Assembly (NCBI RefSeq): GCF_002310495.1
Contig: NZ_CP023344.1
Coordinates: 3,861,501-3,925,500, forward strand
Source: Nibricoccus aquaticus
Lineage (GTDB): Bacteria; Verrucomicrobiota; Verrucomicrobiia; Opitutales; Opitutaceae
DNA: 64,000 nt
Direction of reading: 5' to 3'
Shown here: positions 1-64,000 of the stretch, one piece after another
How positions within the stretch are numbered: position 1 is the first letter of the stretch
Layout: each line of letters begins with the position of its first letter
Program-made: the position numbers and the translations under genes
The notes under the pieces: generated by a model
What the model was told of the DNA's origin: nothing
What the model saw: the letters and a program-made list of their open reading frames with translations, nothing else
The model's database searches: none

Positions 1-18
1 CTTCGACTCTTCGCACCT

Positions 19-1887
19 TTGCTGGCCCGACTGGATTTCGCCTATCGGGGGCGCTCGCTTTTTATCCTGCAGAAGGCGCGGCTGCTGGCTGCGATCACGC
101 TGATCGTCCTGGCGTTTCTGCCGCTCAATGTGGCGAAGGTGTTGTGGACGCAGCCGCCGGAGCTGCTGCCGCGCATCGCGGTGAATCTGCTGGTGGGGAT
201 GGCGGGGCTGATCTGCCTGTGGTTTTTGTTCAAGGGGAGCGTGGAGCGGGCGGGCAACGGGCTGGCGCTGGCGGCGGTGCTGGTGATGAACGGGATGGTT
301 TTTGGCATTGGCGCTAAGACGGTGGTGCCTTTGGAGCCGCTGGCGCTGGGCATCCAGCTGTTCGCTTTTGACGTGGTGTTTTTGTTGTTCGCGGTGGTGT
401 TTGCCTCGCGCTGGGTGGCGGTGGCGGTGTTCGGACTGATCATGGCGGGGCAGGCGGGGTTTTATTTTTTCCTGCTGCCTAAGGCGCCGTTCGATCCGGA
501 GGTGCAGTTCGCGGCGCGGACGTTGTTGCGCGATGGGCTGATCGTGCTGGCGCTGCTTTTCGGTCTCGGGATCACGTTGATCCGGATGATCGCCACGGCG
601 CATCTGCGGAGTGAGGCGGCGCTGCGGGAGTCGCGCAGTGTTAATGAAAATCTGGAGCGGCTGGTGGCGGAGCGGACGCGCGCGCTGGAGGCGGCGAGTC
701 GCAAGGCGGAGGATGCGTCGAGGTCGAAGAGCGAATTTCTGGCGAACATGAGCCACGAGATCCGGACGCCGTTAAACGGAATCATCGCGTCGGCGGATTT
801 GATGGCGCGGCGTGGCGATCTGCCGGCGGAGGTGAATGAGCAGGTGCGGATCGTGGGTGAGTCGGGCGATCTGTTGCTGCGGCTGCTCGGGGATATTTTG
901 GATTTCTCCAAGATCGAGGCGGGACAGGTGGTGCTGGAGAAGCACGCTTTTGAAGTGGGCACGACGGTGGCCGACACGGTATCGTTGATGAGCCATCGCG
1001 CGGTGGCGGGAGCGGTGGAAATCGGCATGACGATCGAGGACGGACTGGCACGGACGTTTTTCGAGGCGGACAGCCACCGGTTACGGCAGGTGCTGCTGAA
1101 TCTTTTGTCGAACGCGGTGAAGTTCACGCCGGCGGGCGGGCGGGTGGATGTGGCGGTGACGGGCGCGGCGAAAGCGGGCGAGGCGGGGATGACGGCGTTG
1201 CGGTTCGAGGTGCGCGACACGGGGATCGGTATGGACGAAGCGGCGACAGCGAAGATTTTCGAGCGGTTCACGCAGGCGGATTCGTCCACGACGCGGCGTT
1301 TCGGCGGCACGGGGCTGGGGCTGGCGATCAGCTACCGGCTCGTGGAGATGATGGGCGGGCGGCTGGAGGTGGTGAGTGTGCCGGGGAAGGGCTCGGTGTT
1401 TTCATTCACGCTGACGCTGCGCGCGACGCAGGCACCGGCGATGGCTCCGGTGGTGGCGATTGATTTTCAAGGGTCGCTGAAACTGCGCGTGCTGGTGGCG
1501 GAGGATAACGCGGTGAACCGGAAAATCCTGGGTACGCAGCTGGATCAGCTGGGATGTTCGTACGCGATGGTTTTCGATGGGGCGGCGGCGCTGGATGCGC
1601 TTCAGCGGGAGGCGTTGCCCGATGTGATTTTGATGGATTGCCACATGCCGAAGCTCGACGGATGGGAGACGACGCGGCGGCTGCGGACGTGGAAGACATC
1701 CGATCAGCCGATGCAGCGGAAGGCGGCGGCGCTGCCGATCATCGCGCTGACGGCGTCGGCTTATCCGGAGGAGCGGGCGCGGTGTTTTGATTCAGGCATG
1801 AACGGTTTCGTGGCGAAGCCGGTGAAGCTGGCGGAACTGCAGGCGGCGCTGAGCGTGTTTGCGCAGAGCGGGGCGTTGACTCGATAA
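19..1887 (+). CDS. Hybrid sensor histidine kinase/response regulator
   Basis: This is a membrane-bound hybrid two-component kinase. About six hydrophobic segments lie in residues 15-192, with no recognisable extracellular sensor domain. A short coiled coil leads to a HisKA domain whose H-box is NMSHEIRTPLNG (phospho-acceptor about His246). The HATPase domain has an N-box (LLNLLSNAVKFT) and G-boxes (DTGIGM, GGTGLGLA). A C-terminal receiver has AEDN and a phospho-acceptor Asp near residue 540 (LMDCHMP), with the conserved Lys in VAKPVK. There is no HPt domain, so phosphorelay to a separate HPt protein or regulator is inferred. The TTG at 19 is the first start seen, but the frame is open to the window edge, so the true start may lie outside. 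No cognate regulator or target is visible beside it. Confidence 0.93.
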   Translation: MLARLDFAYRGRSLFILQKARLLAAITLIVLAFLPLNVAKVLWTQPPELLPRIAVNLLVGMAGLICLWFLFKGSVERAGNGLALAAVLVMNGMVFGIGAKTVVPLEPLALGIQLFAFDVVFLLFAVVFASRWVAVAVFGLIMAGQAGFYFFLLPKAPFDPEVQFAARTLLRDGLIVLALLFGLGITLIRMIATAHLRSEAALRESRSVNENLERLVAERTRALEAASRKAEDASRSKSEFLANMSHEIRTPLNGIIASADLMARRGDLPAEVNEQVRIVGESGDLLLRLLGDILDFSKIEAGQVVLEKHAFEVGTTVADTVSLMSHRAVAGAVEIGMTIEDGLARTFFEADSHRLRQVLLNLLSNAVKFTPAGGRVDVAVTGAAKAGEAGMTALRFEVRDTGIGMDEAATAKIFERFTQADSSTTRRFGGTGLGLAISYRLVEMMGGRLEVVSVPGKGSVFSFTLTLRATQAPAMAPVVAIDFQGSLKLRVLVAEDNAVNRKILGTQLDQLGCSYAMVFDGAAALDALQREALPDVILMDCHMPKLDGWETTRRLRTWKTSDQPMQRKAAALPIIALTASAYPEERARCFDSGMNGFVAKPVKLAELQAALSVFAQSGALTR

Positions 1888-1947
1888 GAAGGACGATCGC
1901 GCCGCGCCGCGTAGAGGCTTCGCCCACGCGGTGGACTGAGGTGAAAA

Positions 1948-1980
1948 GGACGACACGGAGGTCGTCCCTCCAGAGGGATG
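1948..1980. repeat. Dispersed palindromic repeat, copy 1
   Basis: This 33-base unit contains GACGAC-acggag-GTCGTC followed by CCCTCCAGAGGG. By eye it matches 30 of 33 bases of a second copy at 62053-62085. Both lie just after a stop codon, between genes. The inverted arms suggest a REP-like element or stem-loop; function unknown. Confidence 0.6.
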
Positions 1981-2015
1981 AACCGGACAACGCGCCGGGG
2001 ACGGCGCGTTCCACC

Positions 2016-3413
2016 TTATTTTGCGGGGAGCTGTAGGGGCTTTCCGGCGACGGTGACGTTTTCGAGTTTCAGGTCTTCGACATTTTCGAGGATGAAGGTT
2101 TTGCCGGCTTCTTTGATCGCGATGTTGCGGAGGACGACGCCTTTGAGCGGGGACTCGGCGGGGGCGGAGCCGTCGAAGATGGTGCCGGCGCGTTCGACGG
2201 TGAGGTTTTCGAAGACGATGTCGCGGTAAGTGGACGGGTGGCCGCCACCGAGGAGGCCGGGGTAGTTGAGCTGGAACCAGAACAGAGTGTCGAAGGATTC
2301 GACGGTCATGTTGCGGACGCGGATGTGTTCGACGACGCCACCGCGGTCGAGGTTGGCCTTGAAGCGGATCGCGGAGAGTCCTTTGCGAAGGATGTTGTTG
2401 TCGAAGAAGACGTGGCGGACGTCGCCGGACATCTCGCTGCCGAGGGCGATGCCGTCTTCGCCGCCCATGTCGTTGTTGCGGATGACGACGTACTCGCTGG
2501 GCTTGCCGACCTCGCGGCCATCGCGGTCGCGGCCGGATTTGACGACGACGGAATCGTCGCCGGTGCGGAAGTGGCAGTTCTCGATCAGAACGAAGCGGGA
2601 GGAATCGACGTCCACGCCGTCGTTGTTGTGCTGGTGACTGTCGATCTTGAGGCCGCGGATGGTGGCGTGATCGGTGTAAACCAGGTGGTTTATCCAGAAC
2701 GGCGAGTTATGCTGGGTGAAGTCGGTTAGGAGGATTCGCTCGGCGCGGAAGAACTGGATGAGGGGCGGGCGGAGGTAGGTGCCTTCGGCGAAGACGCGCT
2801 TGGCGGCGGGGGTGCCGTCGACGCCCATCTTGCGGAGGGCGTTCATGTCGGCGTGCTGGCGTTCGCCGATCCAGGTGTTGAATACGCTCTGCTTGTTACC
2901 GTCGATAACGCCCTTGCCGGTGATGGCGACGTCGTGGACCTCGAAGGCGTAGATGAGCGGGGAGTAGCTGTAGAGCTCGGTGCCTTCCCAGCGGGTGAGG
3001 ACGGCGGGGAGATAGTCTTTGGGCTCGGGGCCGAAGAGGAGCGTGGCGCCCTCGGCGACGTGGAAGTCGATTTTGCTCTTCAGGTGGATGGGGCCGTTGC
3101 TGAGCCAGGAGCCTTTCGGGAGGATGACGCGGCCGCCACCCTCGGCGGAGGCTTTGGCGATAGCGGCGAGGATGGCGGGGCGTGAATCGTGCGTGAGACC
3201 TTCCTTGGCGCCGAAGTCGGTGATGAGGAAGTCGCGCTGGGGGATTTGCGGGAGCTGGATTTTTTGGACGATCTCATCGGCCATGGCCCAGTCGCCGGTG
3301 GGGCTCTTGATTGTCACGGGGGCGGCGGACGCGGAGGAGGCGGTGAACGCGGCGGTCGCGACGAACCAAGGGAGCAGTCGGAGGGCGGGCAGGAGTGTGA
3401 GAGGGAGTTTCAT
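2016..3413 (-). CDS. Secreted glycoside hydrolase family 28 (polygalacturonase-like)
   Basis: This 465-residue protein has an N-terminal signal peptide (hydrophobic residues 5-30, Ala-rich cleavage region) and a right-handed beta-helix typical of GH28 pectinases. The opening 'FLITDFGAK' strand is common to these proteins. The GH28 catalytic signatures appear in order: NNDGVDVD (Asp about 265), GDDS (about 286-287), a GIALGSEMSG segment in place of the GHG box, and IRFKAN for the RIK box. Hydrolysis of galacturonan-type linkages in the periplasm or outside the cell is therefore likely, though exo or endo mode and exact substrate cannot be read. The gene stands alone between the sensor kinase and lpxD. 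A secreted pectate lyase at 8101 would work on the same polymer. Confidence 0.9.
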   Translation of the reverse strand: MKLPLTLLPALRLLPWFVATAAFTASSASAAPVTIKSPTGDWAMADEIVQKIQLPQIPQRDFLITDFGAKEGLTHDSRPAILAAIAKASAEGGGRVILPKGSWLSNGPIHLKSKIDFHVAEGATLLFGPEPKDYLPAVLTRWEGTELYSYSPLIYAFEVHDVAITGKGVIDGNKQSVFNTWIGERQHADMNALRKMGVDGTPAAKRVFAEGTYLRPPLIQFFRAERILLTDFTQHNSPFWINHLVYTDHATIRGLKIDSHQHNNDGVDVDSSRFVLIENCHFRTGDDSVVVKSGRDRDGREVGKPSEYVVIRNNDMGGEDGIALGSEMSGDVRHVFFDNNILRKGLSAIRFKANLDRGGVVEHIRVRNMTVESFDTLFWFQLNYPGLLGGGHPSTYRDIVFENLTVERAGTIFDGSAPAESPLKGVVLRNIAIKEAGKTFILENVEDLKLENVTVAGKPLQLPAK

Positions 3414-3551
3414 GGGAGGATCGAGATTGGCGAAACGAAGGTGTCGGTAGGGATTTCGGGGCGGGCGTCAAAGCCGGGAAATCGGTCCGGTCCGCATGGC
3501 GCGGCAGACGGTGAACGCGGGACTGAAATGCGCCGGACGTGCGGCGCGAGA

Positions 3552-4595
3552 TCAGGCGGAGGGCTTGGGCGCGGACGAGGGCGCGAGTGTGGCGAGTTGT
3601 TTTTCCAATTCGCGGACGCGGAGCATGAGCTCGGGGAGGCGCTGGACGGCGATCCACTGGCGCTTGGCCTGTTTGTCGGGAGCGGCGGGGATGCCGAGGA
3701 CGGTTTCTTTATCGGCGACGTCGCGCATGACGCCGGACTTGGCGCCGATGATGGCCTGGCGGCCGATCTTAAGGTGGCCGGCGATGCCGGATTGGGAGGC
3801 GACGACGGCGTAGTCGCCGAGGTGGGTGCTGCCGGCGAAGCCGACCTGGCCCATGATGAGGCAGTGTTTGCCGATCACGACGTTGTGGGCGACGTGGACG
3901 AGGTTATCGATCTTGGTGCCCTCGCCGATGATGGTGGGGCCGAGCGCGCCGCGGTCGATGGCGGCGTTGGCGCCGATCTCGACGTCGTTGTGGATGATGA
4001 CGTGGCCGACCTGAAGAATTTTGACGTGTTTGCCCTGATTGAAGACGTATCCGTAACCGTCGGACCCAATGACGGTGCCGGCGTGGATGGAGACGCGGTG
4101 GCCGAGCTCGGTGCGGGCGTAGAGGACGACGTGGGGCGAGAGGCGGGTGTCGTCGCCGATGCGGGAATCGCGGGCAACGTGATTGCCGCCCATGAGGACG
4201 GTGCGGGCGCCGATGATGACGTTTTCGCCGATCACGCAGCCGGGGCCGATGTGGGCGGAGGGATCGATCTGGGCGGAGGCGGCGATGCGGGCGGTGGAGT
4301 CGATGCCGGGGGCGAAAGAGTCGGCGGGGAAAAAGAGCGGGAGGGCTTTGGCGGCGGCGACGCGGGCGTCGGGGACGCGGATGAGGACTTTGGTGGCGGA
4401 GGTGAATGCGCCGGAGATGAGGATGGCGGTGGCGGCGCTGGCTTCGGCGGCGGCGAAGTAGGCTTCTTTTTCCGCGAAGGTGAGATCGCCGGGTCTGGCG
4501 TTATCGGCGGAGGCGAAGCCCGTGAGGGTCGCGTCGCCGTTGCCGATGAGTTCGCCGCCGAGGTGTCTGGCCAGATCGGCCGTGGTGATTTGCAT
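3552..4595 (-). CDS. lpxD: UDP-3-O-acylglucosamine N-acyltransferase LpxD
   Basis: LpxD catalyses the third step of lipid A synthesis, transferring a 3-hydroxyacyl chain from acyl carrier protein to the 2-amino group of UDP-3-O-acylglucosamine. The N-terminal uridine-binding domain (ADLARHLGGELIG, then GDLTFAEKEAYF) precedes a long left-handed beta-helix of hexapeptide repeats. The HVAHNVVIG stretch carries the catalytic His region, and a C-terminal coiled helix (RVRELEKQL) ends the protein. From the ATG at 4595 the length is 347 residues, normal for the family. A start 27 bases upstream would add nine residues that do not resemble the family, so the inner ATG is preferred. The gene is on its own rather than in a fabZ-lpxA cluster, with a desaturase gene upstream on the same strand. 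Confidence 0.95.
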   Translation of the reverse strand: MQITTADLARHLGGELIGNGDATLTGFASADNARPGDLTFAEKEAYFAAAEASAATAILISGAFTSATKVLIRVPDARVAAAKALPLFFPADSFAPGIDSTARIAASAQIDPSAHIGPGCVIGENVIIGARTVLMGGNHVARDSRIGDDTRLSPHVVLYARTELGHRVSIHAGTVIGSDGYGYVFNQGKHVKILQVGHVIIHNDVEIGANAAIDRGALGPTIIGEGTKIDNLVHVAHNVVIGKHCLIMGQVGFAGSTHLGDYAVVASQSGIAGHLKIGRQAIIGAKSGVMRDVADKETVLGIPAAPDKQAKRQWIAVQRLPELMLRVRELEKQLATLAPSSAPKPSA

Positions 4596-4685
4596 AAAGG
4601 GGTAGTTGGAAATCGGGCACACGCGCGGCGGTGTGTCGGAACGGAGCGCGCTTCGAGAAGATGCGCGGGTGGCGGAGGCGGAGTG

Positions 4686-5660
4686 CTAGACGTTGCGCAG
4701 GCTGACCATGCTTTGGGTTTCAACGCACCAGACTTTGAGGCGGAGGCAGCGGATGATGTCGGCGGGGTGCAGCGAGGTGACTTTGGGGTTTTGCAGCTCG
4801 GGCATGGCGCGGATCACCTCGGGAAGACGGTAGAAGGGGATGTGGTCGTTGAGATGGTGGATGTGGTGGAAGCCGATGTTGGCGCTGAACCACTGCATGA
4901 GCGGACCCATGCGCATGTAGCTGGAGGATTCGAGGGCGGCTTTTTCGTAGGTCCAGCCGTCGCGGTCGCTGAAGGAGACGCCGGGGAAGTTATGCTGGGC
5001 GTAGAAGAAGTAGGAGCCGATGGCGTAGGTGATGAAGTGCGGGAGGGTCTGGGTGATCAGCAAGGTGGCCCAGCCGCCGTAGATCACGAGGGCGGTGCTG
5101 ATGGCGAAATGGATGATGAGTGCGACGAGGCAGTCGAAGTGTTTGCGGGGGTGATTGAGGAACGGGTTGAGGCACATGCCGAAGAGGAACATGAACACGT
5201 AGCCAAAGAGGATGGTGAGCGGGTGGCGGACGAAGAGGTAGCCGAAGCGTTTGCCGGTGGAGCTTTGTTTGAACTGCTCTTTGGTCATGATCGGGTATGA
5301 GCCGATGTGGGAACCGCGGAGCTTGGAATTGTGGTGGTGGTGATGGTTGTGGGAGGCGCGCCAGATACTGCTCGGGCTGAGGGCGAGAATCCCGAAGATC
5401 TGCATCAGGAACTCGGCTACGCGGGAGCGAGGGAGGATGGCGTGGTGCTGCTGGTCGTGGTAAATCACGAACAGGCGGAGCAGGAGCAGGCCGGCGAGGA
5501 CGCTGCCGGTGAGGCGGGCGGCGAGGTGGACGGGGAGCAAGGTGAGCGCGAGGGCGGCGGCGAGTAGGAAGCCGGTGGAGAGCAGATACCACCAGCTGCG
5601 GGTGGCGTCGTCCTTGGCGAATTGTTTGGTGGCCAGGATGAGTTCTACGCCTGTTTTCAT
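4686..5660 (-). CDS. Membrane fatty acid desaturase family protein
   Basis: This integral membrane di-iron oxidase carries three histidine clusters of the desaturase/hydroxylase superfamily: HDQQHH (about 68-73), HNHHHHH (about 104-110) and HHIHH (about 265-269). Hydrophobic segments separate the clusters, giving about four membrane spans with the His boxes on the cytoplasmic face. It probably inserts a double bond into a membrane acyl chain. A hydroxylase of the same superfamily, for example one acting on carotenoids, cannot be excluded. The second cluster is unusually His-rich. The start at 5660 (MKTGVEL) is preferred over an ATG 15 bases upstream that would add MPPPP. It lies about 90 bases upstream of lpxD on the same strand and could be co-transcribed. 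Confidence 0.85.
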   Translation of the reverse strand: MKTGVELILATKQFAKDDATRSWWYLLSTGFLLAAALALTLLPVHLAARLTGSVLAGLLLLRLFVIYHDQQHHAILPRSRVAEFLMQIFGILALSPSSIWRASHNHHHHHNSKLRGSHIGSYPIMTKEQFKQSSTGKRFGYLFVRHPLTILFGYVFMFLFGMCLNPFLNHPRKHFDCLVALIIHFAISTALVIYGGWATLLITQTLPHFITYAIGSYFFYAQHNFPGVSFSDRDGWTYEKAALESSSYMRMGPLMQWFSANIGFHHIHHLNDHIPFYRLPEVIRAMPELQNPKVTSLHPADIIRCLRLKVWCVETQSMVSLRNV

Positions 5661-5816
5661 GGGTGGGGGTGGCATGACCGTGACGGGGGAGGGGCCGGTG
5701 TCGATGAGGACTTCGGTGAAACGGGATAATTAACGGAGCGAAGGCGGGCGGGGATTTCGCCAGAGCGGAGGACACAAACGCGTTGTGTTGCGGGTGGCGG
5801 GAGGCGACGGTGACGG

Positions 5817-6167
5817 ATGGAAAACAAAACCGTGTCGTGGCAGAAACGTTTCGGGTTCACCGTGTGTGCTGCTGATGCGGTGGAGAAAAAGATCCCGGCC
5901 AAGGCGCTGGGGGTGGCGGTGATTTTTGAGCCGACGGAAACGGGCGAGAAAATTTTTCTCGTGATCGAGTCGCGTGCAAGCGGGCTACGCGCGCATTGCG
6001 TGAAGCGGCTGACCACGGGGAAGCTGCCGCCGGTTGCATCGCTCAAGGTGGCGTTCAAGGCGGTGGAGCTGGCGGATGCGTCGCCAGAGTCGGTGAAGGC
6101 GGCGTGTCGCGAGCAGTTGATTCTCACCGGAGAACTGCGGCGGGAGTTGCGGCCGGCGATGCGGTGA
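5817..6167 (+). CDS. Hypothetical protein, 116 residues
   Basis: I do not recognise this small protein. It is mixed alpha/beta in composition, has no signal peptide or membrane span, and has two Cys residues that form no metal motif. The first half looks beta-rich (GVAVIFEPTETGEKIFLVIE) and the second half helical and basic. A purine-rich stretch (GGGAGG) sits about 12 bases upstream of the ATG, supporting this start. The opposite strand has only overlapping low-quality frames. It converges with the Cys-cluster gene at 6193. No function is proposed. Confidence 0.6.
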   Translation: MENKTVSWQKRFGFTVCAADAVEKKIPAKALGVAVIFEPTETGEKIFLVIESRASGLRAHCVKRLTTGKLPPVASLKVAFKAVELADASPESVKAACREQLILTGELRRELRPAMR

Positions 6168-6192
6168 GGCGACGGGCCGGAGCGCCCATTGA

Positions 6193-6471
6193 TTATCCGA
6201 CGAGTGAGGGGCGTCCGAGGATCTGGCGGCAGAGGGATTCGCCGCGGTTGAAATCACGGCAGGTTTGCGGGCGCGTTTCGTAGATCGTGCAGAGACGGGT
6301 GACGGGATGGAGGGCGACGCAGGCACCGTCGCTGTGTTGATCCATGCAGCGGGCGCCGTCGTGGGTGACGACGAGTTCTTCGGGGACGAGATCGCCGGGG
6401 CGGAGCTCGACCACGAGGTGGCAGCAGCGGCCGCAGCCGGCGCAGTCAGGGAGATCGTCGTGGATGTTGAT
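6193..6471 (-). CDS. YkgJ-type Cys-cluster protein, start codon uncertain
   Basis: The reading frame encodes a compact protein with the CxxCxxCC cluster (DCAGCGRCCHLV, codons at 6418-6447) and downstream Cys residues in DGACVAL, RLCTIYETRPQTC and LCRQIL. This pattern fits the YkgJ/UPF0153 family, thought to bind zinc or an iron-sulfur centre. The first canonical start in frame is a GTG at 6414, which would cut off the first four cysteines. Upstream the frame stays open to a TAG near 6580 but contains no ATG, GTG or TTG. The start given here is an ATC at 6469-6471 and is a guess. Real options are a rare ATC or CTG start, or a start lost by mutation. Function in this family is not established. 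Confidence 0.7.
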   Translation of the reverse strand: MNIHDDLPDCAGCGRCCHLVVELRPGDLVPEELVVTHDGARCMDQHSDGACVALHPVTRLCTIYETRPQTCRDFNRGESLCRQILGRPSLVG

Positions 6472-6597
6472 ACTTCGAACGCAGACAGTGGGGACATTCT
6501 CTGGCGATCTTTCGTGGGAAAATTTGTTGATGTTGTCCGCTGAAGTCAGGGGCGTTCGTTGCAGAGGTGGACGAAACTAATTCAACCCGTTGAAATC

Positions 6598-7098
6598 ATG
6601 AGCTCTCAAAATAGCGCCACGAAATCTGACCATTATACACCGACTGATCGCGACCTTGTTCTTACGCGCATCATCGATGCTCCGCGCGAGAAATTATACG
6701 CGGCGTGGACTCAGCCAGAACTCCTCCAGCAGTGGTTCGCGCCGCTGCCGTACACGACGCCGGTCGCAGAACTGGATGTGCGTGCGGGCGGTTCGAGCCT
6801 GATCGTGATGCGCGGGCCGGATGGCGTGGATATGCCGAATCACGGCGTGTATCTCGAAGTCATTCCCAACGAGCGGATCGTTGCGACGGACGCGTTCACG
6901 AAAGCGTGGGAACCGTCGCAGAAGCCATTTATGACAATCGTCCTCACCTTCGAGGAAGCTGGACCGGGTAAGACGAAATACACGGCGCTCGTGAGACACT
7001 GGTCGATCGCCGACAAGGAGGCGCATGAGAAAATGGGGTTTCATCAAGGCTGGGGAGTGTGCGCGGATCAACTCACGGCGCTCGTGACGAAAAAGTGA
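6598..7098 (+). CDS. SRPBCC/AHSA1-family protein
   Basis: This 166-residue protein is of the AHSA1 (activator of HSP90 ATPase homologue 1-like) branch of the START/SRPBCC fold. The family signature opening is clear (LTRIIDAPREKLYAAWTQPELLQQWF), as are VRAGG and the C-terminal HQGWGVCADQLTALV. These proteins form a helix-grip pocket that binds hydrophobic ligands; bacterial members are mostly of unknown role. The ATG at 6598 gives MSSQNSATKSD. An upstream TTG would add a stretch unlike the family. It is followed by the convergent PhnA/YjdM gene only nine bases away, so the two transcripts probably share a termination zone. Confidence 0.88.
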   Translation: MSSQNSATKSDHYTPTDRDLVLTRIIDAPREKLYAAWTQPELLQQWFAPLPYTTPVAELDVRAGGSSLIVMRGPDGVDMPNHGVYLEVIPNERIVATDAFTKAWEPSQKPFMTIVLTFEEAGPGKTKYTALVRHWSIADKEAHEKMGFHQGWGVCADQLTALVTKK

Positions 7099-7107
7099 GG
7101 CCGGGCC

Positions 7108-7434
7108 TCAGGCTTTTTTCACGAAGCAGGCTTTGAGCGCCATGCCGATGCCGTCGATCTTGCAGTCGATCTCGTGGTCACCGTCGACGAGGCGGATGTT
7201 TTTGGCTTTTGTGCCGCCTTTGAGAACACCGGAGCCGCTGCGGAGTTTGAGGTCTTTGATGAGGACGACGGTGTCGCCATCGGCGAGGGGCGTGCCGTGC
7301 GCGTCTTTCACGACGCGGGCGGCTTCGGGGGCGGCGTCTTTGGGCCATTCGTTTCCGCACGTGGCGCATTCCCAGTGGGCGGGATGTTCAAGGACGTCGT
7401 CGAGGGTGCAGGCTGGGCAGGCGGGTTTGGACAT
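7108..7434 (-). CDS. PhnA/YjdM-family zinc-ribbon protein
   Basis: This 108-residue protein of the YjdM (formerly PhnA) family has an N-terminal zinc ribbon, CPAC and CATC, spaced as in the family, followed by the SH3-like domain (DGDTVVLIKDLKLRS, then LKGGTKAKNIRLV). Despite the old name, members are not phosphonoacetate hydrolases, and the biochemical role is unclear. The ATG at 7434 begins MSKPACPACTLD as in homologues; the 35 codons upstream are non-family sequence. It is transcribed divergently from the YciI-like gene at 7523. Confidence 0.9.
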   Translation of the reverse strand: MSKPACPACTLDDVLEHPAHWECATCGNEWPKDAAPEAARVVKDAHGTPLADGDTVVLIKDLKLRSGSGVLKGGTKAKNIRLVDGDHEIDCKIDGIGMALKACFVKKA

Positions 7435-7522
7435 GGCGGAGTGTGAAACGTAAGGAAGGTGAAGATTTCGGTGAACGAGTGGGTTGACGGCAAACGTTTT
7501 GGCTGGGCAGAAGTGATGGATC

Positions 7523-7939
7523 ATGGCCACTACGAACACCCCGTTTCCCCTCGCTGCTGCGTACCTGTTGCTCTTTCGGAATGCGGGACCGGAGACGCAT
7601 GCGCACCTGACGGCGGAGCAGCAGAGGGTTTTGGCGAAACAATGGAACGATTGGTACGACGGGCTGGCGCGCGAGGGGAAGGTGGAGCATGGACGGCCGC
7701 TCGGACTGGGCGGGCGCGTGGTGTCGGGCGCGAAGGGCGAGCGGGTGATCGACGGGCCTTATGCGGAGGGGAAGGAGATCGTCGGCGGGTATATTTTTCT
7801 GCGGGTGGCAGATCTCGATGAGGCCACGGAGATCGCCAAGAAGTGTCCTGGCCTCGCGCAGGGGTTGACGGTCGAAGTGCGGCCGATGGCGGAGGTGAGT
7901 CCGGTGCTGGCGGATGTTCGAGGGCGGCCGCCGGTGTGA
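7523..7939 (+). CDS. YciI-like (DGPFAETKE-type) protein
   Basis: A 138-residue protein of the YCII-related family with the characteristic VIDGPYAEGKEIVGG and the following FLRVADLDEA helix-strand unit. Members have a ferredoxin-like alpha/beta fold with a His/Asp pair in a small pocket. Many sit beside ECF sigma factors, but no sigma factor is present here. No signal peptide is seen. The ATG at 7523 is a clean start. The enzymatic role is unknown. Confidence 0.85.
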   Translation: MATTNTPFPLAAAYLLLFRNAGPETHAHLTAEQQRVLAKQWNDWYDGLAREGKVEHGRPLGLGGRVVSGAKGERVIDGPYAEGKEIVGGYIFLRVADLDEATEIAKKCPGLAQGLTVEVRPMAEVSPVLADVRGRPPV

Positions 7940-8100
7940 GGGGTGGACTGGAGACGTCAGCGCAGTGGTGATGTGTGGGGCTTGAGGTGGGGCGGGCGGT
8001 CCATAATGTTGGAGTAACGAAGGCTTGGGCACTGTGTGGTGCATCCAGGTATGGCTCTCGCTCACCGCGTGGTTTCCTCCTCTCATCATTTTCTCATTCT

Positions 8101-9765
8101 ATGAAAACCCTCCGCACTCTTACTTCTGCCGCGACCGTCGTGTCGGGCGTGTTGCTCACCGGCTCCGATGCGTTCGCGCAGGGTTACCCGCGGATCGATC
8201 CGGCGGTGCAGAAGATCACCGATGAGCGCGTGGCGGCGGAGAAGAAGCGCTCGGACGAACTCTTCGCGAAGCAGCTGCCGGAGATCGAGGCGTGGGCGGC
8301 GAAGGGGAAACCTTATCTGCCGGGCGCGGCGGAGGCGGGCGATCTTCCGCAGGCGAAGATCCCGGCGTTTCCGGGAGCGGAAGGCGGCGGGATGTATTCG
8401 TTTGGCGGACGTGGCGGAAAGGTGCTGGTGGTGACTAATCTAAACGACAGCGGGCCGGGGAGTTTTCGCGAAGCGTGCGAGGCGGCGGGGCCGCGCGTGG
8501 TGGTTTTCAACGTGGCGGGCATCATCCAGCTGAAGAACCGTATCGTGATCCGCGCGCCGTACATCACGATCTCGGGCGCGACGGCACCGGGCGATGGCGT
8601 GTGCATCGCGGGCAACACGGTGGAGCTGGAGTCGCACGACATCATCATCCGCCACATGCGTTTTCGCCGCGGTGCTACGGATGCGACGGAGCGCAACGAC
8701 TCGATCGGTGGCAATCCGGTGGGCAACGTGATGATCGATCACGTCTCGGCTTCGTGGGGACTCGACGAAAATATGTCGATGTACCGCCACATGTACCAGC
8801 CGCCGGAGGGCGGGAAGGAGCTGAAGCTGCCGACGGTGAACATCAGCATCCAGCACTCGATTTTCTCGGAGGCGCTGAACACGTATCACCACGCGTTTGG
8901 CTCCACGATCGGCGGGCGCAACAGCACGTTTCATCACAATCTCTGGGCCTCGAACACGGGGCGGAATCCGAGCGTCGGCATGGACGGGGATTTCACGTTC
9001 GTGAACAACGTGGTCTTTAATTACCGGCATCGCACGGTGGACGGCGGCGATCACCGGAGTCGTTTCAATATCATTAATAATTACTTCAAGCCGGGCCCGG
9101 GCACGCCGGACACGGCGATCGCGTACCGGTTGTTGAAGCCGGAGAGCGAACGGTCGAAGACGGTGGTGGATAATTTCGGCAAGGCGTACGTGGACGGAAA
9201 CGTGGTCGAAGGGCATGACCGCGTGACGAGGAATAACTGGGATGGTGGTGTGCAGCCGGATTCACAGGCGGCGGTGCAGGCGGTGCTGCCGAAGATCCGC
9301 GTGGAGGAGCCGTTCAAGCACGCGGCGCTGACGATCCAGACAGCGCGCGAAGCGTATGAAGAGGTCTTGAAAAACGCGGGTGCGACGCTGCCGGTGCGCG
9401 ACGCAGTGGACGAGCGTGTCGTGAAGATGGTGAAGACGGGGAAAGTCGCGAAGGCGACGATCACGCCGGAGTCGAAGACGAAGGCAGCGGCGGTACGCTA
9501 CGATCAGAAGTGGATCGACGAGATGGAGGAGATGGTGACGAAGGGCTACATCACCGATCCATCGGAAGTGGGCGGTTATCCGAAGTATTCGGGCAAGCCG
9601 TACAAGGACACGGATGGCGACGGTCTGCCGGACAGCTGGGAGAAGAAGTACGATCTCGATCCGAAGAACGCGGCGGATGCGGTGCTGGATCTGAACGGGG
9701 ACGGCTACACGAATATCGAGGAGTTTATCAACGGGACGAATCCGGAGGCGAAAGCGAAGAGCTGA
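8101..9765 (+). CDS. Secreted pectate lyase (PL1-like) with calcium-type C-terminal repeat
   Basis: From the ATG at 8101 the protein has 554 residues, starting with a signal peptide (MKTLRTLTSAATVVSGVLL...DAFAQG). The lyase core begins with AFPGAEGGG, followed by VTNLNDSGPGSFREA and SGATAPGDG, features of bacterial PL1-type pectate lyases and their relatives. The beta-helix continues with conserved DHVSASWGLDEN and FHHNLWA segments. The C-terminus has DTDGDGLPDSWE and DLNGDGYTNIEEF, acidic Ca-binding repeats common in secreted hydrolases of this phylum. Beta-elimination of polygalacturonate is the likely reaction; the PL family call is from motifs only. A strong terminator follows the stop codon. 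Confidence 0.88.
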   Translation: MKTLRTLTSAATVVSGVLLTGSDAFAQGYPRIDPAVQKITDERVAAEKKRSDELFAKQLPEIEAWAAKGKPYLPGAAEAGDLPQAKIPAFPGAEGGGMYSFGGRGGKVLVVTNLNDSGPGSFREACEAAGPRVVVFNVAGIIQLKNRIVIRAPYITISGATAPGDGVCIAGNTVELESHDIIIRHMRFRRGATDATERNDSIGGNPVGNVMIDHVSASWGLDENMSMYRHMYQPPEGGKELKLPTVNISIQHSIFSEALNTYHHAFGSTIGGRNSTFHHNLWASNTGRNPSVGMDGDFTFVNNVVFNYRHRTVDGGDHRSRFNIINNYFKPGPGTPDTAIAYRLLKPESERSKTVVDNFGKAYVDGNVVEGHDRVTRNNWDGGVQPDSQAAVQAVLPKIRVEEPFKHAALTIQTAREAYEEVLKNAGATLPVRDAVDERVVKMVKTGKVAKATITPESKTKAAAVRYDQKWIDEMEEMVTKGYITDPSEVGGYPKYSGKPYKDTDGDGLPDSWEKKYDLDPKNAADAVLDLNGDGYTNIEEFINGTNPEAKAKS

Positions 9766-9778
9766 TGCCTCAGAGTTT

Positions 9779-9838
9779 CCCGGCCGCCATTCTGGCCGGG
9801 ACTGCAAAAGCCCTGAGCTTTCCCGCTCCGGGCTTTTT
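9779..9838. terminator. Double hairpin terminator, probably bidirectional
   Basis: The first stem is CCCGGCC/GGCCGGG (9779-9785 with 9794-9800). The second is AAAAGCCC...GGGCTTTTT (9806-9813 with 9830-9838), ending in a T run on the + strand and a shorter one on the - strand. It lies between the convergent pectate lyase and VOC genes and overlaps the stop codon of the latter. Confidence 0.85.
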
Positions 9839-10358
9839 ATTTGCCGGCTTCGGGGCAGGGATTTTGCGCGGCCATCGATTGAACAATTTCTTCGGGAGTA
9901 AGATCGCGAATATGCGTCGCGATTGACCAGTTGTGGCCGAAGGGATCGACGACCGAGCCGTAACGGTCGCCCCAAAACATGTCGTCGAGCGGCATCATGA
10001 CTTTGCACCCGGCGGCGACGGCGCGTGCGAAGACCTCATCGACGTTGGGGACGGAGAGGTGAATGGTGACGGGGGAGCCTTTGAGGGCCTTGGGGTCGTG
10101 GGAGCCCCACTCAGGAAAGGCGTCGACAAGCATGACGGTGGAGTCGCCGATTTTGACGGCGGCGTGGATGAGTTTTCCATCGGGGCCGGGGACGCGCATG
10201 AGCTCGGTGGCGTTGAAGGCTTTTATGTAGAATCCGATCGCAGTGGCGGCTCCATCGCAGACGAGATGAGGAGTGACGGTGTGCATGCCGTCGGGGATGG
10301 GTTTGGCGGCGGGTTTACCGAGAGGTTTTGAGGAATCGGGTGATGTGGTGGTGCTCAT
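9837..10358 (-). CDS. PhnB-like VOC-fold protein
   Basis: A 173-residue protein of the vicinal oxygen chelate superfamily, PhnB/glyoxalase-like branch. It shows HTVTPHLVCDGAATAIGFY at the N-terminal beta-alpha unit, MLVDAFPEWGS in the middle, and DMFWGDRYGSVVDPFGHNW at the end, all typical of this branch. Members include demethylmenaquinone-methyltransferase-like names and resistance proteins, but most are uncharacterised. The first 20 residues (Ser/Thr/Pro/Lys-rich) form an extra tail ahead of the domain. The gene converges on the pectate lyase and shares its terminator. Confidence 0.88.
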   Translation of the reverse strand: MSTTTSPDSSKPLGKPAAKPIPDGMHTVTPHLVCDGAATAIGFYIKAFNATELMRVPGPDGKLIHAAVKIGDSTVMLVDAFPEWGSHDPKALKGSPVTIHLSVPNVDEVFARAVAAGCKVMMPLDDMFWGDRYGSVVDPFGHNWSIATHIRDLTPEEIVQSMAAQNPCPEAGK

Positions 10359-10575
10359 GTTTTTTAAGAGGCCGCGGGCGGCAGTCGGTTGCGTGTATGC
10401 AAATGGGACGGCGTCGCGGTTATCCTGATTGACGGACGGGGAGGGCGGTTCCGGACATCAGCAGAACAATTGGAAGCGGGCGGTACGCGCGGTCTGCGCT
10501 TGGCCCTTCAGTATTGAGGCGGGGCGTTTGCGTTCTGGCGGATCTCTCCTGTCTTACCGGTCCCGCTCTCACCTT

Positions 10576-11658
10576 ATGCAAAACGCACCATTGTTCTCGC
10601 CTGTTTCTCTCGGCGCACTCGCGCTTCCTAATCGCATCGTCATGGCGCCGCTTACCCGCTGCCGCGCGGATGCGAATCACGTGCCGACGCCGATGATGGC
10701 CGAGTATTACGCGCAGCGCGCGAGCGCCGGCCTGATCGTGGCAGAAGCCACCATGGTCATCGAAGGCAACTCCGCGTTTGGCGGACGTGAACCGGGCATT
10801 TATTCGCAGGCTCAGGTGGCGGCGTGGAAAAAGATCACCGAGGCGGTCCACCTGCGCGGCGGCAAAATCGTTTTGCAGATCTGGCACGGCGGACGGGCGT
10901 GTCATCCGTTCTTTAATGGCGGTGCGCAGCCGGTGGCGCCGAGTGCGTTGCACATCACGAACGACGAGACGCATACGCCTGAGGGAAAAAAGCCGTACGT
11001 GATCCCGCGCGAACTGCGCGACGACGAATTGCCGGGTATCGTCGCCGGGTTTCGCAAGGCTGCCGGGAACGCGCAAGCGGCGGGTTTCGATGGGGTGGAG
11101 GTTCACGGGGCGAACGGTTATCTGCTCGATGAATTTTTGCGCGATGGCAGCAACCGGCGCAGCGGCGCGTATGGCGGGCCGATTGAGAATCGTGCGCGGC
11201 TGCTGCTCGAAGTTGTGGACGCGTCCGTAGCGGTCTGGGGCAAGGAGCGCGTGGGCGTGCGCCTTTCTCCGCTCAACAGCTATAATGACATGAAGGACAG
11301 CGATCCGGTCGCGCTCACGCGGTATGTCGCGACGCAGCTCAACACTCGCGGCATCGCCTATCTGCATCTCATGCGCGGTGATTTCTTTGGCATTCAAAAA
11401 GCCGACGTGGTGACGCCAGCGCGGGAAGCGTTCAAGGGACCGCTGATGGGCAACATGGGCTACACGCCGGTCGAGGCGGCGCAGGCGATCGACGCGGGTA
11501 CGTTGCAGGCAGTGGCGTTTGGCCATCACTACGTGAGCAATCCCGATCTGGTGGAGCGCGTGAAAGCCGGTGTGGCGCTCGTCGAGCCGGATGGGAGCAC
11601 GCTCTACACGCAAGAAACCAAAGGCTACACGGACTATCCGGTGATCGCGACAACGTGA
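10576..11658 (+). CDS. Old Yellow Enzyme family alkene reductase
   Basis: This FMN- and NAD(P)H-dependent ene-reductase of the NemA/OYE class has 360 residues from the ATG at 10576. An N-terminal phosphate/FMN segment (NRIVMAPLTRCRA) is followed by QIWHGGR. The substrate-binding area in OYEs is usually a His-His or His-Asn pair; here the segment reads FDGVEVHGANGYLLDEFL, with the neighbouring NRRSGAYGGPIENRARL. The FMN-binding end is GNMGYTPVEAAQAI and FGHHYVSNPDL. It probably reduces activated C=C bonds or nitro groups of electrophiles, in the cytoplasm. Upstream codons add unrelated residues, so the start at MQNAPLF is preferred. It stands alone. Confidence 0.93.
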   Translation: MQNAPLFSPVSLGALALPNRIVMAPLTRCRADANHVPTPMMAEYYAQRASAGLIVAEATMVIEGNSAFGGREPGIYSQAQVAAWKKITEAVHLRGGKIVLQIWHGGRACHPFFNGGAQPVAPSALHITNDETHTPEGKKPYVIPRELRDDELPGIVAGFRKAAGNAQAAGFDGVEVHGANGYLLDEFLRDGSNRRSGAYGGPIENRARLLLEVVDASVAVWGKERVGVRLSPLNSYNDMKDSDPVALTRYVATQLNTRGIAYLHLMRGDFFGIQKADVVTPAREAFKGPLMGNMGYTPVEAAQAIDAGTLQAVAFGHHYVSNPDLVERVKAGVALVEPDGSTLYTQETKGYTDYPVIATT

Positions 11659-11708
11659 GCCGACTCGGAAACGCAGCGAAGGTTGAGCGGGGAGCCGGGC
11701 GAAGACGA

Positions 11709-11761
11709 GGTGCGCAATGTCTCGAGTGACGTTGCGCACCGACCGAGCTGTCGGGTTTTTC
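11709..11761 (+). terminator. Inverted repeat and candidate terminator
   Basis: GGTGCGCAA (11709-11717) pairs perfectly with TTGCGCACC (11732-11740). Directly after it is a short CCGA-gctg-TCGG stem ending in GTTTTT. The second part looks like an intrinsic terminator for the reductase gene. The first perfect arm pair could instead be an operator or RNA structure. Confidence 0.5.
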
Positions 11762-11886
11762 CCGGTCGTGAGGTACGGGGCGGAGGCGGTCACCGGGCGT
11801 ATGGAAGGGCGGGGGACTTCGCGCGTGCTGACTCGCTCCGATTTGCGAGCGGAACGGGTTTAGTCGTTTGCTGACCAAGCGACACC

Positions 11887-12525
11887 ATGACCCCGAATGA
11901 CATGACCAGCCCCAAGCCGCGCCGCTTCTCGATGATACGGTCGTTCGTGCTCGCGGATTTTTTGACGCTGGGAAATGGCTTTTGCGGGACGGGCTCGGTG
12001 CTGGCGTCGATGTACTTTCTCGTGATGGGCGAAGGGCGCTGGCTGGTGACGGCGATGGTGTTGCTGCCGGTGGCGCTGATTTTCGATTTTGCCGATGGGC
12101 GGGTCGCGCGGTGGCGGCGCAATTCCTCGGCGCTGGGGGCGGATCTGGATTCGCTGGCGGATGTGATTTCATTTGGCATGGCGCCGGCGGCACTCGGGTT
12201 CGCGGTGGGGCTGCGCGGGGCGCTCGATGTGGCGGTGCTGCTGTATTTCGTGGCGTGCGGCATCAGCCGGCTTGCGCGTTTCAACGCCACGGCGGATGCG
12301 CTGGCTGACGATAGCGGCAAGGTGAAGTACTTTGAGGGAACGCCGATTCCGACGAGTGTCGCGATCGTGGTCGTGATCGCGGTGCTGTACGCGCAAGGGC
12401 TGATCGGGGCGAATCTCTGGCTGGGCGCGTGGCACATCGGTGGTGCGGTGCTGCATCCGTTCGCGTTCATTTATGTGCTCAGCGGAAGTGCGATGATCAG
12501 CACGATGCGAGTGCCGAAGATCTAG
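11887..12525 (+). CDS. pssA: CDP-diacylglycerol-serine O-phosphatidyltransferase
   Basis: This is a multi-span membrane enzyme of the CDP-alcohol phosphatidyltransferase family. It makes phosphatidylserine, the precursor of phosphatidylethanolamine, from CDP-diacylglycerol and serine. The family motif DG(x2)AR(x8)G(x3)D(x3)D is complete from Asp70 to Asp92 (FADGRVARW... LDSLAD). Several hydrophobic segments follow, and the protein is 212 residues long, typical for type II PssA. The N-terminal 'ADFLTLGNGFCG' segment is also characteristic of PssA rather than PgsA. No psd gene is adjacent. Two close ATGs (11887 and 11902) could both serve. Confidence 0.93.
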   Translation: MTPNDMTSPKPRRFSMIRSFVLADFLTLGNGFCGTGSVLASMYFLVMGEGRWLVTAMVLLPVALIFDFADGRVARWRRNSSALGADLDSLADVISFGMAPAALGFAVGLRGALDVAVLLYFVACGISRLARFNATADALADDSGKVKYFEGTPIPTSVAIVVVIAVLYAQGLIGANLWLGAWHIGGAVLHPFAFIYVLSGSAMISTMRVPKI

Positions 12526-12923
12526 CGGTAAGCGGCGATTTCGCTGAAGTGGGCACGTTTGAGAAGAGAATGAGGAGGTGCGTTTTGGCAGGGCTCGGCT
12601 GTTGCCAAAGCGAAAATCGAGGCGGACGGTGCCGCTGCTTTCTTTGACGGGGCTGCGTCTCGCGCGTGGTCCCTGCATCTCACCCCGGATGCTTGCTACA
12701 ACCCTTACCCCTTTCGGTGGCCGGTCTCACCCGGATCAGTCGACGTCGTGTGCATGCGCCTTGGGGGCTGCTGCGGACTGCGCAATTGGATCAGACTTGG
12801 GTAGGGCGTAGCGGAGAATTTCTTAATCTCTGATCCGGCGAACGCCCGAGTCAGCGCGGCGGACAGATGCACTCAGGGAGTAGCAGGGAACGCATGGCCG
12901 GGATCGCCTACTGTGTGGGCTCC
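12526..12923. other. Intergenic region of about 400 bases with an inverted repeat
   Basis: I see no convincing gene in this gap. It holds a perfect 8-base inverted repeat, GGATCAGA (12788-12795) with TCTGATCC (12829-12836), 33 bases apart, upstream of the mechanosensitive channel gene. It could be an operator or the base of a 5' leader stem. I recognise no known riboswitch or RNA family. Confidence 0.4.
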
Positions 12924-15209
12924 ATGCCTAATTTTTTTCTGACGCGACTGATGTTCGTGACGCTTGTGCTCGGAAGTTTCTTGAGCGCGATTTCTTCGCT
13001 GGCTGCCTCAGCACCCGCGCTGCCGCTGACTGCGACAACACCCGCGGCTTCTCAGTCTGAGCCGAAAGACGTGCTCAACGTTCAGTCGGTGGCGGGCAAG
13101 CGGGCGGCGCTGAAAAAGGAAATCGCTGCAACGCGCGAAGAGCTGGCCCAGTTATCGGAAGGCATGACTGACGCCGCCGCACGCTGGCTCACGCAGGAGA
13201 CCGCGTTGCTGGAGCGTCTCGATGCGGTTTACGCGGAGCAGCAGCGTACGTTGCAACACGCTGCGGATCTCGCGAAGGAAGCGGCTGATGTCGAGGAACG
13301 CACCCGCAATCAACGTCCGCCCGAGGCTACGTTAAAACCGCCGCTCGGGATGGAGTTGTTCGATCAGCTTTACGATGAGCGCGACTACCTTGAGCAGGCG
13401 GGTGGCTGGTTGAAGACCGATATCACTAATACCGAGACGATGCTCCAGGAGGCGCGTGACACATTAGAAGAAAAGGAGCGCGTACGGCGGACGGTGAGAG
13501 AGACGGTTGATACCGGTGACGCGAAGATGAAAGCGCCGGGGAATTTGCGCCTCGCCGAATTGGAGGTTCGTCTCGCTCAGGAGACGGTGGTGCTGCAGGA
13601 AAACGCGCTGCGGACGTTGAAGCTGCAGGAGTCGCTTTTGGGGCCGAAGCAGAAATTGCTGCGTCCGCGATTCGAGTGGCTGCGCGCGCATCTAGCACTC
13701 GGGGACGGAGAGCTTGCGGCGTCGAAACAAGCGCGGGAGGAGCGTGGAGGCGTCCTAGATGATGCGATCGCCAGCGCTAAAGAAGAGGCAGATGCAGCCG
13801 CCCGGCTGGTAATCGCGGCAGAGCGCCACAGCAAAAGCGACCAGGCCTCGGAGGAGCTGGAGTCGCGGCGCGCGGACCGGCAGACGGCGAATCTCACGCT
13901 CAGTGTTCTTACCTCGCAGCGCGCACGTCTCGCAGAGCGGGCAGATGTCGCCGCACTCCGGCGACGCGTGCTTGGGGGCGAACTCTCTTCAAAAGAAATG
14001 CGCGCCGCTGCGGACGAAAATCAGGAGGCGATCGATCAACTCGAGCGCGAGCGAAAGCGGCAGGCCATGGATTTGCTCAAGAGCCGGAAAGAGCTTCAGG
14101 AAGGACAGGGTCGATTGACGCGTGCAGCGGCGGGCGATGAGAAGGCCGCGCTGTGGACGCTCGAGCGCATGAAGCGTCTTTCGGGCTGGATCGATCTGAG
14201 CGAAAGCGAGCTCGCGGATCTCGACCGGCTGCACACCGAGCGCAACCGTTTGAAGGAAGAACTGAGTGGGCGCGTGAATCTTTTCTCCGTCCGCGACACG
14301 CTCGCGATCTGCCGCGAGAATGTGATCGGCGCATGGAACTACGAAATTTTTTCTGTGAACGACGCGCCTATACGCGTGAAGACGATGCTGGGTGTCTTGC
14401 TGCTCGTGGTTGCTGGTTACTACGGCTCTCGATGGGCAAGCGCACTCATGTCGAGAACGGTGTTCACGCGCATGGGCATGAACACCGGGCGGAAGGCGGC
14501 GTGGCAGACGCTTTGGTTTTATGGACTCTTCATCCTGGTGCTGGTGGTGGCTTTCGATTTCTTCCACATATCACTCACGCAATTTTCGGTGATGAGCGGT
14601 GCGCTTGCGGTCGGGCTGGGTTTCGGCAGCCAGAACCTGATCAGCAATTTTATCAGCGGCATCATCCTGCTCGTGGAGCGTCCGGTGAATCAGGGCGACG
14701 TGATCGAAATCGACGGACGACAGGTGACGGTTGAGCAACTCGGGCCCCGCAGCACCATCGTGCGCACGGCGGACAACACGCATCTCGTGGTGCCGAACAG
14801 CCGGCTTCTGGAGCAGCCGGTCATCAACTGGACGTTGTCGGACGATGTGGTGAGAAAGCGGATTCGTCTTGGGGTAGCTTACGATTCGTCCTCGCGCAAA
14901 GTGTCGGAACTGCTGGAGGGCGTGCTGGGCACGGTGGAAAATGTGCGCAAAGATCCGGCGCCGGTCGTGAAGTTTGCGGACTTCGGGGAGAATTCACTGA
15001 TCTTCGAACTTTATTTCTGGGTGAGCATTTCCGATCCGGTCGATGCCGAGAACGAACTCCGGCATCGCATCGCGGAGGTTTTCGCGAAGGAGGGCGTGGT
15101 CATGGCGTTCCCGCAGCGCGATGTGCATCTGGAGACGACGAAGCCGCTGGAGGTGATGATCACGCAAGCGGCTTCGCGCGCGAATGACGCTGGACCGGCG
15201 ATGTCATGA
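12924..15209 (+). CDS. MscS-family mechanosensitive channel with long periplasmic region
   Basis: From the ATG at 12924 the protein has 761 residues: a signal peptide (VTLVLGSFLSAISSLAASA), then about 450 residues dominated by charged coiled-coil helices. The MscS core follows, with two or three membrane spans (KTMLGVLLLVVAGYYGS; FYGLFILVLVVAFDFF; SVMSGALAVGLGFGSQNLISNF). The pore helix continues into the beta domain (VERPVNQGDVIEIDGRQVTVE, then VVPNSRLLEQPVINW) and the C-terminal alpha-beta domain. It likely releases osmolytes on hypo-osmotic shock. The large periplasmic coiled coil recalls the MscK/YbiO/YjeP group. Alternative upstream ATG at 12894 would displace the signal peptide, so it is less likely. 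Confidence 0.9.
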   Translation: MPNFFLTRLMFVTLVLGSFLSAISSLAASAPALPLTATTPAASQSEPKDVLNVQSVAGKRAALKKEIAATREELAQLSEGMTDAAARWLTQETALLERLDAVYAEQQRTLQHAADLAKEAADVEERTRNQRPPEATLKPPLGMELFDQLYDERDYLEQAGGWLKTDITNTETMLQEARDTLEEKERVRRTVRETVDTGDAKMKAPGNLRLAELEVRLAQETVVLQENALRTLKLQESLLGPKQKLLRPRFEWLRAHLALGDGELAASKQAREERGGVLDDAIASAKEEADAAARLVIAAERHSKSDQASEELESRRADRQTANLTLSVLTSQRARLAERADVAALRRRVLGGELSSKEMRAAADENQEAIDQLERERKRQAMDLLKSRKELQEGQGRLTRAAAGDEKAALWTLERMKRLSGWIDLSESELADLDRLHTERNRLKEELSGRVNLFSVRDTLAICRENVIGAWNYEIFSVNDAPIRVKTMLGVLLLVVAGYYGSRWASALMSRTVFTRMGMNTGRKAAWQTLWFYGLFILVLVVAFDFFHISLTQFSVMSGALAVGLGFGSQNLISNFISGIILLVERPVNQGDVIEIDGRQVTVEQLGPRSTIVRTADNTHLVVPNSRLLEQPVINWTLSDDVVRKRIRLGVAYDSSSRKVSELLEGVLGTVENVRKDPAPVVKFADFGENSLIFELYFWVSISDPVDAENELRHRIAEVFAKEGVVMAFPQRDVHLETTKPLEVMITQAASRANDAGPAMS

Positions 15210-15248
15210 TAAGCGTCGAATCCACTCACTTCAGTGATTCATCGACGG

Positions 15249-16049
15249 TTAACCCTCGGTGGTAGGACGGGGTAGCGGCGCTGGTGAGGTATTGGTTTGA
15301 ATCTGAGCGAGAATTTTTTCGAGCAGCGTGTGGAGCCTTGGTGTTGTCCCTGTATTTCTAATGAACTCACGCTCGAATAAGCTGAGTGCCACTGCATCCG
15401 TCTGATCGAGGATTGTCCCATCGGCAGGATTGAGAAAGACGAGAGTCGCACCGGGGCCTTGCTTGAAATCGTATTTGCCGGCGGCGTCGTTTTTCCACGC
15501 ATCCAGTCCGGTTTCGATGATCAAACTGCCTGCGGGATGATCGTTATCGCGTGGTTTGAGCAGCAGACCGTAGATGGCGAACTCAGCCGCCAACGGGGTG
15601 GATCGCTTCTCCAGCGCCGCAGTGGTTACTGTGCAGGCACGCAGTGCTTTCGTGGAGCAGCGTTCTGTTTTCAGAACGACGATGATTCCTTTTTTCCGCT
15701 CGTGCGCAGGCAGACTGTTCATTCGCCGTTCGAAGTCGGCCCTCATTTGAGCGGGCGTCCAGAGCACGGCGGTCATTGGAATGATATTTTCGCAGTCTCC
15801 AAAAGGTACGCCGAGGGCATCTGGATAACAGTGAAGCGTGTTGGGTTTGAAAACTTCTCCTCGATAATTTCGTGCGAACTGGAGCGCAGCCGCAGGTCCG
15901 TATTTTTCATGGGCTGGCGTTTCGTCGCTGATCGAAGCTACTGCGAGTGCCGGTTGTTGCCCGTGGGCGAAAGATTCGCCGGCGAATGAGGCCGTGACAG
16001 AGACGAAAATCGCTAACAACGCAGTGGCGCATTTATCAGGGCTGTTCAT
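15249..16049 (-). CDS. Secreted protein of unknown function, 266 residues
   Basis: I do not recognise a family. Residues 1-30 form a probable signal peptide (LLAIFVSVTASFAG). The mature part has several cysteines (LHCYPDAL, FGDCENI, ERCSTK, RACTV), which may form disulfides in the periplasm. A beta-rich middle section (KGIIVVLKTERC; GATLVFLNPADGTILDQ) is followed by a helical tail. The 'FLNPADGTILDQTD' segment looks like a strand-turn-strand seen in thioredoxin-like or PQQ proteins, but I would not assign either. It lies convergent to the MscS-type channel gene. Confidence 0.65.
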   Translation of the reverse strand: MNSPDKCATALLAIFVSVTASFAGESFAHGQQPALAVASISDETPAHEKYGPAAALQFARNYRGEVFKPNTLHCYPDALGVPFGDCENIIPMTAVLWTPAQMRADFERRMNSLPAHERKKGIIVVLKTERCSTKALRACTVTTAALEKRSTPLAAEFAIYGLLLKPRDNDHPAGSLIIETGLDAWKNDAAGKYDFKQGPGATLVFLNPADGTILDQTDAVALSLFEREFIRNTGTTPRLHTLLEKILAQIQTNTSPAPLPRPTTEG

Positions 16050-16229
16050 GGGAAACGGTGGACCGGGGCGAATAGGTGGGAAACGAAAGGAAGGCTCAAG
16101 TTCCTGGAGCTTCAGCGGGCCTGTATGCGCCTGATTACATGGGTGGACGCGGTTGAACGGCTGTTTGTGCGAATGCGAAGCGCACCGACCTTGTTATGTC
16201 TGCGGCCGTGATGTTGAGTGCGCGGCTGC

Positions 16230-16976
16230 ATGTGCGCGCAATTTTCACCGGAAGAAGACGAGTTGTTCGAGAAGACGGGCGCGTCTGTGCTGCGGCGTCT
16301 GCGAAAGACGAAGAATCCGGCGGACCTGTTGTCGGTGGTCGCGAGCGCGCACAAGGAATTCGATCGCGCGTATGCGGCGGCTCCGGCGGCGGCGAGGGAG
16401 TCGGTCGCGTGCCGGGCGGGGTGCGATGCGTGCTGTCATGTGCCGGTGGGTTTGCTCGCGCATGAAGTGCTGATTGCGGCGCAGCATGTGCAGATGACTT
16501 TTTCGCCGGAGGAGCTGGAGGCGTTGATCGAACGGGCGGCGGCGCATCGGGCGGCGTTTGCGGGGAAATCGAATCACGAGCGGACGGATCTGCGGACGCC
16601 GTGTGTGTTGCTGCGCGACGGGAGTTGCTCGATCTACGCGGCGCGGCCGGAGGCGTGCCGGTCGCATCACAGCACGAACGCGGAGGCGTGTCGCATGAAT
16701 CTGGCGACGGGGCGCGAGGACATCGATGTGTACGTGCCGGGCGTGCGCGGGCGGATGTTTGCGGTGATGCTGTCGATCGATCAGGCAGTGGCGGAGGCGG
16801 GTTTCGATGGGCGGGCGTATGATTTTGGTTCGGCGCTGCACGAGGCGCTCACGAACAGTTTTTGCGCGGCGCGGTGGGTGCAGCGGCAGGCGGCGTTTCC
16901 CGAAGATTGCTGGGAAGCGTCGGAGGATGGTGATGACGAGTCGGGCGTGATCCGGGCGGAAGGTTTTTTCCAGTAG
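16230..16976 (+). CDS. YkgJ-type Cys-cluster protein
   Basis: A 248-residue protein of the YkgJ/UPF0153 family with an N-terminal helical region and the core cluster CRAGCDACCHVPV. Further cysteines lie in TPCVLLRDGSCSIYAARPEACRSH and EACRMN, the usual spacing for this zinc or iron-sulfur site. The start at the ATG 16230 (MCAQFSPEEDEL) is chosen; a GTG 12 bases upstream is possible. The C-terminal acidic tail (EASEDGDDESG) is a lineage extra. It is a second member in this window, the other being at 6193. Function is not established for the family; the gene stands alone ahead of a sulfurtransferase. Confidence 0.85.
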   Translation: MCAQFSPEEDELFEKTGASVLRRLRKTKNPADLLSVVASAHKEFDRAYAAAPAAARESVACRAGCDACCHVPVGLLAHEVLIAAQHVQMTFSPEELEALIERAAAHRAAFAGKSNHERTDLRTPCVLLRDGSCSIYAARPEACRSHHSTNAEACRMNLATGREDIDVYVPGVRGRMFAVMLSIDQAVAEAGFDGRAYDFGSALHEALTNSFCAARWVQRQAAFPEDCWEASEDGDDESGVIRAEGFFQ

Positions 16977-17129
16977 CGCGTGGGGACGAGCGGGTGCGAG
17001 GTGTGGGTAGAGAAGGGTGTGAGGGGAGGCGGCGATCGGAGTGAGTTGGGATGTGAGGAAGCGGGCGGTGAGGTGGGGCGTGGGGAGGGATTTGGTTTAC
17101 GCGGGAATGGGAGGGCGTAGCGTCGCGGC

Positions 17130-17972
17130 ATGTTGATTGATGCCGCAGAGTTGAGTGGGAATTTGCAGCGCAGCGATTGGGTCGTGTTCGATTGCCGACA
17201 CGATCTGGTGGATACGTCGCGCGGGGAGAGGCTCTATCGCGAGGGGCATATCCCGGGGGCGCATTTCGCGCCGGTGGAGACGGCGCTCTCGGGTGCGAAG
17301 ACGGGGAAGAACGGGCGGCATCCACTGCCGGCGGCGGAGGCGTTTGCGGCGTTTCTCGCGAGGCATGGCGTGACGGAGAAGACGATGATCGTGGCGTATG
17401 ATGACGCAGGTGGACTTTATGCGGCTCGGCTTTGGTGGATGGCGCGGTGGATCGGGCATGAGCGCGTGGCTCTGCTTGATGGCGGGTGGACGAAGTGGAT
17501 CGCAGATGGGCGAGCGGTGACCACGGAAGTGCCGGAGGCGGTGGCGGCGCAGCCGCTGGCGGTGCGGGAGCATGCGGCGTGGGTGTGGAGCGCGGAGGAT
17601 GTGTTGCGGCAGATCGACGATGCGGCGTTCGCGTTGATCGATGCGCGCGCGGGGGAACGGTATCGCGGCGAGGTGGAGCCGATGGACCCGGTGGCGGGGC
17701 ACATCCCGGGAGCTCTGAATCGTTTCTATAAGGCGAACCTGAAGGCGGATCTCACGTTCCGGCCAAGGGAGGAGTTGAGGCGCGAGCTGAGCGAACTGAT
17801 CGGCGTGCGCGCGCCGGAGCGCGTGGGGCATTCGTGCGGCTCGGGAATCACGGCGTGCGCGGCTATTTTCGCGATGGAGTACGCGGGGCTCGCGGGATCG
17901 AAGCTGTACGCGGGCTCTTGGAGCGAGTGGGTGGCCGATCCGGCGCGGCCGGTGGCGAAGGGGACGCACTAG
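17130..17972 (+). CDS. Sulfurtransferase, tandem rhodanese (SseA-like)
   Basis: A thiosulfate/3-mercaptopyruvate sulfurtransferase of 280 residues made of two rhodanese domains. The N-terminal inactive domain has FDCRHDLVD and EGHIPGAHF. The C-terminal domain has AGHIPGALN and the active loop CGSGIT, whose catalytic Cys is residue 236. CGSGIT resembles 3-mercaptopyruvate sulfurtransferases rather than CRKGVT thiosulfate rhodaneses. It is probably cytoplasmic, as no signal peptide is seen. It transfers sulfur to thiol acceptors in sulfur relay or cyanide detoxification. It follows the Cys-cluster gene by about 150 bases. Confidence 0.92.
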   Translation: MLIDAAELSGNLQRSDWVVFDCRHDLVDTSRGERLYREGHIPGAHFAPVETALSGAKTGKNGRHPLPAAEAFAAFLARHGVTEKTMIVAYDDAGGLYAARLWWMARWIGHERVALLDGGWTKWIADGRAVTTEVPEAVAAQPLAVREHAAWVWSAEDVLRQIDDAAFALIDARAGERYRGEVEPMDPVAGHIPGALNRFYKANLKADLTFRPREELRRELSELIGVRAPERVGHSCGSGITACAAIFAMEYAGLAGSKLYAGSWSEWVADPARPVAKGTH

Positions 17973-18074
17973 TTTCTCGGATCATCTTTGGGTAAGGTGT
18001 CCGAAGGCGTGGGGCTTGTTCGTTGTGGTTTTGTTCGTGCGCGGTCTGGTCGCGCACGTGCTCTTGCTTCAACG

Positions 18075-18491
18075 ATGAAAACGAAAAACACGACGAAGGT
18101 TCGGGGCGATGGCGGCGGTGATAGCGGCACGCAAGAGGTCGATACATTCATGGCAGGTTTGGATCATCCGCTCAAAAACGAGATCGTGGAGGTGCGGCGG
18201 ATTATATCCGGGGTGAGTCCGGCGATTCAGGAAGGGGTCAAGTGGAACGCGCCGAGTTTCCGGACGACTGAGTTTTTCGCGACGATTCATCTGCGCGCGC
18301 GGGATAAGATTCAGATCGTTTTCCACCTCGGTGCAAAGGCGCGCGACGACGTGCAGTCGATGGCGATCAGCGATCCCTGCAGTCTCATCAAGTGGCTCGC
18401 CAAGGATCGGTGTCTGGTGACGGTCGGTGATGTGGTCGCGAATAAAGCCGCGCTCGTGGCGATCGTGCGTCAGTGGATCGCGTATGTGTGA
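18075..18491 (+). CDS. DUF1801-family protein
   Basis: A 138-residue protein with the DUF1801/YdhG-type fold. The core has VDTFMAGLDHPLKNEIVEVRR, then GVKWNAPSF, a short aromatic motif conserved in the family, followed by FFATIHLRARDKIQIVFHLG. The first 20 residues are a lysine/glycine tail. The ATG at 18075 is chosen over upstream codons. DUF1801 proteins are small cytoplasmic proteins; the role is unknown, though some relate to iron-binding frataxin-like folds. It converges on the PDZ protein gene at 18509. Confidence 0.8.
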   Translation: MKTKNTTKVRGDGGGDSGTQEVDTFMAGLDHPLKNEIVEVRRIISGVSPAIQEGVKWNAPSFRTTEFFATIHLRARDKIQIVFHLGAKARDDVQSMAISDPCSLIKWLAKDRCLVTVGDVVANKAALVAIVRQWIAYV

Positions 18492-18508
18492 TGGGAGTTC
18501 TAGTCCCC

Positions 18509-20317
18509 TCAGGGAGCTGACGAGGCGGTCTCCACGCGTTTGAAATGGGTGCGCGTGGTTTCGAAATCGCGGGAGATCTTCGCGAAGAGGACGCGGACAG
18601 CGCCGCCGCCGCGGAGCATCACGGGCTGGGGCGGATACGCGGGGTCGAGGGTTTTGAAGCGGGCTTCGAGGCCGGCCTCGGTGACTTTGACGACGCCGGA
18701 GAAACGCAGCGGCTCGCGGAGTTTCACGACGATGTCTTCGAGGGCGCGCGTGGTTTTGTTCACGCGGAAGAGCGCCTGGAATTTATCGGACGGGAAATCC
18801 GCAGAGGTGGAGGGAACGGGCAGTTCGAAGACGAGGGCGGCGACTTCGTCGGCGAAGAGGCGGAGGTCGGTGCGGTCGATGGAGTTTCGGAGGTTGCGGA
18901 GTTCGCCGAGTGGATCGGTGTCGTCGCCGCCGTTTTCGCGCCAGCGGTGGAGTTCGTCGGGAGTGGGTGGTTTGCCGCCGATTTCGAGGAGGGTGCAGCG
19001 CTCGTGTTCGGGCCTGGAGGGATCGATGCGGGTGACGGTGGTTTTCTTTTCGCCGGCACGGCGGGTGGTTTCGGTGTAGGCCCAGCGATCGGACTCGGCG
19101 CCGATTTTCGCGAAGGCGTCTTCGAAGAGGGCGCGCTGGGTGTCGGTGGCGCGGGGGAGTTTTTGAAACGCGGCGGAGGTGGCTTGTGGGGGATTTTGAT
19201 CGGGAGAAATGGGGGCTTCGGAGATGGGCGGTGGAGTTTCGGAGAGGTCGGGCGCGGGGGTGTGATCGGCGTTTACGGTGAGCGGCCAGCGGGGGGAGGA
19301 GGTGGTGGTCTGGTTGAGCCAGAAATCGAGTTCGCGCTGGAACTCGGGGCGGGCGAGGTCGTGGGGGATTTCTTGTTGCGGACGGCCGCGCGGGAGGGCC
19401 CAGGCGCGTTCGAGTGCGCCGGAGGGCGAGGTGAGGTACACGCGGGACTCACGGGCGAAGATGGTGGTGGGCGACGAGATGGGGCGGCCGGGCGTGGCGG
19501 TGGCGGCGTTTGCGGAGAGATCGGCGGAGGCTTCGGCGGAGATCGCTTCGAGGATGATGTCGGTGCGGCCGCGTTGCTGGCTCACGTAGATGCGGTGGCC
19601 GACCGAGTCGCTCCAGAGCGTCCACTGGTGGCAGAGAAAATAGGGTTGGTTGGCATCGACGGGGAGTTGGAGGCCGTTGAGGTAGGAGCGGCGGAGTAGG
19701 ACGTGGATGCCGTGGTCGAGAATGAGGCGGGCGCGGTCGGCGAGCGGGCCGGGCTCGGGAATGAGGGCGGGGCGGCGATCAGGCGCGCGCCACACGGTAT
19801 CGCCCCAGCGCGGGGGCGGCGTGGGAATGCGGAGGTGAAGCGTGCGGCGTTTTTGAGTGGTGGCGGATTCGACGACAAGGGTCCAGGTGACGTCGTTTTC
19901 ACCGCGGGCGACGGCGGCCCACTTGGTTTCCTGGATACGCCGCCATTTTTTGAGGGAGAAGGAGCCGCTGGCAGTGGGAGCGCCGTCGGAGCTGACGATG
20001 CGGTCGCCGGGTTCGAGGCCGGCGCGGGAGGCGGCGGTATTGGGGAGCACGACGTCGACCACGGGTGTGTACACGCGATTGAAGAAGGTGGATCGGGCGG
20101 GTTCGTAGGCAGGGGAGACGCGGAAGCCGAAGTCCTCGATGCGGCCGGCGGAGGCGTTGAGCGCGGGCAGGAGGGTGACGTCGCCCATGATGTCGTCTGC
20201 GGCGGTTGCGGCTTCGGGCGATGCTGGCGCTGTATCGGAAGCGTGTAGGTGGCAGGGGAGCAGGCTGAGCGCGATGATCGCGAGAGTGGGGAGTATGAGC
20301 GTTCGAAGGGCGCGCAT
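18509..20317 (-). CDS. Secreted PDZ-domain protein of unknown function
   Basis: About 602 residues. The N-terminus has a signal peptide (LRTLILPTLAIIALSLLPCHLHA). A PDZ-like module follows at roughly 80-160 (VDVVLPNTAASRAGLEPGDRIVSSDG). The rest, including a Pro-rich linker near residue 360 and a C-terminal beta-rich section (ARFKTLDPAYPPQPVM), is unfamiliar. No protease triad is recognised, so this is not an obvious DegP or CtpA enzyme; it may be a scaffold or sensor in the periplasm. A GTG start upstream at 20341 is possible, but the ATG at 20317 gives a cleaner signal peptide. No related gene neighbours help define its role. Confidence 0.75.
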   Translation of the reverse strand: MRALRTLILPTLAIIALSLLPCHLHASDTAPASPEAATAADDIMGDVTLLPALNASAGRIEDFGFRVSPAYEPARSTFFNRVYTPVVDVVLPNTAASRAGLEPGDRIVSSDGAPTASGSFSLKKWRRIQETKWAAVARGENDVTWTLVVESATTQKRRTLHLRIPTPPPRWGDTVWRAPDRRPALIPEPGPLADRARLILDHGIHVLLRRSYLNGLQLPVDANQPYFLCHQWTLWSDSVGHRIYVSQQRGRTDIILEAISAEASADLSANAATATPGRPISSPTTIFARESRVYLTSPSGALERAWALPRGRPQQEIPHDLARPEFQRELDFWLNQTTTSSPRWPLTVNADHTPAPDLSETPPPISEAPISPDQNPPQATSAAFQKLPRATDTQRALFEDAFAKIGAESDRWAYTETTRRAGEKKTTVTRIDPSRPEHERCTLLEIGGKPPTPDELHRWRENGGDDTDPLGELRNLRNSIDRTDLRLFADEVAALVFELPVPSTSADFPSDKFQALFRVNKTTRALEDIVVKLREPLRFSGVVKVTEAGLEARFKTLDPAYPPQPVMLRGGGAVRVLFAKISRDFETTRTHFKRVETASSAP

Positions 20318-20588
20318 GAAGAGACAGGCGCTAGTGAACACGGAGAAAATGGGCTGAGTTACAATCTCTTGAGAAGTCTCTTAGTGATGTCGCAACGTAG
20401 CGAGTGCGTGCGTGGCGGGAGTGGCTTCCAGTCAGAAGGGGGGAGGGCTGGGGTTGTGTTTGGCGTTTTTCTCCGGTGACTCGGGGCGCGCGTTTCGATC
20501 TGTCGAGGCGCGGCGAAATACCCCACTGCGTCGGGGCACTGTCTGTCCTGGCAGGCGTGTTGATGACGCCCTCTGAAAATCCACACCT

Positions 20589-22424
20589 ATGAAAACTCCG
20601 GGCGCTCTCCTCGTTAAACTCTTACTCGTATCGGTCGCATTCACGGTGCCGCTGTTCGGAAGCGCCGGGGGCGAGGCCAAGGCGTTTCACGCATGGGCGG
20701 CGACGCCGCCGATGGGGTGGAACAGTTGGGATTGTTTCGCGACGACGGTGACCGAGGCGCAGACGCGCGCGCAGGCGGAGTACATGGCGGGACATCTCAA
20801 AAAACACGGTTGGGAGTATGTCGTGGTGGACATCCAGTGGTACGAGCCGGGCGCGACTGGTTACGATTATCGCAAAGGCGCGCCGCTGGTGATGGATGAG
20901 TGGGGGCGGTTGCTGCCGGCGGAGAATCGTTTCCCGTCGGCGGGTGGCGGCGCGGGTTTCAAGCTGCTCGTGGAGCATGTGCATTCGCTGGGACTCAAGT
21001 TCGGGATTCATCTCATGCGCGGGATTCCGCGGCTGGCGGTGGAGCGGAATCTGCCGGTGAAAGGCACCGACGTCCGCGCGCAGGATATCGCCGATATGAA
21101 GAGCATCTGCCCGTGGAATCCGGACATGTATGGCGTCGATATGTCGAAGCCGGGCGCGCAGGAATACTATGACTCGGTCTTCGCGCTGATTGCGTCGTGG
21201 GGAGTCGACTACGTGAAGGTGGACGACATCGCGCGTCCGTACGACGCGCATAGCGCGGAGATCGAAGCCATTCGGAAAGCTATCGACCAGGCGGGGCGTC
21301 CGATGGTGCTAAGCCTTTCGCCTGGCGAGACCATCATCGCGGCTGCGGAACATGTTAAGCGGCACGCGAATCTCTGGCGCATCAGCGACGATTTTTGGGA
21401 CAACTGGCCGGCGCTGCATGAGCAGTTCGCGCGGCTGGATCGGTGGAATCCGCATCGTATTTCAGGCGCGTGGCCCGATGCGGATATGCTGCCCTTCGGC
21501 GTGATCGACCTCGGCAAGCGCACGACACGTTTCACGAAGGACGAGCAGTACACGGTGATGACGCTCTGGAGCATCGCGCGGTCGCCGCTGATGCACGGCG
21601 GGGATATGACGAAGATGGACGAGTTCACGCTTTCGTTGCTCACGAATGACGACGTGCTGGCGGTCAATCAGCGGAGCGAAAACAACCGCCCGCTTTTCAA
21701 CCGCGATAATCTCATCGGCTGGATGGCGGATGTGCCTGGTTCGCCGGATAAGTATGTGGCGCTCTTCAATGCGCGTGAACGCATCGAACTCGCGCCGGAG
21801 CGCGCGGTGTTTCGTGGCGGAGTGTCGCGCGATGCTGGGCGGCAGAGCGTCGCGGTCGATCTCGAGGTGACGGGCGCGACATCGCTCGTGCTGGTGGCCG
21901 ATCCGACGGTGGACGGCACGACGTGGGATCATGCGCTCTGGATAGATCCGCGCGTGGTGATGGCGGATGGCAGCGAGCGCAGTCTGCTCGATCAGTCGTG
22001 GACGCGGGCGGATGCGTTTTGGAGCAATCTATCCACGGAGAAAGCGCCCGGCGGCGGGCGGATGTCGTCGGGAGGAAAGCCGGTCGCGCGCGGCATCGGT
22101 GCTCATGCGCCTGCGTTGATCGAGTACGCGCTGCCCGCGGGGGCGGTGAGATTCCTCGCGACGGCGGCGCTCGATGATGCGGCGGTGAAGGCGACGAAGG
22201 GCGGGAGCGTGGAGTTTCGCGTGTTCGTGGGGCGGCCTGGTGATGGCAGCGAGCGGCCGGGGCTGCCGGTCGAGGTTGCGCTGAAGGATCTAGGCATCAG
22301 CGGTCCGGTGAAGGTGCGGGATTTGTGGGCGAAGCAAGACCTCGGCGAGATTGGAGAACGATTCGCGCCGGTGATTCCGTGGCACGGCGCGGGGTTGTAT
22401 CGCGTGTCGGTGCCGGCTCCATGA
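20589..22424 (+). CDS. Secreted GH27-type alpha-galactosidase with NPCBM-like domain
   Basis: A 611-residue secreted glycosidase. After a signal peptide (LLVKLLLVSVAFTVPLFG) it has the GH27 opening TPPMGWNSWD. The strand YVKVDDI holds the catalytic nucleophile (Asp212), and RISDDFWD holds the acid/base (Asp267 or 268). The GH27 barrel also shows GAWPDADML and ARSPLMHGGDM. After a beta domain, a C-terminal part (IGAHAPALIEYALPAGAVRF) is like an NPCBM carbohydrate-binding module. It likely releases alpha-linked galactose, or another alpha-linked sugar, from galactomannan or related side chains. It is the first of three same-strand glycoside hydrolase genes. Confidence 0.92.
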   Translation: MKTPGALLVKLLLVSVAFTVPLFGSAGGEAKAFHAWAATPPMGWNSWDCFATTVTEAQTRAQAEYMAGHLKKHGWEYVVVDIQWYEPGATGYDYRKGAPLVMDEWGRLLPAENRFPSAGGGAGFKLLVEHVHSLGLKFGIHLMRGIPRLAVERNLPVKGTDVRAQDIADMKSICPWNPDMYGVDMSKPGAQEYYDSVFALIASWGVDYVKVDDIARPYDAHSAEIEAIRKAIDQAGRPMVLSLSPGETIIAAAEHVKRHANLWRISDDFWDNWPALHEQFARLDRWNPHRISGAWPDADMLPFGVIDLGKRTTRFTKDEQYTVMTLWSIARSPLMHGGDMTKMDEFTLSLLTNDDVLAVNQRSENNRPLFNRDNLIGWMADVPGSPDKYVALFNARERIELAPERAVFRGGVSRDAGRQSVAVDLEVTGATSLVLVADPTVDGTTWDHALWIDPRVVMADGSERSLLDQSWTRADAFWSNLSTEKAPGGGRMSSGGKPVARGIGAHAPALIEYALPAGAVRFLATAALDDAAVKATKGGSVEFRVFVGRPGDGSERPGLPVEVALKDLGISGPVKVRDLWAKQDLGEIGERFAPVIPWHGAGLYRVSVPAP

Positions 22425-22608
22425 ACAACAGCCGGACATTTTGGCGGACCGTCTGTTTCTGGAGGCTTTGACCGGGCAACAATGCGCGTGCCGCTTTTGT
22501 TGAAAGGCAGACGTTCAACGCATCGTTTTCCCTCTCCAGTCGTCTGGTCTGGACCTCATCTTTTTTCGTACGTTAACCGGTTTCCTCCCGCATTCCATTT
22601 TTCAACCC

Positions 22609-24309
22609 ATGATCTATCTCACGCGCTCTCTTTTCACTGCGATGCTTGCAACCACCGTGTCCTCGTTTGCAGCCAGCACCGAGGCTTGGGTGCCTGATCG
22701 CGGCGACGGTACTTATCAAAACCCGGTGCTTCATGCGGACTATTCCGATCCAGACGCGGTGCGGGTGGGCGACGATTACTACATGACGGCATCGAGCTTC
22801 CTCGCGGCGCCAGGGCTGCCGATTTTGCATTCGAAGGACTTGGTGAATTGGACGCTGATCAACCATGTCTTCGCGGTTCAAAAACCGGCGGAGCATTTCT
22901 CAAAACCGCGTCACGGGCAGGGCGTGTGGGCTCCGTCGATACGGCATCACGACGGCAAGTTTTGGATTTTTTATCCCGATCCGGATTTCGGCATCTATGT
23001 GACGACGGCGGTCGATCCGGCGGGCAAGTGGAGCGAGCCGGTGCTCATGAAGGCAGGCAAAGGACTGATCGATCCGTGCCCGCTGTGGGATGACGACGGG
23101 CGGCTTTATCTTGTCCATGGTTGGGCGAGGAGCCGGGCGGGCATCGCGAATATGCTGACGGTGCAGGAGCTCAGCGCTGACGGAACGCGCGTACTCGAAT
23201 CGGAAATCAACCTTCAGACCGCCGATGGCAAAACGAACGACATCGGCACGGTCGTCATCGACGCGAACAAGCTCGACGGGTGGCGCACGCTGGAAGGACC
23301 GAAGTTCTACAAACGGGACGGCTGGTACTGGGTGTTCGCTCCGGCAGGCGGAGTGGCGACGGGGTATCAGGCGGTGTTTCGCAGCAAAAATATCCGCGGG
23401 CCGTACGAGCAGCGCATCGTGTTGGAGCAGGGTAAGACGCCAATCAACGGGCCTCATCAAGGTGCGTGGGTGACGACGCCCGACGGGAAAGAGGACTGGT
23501 TTCTCCATTTTCAGGACAAGGGCGCGTATGGCCGGGTCGTGCATTTGCAGCCGATGTGGTGGCGCGATGATGGCTGGCCGGTGATGGGCTCCGATCCCGA
23601 GAGCGATGGAAAAGGCGAGCCGGTGCTCACGCATGCGAAGCCGAATGTCGGCCGCACATGGCCGGTCGCGGTGCCCGCGACGACCGATGAATTCAACGCG
23701 CCGAAGGCGGGACTGCAGTGGCAGTGGAACGCGAATCCACGCGAGGGTTGGGCCTCGCTCACGGCCAAGGCCGGTGCGCTGCGGCTGGCGAGCGTGCCTG
23801 CTCCGGCGACGCGCAATGACGATTCAGCAGCGAAGAACAGTCTGTACGATGCGCCGAATTTCTACGTGCAGAAGTTTCCCGCGCCTGCGTTTACCGCGAC
23901 GACCGTGCTCGATTTCGCGCCGGTGGCCGAAGGCGAGATGGCCGGGCTGGCAGTGTTTGGGTTTAATTATGCGGTGCTGGGTTTGCGCAAGCAGGGCGAA
24001 CAATCGCGGCTGGTGCTCTTGACGAACATCGGCGCGGACGCGGTCGGCGCGCAGCATCGCGAGACGGCCAGTGCTGAGGTGCCAGCGGGGCCGGTTTATC
24101 TGCGCGTGACGGTCGGGGCGGATGCGATGGCGCGCTTTGCCTACAGTCTGGATGACGTGACGTTCACGCCGATTGGCGAGGCGTTCAAGGCACGCGAAGA
24201 TCGCTGGATCGGTGCGAAGTTTGGGCTCATCGCGACGGCACCTAGCGACGCCACGGCGACGGGGCACGCGGACTTCGACTGGTTCCGGGTGACGGCGCCG
24301 GTTCGGTAA
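22609..24309 (+). CDS. Secreted GH43-type glycoside hydrolase (xylosidase/arabinofuranosidase-like)
   Basis: A 566-residue protein with a signal peptide (SLFTAMLATTVSSFAAS) and a five-bladed propeller GH43 domain. It has the catalytic base in ADYSDPDAVRVGDDYYM (Asp47), the pKa-modulating Asp in GLIDPCPLWDDDG, and the acid Glu in LEGPKFYKRDG (Glu229). The C-terminal half (about 360-566) is a beta-sandwich of the concanavalin-like type seen in beta-xylosidase-like GH43 enzymes. Likely substrates are xylo- or arabino-oligosaccharides, but specificity is not readable. It follows the GH27 gene on the same strand, with about 185 bases between, and the GH2 gene follows it. Confidence 0.9.
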   Translation: MIYLTRSLFTAMLATTVSSFAASTEAWVPDRGDGTYQNPVLHADYSDPDAVRVGDDYYMTASSFLAAPGLPILHSKDLVNWTLINHVFAVQKPAEHFSKPRHGQGVWAPSIRHHDGKFWIFYPDPDFGIYVTTAVDPAGKWSEPVLMKAGKGLIDPCPLWDDDGRLYLVHGWARSRAGIANMLTVQELSADGTRVLESEINLQTADGKTNDIGTVVIDANKLDGWRTLEGPKFYKRDGWYWVFAPAGGVATGYQAVFRSKNIRGPYEQRIVLEQGKTPINGPHQGAWVTTPDGKEDWFLHFQDKGAYGRVVHLQPMWWRDDGWPVMGSDPESDGKGEPVLTHAKPNVGRTWPVAVPATTDEFNAPKAGLQWQWNANPREGWASLTAKAGALRLASVPAPATRNDDSAAKNSLYDAPNFYVQKFPAPAFTATTVLDFAPVAEGEMAGLAVFGFNYAVLGLRKQGEQSRLVLLTNIGADAVGAQHRETASAEVPAGPVYLRVTVGADAMARFAYSLDDVTFTPIGEAFKAREDRWIGAKFGLIATAPSDATATGHADFDWFRVTAPVR

Positions 24310-24375
24310 GTGCGGCGGCGTGAATGCCGCGATAGTTTCTTTTCTGGTTATAGTCAGTGTTACCCCAAAATCCCT

Positions 24376-27336
24376 ATGACGCACTTCTTGAAAAACGTGG
24401 CGTTTGCCGGTGGCTGTTTCTTGAGCTCGGTTGCGATGATCGCGGCGGATGTGCCGGCTGCGCGTGAGGCGCTGGATTTTAATCCGGGCTGGCGGCTGCA
24501 CGTCGGCGATCCGGCGGGGGCGCAGGAGACGCGGTTCGATGATGCGGGATGGAAACCGGTGACGCTGCCGCGCGCGTGGAATGAGGACGAGGCGTTCAAG
24601 AAAGACATCAAGGATCTTTCCACGGGAATCGCATGGTATCGGAAGACGTTTGTGCTGCCGGCGGGGAGCGGAGGGCGGAAGGTGTTTCTCGAGTTTGAAG
24701 GTGTACGCCAGGCCGCCGAGGTGTGGATCAACGGCAAGCTGGTCGGCGGGCACGAGAATGGGATCAACGCCTTCGGGCTCGATGTGACCGAGCAGGTGCG
24801 GCCGGCGCCGGAGGCTAATGTGATCGCGGTGCGGACGGACAACGCGTGGGACTATCGTGAGCGGTTGTCGGGGGCGCGGTACCAGTGGTCGGATAAAAAT
24901 TTCAACGCGAACTACGGAGGCATTCCGAAGAATGTGCGGCTGCATGTGACGGACCGCGTCTATCAGACGCTGCCGCTGTATTCGCATCTCGGATCGACGG
25001 GCGTCTATGTGTACGCGACTGACTTCGATGTGGCGGCGCGGGTGGCGACGATTCATGCAGAGTCGGAGATCCGCAACGAGGCGACGGCGGCTAGGACGTT
25101 TGTCTATCGCGTGAAGGTGGCTGATCGCGACGGGCGCACGGTGGCGGAGTTCGATGGCGGACGTTATACGATTGCGCCTCGCGAGAGCGTGACGGCGCGG
25201 GCGTCGGCGCGGGTGAAGGAGCTGAATTTTTGGAGCTGGGGATACGGTTATCTTTATACGGTGACGACGTCGCTGGAGAGCGAGGGGCAGGTGTTTGATT
25301 CGGTCGTGACGCGTACAGGTTTTCGCAAAACGGAGTTCGGGCAGGGCGTAGTGAAACTGAATGATCGTGTGATTCAGCTGAAGGGCTACGCGCAGCGGAC
25401 GTCGAATGAGTGGCCGGCGCTGGGGATGTCGGTGCCACCGTGGTTAAGCGATTACAGCAACGGGCTGATGGTTGAGAGCGGGGCGAATCTGGTGCGCTGG
25501 ATGCACATCGCGCCGTGGAAGCAGGACGTGGAGTCGTGCGATCGCGTGGGGCTCATGCAGATGTTGCCCGCCGGAGACTCGGAGCGCGACGCGCAGGGAC
25601 GGCAGTGGGTGCAACGCCAGGAGGTGATGCGCGATGCGATCATCTACAACCGGAACAACCCCAGCGTACTGGTTTATGAGTCGGGCAACAACGGCATCAG
25701 CGAGGCACACATGGCGGACATGAAGGCGATCCGTGATCGTTTCGATCCGCACGGTGGGCGGGCGATCGGCAGTCGCGACATGCTCGACAGCCACGTCACG
25801 GAGTATGGCGGCGAGATGCTATACGTGAACAAGAGCGCGCGGCAGCCGATGTGGCAGACGGAATATTCGCGGGATGAAGGATTGCGAAAATATTGGGACG
25901 AGTTTTCGCCGCCGTATCACAAGGATGGCGAGGGGCCGCCGTATCGCGACGCGCCTGCGCCGACTTACAACCGGAATCAGGATACGCATGCGATCGAGAA
26001 CGTCGTCCGGTGGTACGACTTTTGGCGCGAGCGGCCGGGCACGGGCACGCGGGTGAACTCGGGCGGCGTGAACATCATCTTCTCCGACACGAACACGCAT
26101 TATCGCGGAGCGGAAAACTATCGCCGTAGCGGGGAAGTGGATGCCATGCGCATCGCGAAAGACGGGTTCTTCGCGCATCAAGTGATGTGGGACGGCTGGG
26201 TGGATGTGGAGACACCGCGCGCGCATATCCTCGGGCATTGGAACTATGCGGCGGGCGTGACGAAGCCGGTGACGGTGGTTTCGAGCGCGGAGTCGGTGGA
26301 GCTGTTTCTCAATGGGAAATCGCTCGGGCGTGGCGCGCAGAGCACGCGGTTTCTGTTCACGTTTCCGTCTGTCGCGTGGCAGCCAGGGACGCTCAGTGCG
26401 GTTGGCTACGATGCGAAGGGCGCGAAGATTTGTGAGGCGTCGCATGTGACGGCGGGAGAGCCGAGGGCACTCAAGCTTACGATTCAAAACGGGCCTGACG
26501 GATTGCGCGCCGACGCGGCGGATGTGGCGCTGGTGCAAGTCGAGGTGGTGGATGCGCAAGGGCGGCGGTGCCCGACGGCGCTGAACCTGGTGGACTTTGA
26601 GTTGAGCGGTCCGGCGGAATGGCGCGGCGGTATCGCACAGGGGCCGGATAACTTCATTTTGTCGCGATCGCTGCCGGTGGAGTGCGGGGTGAACCGCGTG
26701 TTGGTGCGCTCGACGTTGCAGGCGGGAAAAATTGTTCTGACTGCAAACGCGCAGGGGCTCGCATCGGCGAAGATCGAACTGGATTCACAGGCAGTGGAGA
26801 CGACCGATGGCTGGTCGCGCAACCCGAGTGCGGCGGCGCTGGCCGGACGTCTGGGTCGCGGGCCGACGCCGGGGACAACTTCGTTCAAAGTGACGCGGAA
26901 AGCGGTCGCGGTTGCCAAGGCTTCGGCACTGGATGGTGGCGATCCGGCGCTGGCGTTCGATGACAACGAGGAGACGGCGTGGTCGGGGAAGAAGGCGGTG
27001 ACGTTTGAGTTGTCGCGCGTGGCGCTGCTGAGCGAGATCACGCTGAAGACGGCGGGGTTTCGCGCGCGCAGTTATCCGATCCGGATCACGGTGGATGGTG
27101 TGGAAGTTTTTCGTGGCGTGACCGCGAGGAGCCTCGGGTATGTGACGCTGCCGCTGAAGCCGGTGGACGGGCGTGTCGTGCGCATCGAGCCCCTCGCTGG
27201 CAGCGAGGCGCGCGATGCGTTTGGCGGGATCACCGAGCTCGTGGATCAGAAGAACGCGACCACCGGCGAGCAGAACGTCGGCGCGGGAGCGCTGGGGATC
27301 ATCGAGATCGAGTTCTACGAGCCGGCGGAGTTGTGA
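24376..27336 (+). CDS. Secreted GH2-family glycoside hydrolase
   Basis: A 986-residue enzyme from the ATG at 24376, with a signal peptide (AFAGGCFLSSVAMIAAD). The GH2 architecture appears as a sugar-binding domain (GIAWYRKTFVLP; AEVWINGKLVGGHENG), an immunoglobulin-like domain, then a TIM barrel. The acid/base Glu435 is in VLVYESGNNGIS and the probable nucleophile Glu496 is in QTEYSRDEG. A DUF4982-like segment follows (AESVELFLNGKSLGRG). A C-terminal discoidin-like domain is suggested by DGGDPALAFDDNEETAWSG. Galactosidase or glucuronidase activity cannot be distinguished from sequence. About 65 bases separate it from the GH43 gene, suggesting one transcript. A longer frame begins upstream, but this ATG gives the signal peptide. 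Confidence 0.92.
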   Translation: MTHFLKNVAFAGGCFLSSVAMIAADVPAAREALDFNPGWRLHVGDPAGAQETRFDDAGWKPVTLPRAWNEDEAFKKDIKDLSTGIAWYRKTFVLPAGSGGRKVFLEFEGVRQAAEVWINGKLVGGHENGINAFGLDVTEQVRPAPEANVIAVRTDNAWDYRERLSGARYQWSDKNFNANYGGIPKNVRLHVTDRVYQTLPLYSHLGSTGVYVYATDFDVAARVATIHAESEIRNEATAARTFVYRVKVADRDGRTVAEFDGGRYTIAPRESVTARASARVKELNFWSWGYGYLYTVTTSLESEGQVFDSVVTRTGFRKTEFGQGVVKLNDRVIQLKGYAQRTSNEWPALGMSVPPWLSDYSNGLMVESGANLVRWMHIAPWKQDVESCDRVGLMQMLPAGDSERDAQGRQWVQRQEVMRDAIIYNRNNPSVLVYESGNNGISEAHMADMKAIRDRFDPHGGRAIGSRDMLDSHVTEYGGEMLYVNKSARQPMWQTEYSRDEGLRKYWDEFSPPYHKDGEGPPYRDAPAPTYNRNQDTHAIENVVRWYDFWRERPGTGTRVNSGGVNIIFSDTNTHYRGAENYRRSGEVDAMRIAKDGFFAHQVMWDGWVDVETPRAHILGHWNYAAGVTKPVTVVSSAESVELFLNGKSLGRGAQSTRFLFTFPSVAWQPGTLSAVGYDAKGAKICEASHVTAGEPRALKLTIQNGPDGLRADAADVALVQVEVVDAQGRRCPTALNLVDFELSGPAEWRGGIAQGPDNFILSRSLPVECGVNRVLVRSTLQAGKIVLTANAQGLASAKIELDSQAVETTDGWSRNPSAAALAGRLGRGPTPGTTSFKVTRKAVAVAKASALDGGDPALAFDDNEETAWSGKKAVTFELSRVALLSEITLKTAGFRARSYPIRITVDGVEVFRGVTARSLGYVTLPLKPVDGRVVRIEPLAGSEARDAFGGITELVDQKNATTGEQNVGAGALGIIEIEFYEPAEL

Positions 27337-27345
27337 GCGCGGGCG

Positions 27346-28698
27346 TCAGACGACGCGGTTTTCTTTCATGACCTGCGAGTACCAGTGCGCGCTGAGTTTC
27401 GGCGTGCGCTTCTGCGTGGCGTAATCGACGTAGACGATGCCGAAGCGTTTGCGGTAGCCCTCGGACCACTCGTAGTTGTCCATGAAGGACCAGAGGAAAT
27501 AACCCTTGAGCGGAACGCCCTCGGCGGTGGCGCGCTGGGCGGCGAGGAGGAAATTGCGCAGGTATTCGCGGCGGTGAAGGTCGAGGATTTCACCGTCGGC
27601 GTTGGGGGTGTCTTCGTAGCCCGCGCCGTTTTCGGTGATGTAGATGGATTTCACGCCGTAGAGCTCCTGGACATGGCGGGGCGTCCAGTAGTTGGACTGC
27701 GGTGTGTGGCGCAGCCAGGGGAGATCGGCTTGCGGAAAATTTCCGGTGAAGGGGAGGACGCGCCAGCGTTTGCGCTGCGCCTGCACATAGGAGCCGGCGT
27801 AGATGTTGAGGCCGAGGAAATCGGTAGGCTGCGAGATAAGCGCGAGATCGCCCTTCTGAACTTTCGGACGGTTGGCACCGGCGGCGCGGAGATAGCCGGC
27901 GGGGTAGTGGCCTTTGAAGACGGGATCGAGCAGGTGCCAGTTGCCTTCGTGGAAACACTTCCGGGCGGCGTCTATGTCGGCCGGGGTTTCGGTGAGCGGG
28001 AGATAGGACGGCGGGTTGTGGGTGAGGCCGACGGTGGCACCGCGGCCTCCGTGTTCGCGGACGGCGCGGACGGCGTGGCCGTGGGCGAGGAGGGCGTGGT
28101 GGTAGGCCTGGTTGACGACAGCGTCGGAGTCTTTGGTGCCCGGAGCGTGGATACCGTCTTTGAGAGAGAGGCCGATGAAGCAGGGGATCTCGTTAAGCGT
28201 GATCCAGCGTTTCACGCGGTCGCCGAGGGTTTTCACGACGGTGGTGGCGTAGGGAGCGAAGGCGTCGGGAGTGATGCGCGCGCGCCAGCCGCCGCGATCT
28301 TCGAGGGCTTGCGGGAGATCCCAGTGATAGAACGTGACCCAGGGCGTGATGCCGTGGGCGAGCAGGCGGTCGATGAGGCGGTCGTAGAAGGCGACGCCGG
28401 CGGGATTGAGCGAGCCGTCGCCCTGCGGGTAGAGGCGGCACCAGTTGATGGAGAGGCGGTAGTTTTTCGCACCGAGTTTTTTCATCAGGCGGAAGTCTTC
28501 GTCGAATCGGTGGTAGTGATCGCAGGCGATGGCGGGCGTGTCGCCGTTGAAAACTTTTCCGGGAGTGGCGGCGAAGCGGTCCCAGACGGACTCGCCTTTG
28601 CCGTCGGCGTTGGCGGCGCCTTCGATCTGGGTGGCGGCGGCGGCGACGCCCCAGGTGAAGTTTTTGGGGAAGGAGAGCGTGTTGATGTACTTGGGCAT
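27346..28698 (-). CDS. Cytoplasmic GH1 beta-glucosidase
   Basis: A 450-residue family 1 glycoside hydrolase. The N-terminal signature FTWGVAAAATQIEGA is followed by the acid/base Glu170 in TLNEIP and the nucleophile Glu356 in YITENGAGYED. There is no signal peptide, so it likely cleaves beta-glucosides or other beta-linked disaccharides that have been taken into the cell. It runs convergent to the GH2 gene, only ten bases away. It would complete the breakdown begun by the exported GH27, GH43 and GH2 enzymes, though no sugar transporter is visible nearby. Confidence 0.94.
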   Translation of the reverse strand: MPKYINTLSFPKNFTWGVAAAATQIEGAANADGKGESVWDRFAATPGKVFNGDTPAIACDHYHRFDEDFRLMKKLGAKNYRLSINWCRLYPQGDGSLNPAGVAFYDRLIDRLLAHGITPWVTFYHWDLPQALEDRGGWRARITPDAFAPYATTVVKTLGDRVKRWITLNEIPCFIGLSLKDGIHAPGTKDSDAVVNQAYHHALLAHGHAVRAVREHGGRGATVGLTHNPPSYLPLTETPADIDAARKCFHEGNWHLLDPVFKGHYPAGYLRAAGANRPKVQKGDLALISQPTDFLGLNIYAGSYVQAQRKRWRVLPFTGNFPQADLPWLRHTPQSNYWTPRHVQELYGVKSIYITENGAGYEDTPNADGEILDLHRREYLRNFLLAAQRATAEGVPLKGYFLWSFMDNYEWSEGYRKRFGIVYVDYATQKRTPKLSAHWYSQVMKENRVV

Positions 28699-28874
28699 GG
28701 GATTGAGGCTAAGGATCGTTTGCGAAGGTGATTATGGGGCGAAAAAATTAAGCGGACTTGGCGAGCGCTGCGCATCTGTGAGACGTCTTGTTGAGAAAAA
28801 TTCAACGCGCGGATGATTTTTTGCTACGAGTATTTGAAACTCAGTGTTTATGGGTAACGTCCTGAATACCTGAA

Positions 28875-29711
28875 ATGACGAGCCACGAAATACGACAAAC
28901 CCGGACAGCGCTCAAGATCACGCAGTCTGAACTCGCACGCCGGACCAATCTGAGTGCTTCGGACATCTCGCGCATCGAATGCGGGCACCGTGATGCCGAT
29001 GAAAATGAGCTCGCAGCCATCCGGGCGGCGCTTGGAAGCGGCACTGAATCCGTGGGGAAAGGTTTGATGAAAAGCAAAGTGGTGGAGCCCGTCCGGACTC
29101 CTGAAGTTCCGGTGGTCATCGTACCTGCGGAGATCAAGCCTGCGTTGACGGGGACGGATCTTGCCGATCCTACCAGCTTCGGCGTGCTGCCTGACCTGTC
29201 GCTTTTGGAATCTGCTCGTGCAGGTGCTGCTGATTTTCGCGCCCGATGCGCAGCTGAAATCGTGAAGGCCCAGACGATACTGCATACGCCGCGCGTGCCG
29301 GCGGCGGTATGGCGAGCGTGGCGGCAGTTTGAGAAAGAAGCGTCTGAGATGCTTCGCGCGGGGGCGGTCGTAGTGGAGAACCAAGCACCTGTGGTCCAGA
29401 CGCCACCGCCAGTCTTGCAGGCGGAGTCGGTTGTGATGGCGGAAGCCAAAGCGGAGTCTAAGAGCTTTGGCTCTCTGTTTGTGGAAGCGGCCCGTAAGCT
29501 TTTGCCTGCGGAGACGGTTGAGCGCCTGAACAAGGAGGCGGAGGCGGCACTGGCGGCTGATTCGTCGATGGGTTTTATGAAGCACTTCCGGCGGGTGGCG
29601 GAATCCACTTTGAGTGGGGAACTGCTCCAGCAGATTGCCGACGAGGCAGGCCGGTTGTTGAATTCGACGGATCGCTTGCGCAGTCGTCGTGGGCGCAAGC
29701 AGGCGGCTTAG
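28875..29711 (+). CDS. XRE-family DNA-binding protein with long C-terminal region
   Basis: A 278-residue protein with an N-terminal helix-turn-helix of the XRE/Cro type at about residues 5-55 (RTALKITQSELARRTNLSASDISRIECGHR). A linker with proline-rich stretches leads to a helical C-terminal part (about 125-278) that I do not recognise. The end is basic (RLRSRRGRKQAA). It probably binds an operator and may respond to a partner or ligand through the C-terminal part. The target is unknown. It is divergent from the GH1 gene, which makes that a candidate, but that is only inference. The start at ATG 28875 is clear. Confidence 0.75.
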   Translation: MTSHEIRQTRTALKITQSELARRTNLSASDISRIECGHRDADENELAAIRAALGSGTESVGKGLMKSKVVEPVRTPEVPVVIVPAEIKPALTGTDLADPTSFGVLPDLSLLESARAGAADFRARCAAEIVKAQTILHTPRVPAAVWRAWRQFEKEASEMLRAGAVVVENQAPVVQTPPPVLQAESVVMAEAKAESKSFGSLFVEAARKLLPAETVERLNKEAEAALAADSSMGFMKHFRRVAESTLSGELLQQIADEAGRLLNSTDRLRSRRGRKQAA

Positions 29712-29889
29712 CCGTGGATGGCGGAATGTTTGCCGGCGGCAGGGGCTTAGCGCTGTCGCCACCGATCTTTTTCGGGGCCGGTCAGATCTTCACGGTTACG
29801 GCGCTGACGAAGCAGCGCCCTCCATCGCAAGCGGACAACTCTCAAACAGCCCCTGGCACCACTTGGCTGAGGGCGGCTGATGGAGGGGC

Positions 29890-30576
29890 TTAGATTTTTC
29901 CGGGAAGGCTTGCCGTTTTGGCGGCTTTCTTCGATTCATGCCGAGCGCGCAGGAATTCAAAAACGATGGGAAGCACCGAGAGCAGGATGATCGCGAGGAT
30001 CACGATCTTGAAGTTTTTCTGAATAAAGGGGTGAGTGCCGAAGAGGTAACCCGCGTAGGTGAAGAAATAAATCCAGATGAAGCCGCCGATGATGTTGTAG
30101 GCGATGAAGCGGCTGTAGGTCATGTGGCCGATGCCGGCGACGAAAGGGACGAATGTACGCACGATCGGGACGAAGCGCGCGAGGATGATGGCACGGCCGC
30201 CGTATTTTTCGAAGAAGGCGTGGGCGCGTTCGAGGTGTTTTTTGCGCAGGAAGAAGGAGTCTTCACGGGCGAAGACGCGCGGGCCGATCTTGGAGCCGAT
30301 CCAGTAGTTGAGCGTGTCTCCGATCACGGCTGCGACGAACAGCAGGAGAGCCATCAGGTGGACGTTGAGTCCGGTGTCGGGCATCGCGCAAAACGCGCCG
30401 GCGGCAAACAGGAGCGAGTCGCCTGGCAGGAAAGGCGTCACGACGAGGCCGGTTTCGGCGAAGATGATCGCGAAGAGCACGGCATAGGTCCACAGCCCAT
30501 AATCCTGGATGATCTCAGCCAGGTGGGCGTCGATGTGGAGGATGAAGTCGATGAGCTTTTTGATGAGATCAATCAT
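29890..30576 (-). CDS. DedA-family inner membrane protein
   Basis: A 228-residue DedA/SNARE-associated family protein with four to five membrane spans. It has the family motif FLPGDSLLFAAGAF and the loop GGRAIILARFVPIVRTFVPFVAGIGHM with conserved Arg and Pro. DedA proteins are thought to act in membrane homeostasis and lipid-linked carrier (undecaprenyl phosphate) translocation. The ATG at 30576 (MIDLIKKLID) is preferred over an upstream extension of 60 Ser/Pro-rich residues. The upstream extension would run through the small basic protein gene at 30668 on the same strand in another frame. A terminator lies between that gene and this one. Confidence 0.93.
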   Translation of the reverse strand: MIDLIKKLIDFILHIDAHLAEIIQDYGLWTYAVLFAIIFAETGLVVTPFLPGDSLLFAAGAFCAMPDTGLNVHLMALLLFVAAVIGDTLNYWIGSKIGPRVFAREDSFFLRKKHLERAHAFFEKYGGRAIILARFVPIVRTFVPFVAGIGHMTYSRFIAYNIIGGFIWIYFFTYAGYLFGTHPFIQKNFKIVILAIILLSVLPIVFEFLRARHESKKAAKTASLPGKI

Positions 30577-30610
30577 GGAAGAACCGGGCCGGGCAGGAGA
30601 TTTTGGACGC

Positions 30611-30645
30611 AAAAAAGGCAGGCGTGTGAGACACAGCCTGCCTTT
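30611..30645 (-). terminator. Intrinsic terminator of the small basic protein gene
   Basis: The stem is AAAGGCAGGC (30614-30623) with GCCTGCCTTT (30636-30645). On the minus strand it is followed by six T residues (A run at 30611-30616 on the plus strand). It lies about 20 bases past the small basic protein stop codon and ahead of the DedA start. Confidence 0.85.
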
Positions 30646-30667
30646 GATTGAAAGGGCGTGAGACGGA

Positions 30668-30823
30668 TTAGACGTCGGGCTTGGTTTTGCGGAGACCCTG
30701 GACGCGGTCGCCGGCTTTCCACTGGCCACGCTTTTTGAGGATGTCGACGCGCTCAAAGCGCTTCAGAACGTTACGTTTAACGACGAGGCCGTTGGCTCCT
30801 TGGAGACTTTTATGTTGGGACAT
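30668..30823 (-). CDS. Chlamydiae/Verrucomicrobia small basic protein (51 residues)
   Basis: A short gene: ATG at 30823, TAA at 30668-30670. The translation begins MSQHKSLQGANGLVVKRNVL and continues KRFERVDILKKRGQWKAGDR, then VQGLRKTKPDV. The KRNVLKRFER segment, the KxKKRGxW segment and the KTKP ending match the small basic protein family shared by Chlamydiae, Verrucomicrobia and Planctomycetes (I recall TIGR04137). It is rich in Lys and Arg, so RNA or ribosome binding is a reasonable guess, but the function is not established. It is transcribed on its own, with a clear terminator after it. It is easily missed because it is so short. It supports placing the organism in this superphylum. Confidence 0.88.
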   Translation of the reverse strand: MSQHKSLQGANGLVVKRNVLKRFERVDILKKRGQWKAGDRVQGLRKTKPDV

Positions 30824-30860
30824 GGCGGAATAAAGTAGGTGGTTCGATTCTGTGAAAGGG

Positions 30861-31175
30861 TCAGTTGTAAGTGTTCGCCTTTACCCATGACAAGTATTTT
30901 TCCGAAACGTTTTCGGTGCGAACGGTGATCCATTCGGGCGTTTTGTATGGGTGATGGGTGAGCAGCCACTTTTCGATGTCGGACTCACGTGTGGCGATGA
31001 ACTTAATGGAAATGCGGAATTCCTCTGATCGTTCGGTACGGCCCTCCCATGAGTAGAAAGATGTGATCGGTCCTTCGATTTGGACGCAGGCGGCGAGACG
31101 CGATTCGATGAGTCCAGCGGCCAGAGTTTCGGCTTGCGGCATTGTGGCGACGGTTGTCCAACCGATCATTAGCAT
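30861..31175 (-). CDS. cutA: CutA divalent-ion tolerance protein
   Basis: A 104-residue CutA1-like protein forming trimers with ferredoxin-like subunits. Family features are MIGWTTV, LAACVQIEGPITSFYSWEG, EEFRISIKF, and HPYKTPEWI near the C-terminus. It is linked to copper or divalent-metal tolerance in E. coli, but the direct role is unclear. It starts at the ATG 31175 (or one two codons later), and transcription runs toward the small basic protein. A divergent promoter region of about 115 bases separates it from rpoZ. Confidence 0.9.
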   Translation of the reverse strand: MLMIGWTTVATMPQAETLAAGLIESRLAACVQIEGPITSFYSWEGRTERSEEFRISIKFIATRESDIEKWLLTHHPYKTPEWITVRTENVSEKYLSWVKANTYN

Positions 31176-31289
31176 GGGCTCAAAATTGGTGGCGGCTAGA
31201 GGTGCGCAAGCAGGGAAAAATGCCCTTGACGGTGCTAATTTTTAAGCCTGCGCTACGCGGTTTCATCGCAGCCATTCACCCAGTTATTC

Positions 31290-31502
31290 ATGAGAGACGA
31301 CTATCTTAAGGAAGCCCAGAAGGTCATCAATGACCCCAACGTTTTGATCAACGTGGTGTCGCGTCGCGTGAAACAGCTCAAGCGTGGCAGCCGTCCGCTC
31401 GTGGAGTCGCTCGAAAAGCTTTCTTCCGAAGACGTTGCATTGCGCGAAGTGATCGAAGGCAAAATCAGCTTCGAACTCGCGGTTGGCGCCACTAACAACT
31501 AA
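31290..31502 (+). CDS. rpoZ: RNA polymerase omega subunit
   Basis: A 70-residue protein with the omega signature NDPNVLINVVSRRVKQLKRG and RPLVESLEK, followed by SSEDVALREVIEGKISFE. Omega helps fold and assemble the beta-prime subunit. The ATG at 31290 gives a normal length. A TTGACG at 31226-31231 upstream is a weak candidate -35 box. It starts a run with smpB, thrB and trmL on the same strand; the 68-base spacing to smpB suggests linkage but not necessarily one transcript. Confidence 0.85.
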   Translation: MRDDYLKEAQKVINDPNVLINVVSRRVKQLKRGSRPLVESLEKLSSEDVALREVIEGKISFELAVGATNN

Positions 31503-31570
31503 GTGTTGCGCGTAATCGCGCTGAGGCCGACTGGCGGCTGAGCCCTAAGCCCGGCGCTGATTGAGCCTCT

Positions 31571-32047
31571 ATGTCCGCCCAGAAAAAAGATCCGAATCGC
31601 TACACGGAGATCCGCAATGCCAAGGCGCTGCGGGATTACTCCGTGGACGAAAAATTTGAGGCGGGTCTCGCGCTGAAGGGGACTGAAGTGAAATCGATTC
31701 GTGCGGGACGGGCCCAGATCAGCGACTCGTTTGGGCGATTCGATAAGGGCGAGCTGTGGATGATGAATGCGCACATCGAGGAGTATGCGTATGGAAATAT
31801 TGCGAATCATATCACGCGGCGTACGCGAAAGTTGCTTCTGCACAAACATCAGATCCGCAAGATCGCGCAGGCGATGCAGGTGAGCGGGAAGGCGCTGATT
31901 CCGCTGCGCATGTATTTCAAAGAGGCGCTGGTGAAGGTGGAAGTCGCGCTCTGCACCGGAAAAAAGAATTACGACAAACGCGACGATCTGAAGAAGAAGG
32001 CCGAGATGGACGAAGTGAAAAAGCAGATGAAGACCCACCGGCTATGA
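31571..32047 (+). CDS. smpB: SsrA-binding protein SmpB
   Basis: A 158-residue SmpB that binds tmRNA and delivers it to stalled ribosomes for trans-translation. The family core is seen in NAKALRDYSVDEKFEAGLALKGTEVKSIR, then EEYAYGNI, and the C-terminal tail KKKAEMDEVKKQMK that helps decode the empty A site. No ssrA (tmRNA) gene is recognised in the window. Its stop overlaps the start of thrB (ATGA), so the two are translationally coupled. Confidence 0.95.
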   Translation: MSAQKKDPNRYTEIRNAKALRDYSVDEKFEAGLALKGTEVKSIRAGRAQISDSFGRFDKGELWMMNAHIEEYAYGNIANHITRRTRKLLLHKHQIRKIAQAMQVSGKALIPLRMYFKEALVKVEVALCTGKKNYDKRDDLKKKAEMDEVKKQMKTHRL

Positions 32048-32961
32048 GTCAGCTGTCTCTGCCTGACTCAGTCACGTTGCGCGTTCCTGGAAGCACGTCT
32101 AACTGCGGGGCCGGTTTCGATACGCTCGGGCTGGCGTTGCAGATCTATAATCGGGTCACGCTGAAGCGGGCTGGTTCTGGGTCGGAGATCACGGCGAGTC
32201 GCGAGGAAGATGCTCGCGGGCAGAAGATGGTGGAGACGACGGCGAAGGCGTTTTTTGCGGCAGCGGAGGTCGAGCGTTTTGGGTTTTCGTTTGAGGTGAA
32301 CGGAGAGGTGCCGCCTGCGCGTGGACTTGGCTCCAGCATGACGGTGATTGGCGGGGTGCTGGCGGGTTTGAATGAGTTGTCGGGCGCGAGATTGTCGCGG
32401 CATCAGTTGGTGGAGATCGCGAATGAACTCGAAGGGCATCCGGATAATGCGTCGGCGGCGATCCTCGGTGGATTTTGTGTGGCGAGGTGTGATCCGAAGA
32501 CGAACCGGTATCTGGGTGTCGTGCGCGTGCCGATTTCGGACGAGTTGGTTTTCGTCGTGGCGTCGCCGAGCGTGGAAATGCTGACGAAGGAGTCGCGCGG
32601 CGTGCTGCCGGAGAGGCTTTCATACTTCGATGCGGTGAAGAGCATCAACAGCGCGGCGTTTTTTGCGGCGGCGCTAGCGACGAAGGATTACGCGCAGCTA
32701 CGATACGCTGTCTGTGATTTCATGCATGAACCTTACCGGTTGCCGCGTATTCCGAATGGGCGCATGGCGATCGATGCGGGCATCGTGGCGGGGGCGCTCA
32801 CGGGCTGGTTGAGCGGTAGCGGATCGAGCGTACTGTGTCTGGCGATGCGCGGGAGCGAGGCGGCGGTGGGGCAGGCGATGAGGTCGGCGTTTGCCGAGGT
32901 GAAGATCGCGTGCGAGGTACGGACGCTCATCGCGGACAATGACGGACTGAAGGTTGAGTGA
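32044..32961 (+). CDS. thrB: Homoserine kinase
   Basis: A GHMP-family kinase that phosphorylates homoserine on the way to threonine. It has 305 residues from the ATG at 32044, which overlaps the smpB stop codon by four bases. The GHMP ATP motif PPARGLGSSMT (residues 90-100) is present, along with the N-terminal VPGSTSNCGAGFDTLG and C-terminal WLSGSGSSVLCL. The family's substrate Asn/His segment reads IANELEGHPDNASAAILGG. ThrA and ThrC are not in the window. It is followed by trmL 10 bases downstream. Confidence 0.95.
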   Translation: MSQLSLPDSVTLRVPGSTSNCGAGFDTLGLALQIYNRVTLKRAGSGSEITASREEDARGQKMVETTAKAFFAAAEVERFGFSFEVNGEVPPARGLGSSMTVIGGVLAGLNELSGARLSRHQLVEIANELEGHPDNASAAILGGFCVARCDPKTNRYLGVVRVPISDELVFVVASPSVEMLTKESRGVLPERLSYFDAVKSINSAAFFAAALATKDYAQLRYAVCDFMHEPYRLPRIPNGRMAIDAGIVAGALTGWLSGSGSSVLCLAMRGSEAAVGQAMRSAFAEVKIACEVRTLIADNDGLKVE

Positions 32962-32971
32962 GCCTGCGCTC

Positions 32972-33439
32972 ATGCTGCACATCGTCCTTTTTCAGCCGGA
33001 GATTCCGCAGAACACGGGAAACATCGGGCGCATGTGTGCGCTGACGAAGTCACGGCTGCATTTGATTCATCCACTCGGCTACACGATCACAGACCGGCAT
33101 TTGAAACGGGCGGGGATGGATTACTGGCATTCGCTCGATGTGCATCATCACGAGGACTGGAAATCGTTTCGGGCGAGCGCGGCGGGGCCGAAGCGGCTGT
33201 GGTTGTTCACGACGAAGACGACGCAGTCGTTTTGGAGTGTGAAGTACGAGAGCGGCGACGGGCTGGTGTTTGGCAACGAAGGGCACGGTGCGCCGGAGTG
33301 GCTGCATCAGGAGTTTGGTGACGCGATGCGGGTGACGATTCCTCATGCCGATCCGACGTTGCGGTCGCTCAACTTGAGCACGGCGGCGGGTATCGCGTGT
33401 TATGAGGCGGTGCGGCAGGTGGGGTTTGGGGCGCCGTGA
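32972..33439 (+). CDS. trmL: tRNA (cytidine(34)-2'-O)-methyltransferase TrmL
   Basis: A SPOUT-class methyltransferase of 155 residues that 2'-O-methylates the wobble base of tRNA-Leu. It shows the N-terminal VLFQPEIPQNTGNIGRMCA and the knotted C-terminal motifs LVFGNEGHGAPEW and RSLNLSTAAGIACYEA, typical of TrmL. The ATG at 32972 is preferred over a TTG at 32954 that overlaps the thrB stop. It is the last gene of the rpoZ-smpB-thrB-trmL run. Amino acid synthesis, tRNA modification and ribosome rescue genes here share a strand, likely one operon. Confidence 0.93.
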   Translation: MLHIVLFQPEIPQNTGNIGRMCALTKSRLHLIHPLGYTITDRHLKRAGMDYWHSLDVHHHEDWKSFRASAAGPKRLWLFTTKTTQSFWSVKYESGDGLVFGNEGHGAPEWLHQEFGDAMRVTIPHADPTLRSLNLSTAAGIACYEAVRQVGFGAP

Positions 33440-33495
33440 GTGTGCGTAGTTGGGGGCGGCACTTGCTAAGTTCCGGTCCGTTGGACCGCTCGCGG

Positions 33496-33723
33496 CTACT
33501 TGGCAACGGTACGCAGGTAGAGTTCTTCGACTTTGGTGCGGGCCCAGGGGGTGCGGCGGAGGAATTGGAGACTGGATTTCACGCTGGGATCGAAGTTGAA
33601 GCAGCGGATGTCGATGCGGCGGCCGAGTTCGGCCCAGCCGTGTTTTTCGACGAGCTGGGTGAGGATCATTTCCAGGGTGATCCCGTGGAGGGGGTCTTTG
33701 GGTTTTTGCGTAGGCTGATCCAT
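33496..33723 (-). CDS. DUF2132/VF530-like small protein
   Basis: A 75-residue protein of the VF530/DUF2132 family, which is mostly helical and thought to bind nucleic acid. Recognisable segments are [21 protein letters not shown] and [23 protein letters not shown], which match the family consensus. It is the last gene of a same-strand run that includes two oligopeptide ABC ATPases, with 19 bases between. No other clue to function. Confidence 0.85.
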
Positions 33724-33742
33724 GAGCTGAGAGGAGACGTGG

Positions 33743-34726
<984 letters not shown>

Positions 34727-34827
34727 GGGCGGATTTTTAACCACAGATTTCACGGATGGGACCGGATGAATCGGAGCCCGGCACGGGTCTCTCGAAGACT
34801 GGCGTTTTGAAATTCATTAGGTGGGCG

Positions 34828-35805
34828 TTATTGGATTTCGCCGGCTTGGACGCGGAGGCAGGCGTGGCGGTGGCCGGGTTTTTCTTCGGCGAGTTCGGGT
34901 GTTTCGACGCGGCAACGGTCGGCGGCGAATTCGCAGCGTGGGGCGAAGGCGCAGCCGGGGGGGAGCTTGGAGACGTCGGGCGGGAGGCCTTGGATGGTGT
35001 AGAGCTCGGAGCCTTTGGGCTGGAGGCCGGGGATGGATCGCTGGAGGCCTCGGGTGTAGGGATGTTTCGGATCGTAGAAGAGTGTGCGGACGTCGGCGGT
35101 TTCGACGATGCGGCCGGCGTACATGACCATGACGCGGTCGCAGAGGCCGGAGACGACTCCTAGGTCGTGCGTGATGAAGATCACGGCCATGCCGAGCTCG
35201 CGCTGCATTTTTTTGATGAGCTCGAGGATCTGCGCCTGGACGGTGACGTCGAGGGCGGTGGTGGGTTCGTCGGCGATGAGGAGCTCGGGTTTCGTGATCA
35301 GCGCCATGGCGATCATGACGCGCTGTCTCATGCCGCCTGAGAACTCGTGCGGGTAATAGTGGATACGCTTGGCGGCGTCGTTGATGCCTACGGCTTGAAG
35401 CATTTCGAGTCCGCGGGCGAGGGCGTCGGCGCGGGAGATTTTTTCGTGGATGAGGAGCGGTTCGATGAGTTGCTCGGAGATCCGCATGTACGGATTGAGC
35501 GAGGTCATTGGATCCTGGAAAATCATGGCGACGCGTTTGCCGCGGATGGCGCGGGCCTGGGCGGGCGTGCAGTGGAGGAGGTCCACGCCGTCGAACATCG
35601 CGCGGCCGCTGGCGATGCGGCCGGGAGGCTGGGGGATGAGGCCCATCAGCGAGTAGCAGGTGACGGATTTGCCGGAGCCGGATTCGCCGACAAGGCCGAG
35701 GGTTTCACCGCGTTCGAGATCGAAGCTGACGCCGTCGACGGCGCGGTACACGCCGCTGCGGGTGTGGAAGTGAGTGCGGAGGTCTTGGACGGAGAGGAGC
35801 GGCAC
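34828..35805 (-). CDS. Oligopeptide/dipeptide ABC transporter ATP-binding protein (OppD/DppD type)
   Basis: A 325-residue ABC ATPase, the usual partner of the downstream OppF-type gene. Features are GESGSGKSVTCYSLMG (Walker A region), FSGGMRQRVMIAMAL (signature), LLIADEPTTALDV (Walker B) and FITHDLGVVSG (H-loop). The C-terminal GCAFAPRCEFAADRC Cys motif is diagnostic of the OppD/DppD class. It sits about 70 bases downstream of the acyltransferase-glycosyltransferase gene and about 100 bases upstream of the OppF-type gene, on the same strand. The permeases must be elsewhere. Confidence 0.94.
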   Translation of the reverse strand: MPLLSVQDLRTHFHTRSGVYRAVDGVSFDLERGETLGLVGESGSGKSVTCYSLMGLIPQPPGRIASGRAMFDGVDLLHCTPAQARAIRGKRVAMIFQDPMTSLNPYMRISEQLIEPLLIHEKISRADALARGLEMLQAVGINDAAKRIHYYPHEFSGGMRQRVMIAMALITKPELLIADEPTTALDVTVQAQILELIKKMQRELGMAVIFITHDLGVVSGLCDRVMVMYAGRIVETADVRTLFYDPKHPYTRGLQRSIPGLQPKGSELYTIQGLPPDVSKLPPGCAFAPRCEFAADRCRVETPELAEEKPGHRHACLRVQAGEIQ

Positions 35806-35873
35806 GGGGAGACGGAAGGAAGAAGGTGAGAACGTGAGAGGGTTAGACGGTGGGAAGGAATCGGAGTGTCGGT

Positions 35874-37820
35874 CTAGTTCTCGGGTGAAATGGCGGGAGC
35901 GGCGGCGGGTGTGCGGAGGGAGTCTTGGAGAGTGGAGAAAACGATTTCGGGTGAAAGGTCGTTTAGAGAACCGCCGCCGGTGGGCGGGCAGCCGGGTGGT
36001 TGAAGGAGGATGTGCGGACCCGAGAAAACGGGGCCGGTGCGGACAGGATTGGTTGGGCCGAAGAGGGCGATGAGGGGCACGCCGAGGAGATTAGCGAGAT
36101 GCATGCCGCCGGTGTCGTTGGTGACGAGGGCGGTGCAGCTGCGGAGTTTTTCCATGTAGGCGGGGAGATCGGTGCGGCCGGCGAGATTCTGGACCTGCGA
36201 TTCGGAGTGGCCGGAGGCGATGGCGTCGGTGATCGCGCGGTCGTTGGTGGTGCCGAGCAGGAGAATGGTGGCGGTGGGGTGAGCGCGTAGTATGGAGTCG
36301 GTGAGCGTGCGCCAGTGAGCGACGGGCCAGCGTTTCTCGGGAGTGTTTTCGGAGCCGGCGATGAAACCGATGATCGGAGCGTTGCTGGCGGACTTGATAG
36401 AGGAGCTGGTGAAGAGAGGTGTCCGGTCGGCGGGGAGTTCGAGGCCGAAGTGGCGGAAGAGATTTTCCCAGAGTTCGAGCTGGTGGTGATTTTTTTCGTC
36501 GAAGTCGGCGGGGACTTCGTAGCGGTGGGTGAGGAGGGGGCGGCGGCGTCCATGTTTGACGAGGCCGAAGCGTTGGCGGCAGCCGGTGAGGCGGGCTTCG
36601 AGGTCGCCGCGGACGGAGTGGGTGAGAATCAAATACGCGTCAGGATAACTGAGGCGGAGGGCGCGGAAGAAGAGGAAGTATCTCCAGTTGCGCTTGGGGA
36701 GCGGGATGAGTTTGTCGGCGAGGCCGGTTTGCGCGAGGAGCGAGAGGAAGGCGTTTTTCGCGATGAAAGTGATCTCGGCGTCGGGGCGGGAGGCGCGGAG
36801 TGCGCGGAGGAGCGGGACGGCCATGACGACGTCGCCGAGCCAGTTGGGGAGGCGGATGAAGAGGCGGGTTTTGCGCGGTGGCGTGGTGAGGCCGCGGGCG
36901 GCGAGGTCGGCGGGGAGGAGGTTGCGCTTGGATTCGAGGCGGAAGCGTTTGGTCGGGATGTCTTGATGGCGCCAGCGGTCGTGGCTCCAGAGCCAGGAGG
37001 CGCAGAGGTTTTCGTCGGTGGTGAGCGTGGTTTCGAGCCAGCGGTTGAGGGCGATGATGGCGCCGGTGGAGGTGCCGTCGTAGGCGATTTCGGTGAGCTC
37101 GAATTGGACGCGCCAGAAATCGAGGCGGCGCGGGTAGAAGGTGATAATCTTGGCGCCGGAGCGTTCGGCGAGGAGGCCGGGGAGCTCGGTGGTGGAGCAG
37201 ACGCGGCCGAGGAGGGTGGTGAGGGCGCCCTGGGTGCCGGCGTTTTGGTCGAAGAGGATGCCGACGGTGCCGTTGCGTTTGAGGATGCGGAAGGACTCGG
37301 TGAGACCCTCTTTGCGGGAGAGGAGCTTCATGCCGTGGCGTTCGCGGGTGGATTTTACCCAGGCGTCGGCGGTGGGGTTATCGAGCGGGCGGAAGATGAT
37401 GCCGAATTCGCGGAGCGGGAACGGGAGGAAGAGTGCGAGCCAGGTGAGGCTTTCCCAGTAGGCGATGTGGGGGCTGGTGACGATCAGCGGGTGCGGCGAC
37501 GACTGATGATGGCGGAAGCACTCGATGACGGGATCGGTGACGCGGACGATGCGGCGGAGACGGGTTTCGGAGAGGTAAGGACTGGAGAGCGAGAGGAGGG
37601 CGGTCTCGAAGATGCGGCGGCTGCTTTTGCGGGCGAGGCGGCGGTGCCAGGCGCGGGGTTTTTCGGGGAAGGCGTGATGGAGATTGGAGAACACCAGGCG
37701 CCGGCGGCGCGGGGAAAGGAGGATGAGGAGGTCGCCGCAGAAGGCGGTGAAGGCGCGCAGCAGCCGCTCGGGTGTGTGGGCGATGAGCCAGCCGGAGATT
37801 TGTAGTAGAAGTTTAAGCAC
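35874..37820 (-). CDS. Fused LpxL-type acyltransferase and GT9 heptosyltransferase-like protein
   Basis: A 648-residue fusion. Residues 1-310 match the HtrB/LpxL lipid A acyltransferase family, with an N-terminal membrane helix and the HX4E active site in SPHIAYWESL (His118, Glu123). Residues about 318-648 form a GT9 glycosyltransferase: IRLPNWLGDVVMAVPLLRAL at the start, GFIAGSENTPEKRWP in the second lobe, and the nucleotide-sugar segment LVTNDTGGMHLANLLGVP. Together they suggest late acylation of lipid A coupled to core sugar addition at the inner membrane. In most bacteria these are separate proteins. The divergent gene at 37946 is another GT9. Fusion is read directly from one uninterrupted frame. 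Confidence 0.92.
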   Translation of the reverse strand: MLKLLLQISGWLIAHTPERLLRAFTAFCGDLLILLSPRRRRLVFSNLHHAFPEKPRAWHRRLARKSSRRIFETALLSLSSPYLSETRLRRIVRVTDPVIECFRHHQSSPHPLIVTSPHIAYWESLTWLALFLPFPLREFGIIFRPLDNPTADAWVKSTRERHGMKLLSRKEGLTESFRILKRNGTVGILFDQNAGTQGALTTLLGRVCSTTELPGLLAERSGAKIITFYPRRLDFWRVQFELTEIAYDGTSTGAIIALNRWLETTLTTDENLCASWLWSHDRWRHQDIPTKRFRLESKRNLLPADLAARGLTTPPRKTRLFIRLPNWLGDVVMAVPLLRALRASRPDAEITFIAKNAFLSLLAQTGLADKLIPLPKRNWRYFLFFRALRLSYPDAYLILTHSVRGDLEARLTGCRQRFGLVKHGRRRPLLTHRYEVPADFDEKNHHQLELWENLFRHFGLELPADRTPLFTSSSIKSASNAPIIGFIAGSENTPEKRWPVAHWRTLTDSILRAHPTATILLLGTTNDRAITDAIASGHSESQVQNLAGRTDLPAYMEKLRSCTALVTNDTGGMHLANLLGVPLIALFGPTNPVRTGPVFSGPHILLQPPGCPPTGGGSLNDLSPEIVFSTLQDSLRTPAAAPAISPEN

Positions 37821-37945
37821 GCGAGCGGGACCAGGGCGGGCGGTGATCGCGGGTGAGGCGATTAGCGTTTGATTTTGCCGAGGGAAACTTCATCAAACGG
37901 AGCGACACCGCAGTTAAAAGCAGATTCTGCGGCGCGCGTTTTTCC

Positions 37946-38941
37946 ATGGTCGAACTTCTTATCATCAAACCGTCCTCTTTGGGGGACATCGTGCATGGCC
38001 TGCAGGTGGCGGCGTCGATCAAGGCGCAGCGGCCGGATGTGCGTATTTCCTGGATCGTGCGCGACATCTTCGCGGCGCTGGTGAAGCAGTGCGAAGCGGT
38101 GGACCGCGTGTACGTTTTCAAGCGGAGCGGCGGGGTGTTTGGCTTCCTGAAATTGATGAAGGAAGTGCGGGAGACGAAGTATGATTTTGTCTTCGATATG
38201 CAGGGGCTACTGCGCTCGGGGCTGATGACCTGGCGGGCGAATGGCGCGAAGAAGGTGGGGCGGGCGGATGCGCGGGAGGGCGCGGGGGTTTTCTACAAGG
38301 AAAAGGTGGCGCTGCCACCGGCGGGGAAATCAAGCCATGCGCTGGAGATTTTGCTGCAATTTTTGCCCGTACTTGGCCTGAAACCGGAGCTGGTGGGGAC
38401 GGTGAAGTTTCGCGAAGTCGAAGGGCTGAATCTCAGTCATGTCGAAGGACGTGGCGGGGCGCAGCCGGTGATCATGTTTCCGGACAGTCGGCGGGCGGAG
38501 AAGAAGTGGCACGGATTCAAGGAGCTGACGGAGTTCATCGCGCGCGATGGCTCGGGGCGGAAGGTCGTGTGGGCGGGGAACAACTATATCGATTACAAGG
38601 ATGCGCTGACGGAGGCGCAGTTTCTCAATCTGACGGGCAACACGAGCCTGATGGCGTTGCCGTCGCTGATCAAACGGGCGGGCTGGGTGATCTCGAACGA
38701 CAGCGGGCCGATGCATCTGGCGGCGGCGATGGGCGTGCCGACACTGGGGATTTTTGGGCCGACTGATCCGCGGCTGTATGGGCCGTTTCCGCTGACGGCT
38801 CCGACCAATCATGTGGCGCAGGCGCCGATCGGGAACCTGAAGCTGTTGTCGGCGCGCGAGGTTTATGCGCGTTTCAAGCGGCTCGACGGGACGCGCGTGC
38901 GGACGGCGCATCCGTTTCCGTTTACGCAGCGGGGGTTTTGA
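37946..38941 (+). CDS. GT9-family heptosyltransferase (WaaC-like)
   Basis: A 331-residue ADP-heptose-type glycosyltransferase from the ATG at 37946. It opens with LLIIKPSSLGDIVHGLQVAASI, a hallmark of GT9, and ends with the donor-binding region GWVISNDSGPMHLAAAMGVPTLGIFGPTDP. It likely adds a heptose or related sugar to the lipopolysaccharide inner core. Heptosyltransferase I and II cannot be told apart here. It is transcribed divergently, about 125 bases from the LpxL-GT9 fusion. A longer frame starting at 37853 exists, but the ATG at 37946 gives the GT9 N-terminus. Confidence 0.92.
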   Translation: MVELLIIKPSSLGDIVHGLQVAASIKAQRPDVRISWIVRDIFAALVKQCEAVDRVYVFKRSGGVFGFLKLMKEVRETKYDFVFDMQGLLRSGLMTWRANGAKKVGRADAREGAGVFYKEKVALPPAGKSSHALEILLQFLPVLGLKPELVGTVKFREVEGLNLSHVEGRGGAQPVIMFPDSRRAEKKWHGFKELTEFIARDGSGRKVVWAGNNYIDYKDALTEAQFLNLTGNTSLMALPSLIKRAGWVISNDSGPMHLAAAMGVPTLGIFGPTDPRLYGPFPLTAPTNHVAQAPIGNLKLLSAREVYARFKRLDGTRVRTAHPFPFTQRGF

Positions 38942-39008
38942 GCCTCGGGTGACAGGCGAAAATTTGGCGTGAGTCGGGGCGGGTTGTTGGTTTCGCTGCG
39001 TGTTTCCC

Positions 39009-40280
39009 ATGCTCGATCCCAAACTCCTTCGTGAATCGCCTGATCTCGTCCGTGCGGCGATTGCCAAGAAACACCTCGACGTCGATCTCGATGCCGTGCT
39101 TGCGCTCGATGCGTCGTGGCGCGCGCAGCTTCAGGAAACCGAGCAGTTACGCGGCGTACAGAAGGCGGCGAATAACGACATGGCGAAACTGCCGAAGGGC
39201 TCGCCTGAGTTCATCGCGAAAGTGCAGGAGATGAAGGCTGTTTCCGCGCAGGTGAAAGAGCGCGACGTGCAGCTGAAAGAGATCGAAGAGAAGTGGAAAC
39301 TGGCGGTGCTGGGTCTGCCCAATATTCCGCACAGCAGTGTGCCAGAGGGCCACACGCCGGAAGAGAATGTGGTTCATGCGTCGAATGGTGACGTGAATGC
39401 GGTCTCGGCTCATGCGAAGGCGCATTGGGAGATCACGGGGTTTGACCGGTTGTTCGATTTTGCGCGTGGCTCGAAAGTCACGGGCGCAGGGTTTCCGTTT
39501 TATGTCGGCGATGGCGCGAAGATCGTGCGCGCGTTGTTGCAGTTTTTCTTGGATGAGAATGCGCGCGCGGGCTATGTGGAGGTGAATCCGCCGATCTTCG
39601 TGAACGCGGCGAGCGCGACGGCGGTTGGCCAGCTTCCGGATAAGGAAGGGCAGATGTATCAGACGGTTGAGGACTCGCTCTATGCGGTGCCGACGGCGGA
39701 GACGCCGCTGACGAATTTCTTCCGCGACGAGATCCTCGATGAAGGTGCGCTGCCGGTTTATCGCTGCGGTTATACGCCGTGTTTCCGGCGCGAGGCGGGC
39801 AGCTACGGCAAGGATGTGCGCGGGCTGAACCGGCTGCATCAGTTCGACAAGGTCGAGCTGCTCAAGTGGGTGCATCCAGCATCCAGCTACGACGAGCTGG
39901 AGAAGCTCCGGGTGGACGTGGAGAAGCTGCTGCAGAAGCTGGAACTGCCTTATCGCGTGCTGCTGATGTGCGGCGGCGACATGGGTTTCGCGCAGGCGAA
40001 GAAGTACGATCTCGAAGTCTGGGCGGCCGGGCAGAAGCGCTGGCTGGAGGTTTCAAGCTGTTCGAATTTCGAGGCGTTTCAGGCGCGGCGTGCGCAGATC
40101 CGTTTCCGGGCGAAGGGCGCGGAGAAACCGGAGCTGGTTCACACGTTGAACGGTTCGGGACTCGCGGTGCCGCGCGTACTGGCGGCGATCCTGGAGAACA
40201 ACCTTCAGGAGGATGGTCGTGTGAAAATCCCGGCGGCGCTGGTGCCGTATTTCGGCAAGGAGTTTTTGAGCTTCGTCTGA
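39009..40280 (+). CDS. serS: Seryl-tRNA synthetase
   Basis: A 423-residue class II aminoacyl-tRNA synthetase. The N-terminal coiled-coil arm is at about residues 30-100 (RAQLQETEQLRGVQKAANNDM). Class II motifs follow, including TAETPLTNFF, the motif 2 loop CFRREAGSYGKDVRG and motif 3 LNGSGLAVPRVLAAILEN. It charges tRNA-Ser. The ATG at 39009 (MLDPKLLRE) is the usual start. It leads a same-strand run with tilS 65 bases downstream and ftsH, so these three are a likely operon. Confidence 0.97.
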   Translation: MLDPKLLRESPDLVRAAIAKKHLDVDLDAVLALDASWRAQLQETEQLRGVQKAANNDMAKLPKGSPEFIAKVQEMKAVSAQVKERDVQLKEIEEKWKLAVLGLPNIPHSSVPEGHTPEENVVHASNGDVNAVSAHAKAHWEITGFDRLFDFARGSKVTGAGFPFYVGDGAKIVRALLQFFLDENARAGYVEVNPPIFVNAASATAVGQLPDKEGQMYQTVEDSLYAVPTAETPLTNFFRDEILDEGALPVYRCGYTPCFRREAGSYGKDVRGLNRLHQFDKVELLKWVHPASSYDELEKLRVDVEKLLQKLELPYRVLLMCGGDMGFAQAKKYDLEVWAAGQKRWLEVSSCSNFEAFQARRAQIRFRAKGAEKPELVHTLNGSGLAVPRVLAAILENNLQEDGRVKIPAALVPYFGKEFLSFV

Positions 40281-40345
40281 GCGCGGGGCTGCGGTGCGAT
40301 GACGGGGATGCGGCGTTTTTCGAGTTAAGAGGAAAGCGCCGCGTC

Positions 40346-41794
40346 ATGCCGATCTTGCCGACTCATTGGGGAAATCTCCCGCCGTTGTTTGCGCGGGAGC
40401 GGCTGCATCCGGCGGCGATTGCGCAGGCGGACCGGATGCTTGCAGAAGCAGGCGGGAAGTCTGAGGGCAAGTGGTGCGTGGCGTTTTCGGGCGGGGCGGA
40501 TTCGCTGGCGTTGTTGCTCACGGTCTGGACGCTGTGGCCGGAGCGACGGAGCGAGTTGTGCGTGCTGCATTTTAATCACCGGTTGCGTGGGGCGGAGAGC
40601 GAGGCGGATGCGGTTTTTTGCGCGGAAGTGTGTGGCGAGATGGGCGTGGAGTTTCACATAGGGGAGTGGAGTGACGCGAAGGCGGGTGCGAGCGAGGCGG
40701 AGGCGCGGGAGGCACGGCTGGCGTTTTTCGAAACGGAGATGGAAGCGGTGGGATCGCGTGTGCTTTGGACGGGGCATCAGAAGGACGATGTGGCGGAGAC
40801 GTTGTTGATGCGGATCGCGCGCGGTAGCGGATCGGCGGGGCTGGCGGCGCCGAGACCGGTGCAGACGCGGGCGGATGGGCGGATTCTTCTGCGGCCGTTG
40901 CTGACGCTGAGGAAGGCGGAGATCGTAGCGGCGTTGCAGAAAGCGGGCGTGACCTGGCGCGAGGATGCTAGCAATGCGGTGGGGGATTTTTTTCGGAACC
41001 GAGTCCGGCGGGACGTGATGCCGCCCTGGCGGGCGGCGGCAGGGAACGATGCGCTGGGCGGAGCGGCGCTGACGCGGGAGTTGCTCGATGAAGATGATGC
41101 GGCGCTGAATGTGTGGCTGGCGGAGTTGTTACCGGAAGGCGGATACGACGGCGATGCGCTGGATGTGCGGGCACTGGAGGGGAAGCCTCGGGCGCTTTGG
41201 CGGCGGGCGTTGAGGCGCTGGCGGCCGCTGGCGGCACTGGGGCGCGCGGGGTTTGAAGAGGTGCTGGCGTTGTGCGCGCGAGGTTCGGGGCGGACGAGTG
41301 CGGGCGAAGGAGTCGTGGAGATCGGAGCGGGTATACTGCGTTATATGGAGAAGGGTGGAGTGGGCAGAGGTGGCTGGACGGAAGCGCGGCTGAGCGTGGG
41401 GACGGTTTTATTTCTGCCCGATGGCGGGGTACTGACGATGAGGGTGGTGGCGTTTACGGCTGAATTGCGCAGGCGGATTTTTGCGGGGCAGGTCGATATG
41501 GCGCGTGAAGCGTTTCTTGCAGAGGAGCCTGCTGCATTTTGCGTGAGGCCGTGGAGGACGGGGGATCGGTATCGACCACTGGGGGCGCCGGGGTCGGCGG
41601 CGTTGCAGGACTTGTTTGTGAATCGTAAGATTCCGGCAGCTCGGCGCGGGCAGTTACCGGTGGTTATCGGCGAGGATGGTAGAATCCTGTGGGTTCCGGG
41701 ATTTCCGCCTGCGGAAGAATCGAAAACAACCAGTGATTCTGTAACAGGCCTTCATTTGACTTATGAAACTGGAACCTGCACGGTCCGCCTCTAG
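40346..41794 (+). CDS. tilS: tRNA(Ile)-lysidine synthase
   Basis: A 482-residue TilS, which modifies C34 of the tRNA-Ile CAU anticodon to lysidine. The PP-loop ATP-binding motif SGGADS is at residues 48-53, followed by LHFNHRLRGAESEADA. The GHQKDDVAETLLMR and RPLLTLRKAEI segments and a C-terminal domain (RPWRTGDRYRPLGAPG) fit the family. It starts at the ATG 40346, preceded by AGAGGAAAG as a possible ribosome binding site. It ends 11 bases before ftsH. The tilS-ftsH order is conserved in many bacteria. Confidence 0.95.
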   Translation: MPILPTHWGNLPPLFARERLHPAAIAQADRMLAEAGGKSEGKWCVAFSGGADSLALLLTVWTLWPERRSELCVLHFNHRLRGAESEADAVFCAEVCGEMGVEFHIGEWSDAKAGASEAEAREARLAFFETEMEAVGSRVLWTGHQKDDVAETLLMRIARGSGSAGLAAPRPVQTRADGRILLRPLLTLRKAEIVAALQKAGVTWREDASNAVGDFFRNRVRRDVMPPWRAAAGNDALGGAALTRELLDEDDAALNVWLAELLPEGGYDGDALDVRALEGKPRALWRRALRRWRPLAALGRAGFEEVLALCARGSGRTSAGEGVVEIGAGILRYMEKGGVGRGGWTEARLSVGTVLFLPDGGVLTMRVVAFTAELRRRIFAGQVDMAREAFLAEEPAAFCVRPWRTGDRYRPLGAPGSAALQDLFVNRKIPAARRGQLPVVIGEDGRILWVPGFPPAEESKTTSDSVTGLHLTYETGTCTVRL

Positions 41795-41805
41795 TCTTTA
41801 CCCGA

Positions 41806-43824
41806 ATGTCTGACCTCAAAAACGAAAAGAAACGCCGCCCTTTGAAGAGCCTGCCGCCTGAACGTTTTCAGCCGAAGGTGCTGCTTATCTGGCTTTCGAT
41901 AGCCGCAGCCGTCATGGCCCTGTATTTCCTGCCTGGTCGCGCGAGCGCGCCGGCGGTGATCAAGATCCACGAGGTCGTGCAGCTTTCCTCTGAAAACAAG
42001 ATCAAGAGTGGCGTGATCCGGCCCGAGCAGTCCGGCGCGCGGGACCAGTATGTGATCAACGGTGAGGCGACTTCTGAGCTTTTTCCTGACGGTACGGCAG
42101 GTGGGAAGACTGCGAAGTTCGTCGCTTCAGGGCGTCTCACTGAGGCAAGTTACGAAAAGCTGCAGGCATCGACGGTGTTCGATGAGAAGCAGCAGTCTAG
42201 CTGGATCGCGGCTTTGGCGTCGCAGCTCATCCCCTTTATTTTGATCATCGGTTTGTTGTATTTCCTGTTTGTGCGCCAGCTGCGGAATGCGGGTCGTGGC
42301 GCGCTCAGCTTCGGCAAGAGCCGCGCGAAACTGCTCACGCGTGATCGCGACAAGATCACGTTCGCGGATGTCGCCGGTTGTGATGAGGCCAAGGAAGAGG
42401 TCGGCGAAGTCGTCGAGTTTCTGAAGGAGCCGAAGAAGTTCACGAAGATGGGCGGCAAGATCCCGAAAGGTATTTTGATGGTCGGGCCTCCAGGTACGGG
42501 CAAAACGCTGCTGGCTAAAGCCGTCGCGGGCGAAGCGGACGTGCCGTTTTTCTCGATTAGCGGATCGGACTTTGTGGAGATGTTTGTCGGCGTCGGTGCG
42601 AGCCGCGTGCGCGACATGTTCGAGCAGGGCCGCAAGAGCGCGCCGTGCTTGATCTTCATCGACGAAATCGACGCGGTCGGACGCCAGCGCGGTGCGGGTC
42701 TCGGCGGCGGTAACGATGAACGCGAGCAGACGCTGAACTCGTTGCTGGTGGAGATGGACGGTTTCGACACGAACGACGGCGTGATCATCATCGCGGCGAC
42801 GAATCGCCCCGATGTGCTCGATAATGCGTTGCTGCGTCCGGGCCGCTTTGACCGCCAGGTTTATGTGGATCTGCCTGACATCGTGGGTCGCGAACAGATC
42901 CTGCGCGTTCATGCCCGCAAGATTTCCCTTTCGGATGAGGTCGATCTCAGTGTGGTTGCGCGCGGCACGCCCGGGCTTTCGGGCGCAGAGCTGGCGAATT
43001 TGCTCAATGAAGGCGCTTTGCTGGCTGCGCGTCGCAACAAGAAGAAGGTGGAGATGATCGATATCGAAGATGCACGCGACAAGGTGCTCTTTGGCCGCGA
43101 GCGCCGCCGCGTGATGGATGACAACGAGAAGAAGATGACGGCCTGGCACGAGGCTGGTCACGCGGTTGTGCAGGCGGTGCTCGATGACGGCACTATGCCG
43201 GTTCACAAGGTGACGATCATCCCGCGTGGACAGAGCTTGGGCAGCACGACGTTCATCCCCAGCAAGGACATCCTTTCGCGTGGTAAGAAAAAGCTGCTCG
43301 ACCAAGTCGCGATGGCGATGGGCGGGCGCATCGCTGAAGAACTTGTCACGGGTGATTTCACCAATGGCGCTTATGGTGACATCAAGCAGGCGACCAAGAT
43401 CGCCCGTGCGATGGTTTGCGATTACGGCATGAGCGATATCGGGCCGATCGCGATGGGTGAAAACCAGGACACGGTTTTCCTTGGCCGTGATATCACGCGT
43501 TCGCAGCACATCAGCGAAGACACGGCGCGCCGGGTGGATGCGGCTGTCTCGGAAATCATCAACGGCCAGTATCGCCGCGCGCAGCAGATTATCACCGAGC
43601 ATCGGAGCGCTCTCGATAAGATCGCCCAGGCGCTGATCGAGCACGAGACGATCGAAGGCAAGCACGTCATGGAAATCGTGAAGCAGGGTGAGATCGTCTC
43701 CCCGATCATCCGCGAGGTGATGTCTGCGAAGGCGGTTTCCGGAAAAACGGCTGATAAAAAGTCATCGGAAAAATTAGAGAACCACGATCTTGGCGGGCAG
43801 ACTCCAGCACCGAATCCAGCCTAA
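41806..43824 (+). CDS. ftsH: ATP-dependent zinc metalloprotease FtsH
   Basis: A 672-residue membrane AAA+ protease. Two N-terminal membrane spans enclose a short periplasmic part (about 25-160). The AAA module has Walker A GPPGTGKT (about 227-234), Walker B and the second region of homology ([21 protein letters not shown]). The protease domain has HEAGH at about 448-452 (Zn ligands) and a downstream Asp in [15 protein letters not shown]. FtsH degrades misfolded membrane proteins, LpxC and sigma-32-type regulators. Codon use is richer in C- and T-ending codons than the window average, fitting high expression (impression, not computed). A strong terminator follows. Confidence 0.97.
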
Positions 43825-43860
43825 GCCGGTTAACGCGTTTATTCATACACTGGCTTTCAC

Positions 43861-43889
43861 GGCGCGGGATTTTTCCCGCGCCTTTTTTT
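43861..43889 (+). terminator. Intrinsic terminator of ftsH
   Basis: A perfect stem GGCGCGGGA/TCCCGCGCC with a TTTT loop is followed by seven T residues. It lies 36 bases past the ftsH stop and would end the serS-tilS-ftsH transcript. Confidence 0.92.
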
Positions 43890-44101
43890 ATCCAAAGACA
43901 AGACGCGTGTCTGTCGGCGACGGGGGACTCCCGGAGTGGAGGCTCGGGTAATCACGCAAATACCGCCGAGAATATGGCGGTGCTTGCGCCGTGTTTAGTT
44001 ACCCACCTAAGTTTTGGTCCGCATAAAGCCTCTCATTACCGTGTCTGGCCACTTGGGCTTCGCTCTCATTACACGGTGTGCGGCGATTTCCTTTTTTAAT
44101 C

Positions 44102-45037
44102 ATGAAACTATTTATCGCAGGCCATAACGGAATGGTTGGGGGCGCGCTGGTACGACGCTTTCAACGTGAAGCAGGCGTCACGCTGCTGCTACGTACGCGT
44201 CGCGAGCTCGATCTGACGTCGCAGGCGGCGGTCGAGGCGTTTTACGCCGCTGAGAAACCCGATGTCGTCATCATGGCTGCGGCCAAGGTCGGTGGAATTC
44301 ATGCCAACAATACTTACCCGGGCGACTTCATCTACGATAACCTGATCGTCGCGGCCAACACGGTCCACAGCGCGTACCGCAACGGAGTGAAGCGTTTCCT
44401 GTTTCTCGGCAGCTCCTGCATTTACCCGAAGCACGCGCCGCAGCCGATGCCTGAGGATTGCCTGCTCACCAGCACGCTGGAGCCGACCAACGAGGCTTAC
44501 GCGATCGCCAAGATCACCGGTCTCAAGCTCTGCCAATACTACCGCAAACAGTACGGCGTGCTTTTTCACTCCGGTATGCCGACCAATCTTTACGGACCGG
44601 GAGACAACTACCACGCGCAAAACTCGCACGTGCTTCCCGCGCTCATCCGTCGTTTTCACGAGGCGAAGCTTGCTGGACTGCCTGAGGTTGTGGCGTGGGG
44701 CACGGGGAAGCCGATGCGCGAGTTTCTCCATGTGGACGATCTGGCCGATGCGTGTGCGTTTGTGCTTAAACTCGATAACCCGCCCGACTGGGTGAACATG
44801 GGCACGGGCACCGACGTGACCATCAAAGAGCTCACCGAAACGGTGGCGCTGGCGGTCGGATTCAAGGGGCGCATCACATGGGATGCATCGAAACCCGATG
44901 GTACGCCGCGCAAGCTCATGGACGTCTCGCGGCTGGCCGGGCTGGGATGGAAAGCGCGGATCAGTCTGCGCGAGGGCATCGAGAAAACGTATGCGTCTTT
45001 CCTAGCCGAGCAGGCGGCGGGGACTTTGCGCACGTAA
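44102..45037 (+). CDS. fcl: GDP-L-fucose synthase
   Basis: A 311-residue extended short-chain dehydrogenase (NAD(P)-binding Rossmann fold, [12 protein letters not shown] at the N-terminus). The active site has Tyr and Lys in YAIAKITG and the Ser region [13 protein letters not shown]. Family features [14 protein letters not shown] and [11 protein letters not shown] are present. It converts GDP-4-keto-6-deoxymannose to GDP-L-fucose for surface glycans or LPS. The usual partner gmd is not in the window. The ATG at 44102 is used; an upstream start would add eight residues ending in FLIM. Confidence 0.95.
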
Positions 45038-45074
45038 ACGCAGGCCCGGTGGAATCCGGGCGGACGGTTTCCCC

Positions 45075-45112
45075 AACGCAGCTGAGGTGTTTCTCACCTG
45101 GCTGCGTTTTTT
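45075..45112 (+). terminator. Intrinsic terminator of fcl
   Basis: The stem AACGCAG/CTGCGTT is extended by AGGTG/CACCT and followed by a run of T residues, 37 bases past the fcl stop codon. Confidence 0.9.
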
Positions 45113-45246
45113 CGTGGCCGGAGGCGGGCTTGCGGGTTGGGAGCCTCTGGATGCGGAGGTCTTTGGGCCGTAGCTTTTGTCCTCAAGAAGCGAGGAGTTG
45201 GAGCCGTTAAAAGGTGTTAGAAAATTGTCACGATCTCTCCCCGTCC

Positions 45247-48054
45247 ATGCTCCCTGAAACCGACGACAGCGGGGGGCTGGCTCCTCCTAGTGTTCCGGTC
45301 GATTCGGCCGAGGCCAGCCCAGCCAGCCCGACTTCCGGATCGCCCATCGCATCCGGCCAGCGGTGGCATGCCTATCAGATAGGTGACGCGATCCACTGCG
45401 ATGCAGGCTGGGCGTTTCATGCGGTCAACGTGGGGGCGCTGGAAGATGTGTGCATCTTTGTGCGCCCGATCGACGAAGGCCGGGCAGCGCGCGCGGAGGC
45501 GTGGTCGAAATTGCAGAACGGGAAATACCCCGGGCTGATCGAGGTGTTCGATGCGGTGGAGGAAAACGGTTTCCGGTTCGAGACGACGCAGGTGCCGCCG
45601 GCGACGACGATGCGCGAGTGGGCCAACACGCATCAGGCGAGTCTGGACGATGTGGAAGCGCTGGTGAAGCAGCTGGCGGCGGCGGTGCAGGCGATGCACC
45701 TGGTGGGCGTCGTCCACTGTAACTTGAATCTCGATACCATTCATCTGGTCGCGGCGGATGCGGGATTGAAGGTGTTAATCGGCGGTCTCGACACAGCGAC
45801 GCTCTATGACCAATCGGGGCTGATCCCGTTGCCGGTGAATCCGCTCTACGCTCCGCCCGAGGCGGCGGGCCTCACGAAACATCGCGCGGGGGCGGGCTTG
45901 CGCGCGTGGGATTGGTGGTCGCTCGGGCGCATCATGCAGGAACTGGTGATTGGCCAGCCGGTGCTCGGGCTCGTGCTGGACCGTGATGTCTCGAAGATGA
46001 CCCACGAACTCCGGGCCAGGGCGGAGGAGCTTTTGCTGGAGCGCGACTCAGCGGGACCGAAGGCGGGCGCGGTGGAGAAGATGCCGCCGATCAGCGACGA
46101 TCTGGCGAGTCTGCTGCGCGGGTTGTTATCGAGCTGCCGCGATGGGCGCTGGGGCTGGCGCGAAGTGCAGTGCTGGCTGAAGCGCGAGACGCTGCCGGAT
46201 CGATATGAGCTGACGCGCAACGACCGGCTTTTTGTGTGGCGGGATCGCGCGTTCACGGTGGCGGAGGCTGCGGCGTTTTTCCGGACCGAGGAGCATTGGG
46301 CGGCGGGCGTGGATCAACTTTTCGATGTCAAAAACCCTGCGAGTTTCATCGCGTTTGCCTCCCGGGAACAGGAACTGAGCGGTGTGCGCGAGCAGCTCGA
46401 TGCGCTGCGCGATTTCGTGCAGCTGCCGGCCTGGCGCGAGTGTCCGGTCGAGGTGGTACGCACGGTGATCGCGGCCGCGTCGTGGCTCCAGATCGGTGGC
46501 GAGCGCGAGCCGCTGCTCTTGCGGGGAAAGCGGGTGGACTCGGCGCTGTTGCGCGCGTTGCTCAAATCGGAGCCGCTGGCCGAGGGGCTGGCGCTGGTGC
46601 GTGCGTTGATCGCGCCGCCGTTCGTGCAGTTGATTGCTGCGCGCGATCCTGAGACTGCGCGGTTGTTGACGGTGGTCGGTACGAGCACGACGGAGACGAT
46701 GGCGACCGCCGAGAAAAACGAGTGGCTCACGGTGAGCGATCCGGCTGCGGTGGCGCGGTTGTTATCCAGTGTGCTCGAAGGTGAGACGGAGCTGGTGAGG
46801 CATCGCGAGGAATTGAAGAAGCGTTTCGCGCTCTCACGCGATCCGCAGCTGGAGGCGATTTTCAAGGCACCGAAGGCGAAGCATCGCGAGCTGATCCTGC
46901 TCGTGTTTGCGGCGGGCGATCCGGAGCGCACGGGATTCGTGACGCATCTGGATTGGAGCCGGGAGCGGTACATGGTGCTGCGCGAGCGCGGGGAGCGGCT
47001 GGCGGCGAAATTATTCTGGTTGAGGCTGGGGCAGCTCATGCAGACCGGGCCGCTGGTTTTCCTGCGCTGGCCGTGGGTGATCGGTGTGTGGGCCGGGCTG
47101 GCGGCTATAGTCGCTGTACTGGCTCCGCCGCCGCTGGGTCTGGTCGTGGGCGTGGCGCTCGCGCTGGTGTTGTTTGGGTTGAGGGTGCTGGTGTGCGCTT
47201 CGCAGCGCGGGTGTGTGCGGCGGTACGCTCATGATCCGCAGGAGATCTGGACGATGCGTTCGCGAGCGGATCGCTGCGCGAAAGAGGCGGAGGCGGCGCT
47301 GCCGGGCGATCCGGTGCGCAAGCCGGGGATGGTCGCGGCGGAACTCGCCTCGATCAATCGCGAGATAGTCGGTCTGGCGCTCGATCCGGCGCCTGAGGCG
47401 GTGCGCGCACCATCGGAGTTGCGCGCAGGCTGGCTGGGCTCGGGCCTGGGCTGGCTGCTCGCGGTTGGGGCGCTTGGCTGGACTGGATGGTCGCACATGC
47501 CGCAGGCGGAGACGGCCCCGGAGGGCTCCGAGTTGGCGAATCAACTGCCGGGCGTGGCGGGCGATCCGGCGCGGCCGGTGGGGAAACCCAAGACAGTACT
47601 TACGTCAGAGGAACAATTTTTCAGCGATCCGCGCTCCGTCTATGTGAGCTGGAATTTCGAGGAGCCGGACGAGGCTCCGGCGTTACCGGTTCGCGGATAC
47701 GCGAAACCCACGCCCGAGCAGGTGGCGACGGCGTTGATCGACGGTCAAAAGTTGCTCGCTCCGTATGCGCCGCAGACGGCTCAGGGGGTGATTGCGATTC
47801 CGGTGGCGACGAGCGACGAGCCGGGAGTGATGCTCTACGATGTGAAGCGGCGGATGCTTCTGGAGCGACGGATTTTCAAGCTGGAGCAACTGCCCGCGAC
47901 TGATCGCTCGTGGCATGAGCTTAACCGGCGCAAGATCCTCTATCTCGGCGAGCCGCCGGAGCTGAGCCTGGAAATGTGGGCGGATGAGTCTGCCGCCAGG
48001 CCGTCGCCTGCGGCTGAGCCCGCGCGGGCCGAGCGGCCGGTGGCGACTCCGTGA
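45247..48054 (+). CDS. Membrane protein with degenerate kinase (pseudokinase-like) domain
   Basis: A 935-residue protein. Residues about 35-290 resemble a bacterial protein kinase: an alpha-C/beta core, then VVHCNLNLDTIHLV (about 156-169) in place of HRDLKPxN, and a weak GGLDTATL in place of DFG. The catalytic Asp is Asn (His157-Cys-Asn159), so phosphotransfer is unlikely by the usual mechanism. A later WDWWSLGRIMQELVIGQ matches the kinase DxWSLG segment. Beyond residue 290 the middle is unfamiliar. Two or three membrane spans lie near 610-650 (VIGVWAGLAAIVAVL; VVGVALALVLFGLRVLV) and 735-755, before a C-terminal periplasmic or cytoplasmic tail. The start is the ATG at 45247; a GTG at 45214 adds 11 residues. 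Role unknown. Confidence 0.8.
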   Translation: MLPETDDSGGLAPPSVPVDSAEASPASPTSGSPIASGQRWHAYQIGDAIHCDAGWAFHAVNVGALEDVCIFVRPIDEGRAARAEAWSKLQNGKYPGLIEVFDAVEENGFRFETTQVPPATTMREWANTHQASLDDVEALVKQLAAAVQAMHLVGVVHCNLNLDTIHLVAADAGLKVLIGGLDTATLYDQSGLIPLPVNPLYAPPEAAGLTKHRAGAGLRAWDWWSLGRIMQELVIGQPVLGLVLDRDVSKMTHELRARAEELLLERDSAGPKAGAVEKMPPISDDLASLLRGLLSSCRDGRWGWREVQCWLKRETLPDRYELTRNDRLFVWRDRAFTVAEAAAFFRTEEHWAAGVDQLFDVKNPASFIAFASREQELSGVREQLDALRDFVQLPAWRECPVEVVRTVIAAASWLQIGGEREPLLLRGKRVDSALLRALLKSEPLAEGLALVRALIAPPFVQLIAARDPETARLLTVVGTSTTETMATAEKNEWLTVSDPAAVARLLSSVLEGETELVRHREELKKRFALSRDPQLEAIFKAPKAKHRELILLVFAAGDPERTGFVTHLDWSRERYMVLRERGERLAAKLFWLRLGQLMQTGPLVFLRWPWVIGVWAGLAAIVAVLAPPPLGLVVGVALALVLFGLRVLVCASQRGCVRRYAHDPQEIWTMRSRADRCAKEAEAALPGDPVRKPGMVAAELASINREIVGLALDPAPEAVRAPSELRAGWLGSGLGWLLAVGALGWTGWSHMPQAETAPEGSELANQLPGVAGDPARPVGKPKTVLTSEEQFFSDPRSVYVSWNFEEPDEAPALPVRGYAKPTPEQVATALIDGQKLLAPYAPQTAQGVIAIPVATSDEPGVMLYDVKRRMLLERRIFKLEQLPATDRSWHELNRRKILYLGEPPELSLEMWADESAARPSPAAEPARAERPVATP

Positions 48055-48062
48055 GTGGAGTT

Positions 48063-48656
48063 TTATTGGGCGAGTGAGCCTGCGGCGACGGCGTCGTCGA
48101 TCATGCGGGCGGCGTAGGCCCAAAGTGGCGTGGAGCCTTCAGCGATGTGCTGGTTGCGAGCGATGACGCGGTCGCTGGTGACGCCGTGGTTGCGCCAGGC
48201 AGCGCCCTCGGTGAGGCAGTTGAGGAGCATGGGTTGGAAGCGATCCACGGCGGCGGCGAAGCGCGATTCAGGGGTGGCACGTTCTTCGAACTCGTCCCAG
48301 AGCGCGCGGAACTCGTCGCGCTGATCGTCGGGGAGGAGGCCGAAGATGCGGTCGGCGGCGCGGGCTTCGCGCTCGTGTTGATCGGCCATACGGACGGTGT
48401 CGTAGGCGAAGGTGTCGCCGGCATCGATTTCGACGAGGTCGTGGATGATGACCATTTTCAAGACGCGGAGGACATCGAGTGGCTGGTGATTGCTGTGCTC
48501 GGCGAGAACGATGACGAGGAGGGCGAGGTGCCAGGAGTGCTCGGCGTCGTTTTCCTGACGGCGGCTTTGCGTGCAGAGAGTCTGGCGGAAAATTTCCTTC
48601 AGCTTGTCCACTTCAGCGATGAAACGAATCTGCCGGGAGAGGCGGTCGAGGTTCAT
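48063..48656 (-). CDS. HD-domain phosphohydrolase (YfbR-like)
   Basis: A 197-residue HD-superfamily protein. It has SRRQENDAEHSWHLALL (metal ligand His40), the VIIHDLVEIDAGDT HD pair (His72, Asp73) and a downstream Asp in the RFQPML region. The order fits 5'-deoxynucleotidases of the YfbR type or related HD hydrolases; substrate is inferred. Its start overlaps the end of the OpgC-type gene by 44 bases, so the two are probably translationally linked. Confidence 0.88.
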   Translation of the reverse strand: MNLDRLSRQIRFIAEVDKLKEIFRQTLCTQSRRQENDAEHSWHLALLVIVLAEHSNHQPLDVLRVLKMVIIHDLVEIDAGDTFAYDTVRMADQHEREARAADRIFGLLPDDQRDEFRALWDEFEERATPESRFAAAVDRFQPMLLNCLTEGAAWRNHGVTSDRVIARNQHIAEGSTPLWAYAARMIDDAVAAGSLAQ

Positions 48657-49911
48657 GGCGGACGATGTGTCGGCGGGCGCGGGGGTGGCGAGTTTGGAGT
48701 GCGGGTGCGGGGCGCTCGAGTGGCGGGGAAGCGGGAAGCCTGTGGCGGTCGCGGGCGGAATGAATGGCAGCGGTGGCCATGAGCGTGGCGAGCATGAGCG
48801 CGGTGCCGAGCCAGCGACCGGAGGAGGTTTCGGCGAAAGTCTGGGGGAAGGCGTGGATCGCGTAGGCGGCGAGGATGTGGATGGAGAAAACGGGGAGCGA
48901 GGCGCGGCCGATCCACGCGAGCGGGCGCCAAGAAAAGGCGCGGGGGTGGCGGGAGATGAGTTGGTAGCTGAGGTAGATGATCAGCGCGGTATCCAGGAGG
49001 CGGATCGGGGCGAGGTTGTTTTTGTTGGTGACGGCGGCGAGTGAGGTCTCGGACAGGCCGGAGGGGATGAAACCGTGGCGGACGCAGAAGAGCAGGGCAG
49101 CGATGGCGGAGAGGCCTAGTAGGACTGCGGTGGATGGGCGGGCGAGCAGGTGTTGCGGGTGAGCGGAGTTGTTGGGAGAGTGAGTTTGCTGTCGTGTGGC
49201 CCAACGGTGGCCGAAGGCGAGAGCGGTGACGTAGAGGAGCTGCCAGGCGGCGAGGTTAAAGGCACCGGTGTTGATGACGCCGTACTCGAAGGGCGTTTGC
49301 GGGCAGAAAATATTGGCGGCGGCCCAGAGTGAGAGGCTCCCGCAGATCAGGCGCGTATAACCGCCGGGGCGCGCGCAGATGCGCAGGAGCCAAGGCGTGG
49401 CGAGCAGGAGCACGCAGTACATCGGGAGGACGTCGAAGAGCGTGGGTTGGTGGATGAGCAGCAGCGCGCTCACGAAAGAGAGTGCGGGAAGATCGAGTGT
49501 CGCGGCTGGTGTGTTGAGTGGGAGAGTGCCGGTGAGGTAGCCGATGGAGACGAGGCCGGAGAAAACGAGGATCAGGGCGAGCGCGTGCCAGCGGTATATA
49601 GTGACGGTGCGACTCGTGCAGGCGTGGAAGAGTTCGCGGAAGTTTCCGCGCAGCCATTTGCGGGTGTACACGTAGCCAGCCATCAAGCCTGCCATGAATA
49701 CGAAGCCCTCGGCGGCACTCATGAAGCCGAAGGGGTGATCGGTGACGGCGTGGAGATCACTCGGGATGTGGTTCACCGCCATGAGCACGAGGAGCAGGCC
49801 GCGGAGGGTGTCGATGTGGGTGTGGCGTGGAGCGGAGGCGGCGACGGATTTTGCGCGCGATGCGATCTGGGTGAGAGAGGACGGGACGAGGGAGGCGTGG
49901 CGGTTCGGCAT
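48613..49911 (-). CDS. OpgC-type membrane acyltransferase
   Basis: A 432-residue, roughly ten-span membrane protein of the OpgC (osmoregulated periplasmic glucan succinylation) acyltransferase family. The N-terminal DTLRGLLLVLMAVNHIPSDLH and SAAEGFVFMAGLMAGYVY match OpgC signatures. Hydrophobic segments run to about residue 370, then a basic tail. It probably transfers an acyl group to a periplasmic glucan or other polysaccharide, but no glucan synthesis genes (opgG/opgH) are nearby. The downstream HD gene overlaps its end by 44 bases. Confidence 0.85.
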   Translation of the reverse strand: MPNRHASLVPSSLTQIASRAKSVAASAPRHTHIDTLRGLLLVLMAVNHIPSDLHAVTDHPFGFMSAAEGFVFMAGLMAGYVYTRKWLRGNFRELFHACTSRTVTIYRWHALALILVFSGLVSIGYLTGTLPLNTPAATLDLPALSFVSALLLIHQPTLFDVLPMYCVLLLATPWLLRICARPGGYTRLICGSLSLWAAANIFCPQTPFEYGVINTGAFNLAAWQLLYVTALAFGHRWATRQQTHSPNNSAHPQHLLARPSTAVLLGLSAIAALLFCVRHGFIPSGLSETSLAAVTNKNNLAPIRLLDTALIIYLSYQLISRHPRAFSWRPLAWIGRASLPVFSIHILAAYAIHAFPQTFAETSSGRWLGTALMLATLMATAAIHSARDRHRLPASPPLERPAPALQTRHPRARRHIVRHEPRPPLPADSFHR

Positions 49912-50198
49912 CGCAGTCTTATTGGCCGGAGTCGTGCCGGGAAAAGTGTGCGGATGGGGAAACTGGGCTGTGGATTTCGGACTTCGCCGTCAGGCAGGAG
50001 ATTACGAGACATTGGGTAGAAAATTTTCATGCGCAGGCTGGAGCGGGCGGTATTTTCGAGGTGCAAATCGCGCTGTGGCGGGGGCGCGTTTCTTGCGATT
50101 TTCGGGAAAGTTTTTGGCCGACGGGATGGGTTTGCGGCGGGGCAACCTTTTCCTTGCTCCATGTGCGGGCGGGTTGTTCGCTCTTCGCTCCTTTTCCC

Positions 50199-51788
50199 AT
50201 GAAAATCCTAGTCGCCGATAAGATCTCGCCCAAGGGAGTCGAATACCTGCGCCAGCAGCCAGGTTTTGAAGTCATCGAGGCTTACGGCTCTTCTCCGGCC
50301 CAAGTTCTGGAGTTGGTCAAAGACGTTCACGCGATCGCGGTGCGCTCGGAGACCAAGATCACGGCGGAAGTTTTCGCCGCTGCGCCTTTGCTGAAGGTTG
50401 TCGGTCGCGCCGGTGTCGGCGTGGACAATGTCGATGTCGAGGCCGCCACGGAACGCGGTGTCGTCGTGATGAACACCCCTGGTGGTAACACGATCTCGAC
50501 CGCTGAACTCACGTTCACGCATATCCTCTGCTGCGCCCGCCCGATCGCGCAGGGCGCCGCATCGATGAAGGCTGGCAACTGGGATCGCAAGACGCTCAGC
50601 GGCGTCGAACTTCTCCGGAAGAATATCGGGATCATCGGCCTCGGTCGCATCGGCAGCGAGGTCGCCAAGCGCGCTCAGGCTTTCGGCATGAAGGTCCTCG
50701 CTTACGATCCCTATCTCACGCCCGCCCGCGCCGCCGCCATGCAGGTCGAGTCCGTCTCGCTCGACGCGCTTCTGGCCGGTTCTGACTACATCACGGTCCA
50801 CATGCCGCTGACCGACGAGACCAACAACATGATCGACGAGGCTGCGCTCGCGAAGTGCAAGAAGGGCGTCCGCATCGTCAACTGCGCCCGCGGTGGCATC
50901 GTCAACGAGAAGGCTTTAGTTGCAGCCCTCAAGAGTGGCCAGGTCGGCGCTGCAGGTCTCGATGTTTACGAGACCGAGCCGCTTCCCAAGGACAGCGAGC
51001 TTCGTTCCGCGCCGAACATCGTGCTCACTCCCCACATCGCCGCGTCCACCACCGAGGCGCAGGAGACGGTGGGCATCGAGATTGCCGAGCAGATCGCCGA
51101 TGTGCTCGTACACGGCGCGGTGCGCAACGCGGTCAATCTCCCGTCGATGGACGCAGCGGCCGCGAAGGTGATCGCGCCTTATCTCGATCTCGCAGCGAAG
51201 CTCGGCACGCTCGTGCAGCAGATCGCTCCGAAGCAAATTGCGAAGCTCCGTGTCACGTATCAGGGCAAAGTCGCCGAACTCGACGTGAACGCGATCACGC
51301 GCGCGCTTCAGCGCGGTTATCTCCGCCGCATCAGCGGCGACAGCGTGAATGCGGTGAATGCACCGACCTTTATGCAGCGTCTCGGCGTGCAGTTCGAAGT
51401 CGTGAAACTGAGCGATGCGGGTGACTACACCGATCTCATCGAAGTCGAAGCGACGGGTGGCGACGGCAGCGTGAACAGCGCGAGCGGCACGCTGATCGGC
51501 AAATCGAATTCGCCGCGTATCGTCGGCATCAATGGCCGCGAAGTGGAAGTGGCGGCTGAAGGTTCGCTGCTTGTTCTCGAGAACAACGACCAACCCGGCA
51601 TGGTCGGAGCGGTTGGCACGCTGCTCGGTCAGGATGGCGTGAACATCGCGGACATGTCGCTCTCGCGGCTGACGCCGGGCGGCACGGCCTACATGGTGGT
51701 GCGCGTCGATCACGAGCCGAGCGAGAAGGCCCGCGCGGCGATCAAGGCGAACGCGGCAATCAAGTTCGCGAAGTTCGTGCAGCTCTGA
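50199..51788 (+). CDS. serA: D-3-phosphoglycerate dehydrogenase
   Basis: A 529-residue enzyme of the long serA type that starts serine synthesis by oxidising 3-phosphoglycerate with NAD. Starting at ATG 50199 it has a catalytic Rossmann fold (IGIIGLGRIGSEVAKRA), the active-site segments RVGRAGVGVDN-like (GRAGVGVDNVD) and HIAASTTEAQ (His), an intervening allosteric domain and a C-terminal ACT domain (LENNDQPGMVGAVG) for serine feedback. Longer frames start upstream but add non-family residues. C-rich codons suggest high expression. A terminator follows. Confidence 0.96.
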   Translation: MKILVADKISPKGVEYLRQQPGFEVIEAYGSSPAQVLELVKDVHAIAVRSETKITAEVFAAAPLLKVVGRAGVGVDNVDVEAATERGVVVMNTPGGNTISTAELTFTHILCCARPIAQGAASMKAGNWDRKTLSGVELLRKNIGIIGLGRIGSEVAKRAQAFGMKVLAYDPYLTPARAAAMQVESVSLDALLAGSDYITVHMPLTDETNNMIDEAALAKCKKGVRIVNCARGGIVNEKALVAALKSGQVGAAGLDVYETEPLPKDSELRSAPNIVLTPHIAASTTEAQETVGIEIAEQIADVLVHGAVRNAVNLPSMDAAAAKVIAPYLDLAAKLGTLVQQIAPKQIAKLRVTYQGKVAELDVNAITRALQRGYLRRISGDSVNAVNAPTFMQRLGVQFEVVKLSDAGDYTDLIEVEATGGDGSVNSASGTLIGKSNSPRIVGINGREVEVAAEGSLLVLENNDQPGMVGAVGTLLGQDGVNIADMSLSRLTPGGTAYMVVRVDHEPSEKARAAIKANAAIKFAKFVQL

Positions 51789-51810
51789 GGCTGATTTCTT
51801 TTTAAGACAA

Positions 51811-51839
51811 AACCCGCGCTGAGAGGCGCGGGTTTTTTT
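51811..51839 (+). terminator. Intrinsic terminator of serA
   Basis: The stem AACCCGCGC/GCGCGGGTT (51811-51819 with 51826-51834) is followed by T residues to 51839, 23 bases past the serA stop. Confidence 0.92.
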
Positions 51840-51940
51840 GTTGAGAATTGGAGGCGGGTGGCGAGACGAGTGCGCTCACTCGTTGATAACTGACTACTCT
51901 CTGATTGCCACACCAGCGGGAGCGTCTGACGGTTTGCGGC

Positions 51941-52942
51941 GTGATCGCCTCCGTCGCTTTCCGGAATTTCAAGGCGCTGCGTAATGCTCATCTTGAGCTG
52001 GCGCCTTTCAATCTTGTGATCGGGCCGAATGGCTCGGGGAAAACGAGTCTCATCGATGCGCTGATGCGGTTGCGGTCGCTGTCGAAGCTGCCGCTGCGCG
52101 AGCCGGTGCCGGAAGCGGAGCGGGATATTCACGATGGGCCCGAGGTGACGTTTCAGTTTACGCCGCCGTATGAGGCGTCGGAGGCGGTGATCGGGTGCGT
52201 GTCGGACACGCAGTGCGATTTGTTGCAGGTTGATCCGGTCGGGAAGGATTGGCCGGAGCTGCGCACGCGGCTGCAGGGGATGCGGAGTTATGTGTTCGAT
52301 CATCACGCGATCGCGGCGCGGTCGGCGGCGCGGGAGGGCGCGGAGTTAACGACGACGGGTGGGAATCTCGCGGCGGTGCTGGCGACATTGCGGAAGAATC
52401 ATCCGGAGGATTTTGCGGCGTTGAGCGCGGAGCTGATGCGGATTTTGCCGGAGTACGCGGCGATCGACTGCGAGACGGGGAAGGACGGGATGGTCGGGTT
52501 CGTGCTGGTGTTGCGCGAAGGCGGGGAGCGCATCCCGGCGGACAATGTTTCGCAGGGGACGCTTTATCTGCTGACGATGCTGGCACTGGCGTTCGATGCG
52601 ACGCCGCCGTCTGTCGTGTGTATTGAAGAAATCGATCGCGGGTTTCATCCACGGCTGCTGCGGGATGTGCGCGATGTGCTTTACCGACTGAGTCATCCGG
52701 CAGGGTTTGGGCTGAAGCGCGAGCCCGTGCAGGTGATTGCGACGACGCATTCGCCGTACCTGCTGGATCTGTTTCGCGATCATCCGGAGGAGATCGTCAT
52801 CTCGGAGAAGATCGGGGCGGCGGCGACATTTTCGCGGCTGGCGGAGCGGGGGGATTTGAAGGAGCTGCTGGAAGAAGGGACGCTCGGCGACATGTGGTTC
52901 ACGGGGATTCTGGGCGGTGTGCCGGAGGAGAAAAATGACTGA
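51941..52942 (+). CDS. AAA_21-type (SMC-like) ATPase
   Basis: A 333-residue ATPase of the SMC/ABC-like AAA_21 group from a GTG at 51941 (MIASVAFRNFKALRNAHLEL). It has Walker A GPNGSGKTS (about 28-36), a signature-like VSQGTLYLLTMLALA, Walker B VCIEEIDRGFHP and the H-loop ATTHSPYLLDLF. No coiled-coil hinge of real length is seen. Such ATPases pair with nuclease-like proteins in several defence systems and OLD-like enzymes. Here the next gene overlaps its stop by eight bases, strong evidence that the two act together. A TTG at 51905 would add 12 residues; the GTG matches the family start better. It begins about 100 bases after the serA terminator. Confidence 0.88.
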   Translation: MIASVAFRNFKALRNAHLELAPFNLVIGPNGSGKTSLIDALMRLRSLSKLPLREPVPEAERDIHDGPEVTFQFTPPYEASEAVIGCVSDTQCDLLQVDPVGKDWPELRTRLQGMRSYVFDHHAIAARSAAREGAELTTTGGNLAAVLATLRKNHPEDFAALSAELMRILPEYAAIDCETGKDGMVGFVLVLREGGERIPADNVSQGTLYLLTMLALAFDATPPSVVCIEEIDRGFHPRLLRDVRDVLYRLSHPAGFGLKREPVQVIATTHSPYLLDLFRDHPEEIVISEKIGAAATFSRLAERGDLKELLEEGTLGDMWFTGILGGVPEEKND

Positions 52943-53597
52943 CGTGCGTGCGGGGTTGAAACTCGCGATCATCAGTGAGTCGCCGGCGGATGAGGCTGCG
53001 CTGAAGGTTTTGGTGGAAGCGGTGCTGCGCGAGCGCGTCACGTGGGTGACGCCGACCTTGCGGGCACGGGGCTGGCCTTCTGTCGCGCAGGTGCTGCCGG
53101 CGGTGATCCGGCATCTGCATTTCAATACGGACGCGGACGGGATCGTGGTGGTGGTGGATTCAGATGATTCGCTGGTTCACACACCCGAGCATGATGCGCC
53201 GGGGTATTATCATCCGCATTGCCGCATCTGCCAGTTGCGTGGGGTCTATCGGCAGACGGTGAAGAAGCTGCCAGCGGCGAGAGGGCGCGACCGCATTTTG
53301 CGGGCGGTGGGTGTGGCTGTGCCAGCGGTCGAGGCGTGGTACTTGTGCGGGCGCGACGAGCGGGTGACGGAGGCGGTGTGGACGCGAGGGCAGGAGAGCG
53401 GCGTGATGCCGTACACGCGCGGGGAGTTGAAGTGGCGGGTGTATGGGACGGACAGACCGAGCCTGGCGCATGAGACGCGGTGCGCGCTGGAGGAAGTGGC
53501 GCGGCATCGGAAGGACACGCGGAGGCTGGAGAACGATTTCCCGGGGTTTGCCTCGCTGGCGAAGGATTTGCGTGAGTGGCGGCAAATGAATCGTTGA
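52935..53597 (+). CDS. TOPRIM/DUF4276-like partner protein
   Basis: A 220-residue protein whose ATG (52935) lies inside the last codons of the ATPase gene. The N-terminal AIISESPADEAALKVLVEAVL gives acidic residues (Glu15, Glu20) and VVVVDSDDS gives the DxD pair (Asp75, Asp77), the arrangement of TOPRIM folds. The later VPAVEAWYLCG resembles the EAW segment of DUF4276-like proteins. A YHPHCRICQ cluster (His93, His95, Cys96, Cys99) could bind zinc. The family call is from motifs and could be wrong in detail. A nuclease role as effector is inferred. Its tail ends just before the MarR gene's presumed promoter region. Confidence 0.72.
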   Translation: MTDVRAGLKLAIISESPADEAALKVLVEAVLRERVTWVTPTLRARGWPSVAQVLPAVIRHLHFNTDADGIVVVVDSDDSLVHTPEHDAPGYYHPHCRICQLRGVYRQTVKKLPAARGRDRILRAVGVAVPAVEAWYLCGRDERVTEAVWTRGQESGVMPYTRGELKWRVYGTDRPSLAHETRCALEEVARHRKDTRRLENDFPGFASLAKDLREWRQMNR

Positions 53598-53605
53598 CAT
53601 ATCAA
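53594..53605. promoter_or_regulatory. Candidate MarR operator or -35 element
   Basis: TTGACATATCAA combines a consensus TTGACA -35 hexamer with imperfect TTGA/TCAA arms, 25 bases before the MarR ATG at 53630. It overlaps the stop codon of the TOPRIM-like gene. The -10 region after it is weak. Self-regulation by MarR is inferred only. Confidence 0.35.
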
Positions 53606-53629
53606 TCATCGACAGCAGAACAACTGGTC

Positions 53630-54088
53630 ATGTCTTCGACCGGTCCCGATCTGATTGCAGCTGTCATGGCCACGGCAGATGCGCTTATGCGCGAGAGTCA
53701 CCGGCTGTTTCGTCCGCACGGACTGACCGGGGCGCAGTATAATGTGCTGAACGTGCTGGCGGCGCGGGATGAGGCGATGAGCCAGCGGGAGTTGAGCGAT
53801 GTGCTGGTGGTTGATCGGTCGAATGTGACGGGGTTGCTCGACCGGATGGAAAAAGCCGGGTGGGTGAAGCGGGCGGATGATCCGGCGGACCGGCGGGTTT
53901 ACCGGATCTCGCTGACGGCGGCGGGGCGGAAGTTGTGGGCAAAGGTGCGGCCGAAGTACGAAGACAGCGTGGCGGCGGTGACGCGCGGGCTGGGGGCGGC
54001 GCAGATGAAGGCGGGCATAGAGCTTTTGCAGTGCTTGGAAAAAGCGTCGGTCAACTGGCGGGGCGGAGCAGACAGGAAAATACTTTGA
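53630..54088 (+). CDS. MarR-family transcriptional regulator
   Basis: A 152-residue winged helix-turn-helix repressor. The MarR core is visible: LTGAQYNVLNVLAARDEAMSQRELSDVLVVDRSNVTGLLDRMEKAGW, split into helix, recognition helix and wing (DPADRRVYRISLTAAG). The ATG at 53630 (MSSTGPDLIA) is preferred over upstream codons running through the promoter-like region. It sits 37 bases before the aas-like gene on the same strand, so it may control membrane lipid acyl-chain repair. A TTGA...TCAA sequence lies just upstream. Confidence 0.9.
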   Translation: MSSTGPDLIAAVMATADALMRESHRLFRPHGLTGAQYNVLNVLAARDEAMSQRELSDVLVVDRSNVTGLLDRMEKAGWVKRADDPADRRVYRISLTAAGRKLWAKVRPKYEDSVAAVTRGLGAAQMKAGIELLQCLEKASVNWRGGADRKIL

Positions 54089-54125
54089 AGTGAACGCACG
54101 GATTTTTGCATAACCTTTTATCCAC

Positions 54126-56345
54126 ATGGAATCCCCTGTTTTCAGGCGGTACTCGTACCTGCCGCGCCTTGTTGAGCTTGTTGCCGTTTTTATCGCCCGT
54201 CTGCTGTACCGTGTGCAGGTGCGTGGGGCGGAGCGGGTGCCGGAGACGGGCGGGATGTTGCTGCTGGCGAATCATCTTTCGTACGCGGATCCGGTGGTGC
54301 TGCAGCTGGCATGTCCGCGTCGGCTGCATTTTGTCGGCTATGCGGGGCTGAAGGAAAACTGGTTTATGAACCTGGTTTTTAAGTGGAGCGGGACTATTCC
54401 GATTTCTCCGCGGAGCGCGGTGGAGAGCACGCGGCGGATTGTGCGGTTGCTGGAGGCGGGGGAGGCGGTGTGCCTTTTTCCCGAGGGAGAAATTTCGCGG
54501 ACGGGACAGTTGATGCAGATCAAGCGTGGGTTCGAACTCATGGCGAAGAAGGCGGGAGTGCCGGTGGTGCCGGTGGCGCATGATGGATTGTGGGGCTCGG
54601 TGTTTTCGTTTTCGGGCAACAAGTATCTTTTCAAGGCGCCGCGCGTGATGCCGACGCCGGTGTGCGTGAGTTTCGGCGAGGCGATCCCGGCGGCGGAAGC
54701 GACGGCGGCGCGGGTGCGGAGGGATCTGCTCGATCTCGGTTACGAGGCGTTCATGGAGCGGCCGGTACTCAAGCGGCATCTGGGGCGCGAGGTGGTGCGG
54801 TCGCTGGCGAAGCGGCCGTGGTCAACTCAAGTGATCGACCGGACGTCGGAGCGGCGCGAGGTGTCTGCGGGCAAGTTGCTGGGTGCGGCGGCGGCGTTGT
54901 CGCGACGGCTGAGGAAAACGGTGCCAGGCAAACGTGTGGGCATCGTGCTGCCGCCGGGGGCGGGGGCTTTCATCGCGAACGTGGCGGTGGTGTGCGCGGG
55001 GAAGGTGCCGGTGAATTTGAATTTCACGGCGGGCAAGGCGGCCATCGAGTCGAGTCTGCGTGCCGCAGAAATCGATACGGTGCTGACGGCTGACGTGGTG
55101 AAGGTGAAGCTGCCGGCGTTTCCTTGGCCGGAGAAGTCGCTCGATCTGCGCAAAGAGATTCTGGCGGCGGGCAAGGTTTCCGTGCTGCTCTGGACGATCG
55201 CGGCGTGGGTGCTGCCGAATCAGCTGGTGCCGGTGCTGCTGGGTATTCCGAGCAAGGGAGACAACGAGGAGGCGGGGTTGTTGTTCACGAGCGGGAGTTC
55301 GGGCGATCCGAAGGGCGTGGTGCTTTCGCATCGGAACATTCTGGCGAACTGCTGGCAGATCTCGTCGCTCTCGATTCTGCCGAACACGGCGATTTTGATG
55401 GGGTGTCTGCCGGTGTTTCACAGCTTCGGATTCACGGTGACGTTGTGGTATCCGCTGCTGCGCGGGTGTCATCTGGTGACGGTGCCGAGTCCGCTCGATA
55501 CACGGAAGATCGTGGATGCTATCCGGGACGAGGGCGTGACAGTGATGATCGGTGCGCCGACATTTCTACGGCCAATCTTGAAGCGGGCGGAGACGTGGGA
55601 GCTGCGGTCGCTGGAGTTGCTGGTGTCGGGCGCGGAGAAGATGCCGCGCGATCTGTACGACGCGTTTACCGAGCGTTTCCACATCGAGATCATGCAGGGT
55701 TACGGGCTGACGGAGACGACGCCGGTGGCGAATGTGAACCAGCATCATCCGCCGGTGATCACGGAGACGGGCTCGCATCAGGATGGGAAGCGATTGGGCT
55801 CGGTCGGGCGCATGATGCCGGGTGTGACGGCGCGCATTGTCGATCCCGATACGTTTGCGGAGAAGCCGCAGACGGAGACGGGGATGTTGTTGTTTCGCGG
55901 GCCGAATGTTTTTGGCGGCTATCTGAAGGACGCGGAGAAGACGGCGGCGGCGTTTCGCGACGGCTGGTTCGTGACGGGCGATCTGGCGCGTTTCGATGAG
56001 GACGGGTTTTTGTTTATCGAGGGTCGGCTGTCGCGGTTTTCGAAGATCGGCGGCGAGATGGTGCCGCATGGGACGGTGGAGAATGCGATCGCGTCGGCGT
56101 TCGATTGGGACTCGGCGGAGATTCAGGCGGTGGTGGTCGGCGTGCCGGATGCGGCGAAGGGCGAGGCGCTGGTGTTGCTGACGACGCAGGACGTCACGCT
56201 GGAGCAGTTGCGCGAGAAGTTGCAGGCTGCGGGGCTGGCGGCGCTGTGGATTCCGAAGACGATCAAGCGCGTGGAAGCGATTCCGATGCTGGGGACGGGC
56301 AAGGTCGATCTGAAGGGGTGCAGGCAGGCGGCGATGGAGGCGTGA
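54126..56345 (+). CDS. Acyltransferase-AMP ligase fusion (Aas-like)
   Basis: A 739-residue fusion similar to Aas. Residues about 1-200 form a PlsC-type acyltransferase with HX4D in ANHLSYADP (His50, Asp55) and FPEGEISRTG. The rest is an AMP-forming ligase, with LFTSGSSGDPKGVVLSH (ATP motif), YGLTETTP and VTGDLARFDEDGFL. In E. coli Aas reacylates 2-acyl-lysophospholipid using ATP and acyl carrier protein. The E. coli protein is about 719 residues, similar in length. The MarR gene precedes it by 37 bases. Confidence 0.93.
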   Translation: MESPVFRRYSYLPRLVELVAVFIARLLYRVQVRGAERVPETGGMLLLANHLSYADPVVLQLACPRRLHFVGYAGLKENWFMNLVFKWSGTIPISPRSAVESTRRIVRLLEAGEAVCLFPEGEISRTGQLMQIKRGFELMAKKAGVPVVPVAHDGLWGSVFSFSGNKYLFKAPRVMPTPVCVSFGEAIPAAEATAARVRRDLLDLGYEAFMERPVLKRHLGREVVRSLAKRPWSTQVIDRTSERREVSAGKLLGAAAALSRRLRKTVPGKRVGIVLPPGAGAFIANVAVVCAGKVPVNLNFTAGKAAIESSLRAAEIDTVLTADVVKVKLPAFPWPEKSLDLRKEILAAGKVSVLLWTIAAWVLPNQLVPVLLGIPSKGDNEEAGLLFTSGSSGDPKGVVLSHRNILANCWQISSLSILPNTAILMGCLPVFHSFGFTVTLWYPLLRGCHLVTVPSPLDTRKIVDAIRDEGVTVMIGAPTFLRPILKRAETWELRSLELLVSGAEKMPRDLYDAFTERFHIEIMQGYGLTETTPVANVNQHHPPVITETGSHQDGKRLGSVGRMMPGVTARIVDPDTFAEKPQTETGMLLFRGPNVFGGYLKDAEKTAAAFRDGWFVTGDLARFDEDGFLFIEGRLSRFSKIGGEMVPHGTVENAIASAFDWDSAEIQAVVVGVPDAAKGEALVLLTTQDVTLEQLREKLQAAGLAALWIPKTIKRVEAIPMLGTGKVDLKGCRQAAMEA

Positions 56346-56413
56346 GGCGGGGCGGGAGGAGATATCCACCATCGAACGCCCAACATCCATGCCGATGGCC
56401 AGTGGCGGACTGC

Positions 56414-56455
56414 GAACGCTTAACTCTTAACGTTTAACGCTGAACGCTCAACGAG
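56414..56455. repeat. Imperfect heptamer tandem repeat
   Basis: Six consecutive 7-base units with consensus (T/G)AACGCT: GAACGCT, TAACTCT, TAACGTT, TAACGCT, GAACGCT, CAACGAG. It lies between the convergent aas-like and ArsR-methyltransferase genes. The function is unknown; it may be a protein-binding array or simply slippage-prone DNA. Confidence 0.6.
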
Positions 56456-56546
56456 CGAGCTGAAGGCTGTGAGCGCGGTGATCGCGATGGGGTTGAGCGG
56501 CGGTCAATTGGCGTCTCCCTGTGAGGACCGTTTGCCGCTACGGGCG

Positions 56547-57479
56547 TCAGGCCTTGGTGCCGCTCGCCAAGAGGGTTTCGAAATGGGGCTCGGTGGTTTC
56601 CTTGGCGGCGGTGGTGACGTCGAGTTGTTGGAAGCCGGCTTTTTGGAGGAAGGCGTGGAGTTCGCTTTCTTTGAAGCCGAGCCAGACGTCGGCGTAGAGC
56701 TCGCGGGCTTTTTCGAAGGTGTGGGCTTTGAGGTCGAGGATGAGGATCTGACCGCCGGGTTTGAGAATGCGGTGGGCCTCGGCGACGGCTTTTTGCGGGT
56801 GCTGCGCGTGGTGGAGGGCCTGGCTGAGGATGGCGAGATCGACGGAGGCGTCGGGCAGGGGGACGGACTCGATGTCGCCGAGCTTGTAGGTGAGATTGGC
56901 GAGGCCGTTTTTGGCGGCGAGCTCGGTGCCGACCTCGATCATGCGAGGGGAATTATCGATACACCAGACGCGCGCGGCGCGGCGGGCGAGGAGTTGAGAG
57001 ATGAGGCCTTCGCCGGCGCCGAGGTCGGCAATGGTGATGGCGGGCGTGAGGCGGAGGGCGAGGTGGCCGATGGCTTCCCAGGAGCGACCGGGGCAGTAGT
57101 TTTTGCCGAGCTTGCCGGCGATGAGATTGAAGTAGGCTTCGGATTGCTGGCGGCGGCGGGCGAGGATGCGGTCGAGATTGGAGCGGTCCTCGACGAGCTC
57201 GGGCATGTCGTGGACGGCTTCGCAGGCGGAGCGGACGAGGCCGAGCTGGCGCGGGTCGTTTTGGGCGCGGATGGAGTAGAAGGCTTTTTTCCCGTCGCGG
57301 CGGTCGGAGACGAGGTCGGCTTGTCGGAGGAGCGCGAGCTGCGAGGAGATGCGGGACTGGGCCATGCCGAGGATTTCCTGGAGCTCGGCGACGGAGAGCT
57401 CTTCGGCCAGAAGCAGTGCGAGCAGGCGGACGCGCGTCGGGTCGGAGAGAATTTTAAGAGTGTCCCAGGAGGCGTTCAA
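56547..57479 (-). CDS. ArsR-family HTH fused to SAM-dependent methyltransferase
   Basis: A 310-residue fusion. Residues 1-95 are a winged helix of the ArsR/SmtB type (ILSDPTRVRLLALLLAEELSVAELQEILGMAQSRIS). Residues about 130-310 are a class I methyltransferase with the SAM motif IADLGAGEGLISQLL and later ILSQALHHAQHP and ILKPGGQILILDL. No obvious metal-binding cysteines lie in the HTH part, so it may sense SAM or a substrate rather than a metal. It starts with a TTG at 57479, the only reasonable start near MNASWDTLK. The partner target is not seen; metH or ahcY are not in the window. Confidence 0.9.
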   Translation of the reverse strand: MNASWDTLKILSDPTRVRLLALLLAEELSVAELQEILGMAQSRISSQLALLRQADLVSDRRDGKKAFYSIRAQNDPRQLGLVRSACEAVHDMPELVEDRSNLDRILARRRQQSEAYFNLIAGKLGKNYCPGRSWEAIGHLALRLTPAITIADLGAGEGLISQLLARRAARVWCIDNSPRMIEVGTELAAKNGLANLTYKLGDIESVPLPDASVDLAILSQALHHAQHPQKAVAEAHRILKPGGQILILDLKAHTFEKARELYADVWLGFKESELHAFLQKAGFQQLDVTTAAKETTEPHFETLLASGTKA

Positions 57480-57562
57480 AGCGGGGCGGGTGGTTGGACG
57501 GTGGATAAAAAGAGCGGCGAAAGCCGGAGGACTTTCGCCGCAGGGAAAACGAGCGGATCAAG

Positions 57563-57937
57563 TTATTTGATCAACGTGAGCGAGAGCGGGTATTTCCAGG
57601 GTTCGCCGTTGTTGGCTTTGATGGTGGCGATGATGACACAGACGAGACTGAAGATACCGACGGCCATCAGAAAAAGAATGCCGATCCCCACAATGATGAA
57701 AATCGCTGAGATGACGGCGTAGATAAGGCAGGAGAGCTGGAAATTGAGCGAGGCTTTGGCGTGGGCTTCGACGGAGGGGAATTCGTTTTTCTTGATCTGC
57801 CAGATGATGAAGGGCCCGAGAAAAGATCCGAGCGGGACGAGTAAGCCGGCGAGGGCGGAAAGGTGGGCGAGCATTTCCCAAGTACGAGCGGCGGGTGCTG
57901 GAGCACCCGGAACGGAAGGAGGTGTGGCAGTATCCAT
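57563..57937 (-). CDS. DUF4870-family small membrane protein
   Basis: A 124-residue membrane protein with three hydrophobic segments. The DUF4870 pattern is clear: MLAHLSALAGLLVPLGSFLGPFIIWQIKKNEFP, then EAHAKASLNFQLSCLIYAVISAI and a final glycine-rich span. The ATG at 57937 (MDTATPPS) gives the usual size, and a longer upstream frame is a false extension. Function is unknown; the family is sometimes called Tic20-like. It lies between the ArsR fusion gene and a LysE-type exporter on the same strand. Confidence 0.85.
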   Translation of the reverse strand: MDTATPPSVPGAPAPAARTWEMLAHLSALAGLLVPLGSFLGPFIIWQIKKNEFPSVEAHAKASLNFQLSCLIYAVISAIFIIVGIGILFLMAVGIFSLVCVIIATIKANNGEPWKYPLSLTLIK

Positions 57938-57996
57938 GAAGCAAGGCATGAAGACGGCGCTGGCGGGGGTCAAGCGGTGGGCTAGCAGGAGTCGCG

Positions 57997-58629
57997 TCAG
58001 AGCCAGTGGCGGGCGAGGTCGGCGAGTTGCCAGAGGCCGAAGCCGAGGATGAGGGCGGCGGCGAGATGGTTCAGGGTGCGCAGGGTTTGCGGGCCGAGTT
58101 TGCGGCCGAGCCAGCCGGCGCAGAGGCACAGGATCAGCCACCAGGTGGAGGAGCCGCACAAGACGCCGAGGATGAGGGAAATTGTTTCCTGACCGTGGCG
58201 GGTGTCGCCGGGCGAGAGGCCGGCGGCGGCGATGACGCCGGTGATGCCGAGCAGGGTGAGGGGATTGGCGAGGGTGAGCAGGCAGGTGGTCAGGAACGCG
58301 GTGAAGAGATTGCGCTCGTGCAGCGGGCGGGAGACGGCGCAGGCGGGTGGGGCCGAGCGCCAGGTGTGCAGGCCGAGGGCGAGCATGAACACGCCGCCGA
58401 GCAGCTGCACGAGGTCGTGATGCGCGGTGAGCAGGGCAGTGACGGCGGAGAGCGCGAGCGAGGCGAGGGCGGCGCAGAGTGTATCCGCCGTGGCGGCACC
58501 GAGGCCGGAGACGAAGCCCGCGAGACGGCCTTCGGCGAGGGTGCGACGCAGGATGAGCAAAGCGATGGGGCCGACGGGGGCGGCGACGGCGAAGCCCATG
58601 ACGACGCCTTTGAGGAGGTGTTCAGTCAT
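57997..58629 (-). CDS. LysE/RhtB-type amino acid exporter
   Basis: A 210-residue, about six-span exporter of the LysE superfamily. It begins with GVVMGFAVAAPVGPIALLILRRTLAEG, where the PVGP segment is the LysE signature, and has FVSGLGAATADTLCA. It probably exports an amino acid or homoserine lactone-type compound. The ATG at 58629 (MTEHLLK) is preferred over an 89-residue upstream extension, which is out of character. It lies just downstream of the GreA fusion gene and its terminator on the same strand. Confidence 0.88.
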   Translation of the reverse strand: MTEHLLKGVVMGFAVAAPVGPIALLILRRTLAEGRLAGFVSGLGAATADTLCAALASLALSAVTALLTAHHDLVQLLGGVFMLALGLHTWRSAPPACAVSRPLHERNLFTAFLTTCLLTLANPLTLLGITGVIAAAGLSPGDTRHGQETISLILGVLCGSSTWWLILCLCAGWLGRKLGPQTLRTLNHLAAALILGFGLWQLADLARHWL

Positions 58630-58664
58630 GGCTGGGCGCGGGTGGGGTGCGAGTAGCGGGCATG

Positions 58665-58694
58665 AAAAAGGCCAGCGGGGTGACCGCTGGCCTT
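58665..58694 (-). terminator. Intrinsic terminator of the greA-like gene
   Basis: The stem GGCCAGCGG/CCGCTGGCC has the A run at 58665-58669 on the plus strand, which reads as T residues after the stem on the minus strand. It lies about 45 bases past the GreA fusion stop. Confidence 0.88.
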
Positions 58695-58739
58695 GGAAGG
58701 AGGGAACGCATGGGCTCGTGGTGAGCGCCTGCTGATCGC

Positions 58740-60578
58740 TTAGGCGTCCACGTAGCGGGTGAGGCCGGTGATCGTGTAGCTCTCTTCGGAGGTACCGATC
58801 TTCACCTTCACGGTTTCGCCGACTTTCTTGGAGAGAAGGGCGAGGCCGAGCGGGGTTTTGTAGGAGATGATGTTCTTGTCGGGCACGCTGTCCCAAGCGC
58901 CGAGGATGGTGTACTTGGTGGTCTTACCGCCGACTTTGACGTCGACGATGCTGCCCACGCTGACCTGGTCGGCGGCGGCTTCTTTGAAGTCGGTGATGCG
59001 GGCGCGGCCGAGTTCTTTTTCGAGGAGGGACTTTTGCGCGGCGAGAACCTGCTGGTCCTGCTTGGCCATCTTGTACTCGGAGTTTTCCTTCAAATCGCCG
59101 TGCTCGCGAGCGGTTGCGATGGCTTTGGAGTTCTCCGGGATCTTCTTGGATTTGATGATCTCGTACTCTTCGCGTTTGCGCTCGTAGCTCTCGCGGGAGA
59201 CGAGGAGCTTCTCTTCTTTGCTGTCGGCCTCGGAGGCGACGAGCGTCTGGATGGACGGGAAGATTTTGATGAAGCGGGCGAGGAGCGATTTTTTGGTGAG
59301 TTCTTCGAAGCCTTGATTGAGGAGGAGGGCGTTCGCGAGATCGCGGGCGGTCTCGGGATCGGCGGTGGAGAGGAGGTCGCTGATCAGGTCGGCATCGTCG
59401 CTGAGGATTTCGGCGAGCGGGATGCGGCGGGCGTTGGAGGCCTGGAGCGCTTCGTAATCGATCGCGAAGAAGATCGAGCTGAGGAGGCGCGGGGTGATGA
59501 GATCGTTGAGGAGTTTCGCGAACTTTTTCGAGTGGCGGTTCTTGATGATCCAGAGGAGCACCGGTGCGCGAAGATTTTGCTCGATCTGCCAGCGCTTGAG
59601 CGAGGCGGCGAGTTCGTCGGAGTGGCCGTTTTCAACGAGGAAGTTGATGCACTCGGTGGTGAACTTGCCCTGGCTGGTCTTGAGGAGGGTGAAGGCGATG
59701 TCGCGGGCTTCGACGGGGTGCGTCTCTTTGACGAGTTCGAGGAAGCGGCTTTGGAATTGGACAGGGATCTTTTCCGCGATGGCGGGAAGGTCTCGGACGT
59801 TGGCGATCAAGGATGCTTGAGACGGCTCGAGCGTGGCGACATCGACGCCGACAGCTTTAGCGAGGTCGTCGCGGATGGAGGCGCCGACAAGGCGCTCAGC
59901 GGCGTCGATCTGGTTGGAGTCTTTCACCGCTTCGGCGAGGCCGGTGAGGATGTCCTGGAGATGGGCCTGGACTTCTTTGGAGTCGAAGGTGCCGATGAGC
60001 TGCTCGGCGAGCGCGATGCGGCGGCGGGCGGAGCGGGTGTTCTTAAATTGTTCGATGATTTCGTCCTCGGCGGAGACGGGGGTCTCGCGGAGTACGTAGC
60101 ACTCGGTCTTCTTGGCGGGGACGGCGATGCGCGGGTCCTTGGCGATGGCCTTTTTGGCGGCGGACCACCACTTTTTGAATTTCTCTTCGCCGATGACTTG
60201 GGCGAGGGTGATCTCGAGGTCGATGGCGGTGGTGGCGTGGTTGTCGTAACCGCCGAGGGCTTCGACGACGAGTTGAGCGGGATTGTTGGCGATCAGGTCG
60301 TTGATCTTGGCGGTGTCGGTCTGTTTACGGACCAGAAGATGTTTGGCCGGGAGGACTTCCATGGTGCCGACGCAGAAGGCGGGGTCCATGGGGTGGTTTT
60401 TCTTCGTCTGGAAATCGATGATGAGCTTCAGAGCGGAATCGTCGTAGGATTTGATCTGGCCGAAACCCCAGCTGCGGTGGACGACATAGCTACCGGGAGC
60501 CATGGCCTCCAACTTGGATTTTGACGGCTTGAGCGTCGGGTTTTTGGCGATGAGCGCAGAGACAGCTTCCGAATTCAT
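58740..60578 (-). CDS. greA: GreA-type transcript cleavage factor with large N-terminal extension
   Basis: A 612-residue protein. The C-terminal about 155 residues form a complete GreA/GreB factor: a coiled coil (ESYERKREEYEIIKSKKIPE), HGDLKENSEYKMAKQDQQ and the beta domain (VDVKVGGKTTKYTILGAWDS; LALLSKKVGETVKVK). The N-terminal 450 residues, starting with KSKLEAMAPGSYVVHRSWGFGQIK, are mostly helical and of unknown role. Chlamydiae have a comparable long GreA annotated as a fusion. GreA rescues stalled RNA polymerase by stimulating transcript cleavage. It is followed by a terminator and has no close upstream partner. Confidence 0.92.
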   Translation of the reverse strand: MNSEAVSALIAKNPTLKPSKSKLEAMAPGSYVVHRSWGFGQIKSYDDSALKLIIDFQTKKNHPMDPAFCVGTMEVLPAKHLLVRKQTDTAKINDLIANNPAQLVVEALGGYDNHATTAIDLEITLAQVIGEEKFKKWWSAAKKAIAKDPRIAVPAKKTECYVLRETPVSAEDEIIEQFKNTRSARRRIALAEQLIGTFDSKEVQAHLQDILTGLAEAVKDSNQIDAAERLVGASIRDDLAKAVGVDVATLEPSQASLIANVRDLPAIAEKIPVQFQSRFLELVKETHPVEARDIAFTLLKTSQGKFTTECINFLVENGHSDELAASLKRWQIEQNLRAPVLLWIIKNRHSKKFAKLLNDLITPRLLSSIFFAIDYEALQASNARRIPLAEILSDDADLISDLLSTADPETARDLANALLLNQGFEELTKKSLLARFIKIFPSIQTLVASEADSKEEKLLVSRESYERKREEYEIIKSKKIPENSKAIATAREHGDLKENSEYKMAKQDQQVLAAQKSLLEKELGRARITDFKEAAADQVSVGSIVDVKVGGKTTKYTILGAWDSVPDKNIISYKTPLGLALLSKKVGETVKVKIGTSEESYTITGLTRYVDA

Positions 60579-60730
60579 AAAGGTGATGTGGCGGTTCTGA
60601 ATTGTTCAGTTGAGGGGAGTGGGGTGGGGGATGTCAACCAGCGCTTTCCCGAGGAGAAATCTGGTTAAGAGAAGATGCGGTGCGAGGGCTTCGGTCTTGC
60701 CAAGAGAGGCGCGGTGCGGAGCTTGGCGCG

Positions 60731-62038
60731 ATGAATCCTCCGACAACTAGCGAAGCCCGCTTAACGCCGTGGTCACACGCGGCCCGCCTGGTAGCGCGTT
60801 GGGTGGAGAAGGGGGAACGCGTGGACGCGCTGCTGGACACGATGCCGCGCACGGTGACGGGCGTGGATCGGGGGCGTTGCCAAAATTTATTGCTCGGTGC
60901 GGTGCGGCATCGCGGGCGGATCGAGGCGCATCTGAAGCAGTTGATCACGCTGCTGCCGCGGCCGCGCGTGCAGGGGATTTTGTTGGTGGCAGGTTTTGAA
61001 TTGATCGAAGGCGGTACCGAGGGGCACGCGGCGCGCGTGGGGCATCATGCGGTGGAGCAGACGAAGTTGCTGGCGAGTCCGTCGGAGGCACGGCTGGTCA
61101 ATGCGGTGGTGCGCAAGCTGGCGGCGGGACTGGCGAGTGAGCCCGTGCCTCCGAAAGAGGCGAGCGCGGCGCAGCTGGCGGAGTATTTTTCGCATCCTGA
61201 CTGGATGGTGAAGCGGTGGATCGCGCAGTATGGTGCGGACGCGACGCGGGCGTTGCTGGAATGGAACCAGAAGCCTGCGCCGGTGTATGCACGCTGGCGG
61301 AACCGGGATCGTGCGCCGAGCGAGGACGAGTTGAAGTGGCTGACGCCAACGGCGTGGGCGGGTTTTTATGAAGTGAAGTCGGGGAACTGGGCTCTCGTCG
61401 AGGCGGCGCTGGCGGCGGGAGTGATTTACCTGCAAGATCCGGCGACACGGCTGGCGGTGGAGTTGCTCGCGCCGAAAGCGGGCGAATCGGTGCTGGATAT
61501 GTGCGCGGCGCCGGGCGGAAAGAGTCTGGCGATCGCGGATACGCTGGGCTCGGGGCGGGTGGTGGCGGTGGATCTGCCGACGACACGCGTGGAGCGGTTG
61601 AAGGAGAATCTCGCGCGCATCAGCGGCGTGGAGACGGCGCTGGTGCAGGGCGATATTGGCGTGGACGGTGCGAAAATTTTTGAAGCGCAGGGACTGCCGA
61701 AGGCGTATGCGGCGGTGTTGATAGATGTGCCTTGCACGAACACGGGCGTGATGCGCCACCGGGCAGACGTGAAGTGGCGTTTGCAGGTGGGGGACTATGC
61801 GAAGCACGCGAGGCAGCAGCTCGGGTTGCTCACGGCGGCAGCGCAGCTGGTCGAGGCGGGCGGGCGGATCGTTTACAGCACGTGCAGTCTGGATGAAGAC
61901 GAGAACGTGGAAGTGGTGGACGCGTTTTTGAAGAGCGCGGGTGGGCGCGGATTCTCGCTGGAGAAATCGACGGTGTCACGGCCGTGGGAGACGGGGCACG
62001 ACGGAGCGGCGGCGTTTTTGCTGCGGCGGAAAGGGTGA
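60731..62038 (+). CDS. RsmB-type 16S rRNA (cytosine-5) methyltransferase
   Basis: A 435-residue RNA methyltransferase from ATG 60731. The N-terminal NusB-like RNA-binding part (about 15-140) is followed by the methyltransferase domain: SAM motif LDMCAAPGGKSLAIAD, DVPCTNTGVMRHRADVKW (first Cys motif), and YSTCSLDEDENVEVV (catalytic Cys). It probably methylates a cytosine in 16S rRNA, like RsmB at C967. No fmt or def genes are adjacent. It diverges from the greA fusion with about 150 bases between. Confidence 0.9.
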   Translation: MNPPTTSEARLTPWSHAARLVARWVEKGERVDALLDTMPRTVTGVDRGRCQNLLLGAVRHRGRIEAHLKQLITLLPRPRVQGILLVAGFELIEGGTEGHAARVGHHAVEQTKLLASPSEARLVNAVVRKLAAGLASEPVPPKEASAAQLAEYFSHPDWMVKRWIAQYGADATRALLEWNQKPAPVYARWRNRDRAPSEDELKWLTPTAWAGFYEVKSGNWALVEAALAAGVIYLQDPATRLAVELLAPKAGESVLDMCAAPGGKSLAIADTLGSGRVVAVDLPTTRVERLKENLARISGVETALVQGDIGVDGAKIFEAQGLPKAYAAVLIDVPCTNTGVMRHRADVKWRLQVGDYAKHARQQLGLLTAAAQLVEAGGRIVYSTCSLDEDENVEVVDAFLKSAGGRGFSLEKSTVSRPWETGHDGAAAFLLRRKG

Positions 62039-62052
62039 GGTCGGATTGGAGC

Positions 62053-62085
62053 GGACGACACGGAGGTCGTTCCTCCAGCGGAATG
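62053..62085. repeat. Dispersed palindromic repeat, copy 2
   Basis: A second copy of the 33-base unit at 1948-1980, 30 of 33 bases identical by eye. It is located 14 bases after the RsmB-type gene stop codon and just before a terminator on the other strand. The same orientation relative to the + strand is kept. Confidence 0.6.
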
Positions 62086-62094
62086 AGCGGGCAC

Positions 62095-62123
62095 AAAAAA
62101 GCCGGTGCGATAATCGCACCGGC
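62095..62123 (-). terminator. Intrinsic terminator of the IPT/TIG lipoprotein gene
   Basis: The stem GCCGGTGCGA/TCGCACCGGC (62101-62110 with 62114-62123) has a TAA loop; six A residues at 62095-62100 read as T run on the minus strand. It lies about 40 bases past the lipoprotein stop codon. Confidence 0.9.
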
Positions 62124-62163
62124 TTGGGAAAGCAGGAGAGTTTTTAGAGCGCCAGCTGAGCGC

Positions 62164-63153
62164 TCACTGAACTTTGACGGGAATCACGAGTTCCTTAACG
62201 CCGGGGCCTTTGGCGAAGAGGCTGCCGGTGCCGGGGCGGCCGGCTTCGATGCTGATCGTGACGGTGTTGCTGCCAGCGGGGACGATGACCTCCGGCATGA
62301 TCACGCTCTCCGGGACATCGGTGGTGATGTCGATGAGCAGGCCGCCTGCGGAGGCGGTGACAGGCGTGGTGAAGGTGAGATTAACCTTTTGGCCCTTCTT
62401 GAGGGAAAGGGCGGTCGGATTAACGAGGAGGGTGCCGCCGGTAGCGTTGGTGGCGGCCACGGAGGGAGAGGGGCTGAAGGTGTTGTTCAGGCCTTCGGAG
62501 ACGCCGCCAACGCCGTCGACGCGGAAGGTGCCGGCGGGGGACTGGCCGAGATTGCCGCCGATGGAGACCTTGTAGTTGCGGTTCGCATCGACTGAGGGGA
62601 CGTAGAAGCTGATGGAATTGGCTGACTCGAAGACGGTGCGCACGGGAGCGTTGTCGAAGTAAACGACATCGGCGGGGGTGAAGCCGCGGCCGAGGATGCT
62701 GACCTTGGCGCCGACCGGGCCGCGGTTGACTTCGAGGGAGAGGACGTAGCGGCCGACGATGGTAGCGCGCTGGACCTGGGTGTAATCCTCGCGGGAGCTG
62801 AGGGTACCGTTGTTGCTAACCTGATACGTGTACTCGAAGTAGTATGCGAGTTCGGTGCGGCCGGCGGCGAGCTGGTAGTCGAATTCGAAGATGTCTTCGC
62901 CGAGGTTGCTCTTTGTCATGCGGTACTTTTGACCGTCGATGACGATGCTGGGGAGCACGGTGCCTTGGACAAAGCTGGCGAGCTTTGGCTTGATGCGCGC
63001 GGAGATCGTATAGATCTGCGAGGGATTGGCGGGCAGCGAACCCGGAGTGAGATTGGTCACTGCGGTGGTTTTGCAGCCGACCAGAGTGAGGCTGGCGATA
63101 ATACCGAGGCCGAGGACGAATCGTCTCGCTTGGGAGAAACGGGTGTTTTGCAT
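62164..63153 (-). CDS. Lipoprotein with IPT/TIG-like domain
   Basis: A 329-residue lipoprotein from the ATG at 63153 (MQNTRFSQARRF). The signal peptide ends at the lipobox LVGC (Cys about 28), so the mature protein is lipid-anchored. A central stretch resembles an IPT/TIG immunoglobulin-like domain (GPVGAKVSILGRGFTPADVVYFDN), and a C-terminal beta-sandwich is likely (VNLTFTTPVTASAGG; VPAGSNTVTISIE). It is probably surface or periplasm-facing, but no binding partner is clear. It diverges from hemW, with the start 57 bases away. Confidence 0.85.
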   Translation of the reverse strand: MQNTRFSQARRFVLGLGIIASLTLVGCKTTAVTNLTPGSLPANPSQIYTISARIKPKLASFVQGTVLPSIVIDGQKYRMTKSNLGEDIFEFDYQLAAGRTELAYYFEYTYQVSNNGTLSSREDYTQVQRATIVGRYVLSLEVNRGPVGAKVSILGRGFTPADVVYFDNAPVRTVFESANSISFYVPSVDANRNYKVSIGGNLGQSPAGTFRVDGVGGVSEGLNNTFSPSPSVAATNATGGTLLVNPTALSLKKGQKVNLTFTTPVTASAGGLLIDITTDVPESVIMPEVIVPAGSNTVTISIEAGRPGTGSLFAKGPGVKELVIPVKVQ

Positions 63154-63210
63154 GTAGATTTTTCCGATTAAAAATCGTTTGGAAGGCAACATAATCCTAC
63201 CGTCATTGCA

Positions 63211-64000
63211 ATGAGCGAAATCACATCTGCGCCGCTAAGCGACAGTCCGGCGAATCCGCTGGGGTTGTACGTGCATGTGCCGTTTTGCGCGACGACGTGT
63301 GATTTTTGCGCGTTCTATCAGGAGAAACCGATGGGGGATTCTGTGGACCGGTACATGTCTGGAATCGCGCGGGAGGCGGAGCTGGTGGAGTGGGACCGGC
63401 CTGTATCCACGGTGTTCTGGGGCGGGGGCACGCCAGGGTTGCTGGCGCCGGATGATATGCGGCGGCTCGGTGCGGTGGTGAATGCGCGGACCGGTGGGGC
63501 TCACGAAGAGTGGACGGTGGAGATGGCTCCGGCCTCGGTGACGAAGGCGCGGCTGGAGGCGTTGAAGGAAATCGGGGTGACGCGGATCTCGATGGGCGTG
63601 CAGAGTTTTCAACCGGCGTTGCTCGAAGGGCTCGGGCGGCAGCACACGCGGGAGCAGGTTTATCGTGCGCATGAGTTGATCGCGGCGGCGGAGTTCAAGA
63701 GCGTGAATCTGGATTTGATGTTCGCACTGCCCGGGCAGGACGAGGTGGACTGGCTGGCGGATCTGGCGAAGGCCGTGGCGCTGAAGCCGGATCATATCTC
63801 GACGTACTGCCTGACGTTCGAGGAGGACACGAAGCTGTGGGTGAAGCTTTCGCAGGGGAAGGTGAAGCTGGACACGGAGCGTGAGGCGCGACTGTACGAG
63901 CGGACGTGGGCGGAACTCGATGCGGCAGGCTACGCGCAGTATGAGGTTTCCAACTTCGCGAGGCCGGGACACGCGTGCCGGCACAACGTGAATACCTGGC
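63211..64000 (+). CDS. hemW: HemW-like radical SAM protein (partial, runs off the end)
   Basis: The first 263 residues are present; the rest lies beyond the window. The radical SAM cluster CATTCDFCAFY (Cys pattern C-x3-C-x2-C) and the downstream WGGGTPGLL glycine-rich segment fit HemW/coproporphyrinogen III oxidase-like proteins, as do GVQSFQPALLEGLGRQH and DLMFALPGQ. HemW is now regarded as a heme chaperone in many bacteria rather than an oxidase. The start at ATG 63211 (MSEITSAP) is the only good one before the domain. Confidence 0.9.
   Translation, partial: MSEITSAPLSDSPANPLGLYVHVPFCATTCDFCAFYQEKPMGDSVDRYMSGIAREAELVEWDRPVSTVFWGGGTPGLLAPDDMRRLGAVVNARTGGAHEEWTVEMAPASVTKARLEALKEIGVTRISMGVQSFQPALLEGLGRQHTREQVYRAHELIAAAEFKSVNLDLMFALPGQDEVDWLADLAKAVALKPDHISTYCLTFEEDTKLWVKLSQGKVKLDTEREARLYERTWAELDAAGYAQYEVSNFARPGHACRHNVNTW

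Follow-up and report, generated by a model that had tools for sequence, protein, structure and literature searches.

The closest described relatives of the gene treated here are the members of NCBIfam family TIGR04137 ("small basic protein", Chlam_Ver_rRNA). The family is taken to be the same as protein CT421.2 of Chlamydia trachomatis, and this link is drawn from size, name, and distribution, not from a sequence comparison. In a reviewer's comment printed with PMC2474590, CT421.2 is described as unique to the PVC phyla. The passages of PMC3444138 that deal with the protein treat it as a signature of PVC bacteria whose function is unknown, a protein that links Planctomycetes, Verrucomicrobia, Lentisphaerae, and Chlamydiae, and report no match outside PVC bacteria and none in Poribacteria. 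In the corresponding section of PMC5041132, a homologue serves as PVC evidence, and Lagkouvardos et al. are cited for the signature protein. No function for the small basic protein was found in the consulted parts of the open-licence literature searched. The value of the protein as a lineage marker, put forward in a first, sequence-only reading of this DNA, is borne out and already published in the cited parts of PMC2474590 and PMC3444138.

The small basic protein gene and its family

The window, i.e., the whole stretch of 64,000 nt of Nibricoccus aquaticus DNA that was analysed, contains the gene as a minus-strand ORF (30823-30668) with an ATG start. The coordinates of the gene and of the features around it are collected in Table 1. 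The encoded protein (MSQHKSLQG...KTKPDV) has 51 aa and is Lys/Arg-rich exactly as read from the sequence alone, with 14 K/R against 4 D/E residues and a pI of 11.4. Membership in the small basic protein family had been proposed as well, with a missing family match named as what would speak against it; when the protein was searched with the family model, the match was present. TIGR04137 scored 89.1 bits (E 1.2e-25) against a curated cut-off of 50 bits, and the match is near full-length, covering model positions 1-49 of 50. No Pfam family was matched at E 1. The genome of N. aquaticus carries one TIGR04137 copy.

Table 1. Features of the small basic protein locus, in window coordinates
Feature	Position	Strand	Evidence
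PVC small basic protein gene (TIGR04137)	30668..30823	-	ORF, family score, pN/pS
Intrinsic terminator, stem GGCAGGC/GCCTGCC and six T	30611..30645	-	Fold z-score, recurrence in relatives
cutA, upstream neighbour, 3' end holds predicted promoter	30861..31175	-	Pfam CutA1, E 8e-29
Predicted -35, TTGTCA, within final cutA codons	30888..30893	-	Motif position, codon bias, retention without cutA
Predicted -10 region, TTACAA (17 nt spacing) or TACAAC (18)	30864..30870	-	Column conservation
CCCTTT block, about the expected transcription start	30855..30860	-	Column conservation

Above the cut-off, 143 of 145 sampled phylum genomes, or 79 of 81 genera, have a TIGR04137 match, and none of the 14 control genomes has one. 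It is present in a single copy in 142 of the 145 phylum genomes, and one more (draft genome G087) has a split match. The two pieces of this split match lie on contig 5 of G087, at 96425-96599. Genomes G071 and G084, drafts of 96-97% completeness, have no copy, even when searched with a looser profile of 71 sequences at E 1; either assembly gaps or dispensability of the protein would explain this. Phage, plasmid, and viral collections were searched with no confirmed match, which fits a core gene and not a mobile one.

For comparison across the phylum, one genome per genus was used (71 loci, covering 71 of the 79 genera in which the family was found), and close relatives were represented by the best 80 of 560 relatives from a genome-contig profile scan, which thus bears on near relatives and not on how far the family extends. 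Over the 71 loci, protein length ranges from 49 to 53 aa. Residues M1, H4, V19, R25, and K46 are invariant in the alignment of the 71 sequences and eleven further positions are at least 90% conserved; the non-basic residues S2, S6, G33, G43, L44, and T47 are conserved at this level. Substitution rates were computed between the window and 76 of the best 80 of 560 relatives, all with the same length of 153 nt, the four of other length being excluded. In all 76 comparisons pN is lower than pS, and the medians are 0.096 for pN, 0.58 for pS, and 0.17 for pN/pS, the last value being approximate as pS is near saturation. Judged by these substitutions, the gene is under purifying selection.

The length of the ORF alone is no evidence for so small a gene, because 84 ORFs of at least 40 aa overlap positions 26000-35500 of the window. 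This abundance and the shortness of the frame are what a chance ORF has in its favour, but a family score far over the cut-off, the occurrence in nearly all sampled genomes, and the purifying selection refute this reading and leave it a negligible probability. The score, the distribution, the narrow range of lengths, and the low pN/pS together make the ORF a genuine gene, and the original observation is confirmed. That standard ORF cut-offs would miss the gene is only partly true: NCBI keeps a dedicated model for it. In length, basic character, single copy, and phylum-wide presence the protein agrees with TIGR04137, and no difference from the family was seen in it. It belongs to this known family as an ordinary member, with nothing new seen in the protein itself.

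Predicted promoter within the end of cutA

The one thing that this analysis adds to the already known family is the overlap of the predicted promoter with the upstream gene cutA. The NCBIfam CutA models match this neighbour below their cut-offs. Both genes have the same direction, and the small gene starts 37 nt past the cutA stop. Among the best 80 of 560 relatives, cutA is immediately upstream in 54 loci, and 26 are without a cutA match.

The sequence CTTGTC[A/T] was found 66-93 nt before the ATG in 57 of 81 sequences (the window and the best 80 of 560 relatives), and in 53 of these 57 it stands at 69-76 nt. As the 57 sequences were chosen by these first seven bases, only the columns after them count as evidence. 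Of these columns, the pair TA located 17 nt after the -35 has T at 0.88 and A at 0.81. The -10 is a weak match to the sigma-70 consensus, and the second base of the window at 17 nt is T. Further downstream, one position of the CCCTTT block is T in 57 of 57 sequences, with C at 0.91-0.93 just before it; the block is kept whether the cutA stop lies ahead of it, which is the arrangement in the window, or overlaps the end of the block. The pattern has a single occurrence in the whole genome of N. aquaticus. The predicted promoter spans 30855-30894 on the minus strand and is seen at the same place in related loci. A simple promoter scan of the window, which requires a final T in the -10, found no promoter, and the predicted -10 has no final T.

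The codons of cutA over the motif are nearly fixed. Codons for EKYLxW occur in 53 of the 54 cutA matches among the best 80 of 560 relatives, and the match to the remaining one does not cover the motif. In all 53 cutA genes the Leu of EKYLSW is encoded by TTG, a codon that accounts for 9.3% of the 420 remaining Leu codons of these genes; the Ser is encoded by TCA in 48 of 53, while TCA has a share of 5.8% in the rest of cutA.

Four of the 26 loci without a cutA match (L039, L057, L072, and L091) keep CTTGTC[A/T] 70-74 nt before the ATG. One frame still reads EKYLS across the motif in L039, L072, and L091, and L091 also retains a weak match to cutA (E 0.02); in L057 the motif is kept with no cutA reading over it. 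By their sequence, L039, L072, and L091 look like loci in which cutA was lost or has decayed except for the tip that holds the promoter. The motif is absent in the other 22 of these 26 loci from the best 80 relatives, 20 of them in records not titled Opitutae or Opitutaceae. The remaining two of the 22 are L083, whose upstream sequence is limited to 37 nt, and L062, which has CTTGTG instead of the motif. The exact motif is also absent in the cutA-bearing loci L041 and L100.

Because the cutA codons are near-fixed, the motif is conserved together with the TA and CCCTTT columns, and it is kept in places without cutA, the small basic protein gene probably has its own promoter, which would overlap the 3' end of cutA. 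An operon with cutA as the sole mode of expression is disfavoured by the four cutA-less loci that keep the motif. Read-through from cutA into the small gene is possible, given the common direction and the short distance between the two genes. The sequence-only reading had called the gene free-standing; the comparison of promoters speaks for this, while the co-directional cutA, 37 nt away, and the possible read-through from it stand against a gene wholly on its own. The predicted leader is about 35 nt long.

A Shine-Dalgarno-like motif was seen before the small gene in 0 of 51 sequences (the window and the 50 loci L032-L081) and, with a slightly wider list of motifs, in 55 of the 71 phylum-wide loci. 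In the ribosomal-protein operon of N. aquaticus, 6 of 16 starts have such a motif; the random value is 5.6%.

Terminator and gene neighbourhood

The claim that the gene has its own terminator holds well. The hairpin is followed by six T, and the 68-nt terminator stretch folds at -22.4 kcal/mol, with z of -5.35 against 200 shuffles. A simple terminator scan, with its loop limit of 8, missed the hairpin at 30611-30645. Terminator-like hairpins within 110 nt after the gene were found in 65 of 81 sequences (the window and the best 80 of 560 relatives), compared with 20 of 200 random segments; phylum-wide the values are 44 of 71 loci and 30 of 284. The exact GGCAGGC/GCCTGCC stem is present in 26 of 80 related loci (best 80 of 560), aligned 3' of the gene, and the stem pattern has one site in the whole genome of N. 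aquaticus. The stem was also considered as a regulatory element conserved in sequence and was rejected, as the mean identity of its 3' arm is 0.50 over the 62 loci with a usable terminator, hardly above the 0.47 of terminator-like sites after rpoZ (32 loci). Opitutaceae and near relatives are the only members of the best 80 of 560 relatives in which the promoter embedded in cutA and the GGCAGGC terminator were observed. As a whole, the earlier interpretation of family, own terminator, and marker value is supported.

No conserved partner gene was found over the 71 loci, where the largest cluster of neighbours comprises 9 loci; neighbours were called with a simple longest-ORF caller and clustered by BLAST only, and some of them are likely spurious. 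A same-strand gene within 60 nt is present upstream in 7 of 71 loci and downstream in 7 of 71. The neighbourhood was therefore rejected as a guide to function, as no partner is conserved over the 71 loci. On the opposite strand, rpoZ and smpB adjoin the small gene in the window and in many close relatives. An Rfam search of positions 28000-34000 gave no element.

Predicted structure and possible function

The predicted model of the protein has a helix at residues 22-32 and a short helix turn at 5-8, with the rest extended (mean pLDDT 80.2, pTM 0.52). It is what would be expected of a small RNA-binding protein that becomes ordered on its target, which is no proof of such a role. Foldseek gave no match at E 0.001, a fold test that is weak for a model of 51 aa with pTM of 0.52, and, up to E 10, six chains without any evident relation. 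Sequence and profile searches of PDB chains at E 10 gave no match either.

In its own genome, the codon score of the small gene is 0.27, close to 0.28 of the ribosomal-protein operon, with a background mean of -0.39; against 339 background pieces the gene stands at the 86th percentile. The test is weak when 19 genomes are taken together, with a median percentile of 0.65, values of at least 0.9 in 3 of 19 and values below 0.3 in 4 of 19, and with backgrounds of 4-8 ORFs each outside the genome of N. aquaticus. Codon usage was for this reason not accepted as a sign of high expression.

The protein could be a housekeeping factor that is made constitutively and binds nucleic acids, most likely as part of the ribosome or as a ribosome-assembly protein that binds rRNA, a reading to which we give about an even chance. 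Contact with rRNA would be made by a single short basic helix at residues 22-32 together with the extended basic arms that flank it. Many small ribosomal proteins bind rRNA through a helix plus extended basic arms, and bS21 and its kin are small, basic ribosomal proteins, which the protein resembles in size and charge. Unlike these proteins, it has no detectable sequence or fold similarity to any solved chain, and the failure to match any PDB sequence, although the PDB holds many ribosomes, counts against a place on the ribosome. In the stretch of the N. aquaticus ribosomal-protein operon that was read, the small basic protein gene is absent.

The main rival is a general nucleic-acid-binding protein, nucleoid-associated or histone-like and unspecific for DNA or RNA, which we regard as unlikely, if worth keeping in sight. 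The very basic character of the protein and its mostly extended model would suit such a binder, and Lagkouvardos et al. reportedly found expression of the small basic protein and unspecific DNA and RNA binding of the purified protein. However, the conserved positions include non-basic ones, with H4 and V19 invariant and the six residues named above at 90% or more, and the length is near-fixed; such conservation seems to exceed what binding by bulk charge needs. A role as an accessory factor of translation or RNA turnover (RNA chaperone, assembly, or hibernation factor) with part-time binding to the ribosome draws on the same sequence evidence as a ribosomal protein and gains something from the adjacent rpoZ and smpB. 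But this neighbourhood is confined to close relatives and neighbours are not conserved phylum-wide, and we hold such a role to be rather improbable.

A more specific form of the ribosomal reading concerns uL30 (PF00327). None of the 39 sampled Verrucomicrobiota genomes gave a match to it, against 13 of 14 control genomes, Synechococcus being the control without it; bS21 is present in all 39 sampled phylum genomes. In the ribosomal-protein operon of N. aquaticus (L183), with genes named by eye, rplO comes 167 nt after rpsE, and the gap has no ORF of at least 45 aa on that strand. The part of PMC3353972 that treats uL30 infers several independent losses in bacteria and names cyanobacteria as also without it. 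The absence of uL30 from the sampled genomes, the empty gap between rpsE and rplO, and the near-universal small protein led to the idea of a PVC-specific stoichiometric ribosomal protein that moved into, or stabilises, the site on 23S rRNA emptied by loss of uL30. We consider this idea very unlikely. Its support is co-occurrence in one phylum, and this may possibly be one shared event there. Against a replacement stand Synechococcus, which is without uL30 and also without TIGR04137, and G071 and G084, which have neither protein; uL30 was not found in G087 either. Also, the predicted model of the small protein shows no strands, whereas the structure of uL30 contains them.

Implications

A place among the ribosomal proteins, if confirmed, would make the small basic protein a part of the ribosome specific to the superphylum. 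With its own predicted promoter, its own terminator, a leader of about 35 nt, and no partner, the gene is best studied by itself rather than within an operon. The predicted overlap with cutA would be a clear, if small, case in which the codons of one gene are fixed by the promoter of the next, and cutA here would be a gene that may be lost save for the tip holding its neighbour's promoter.
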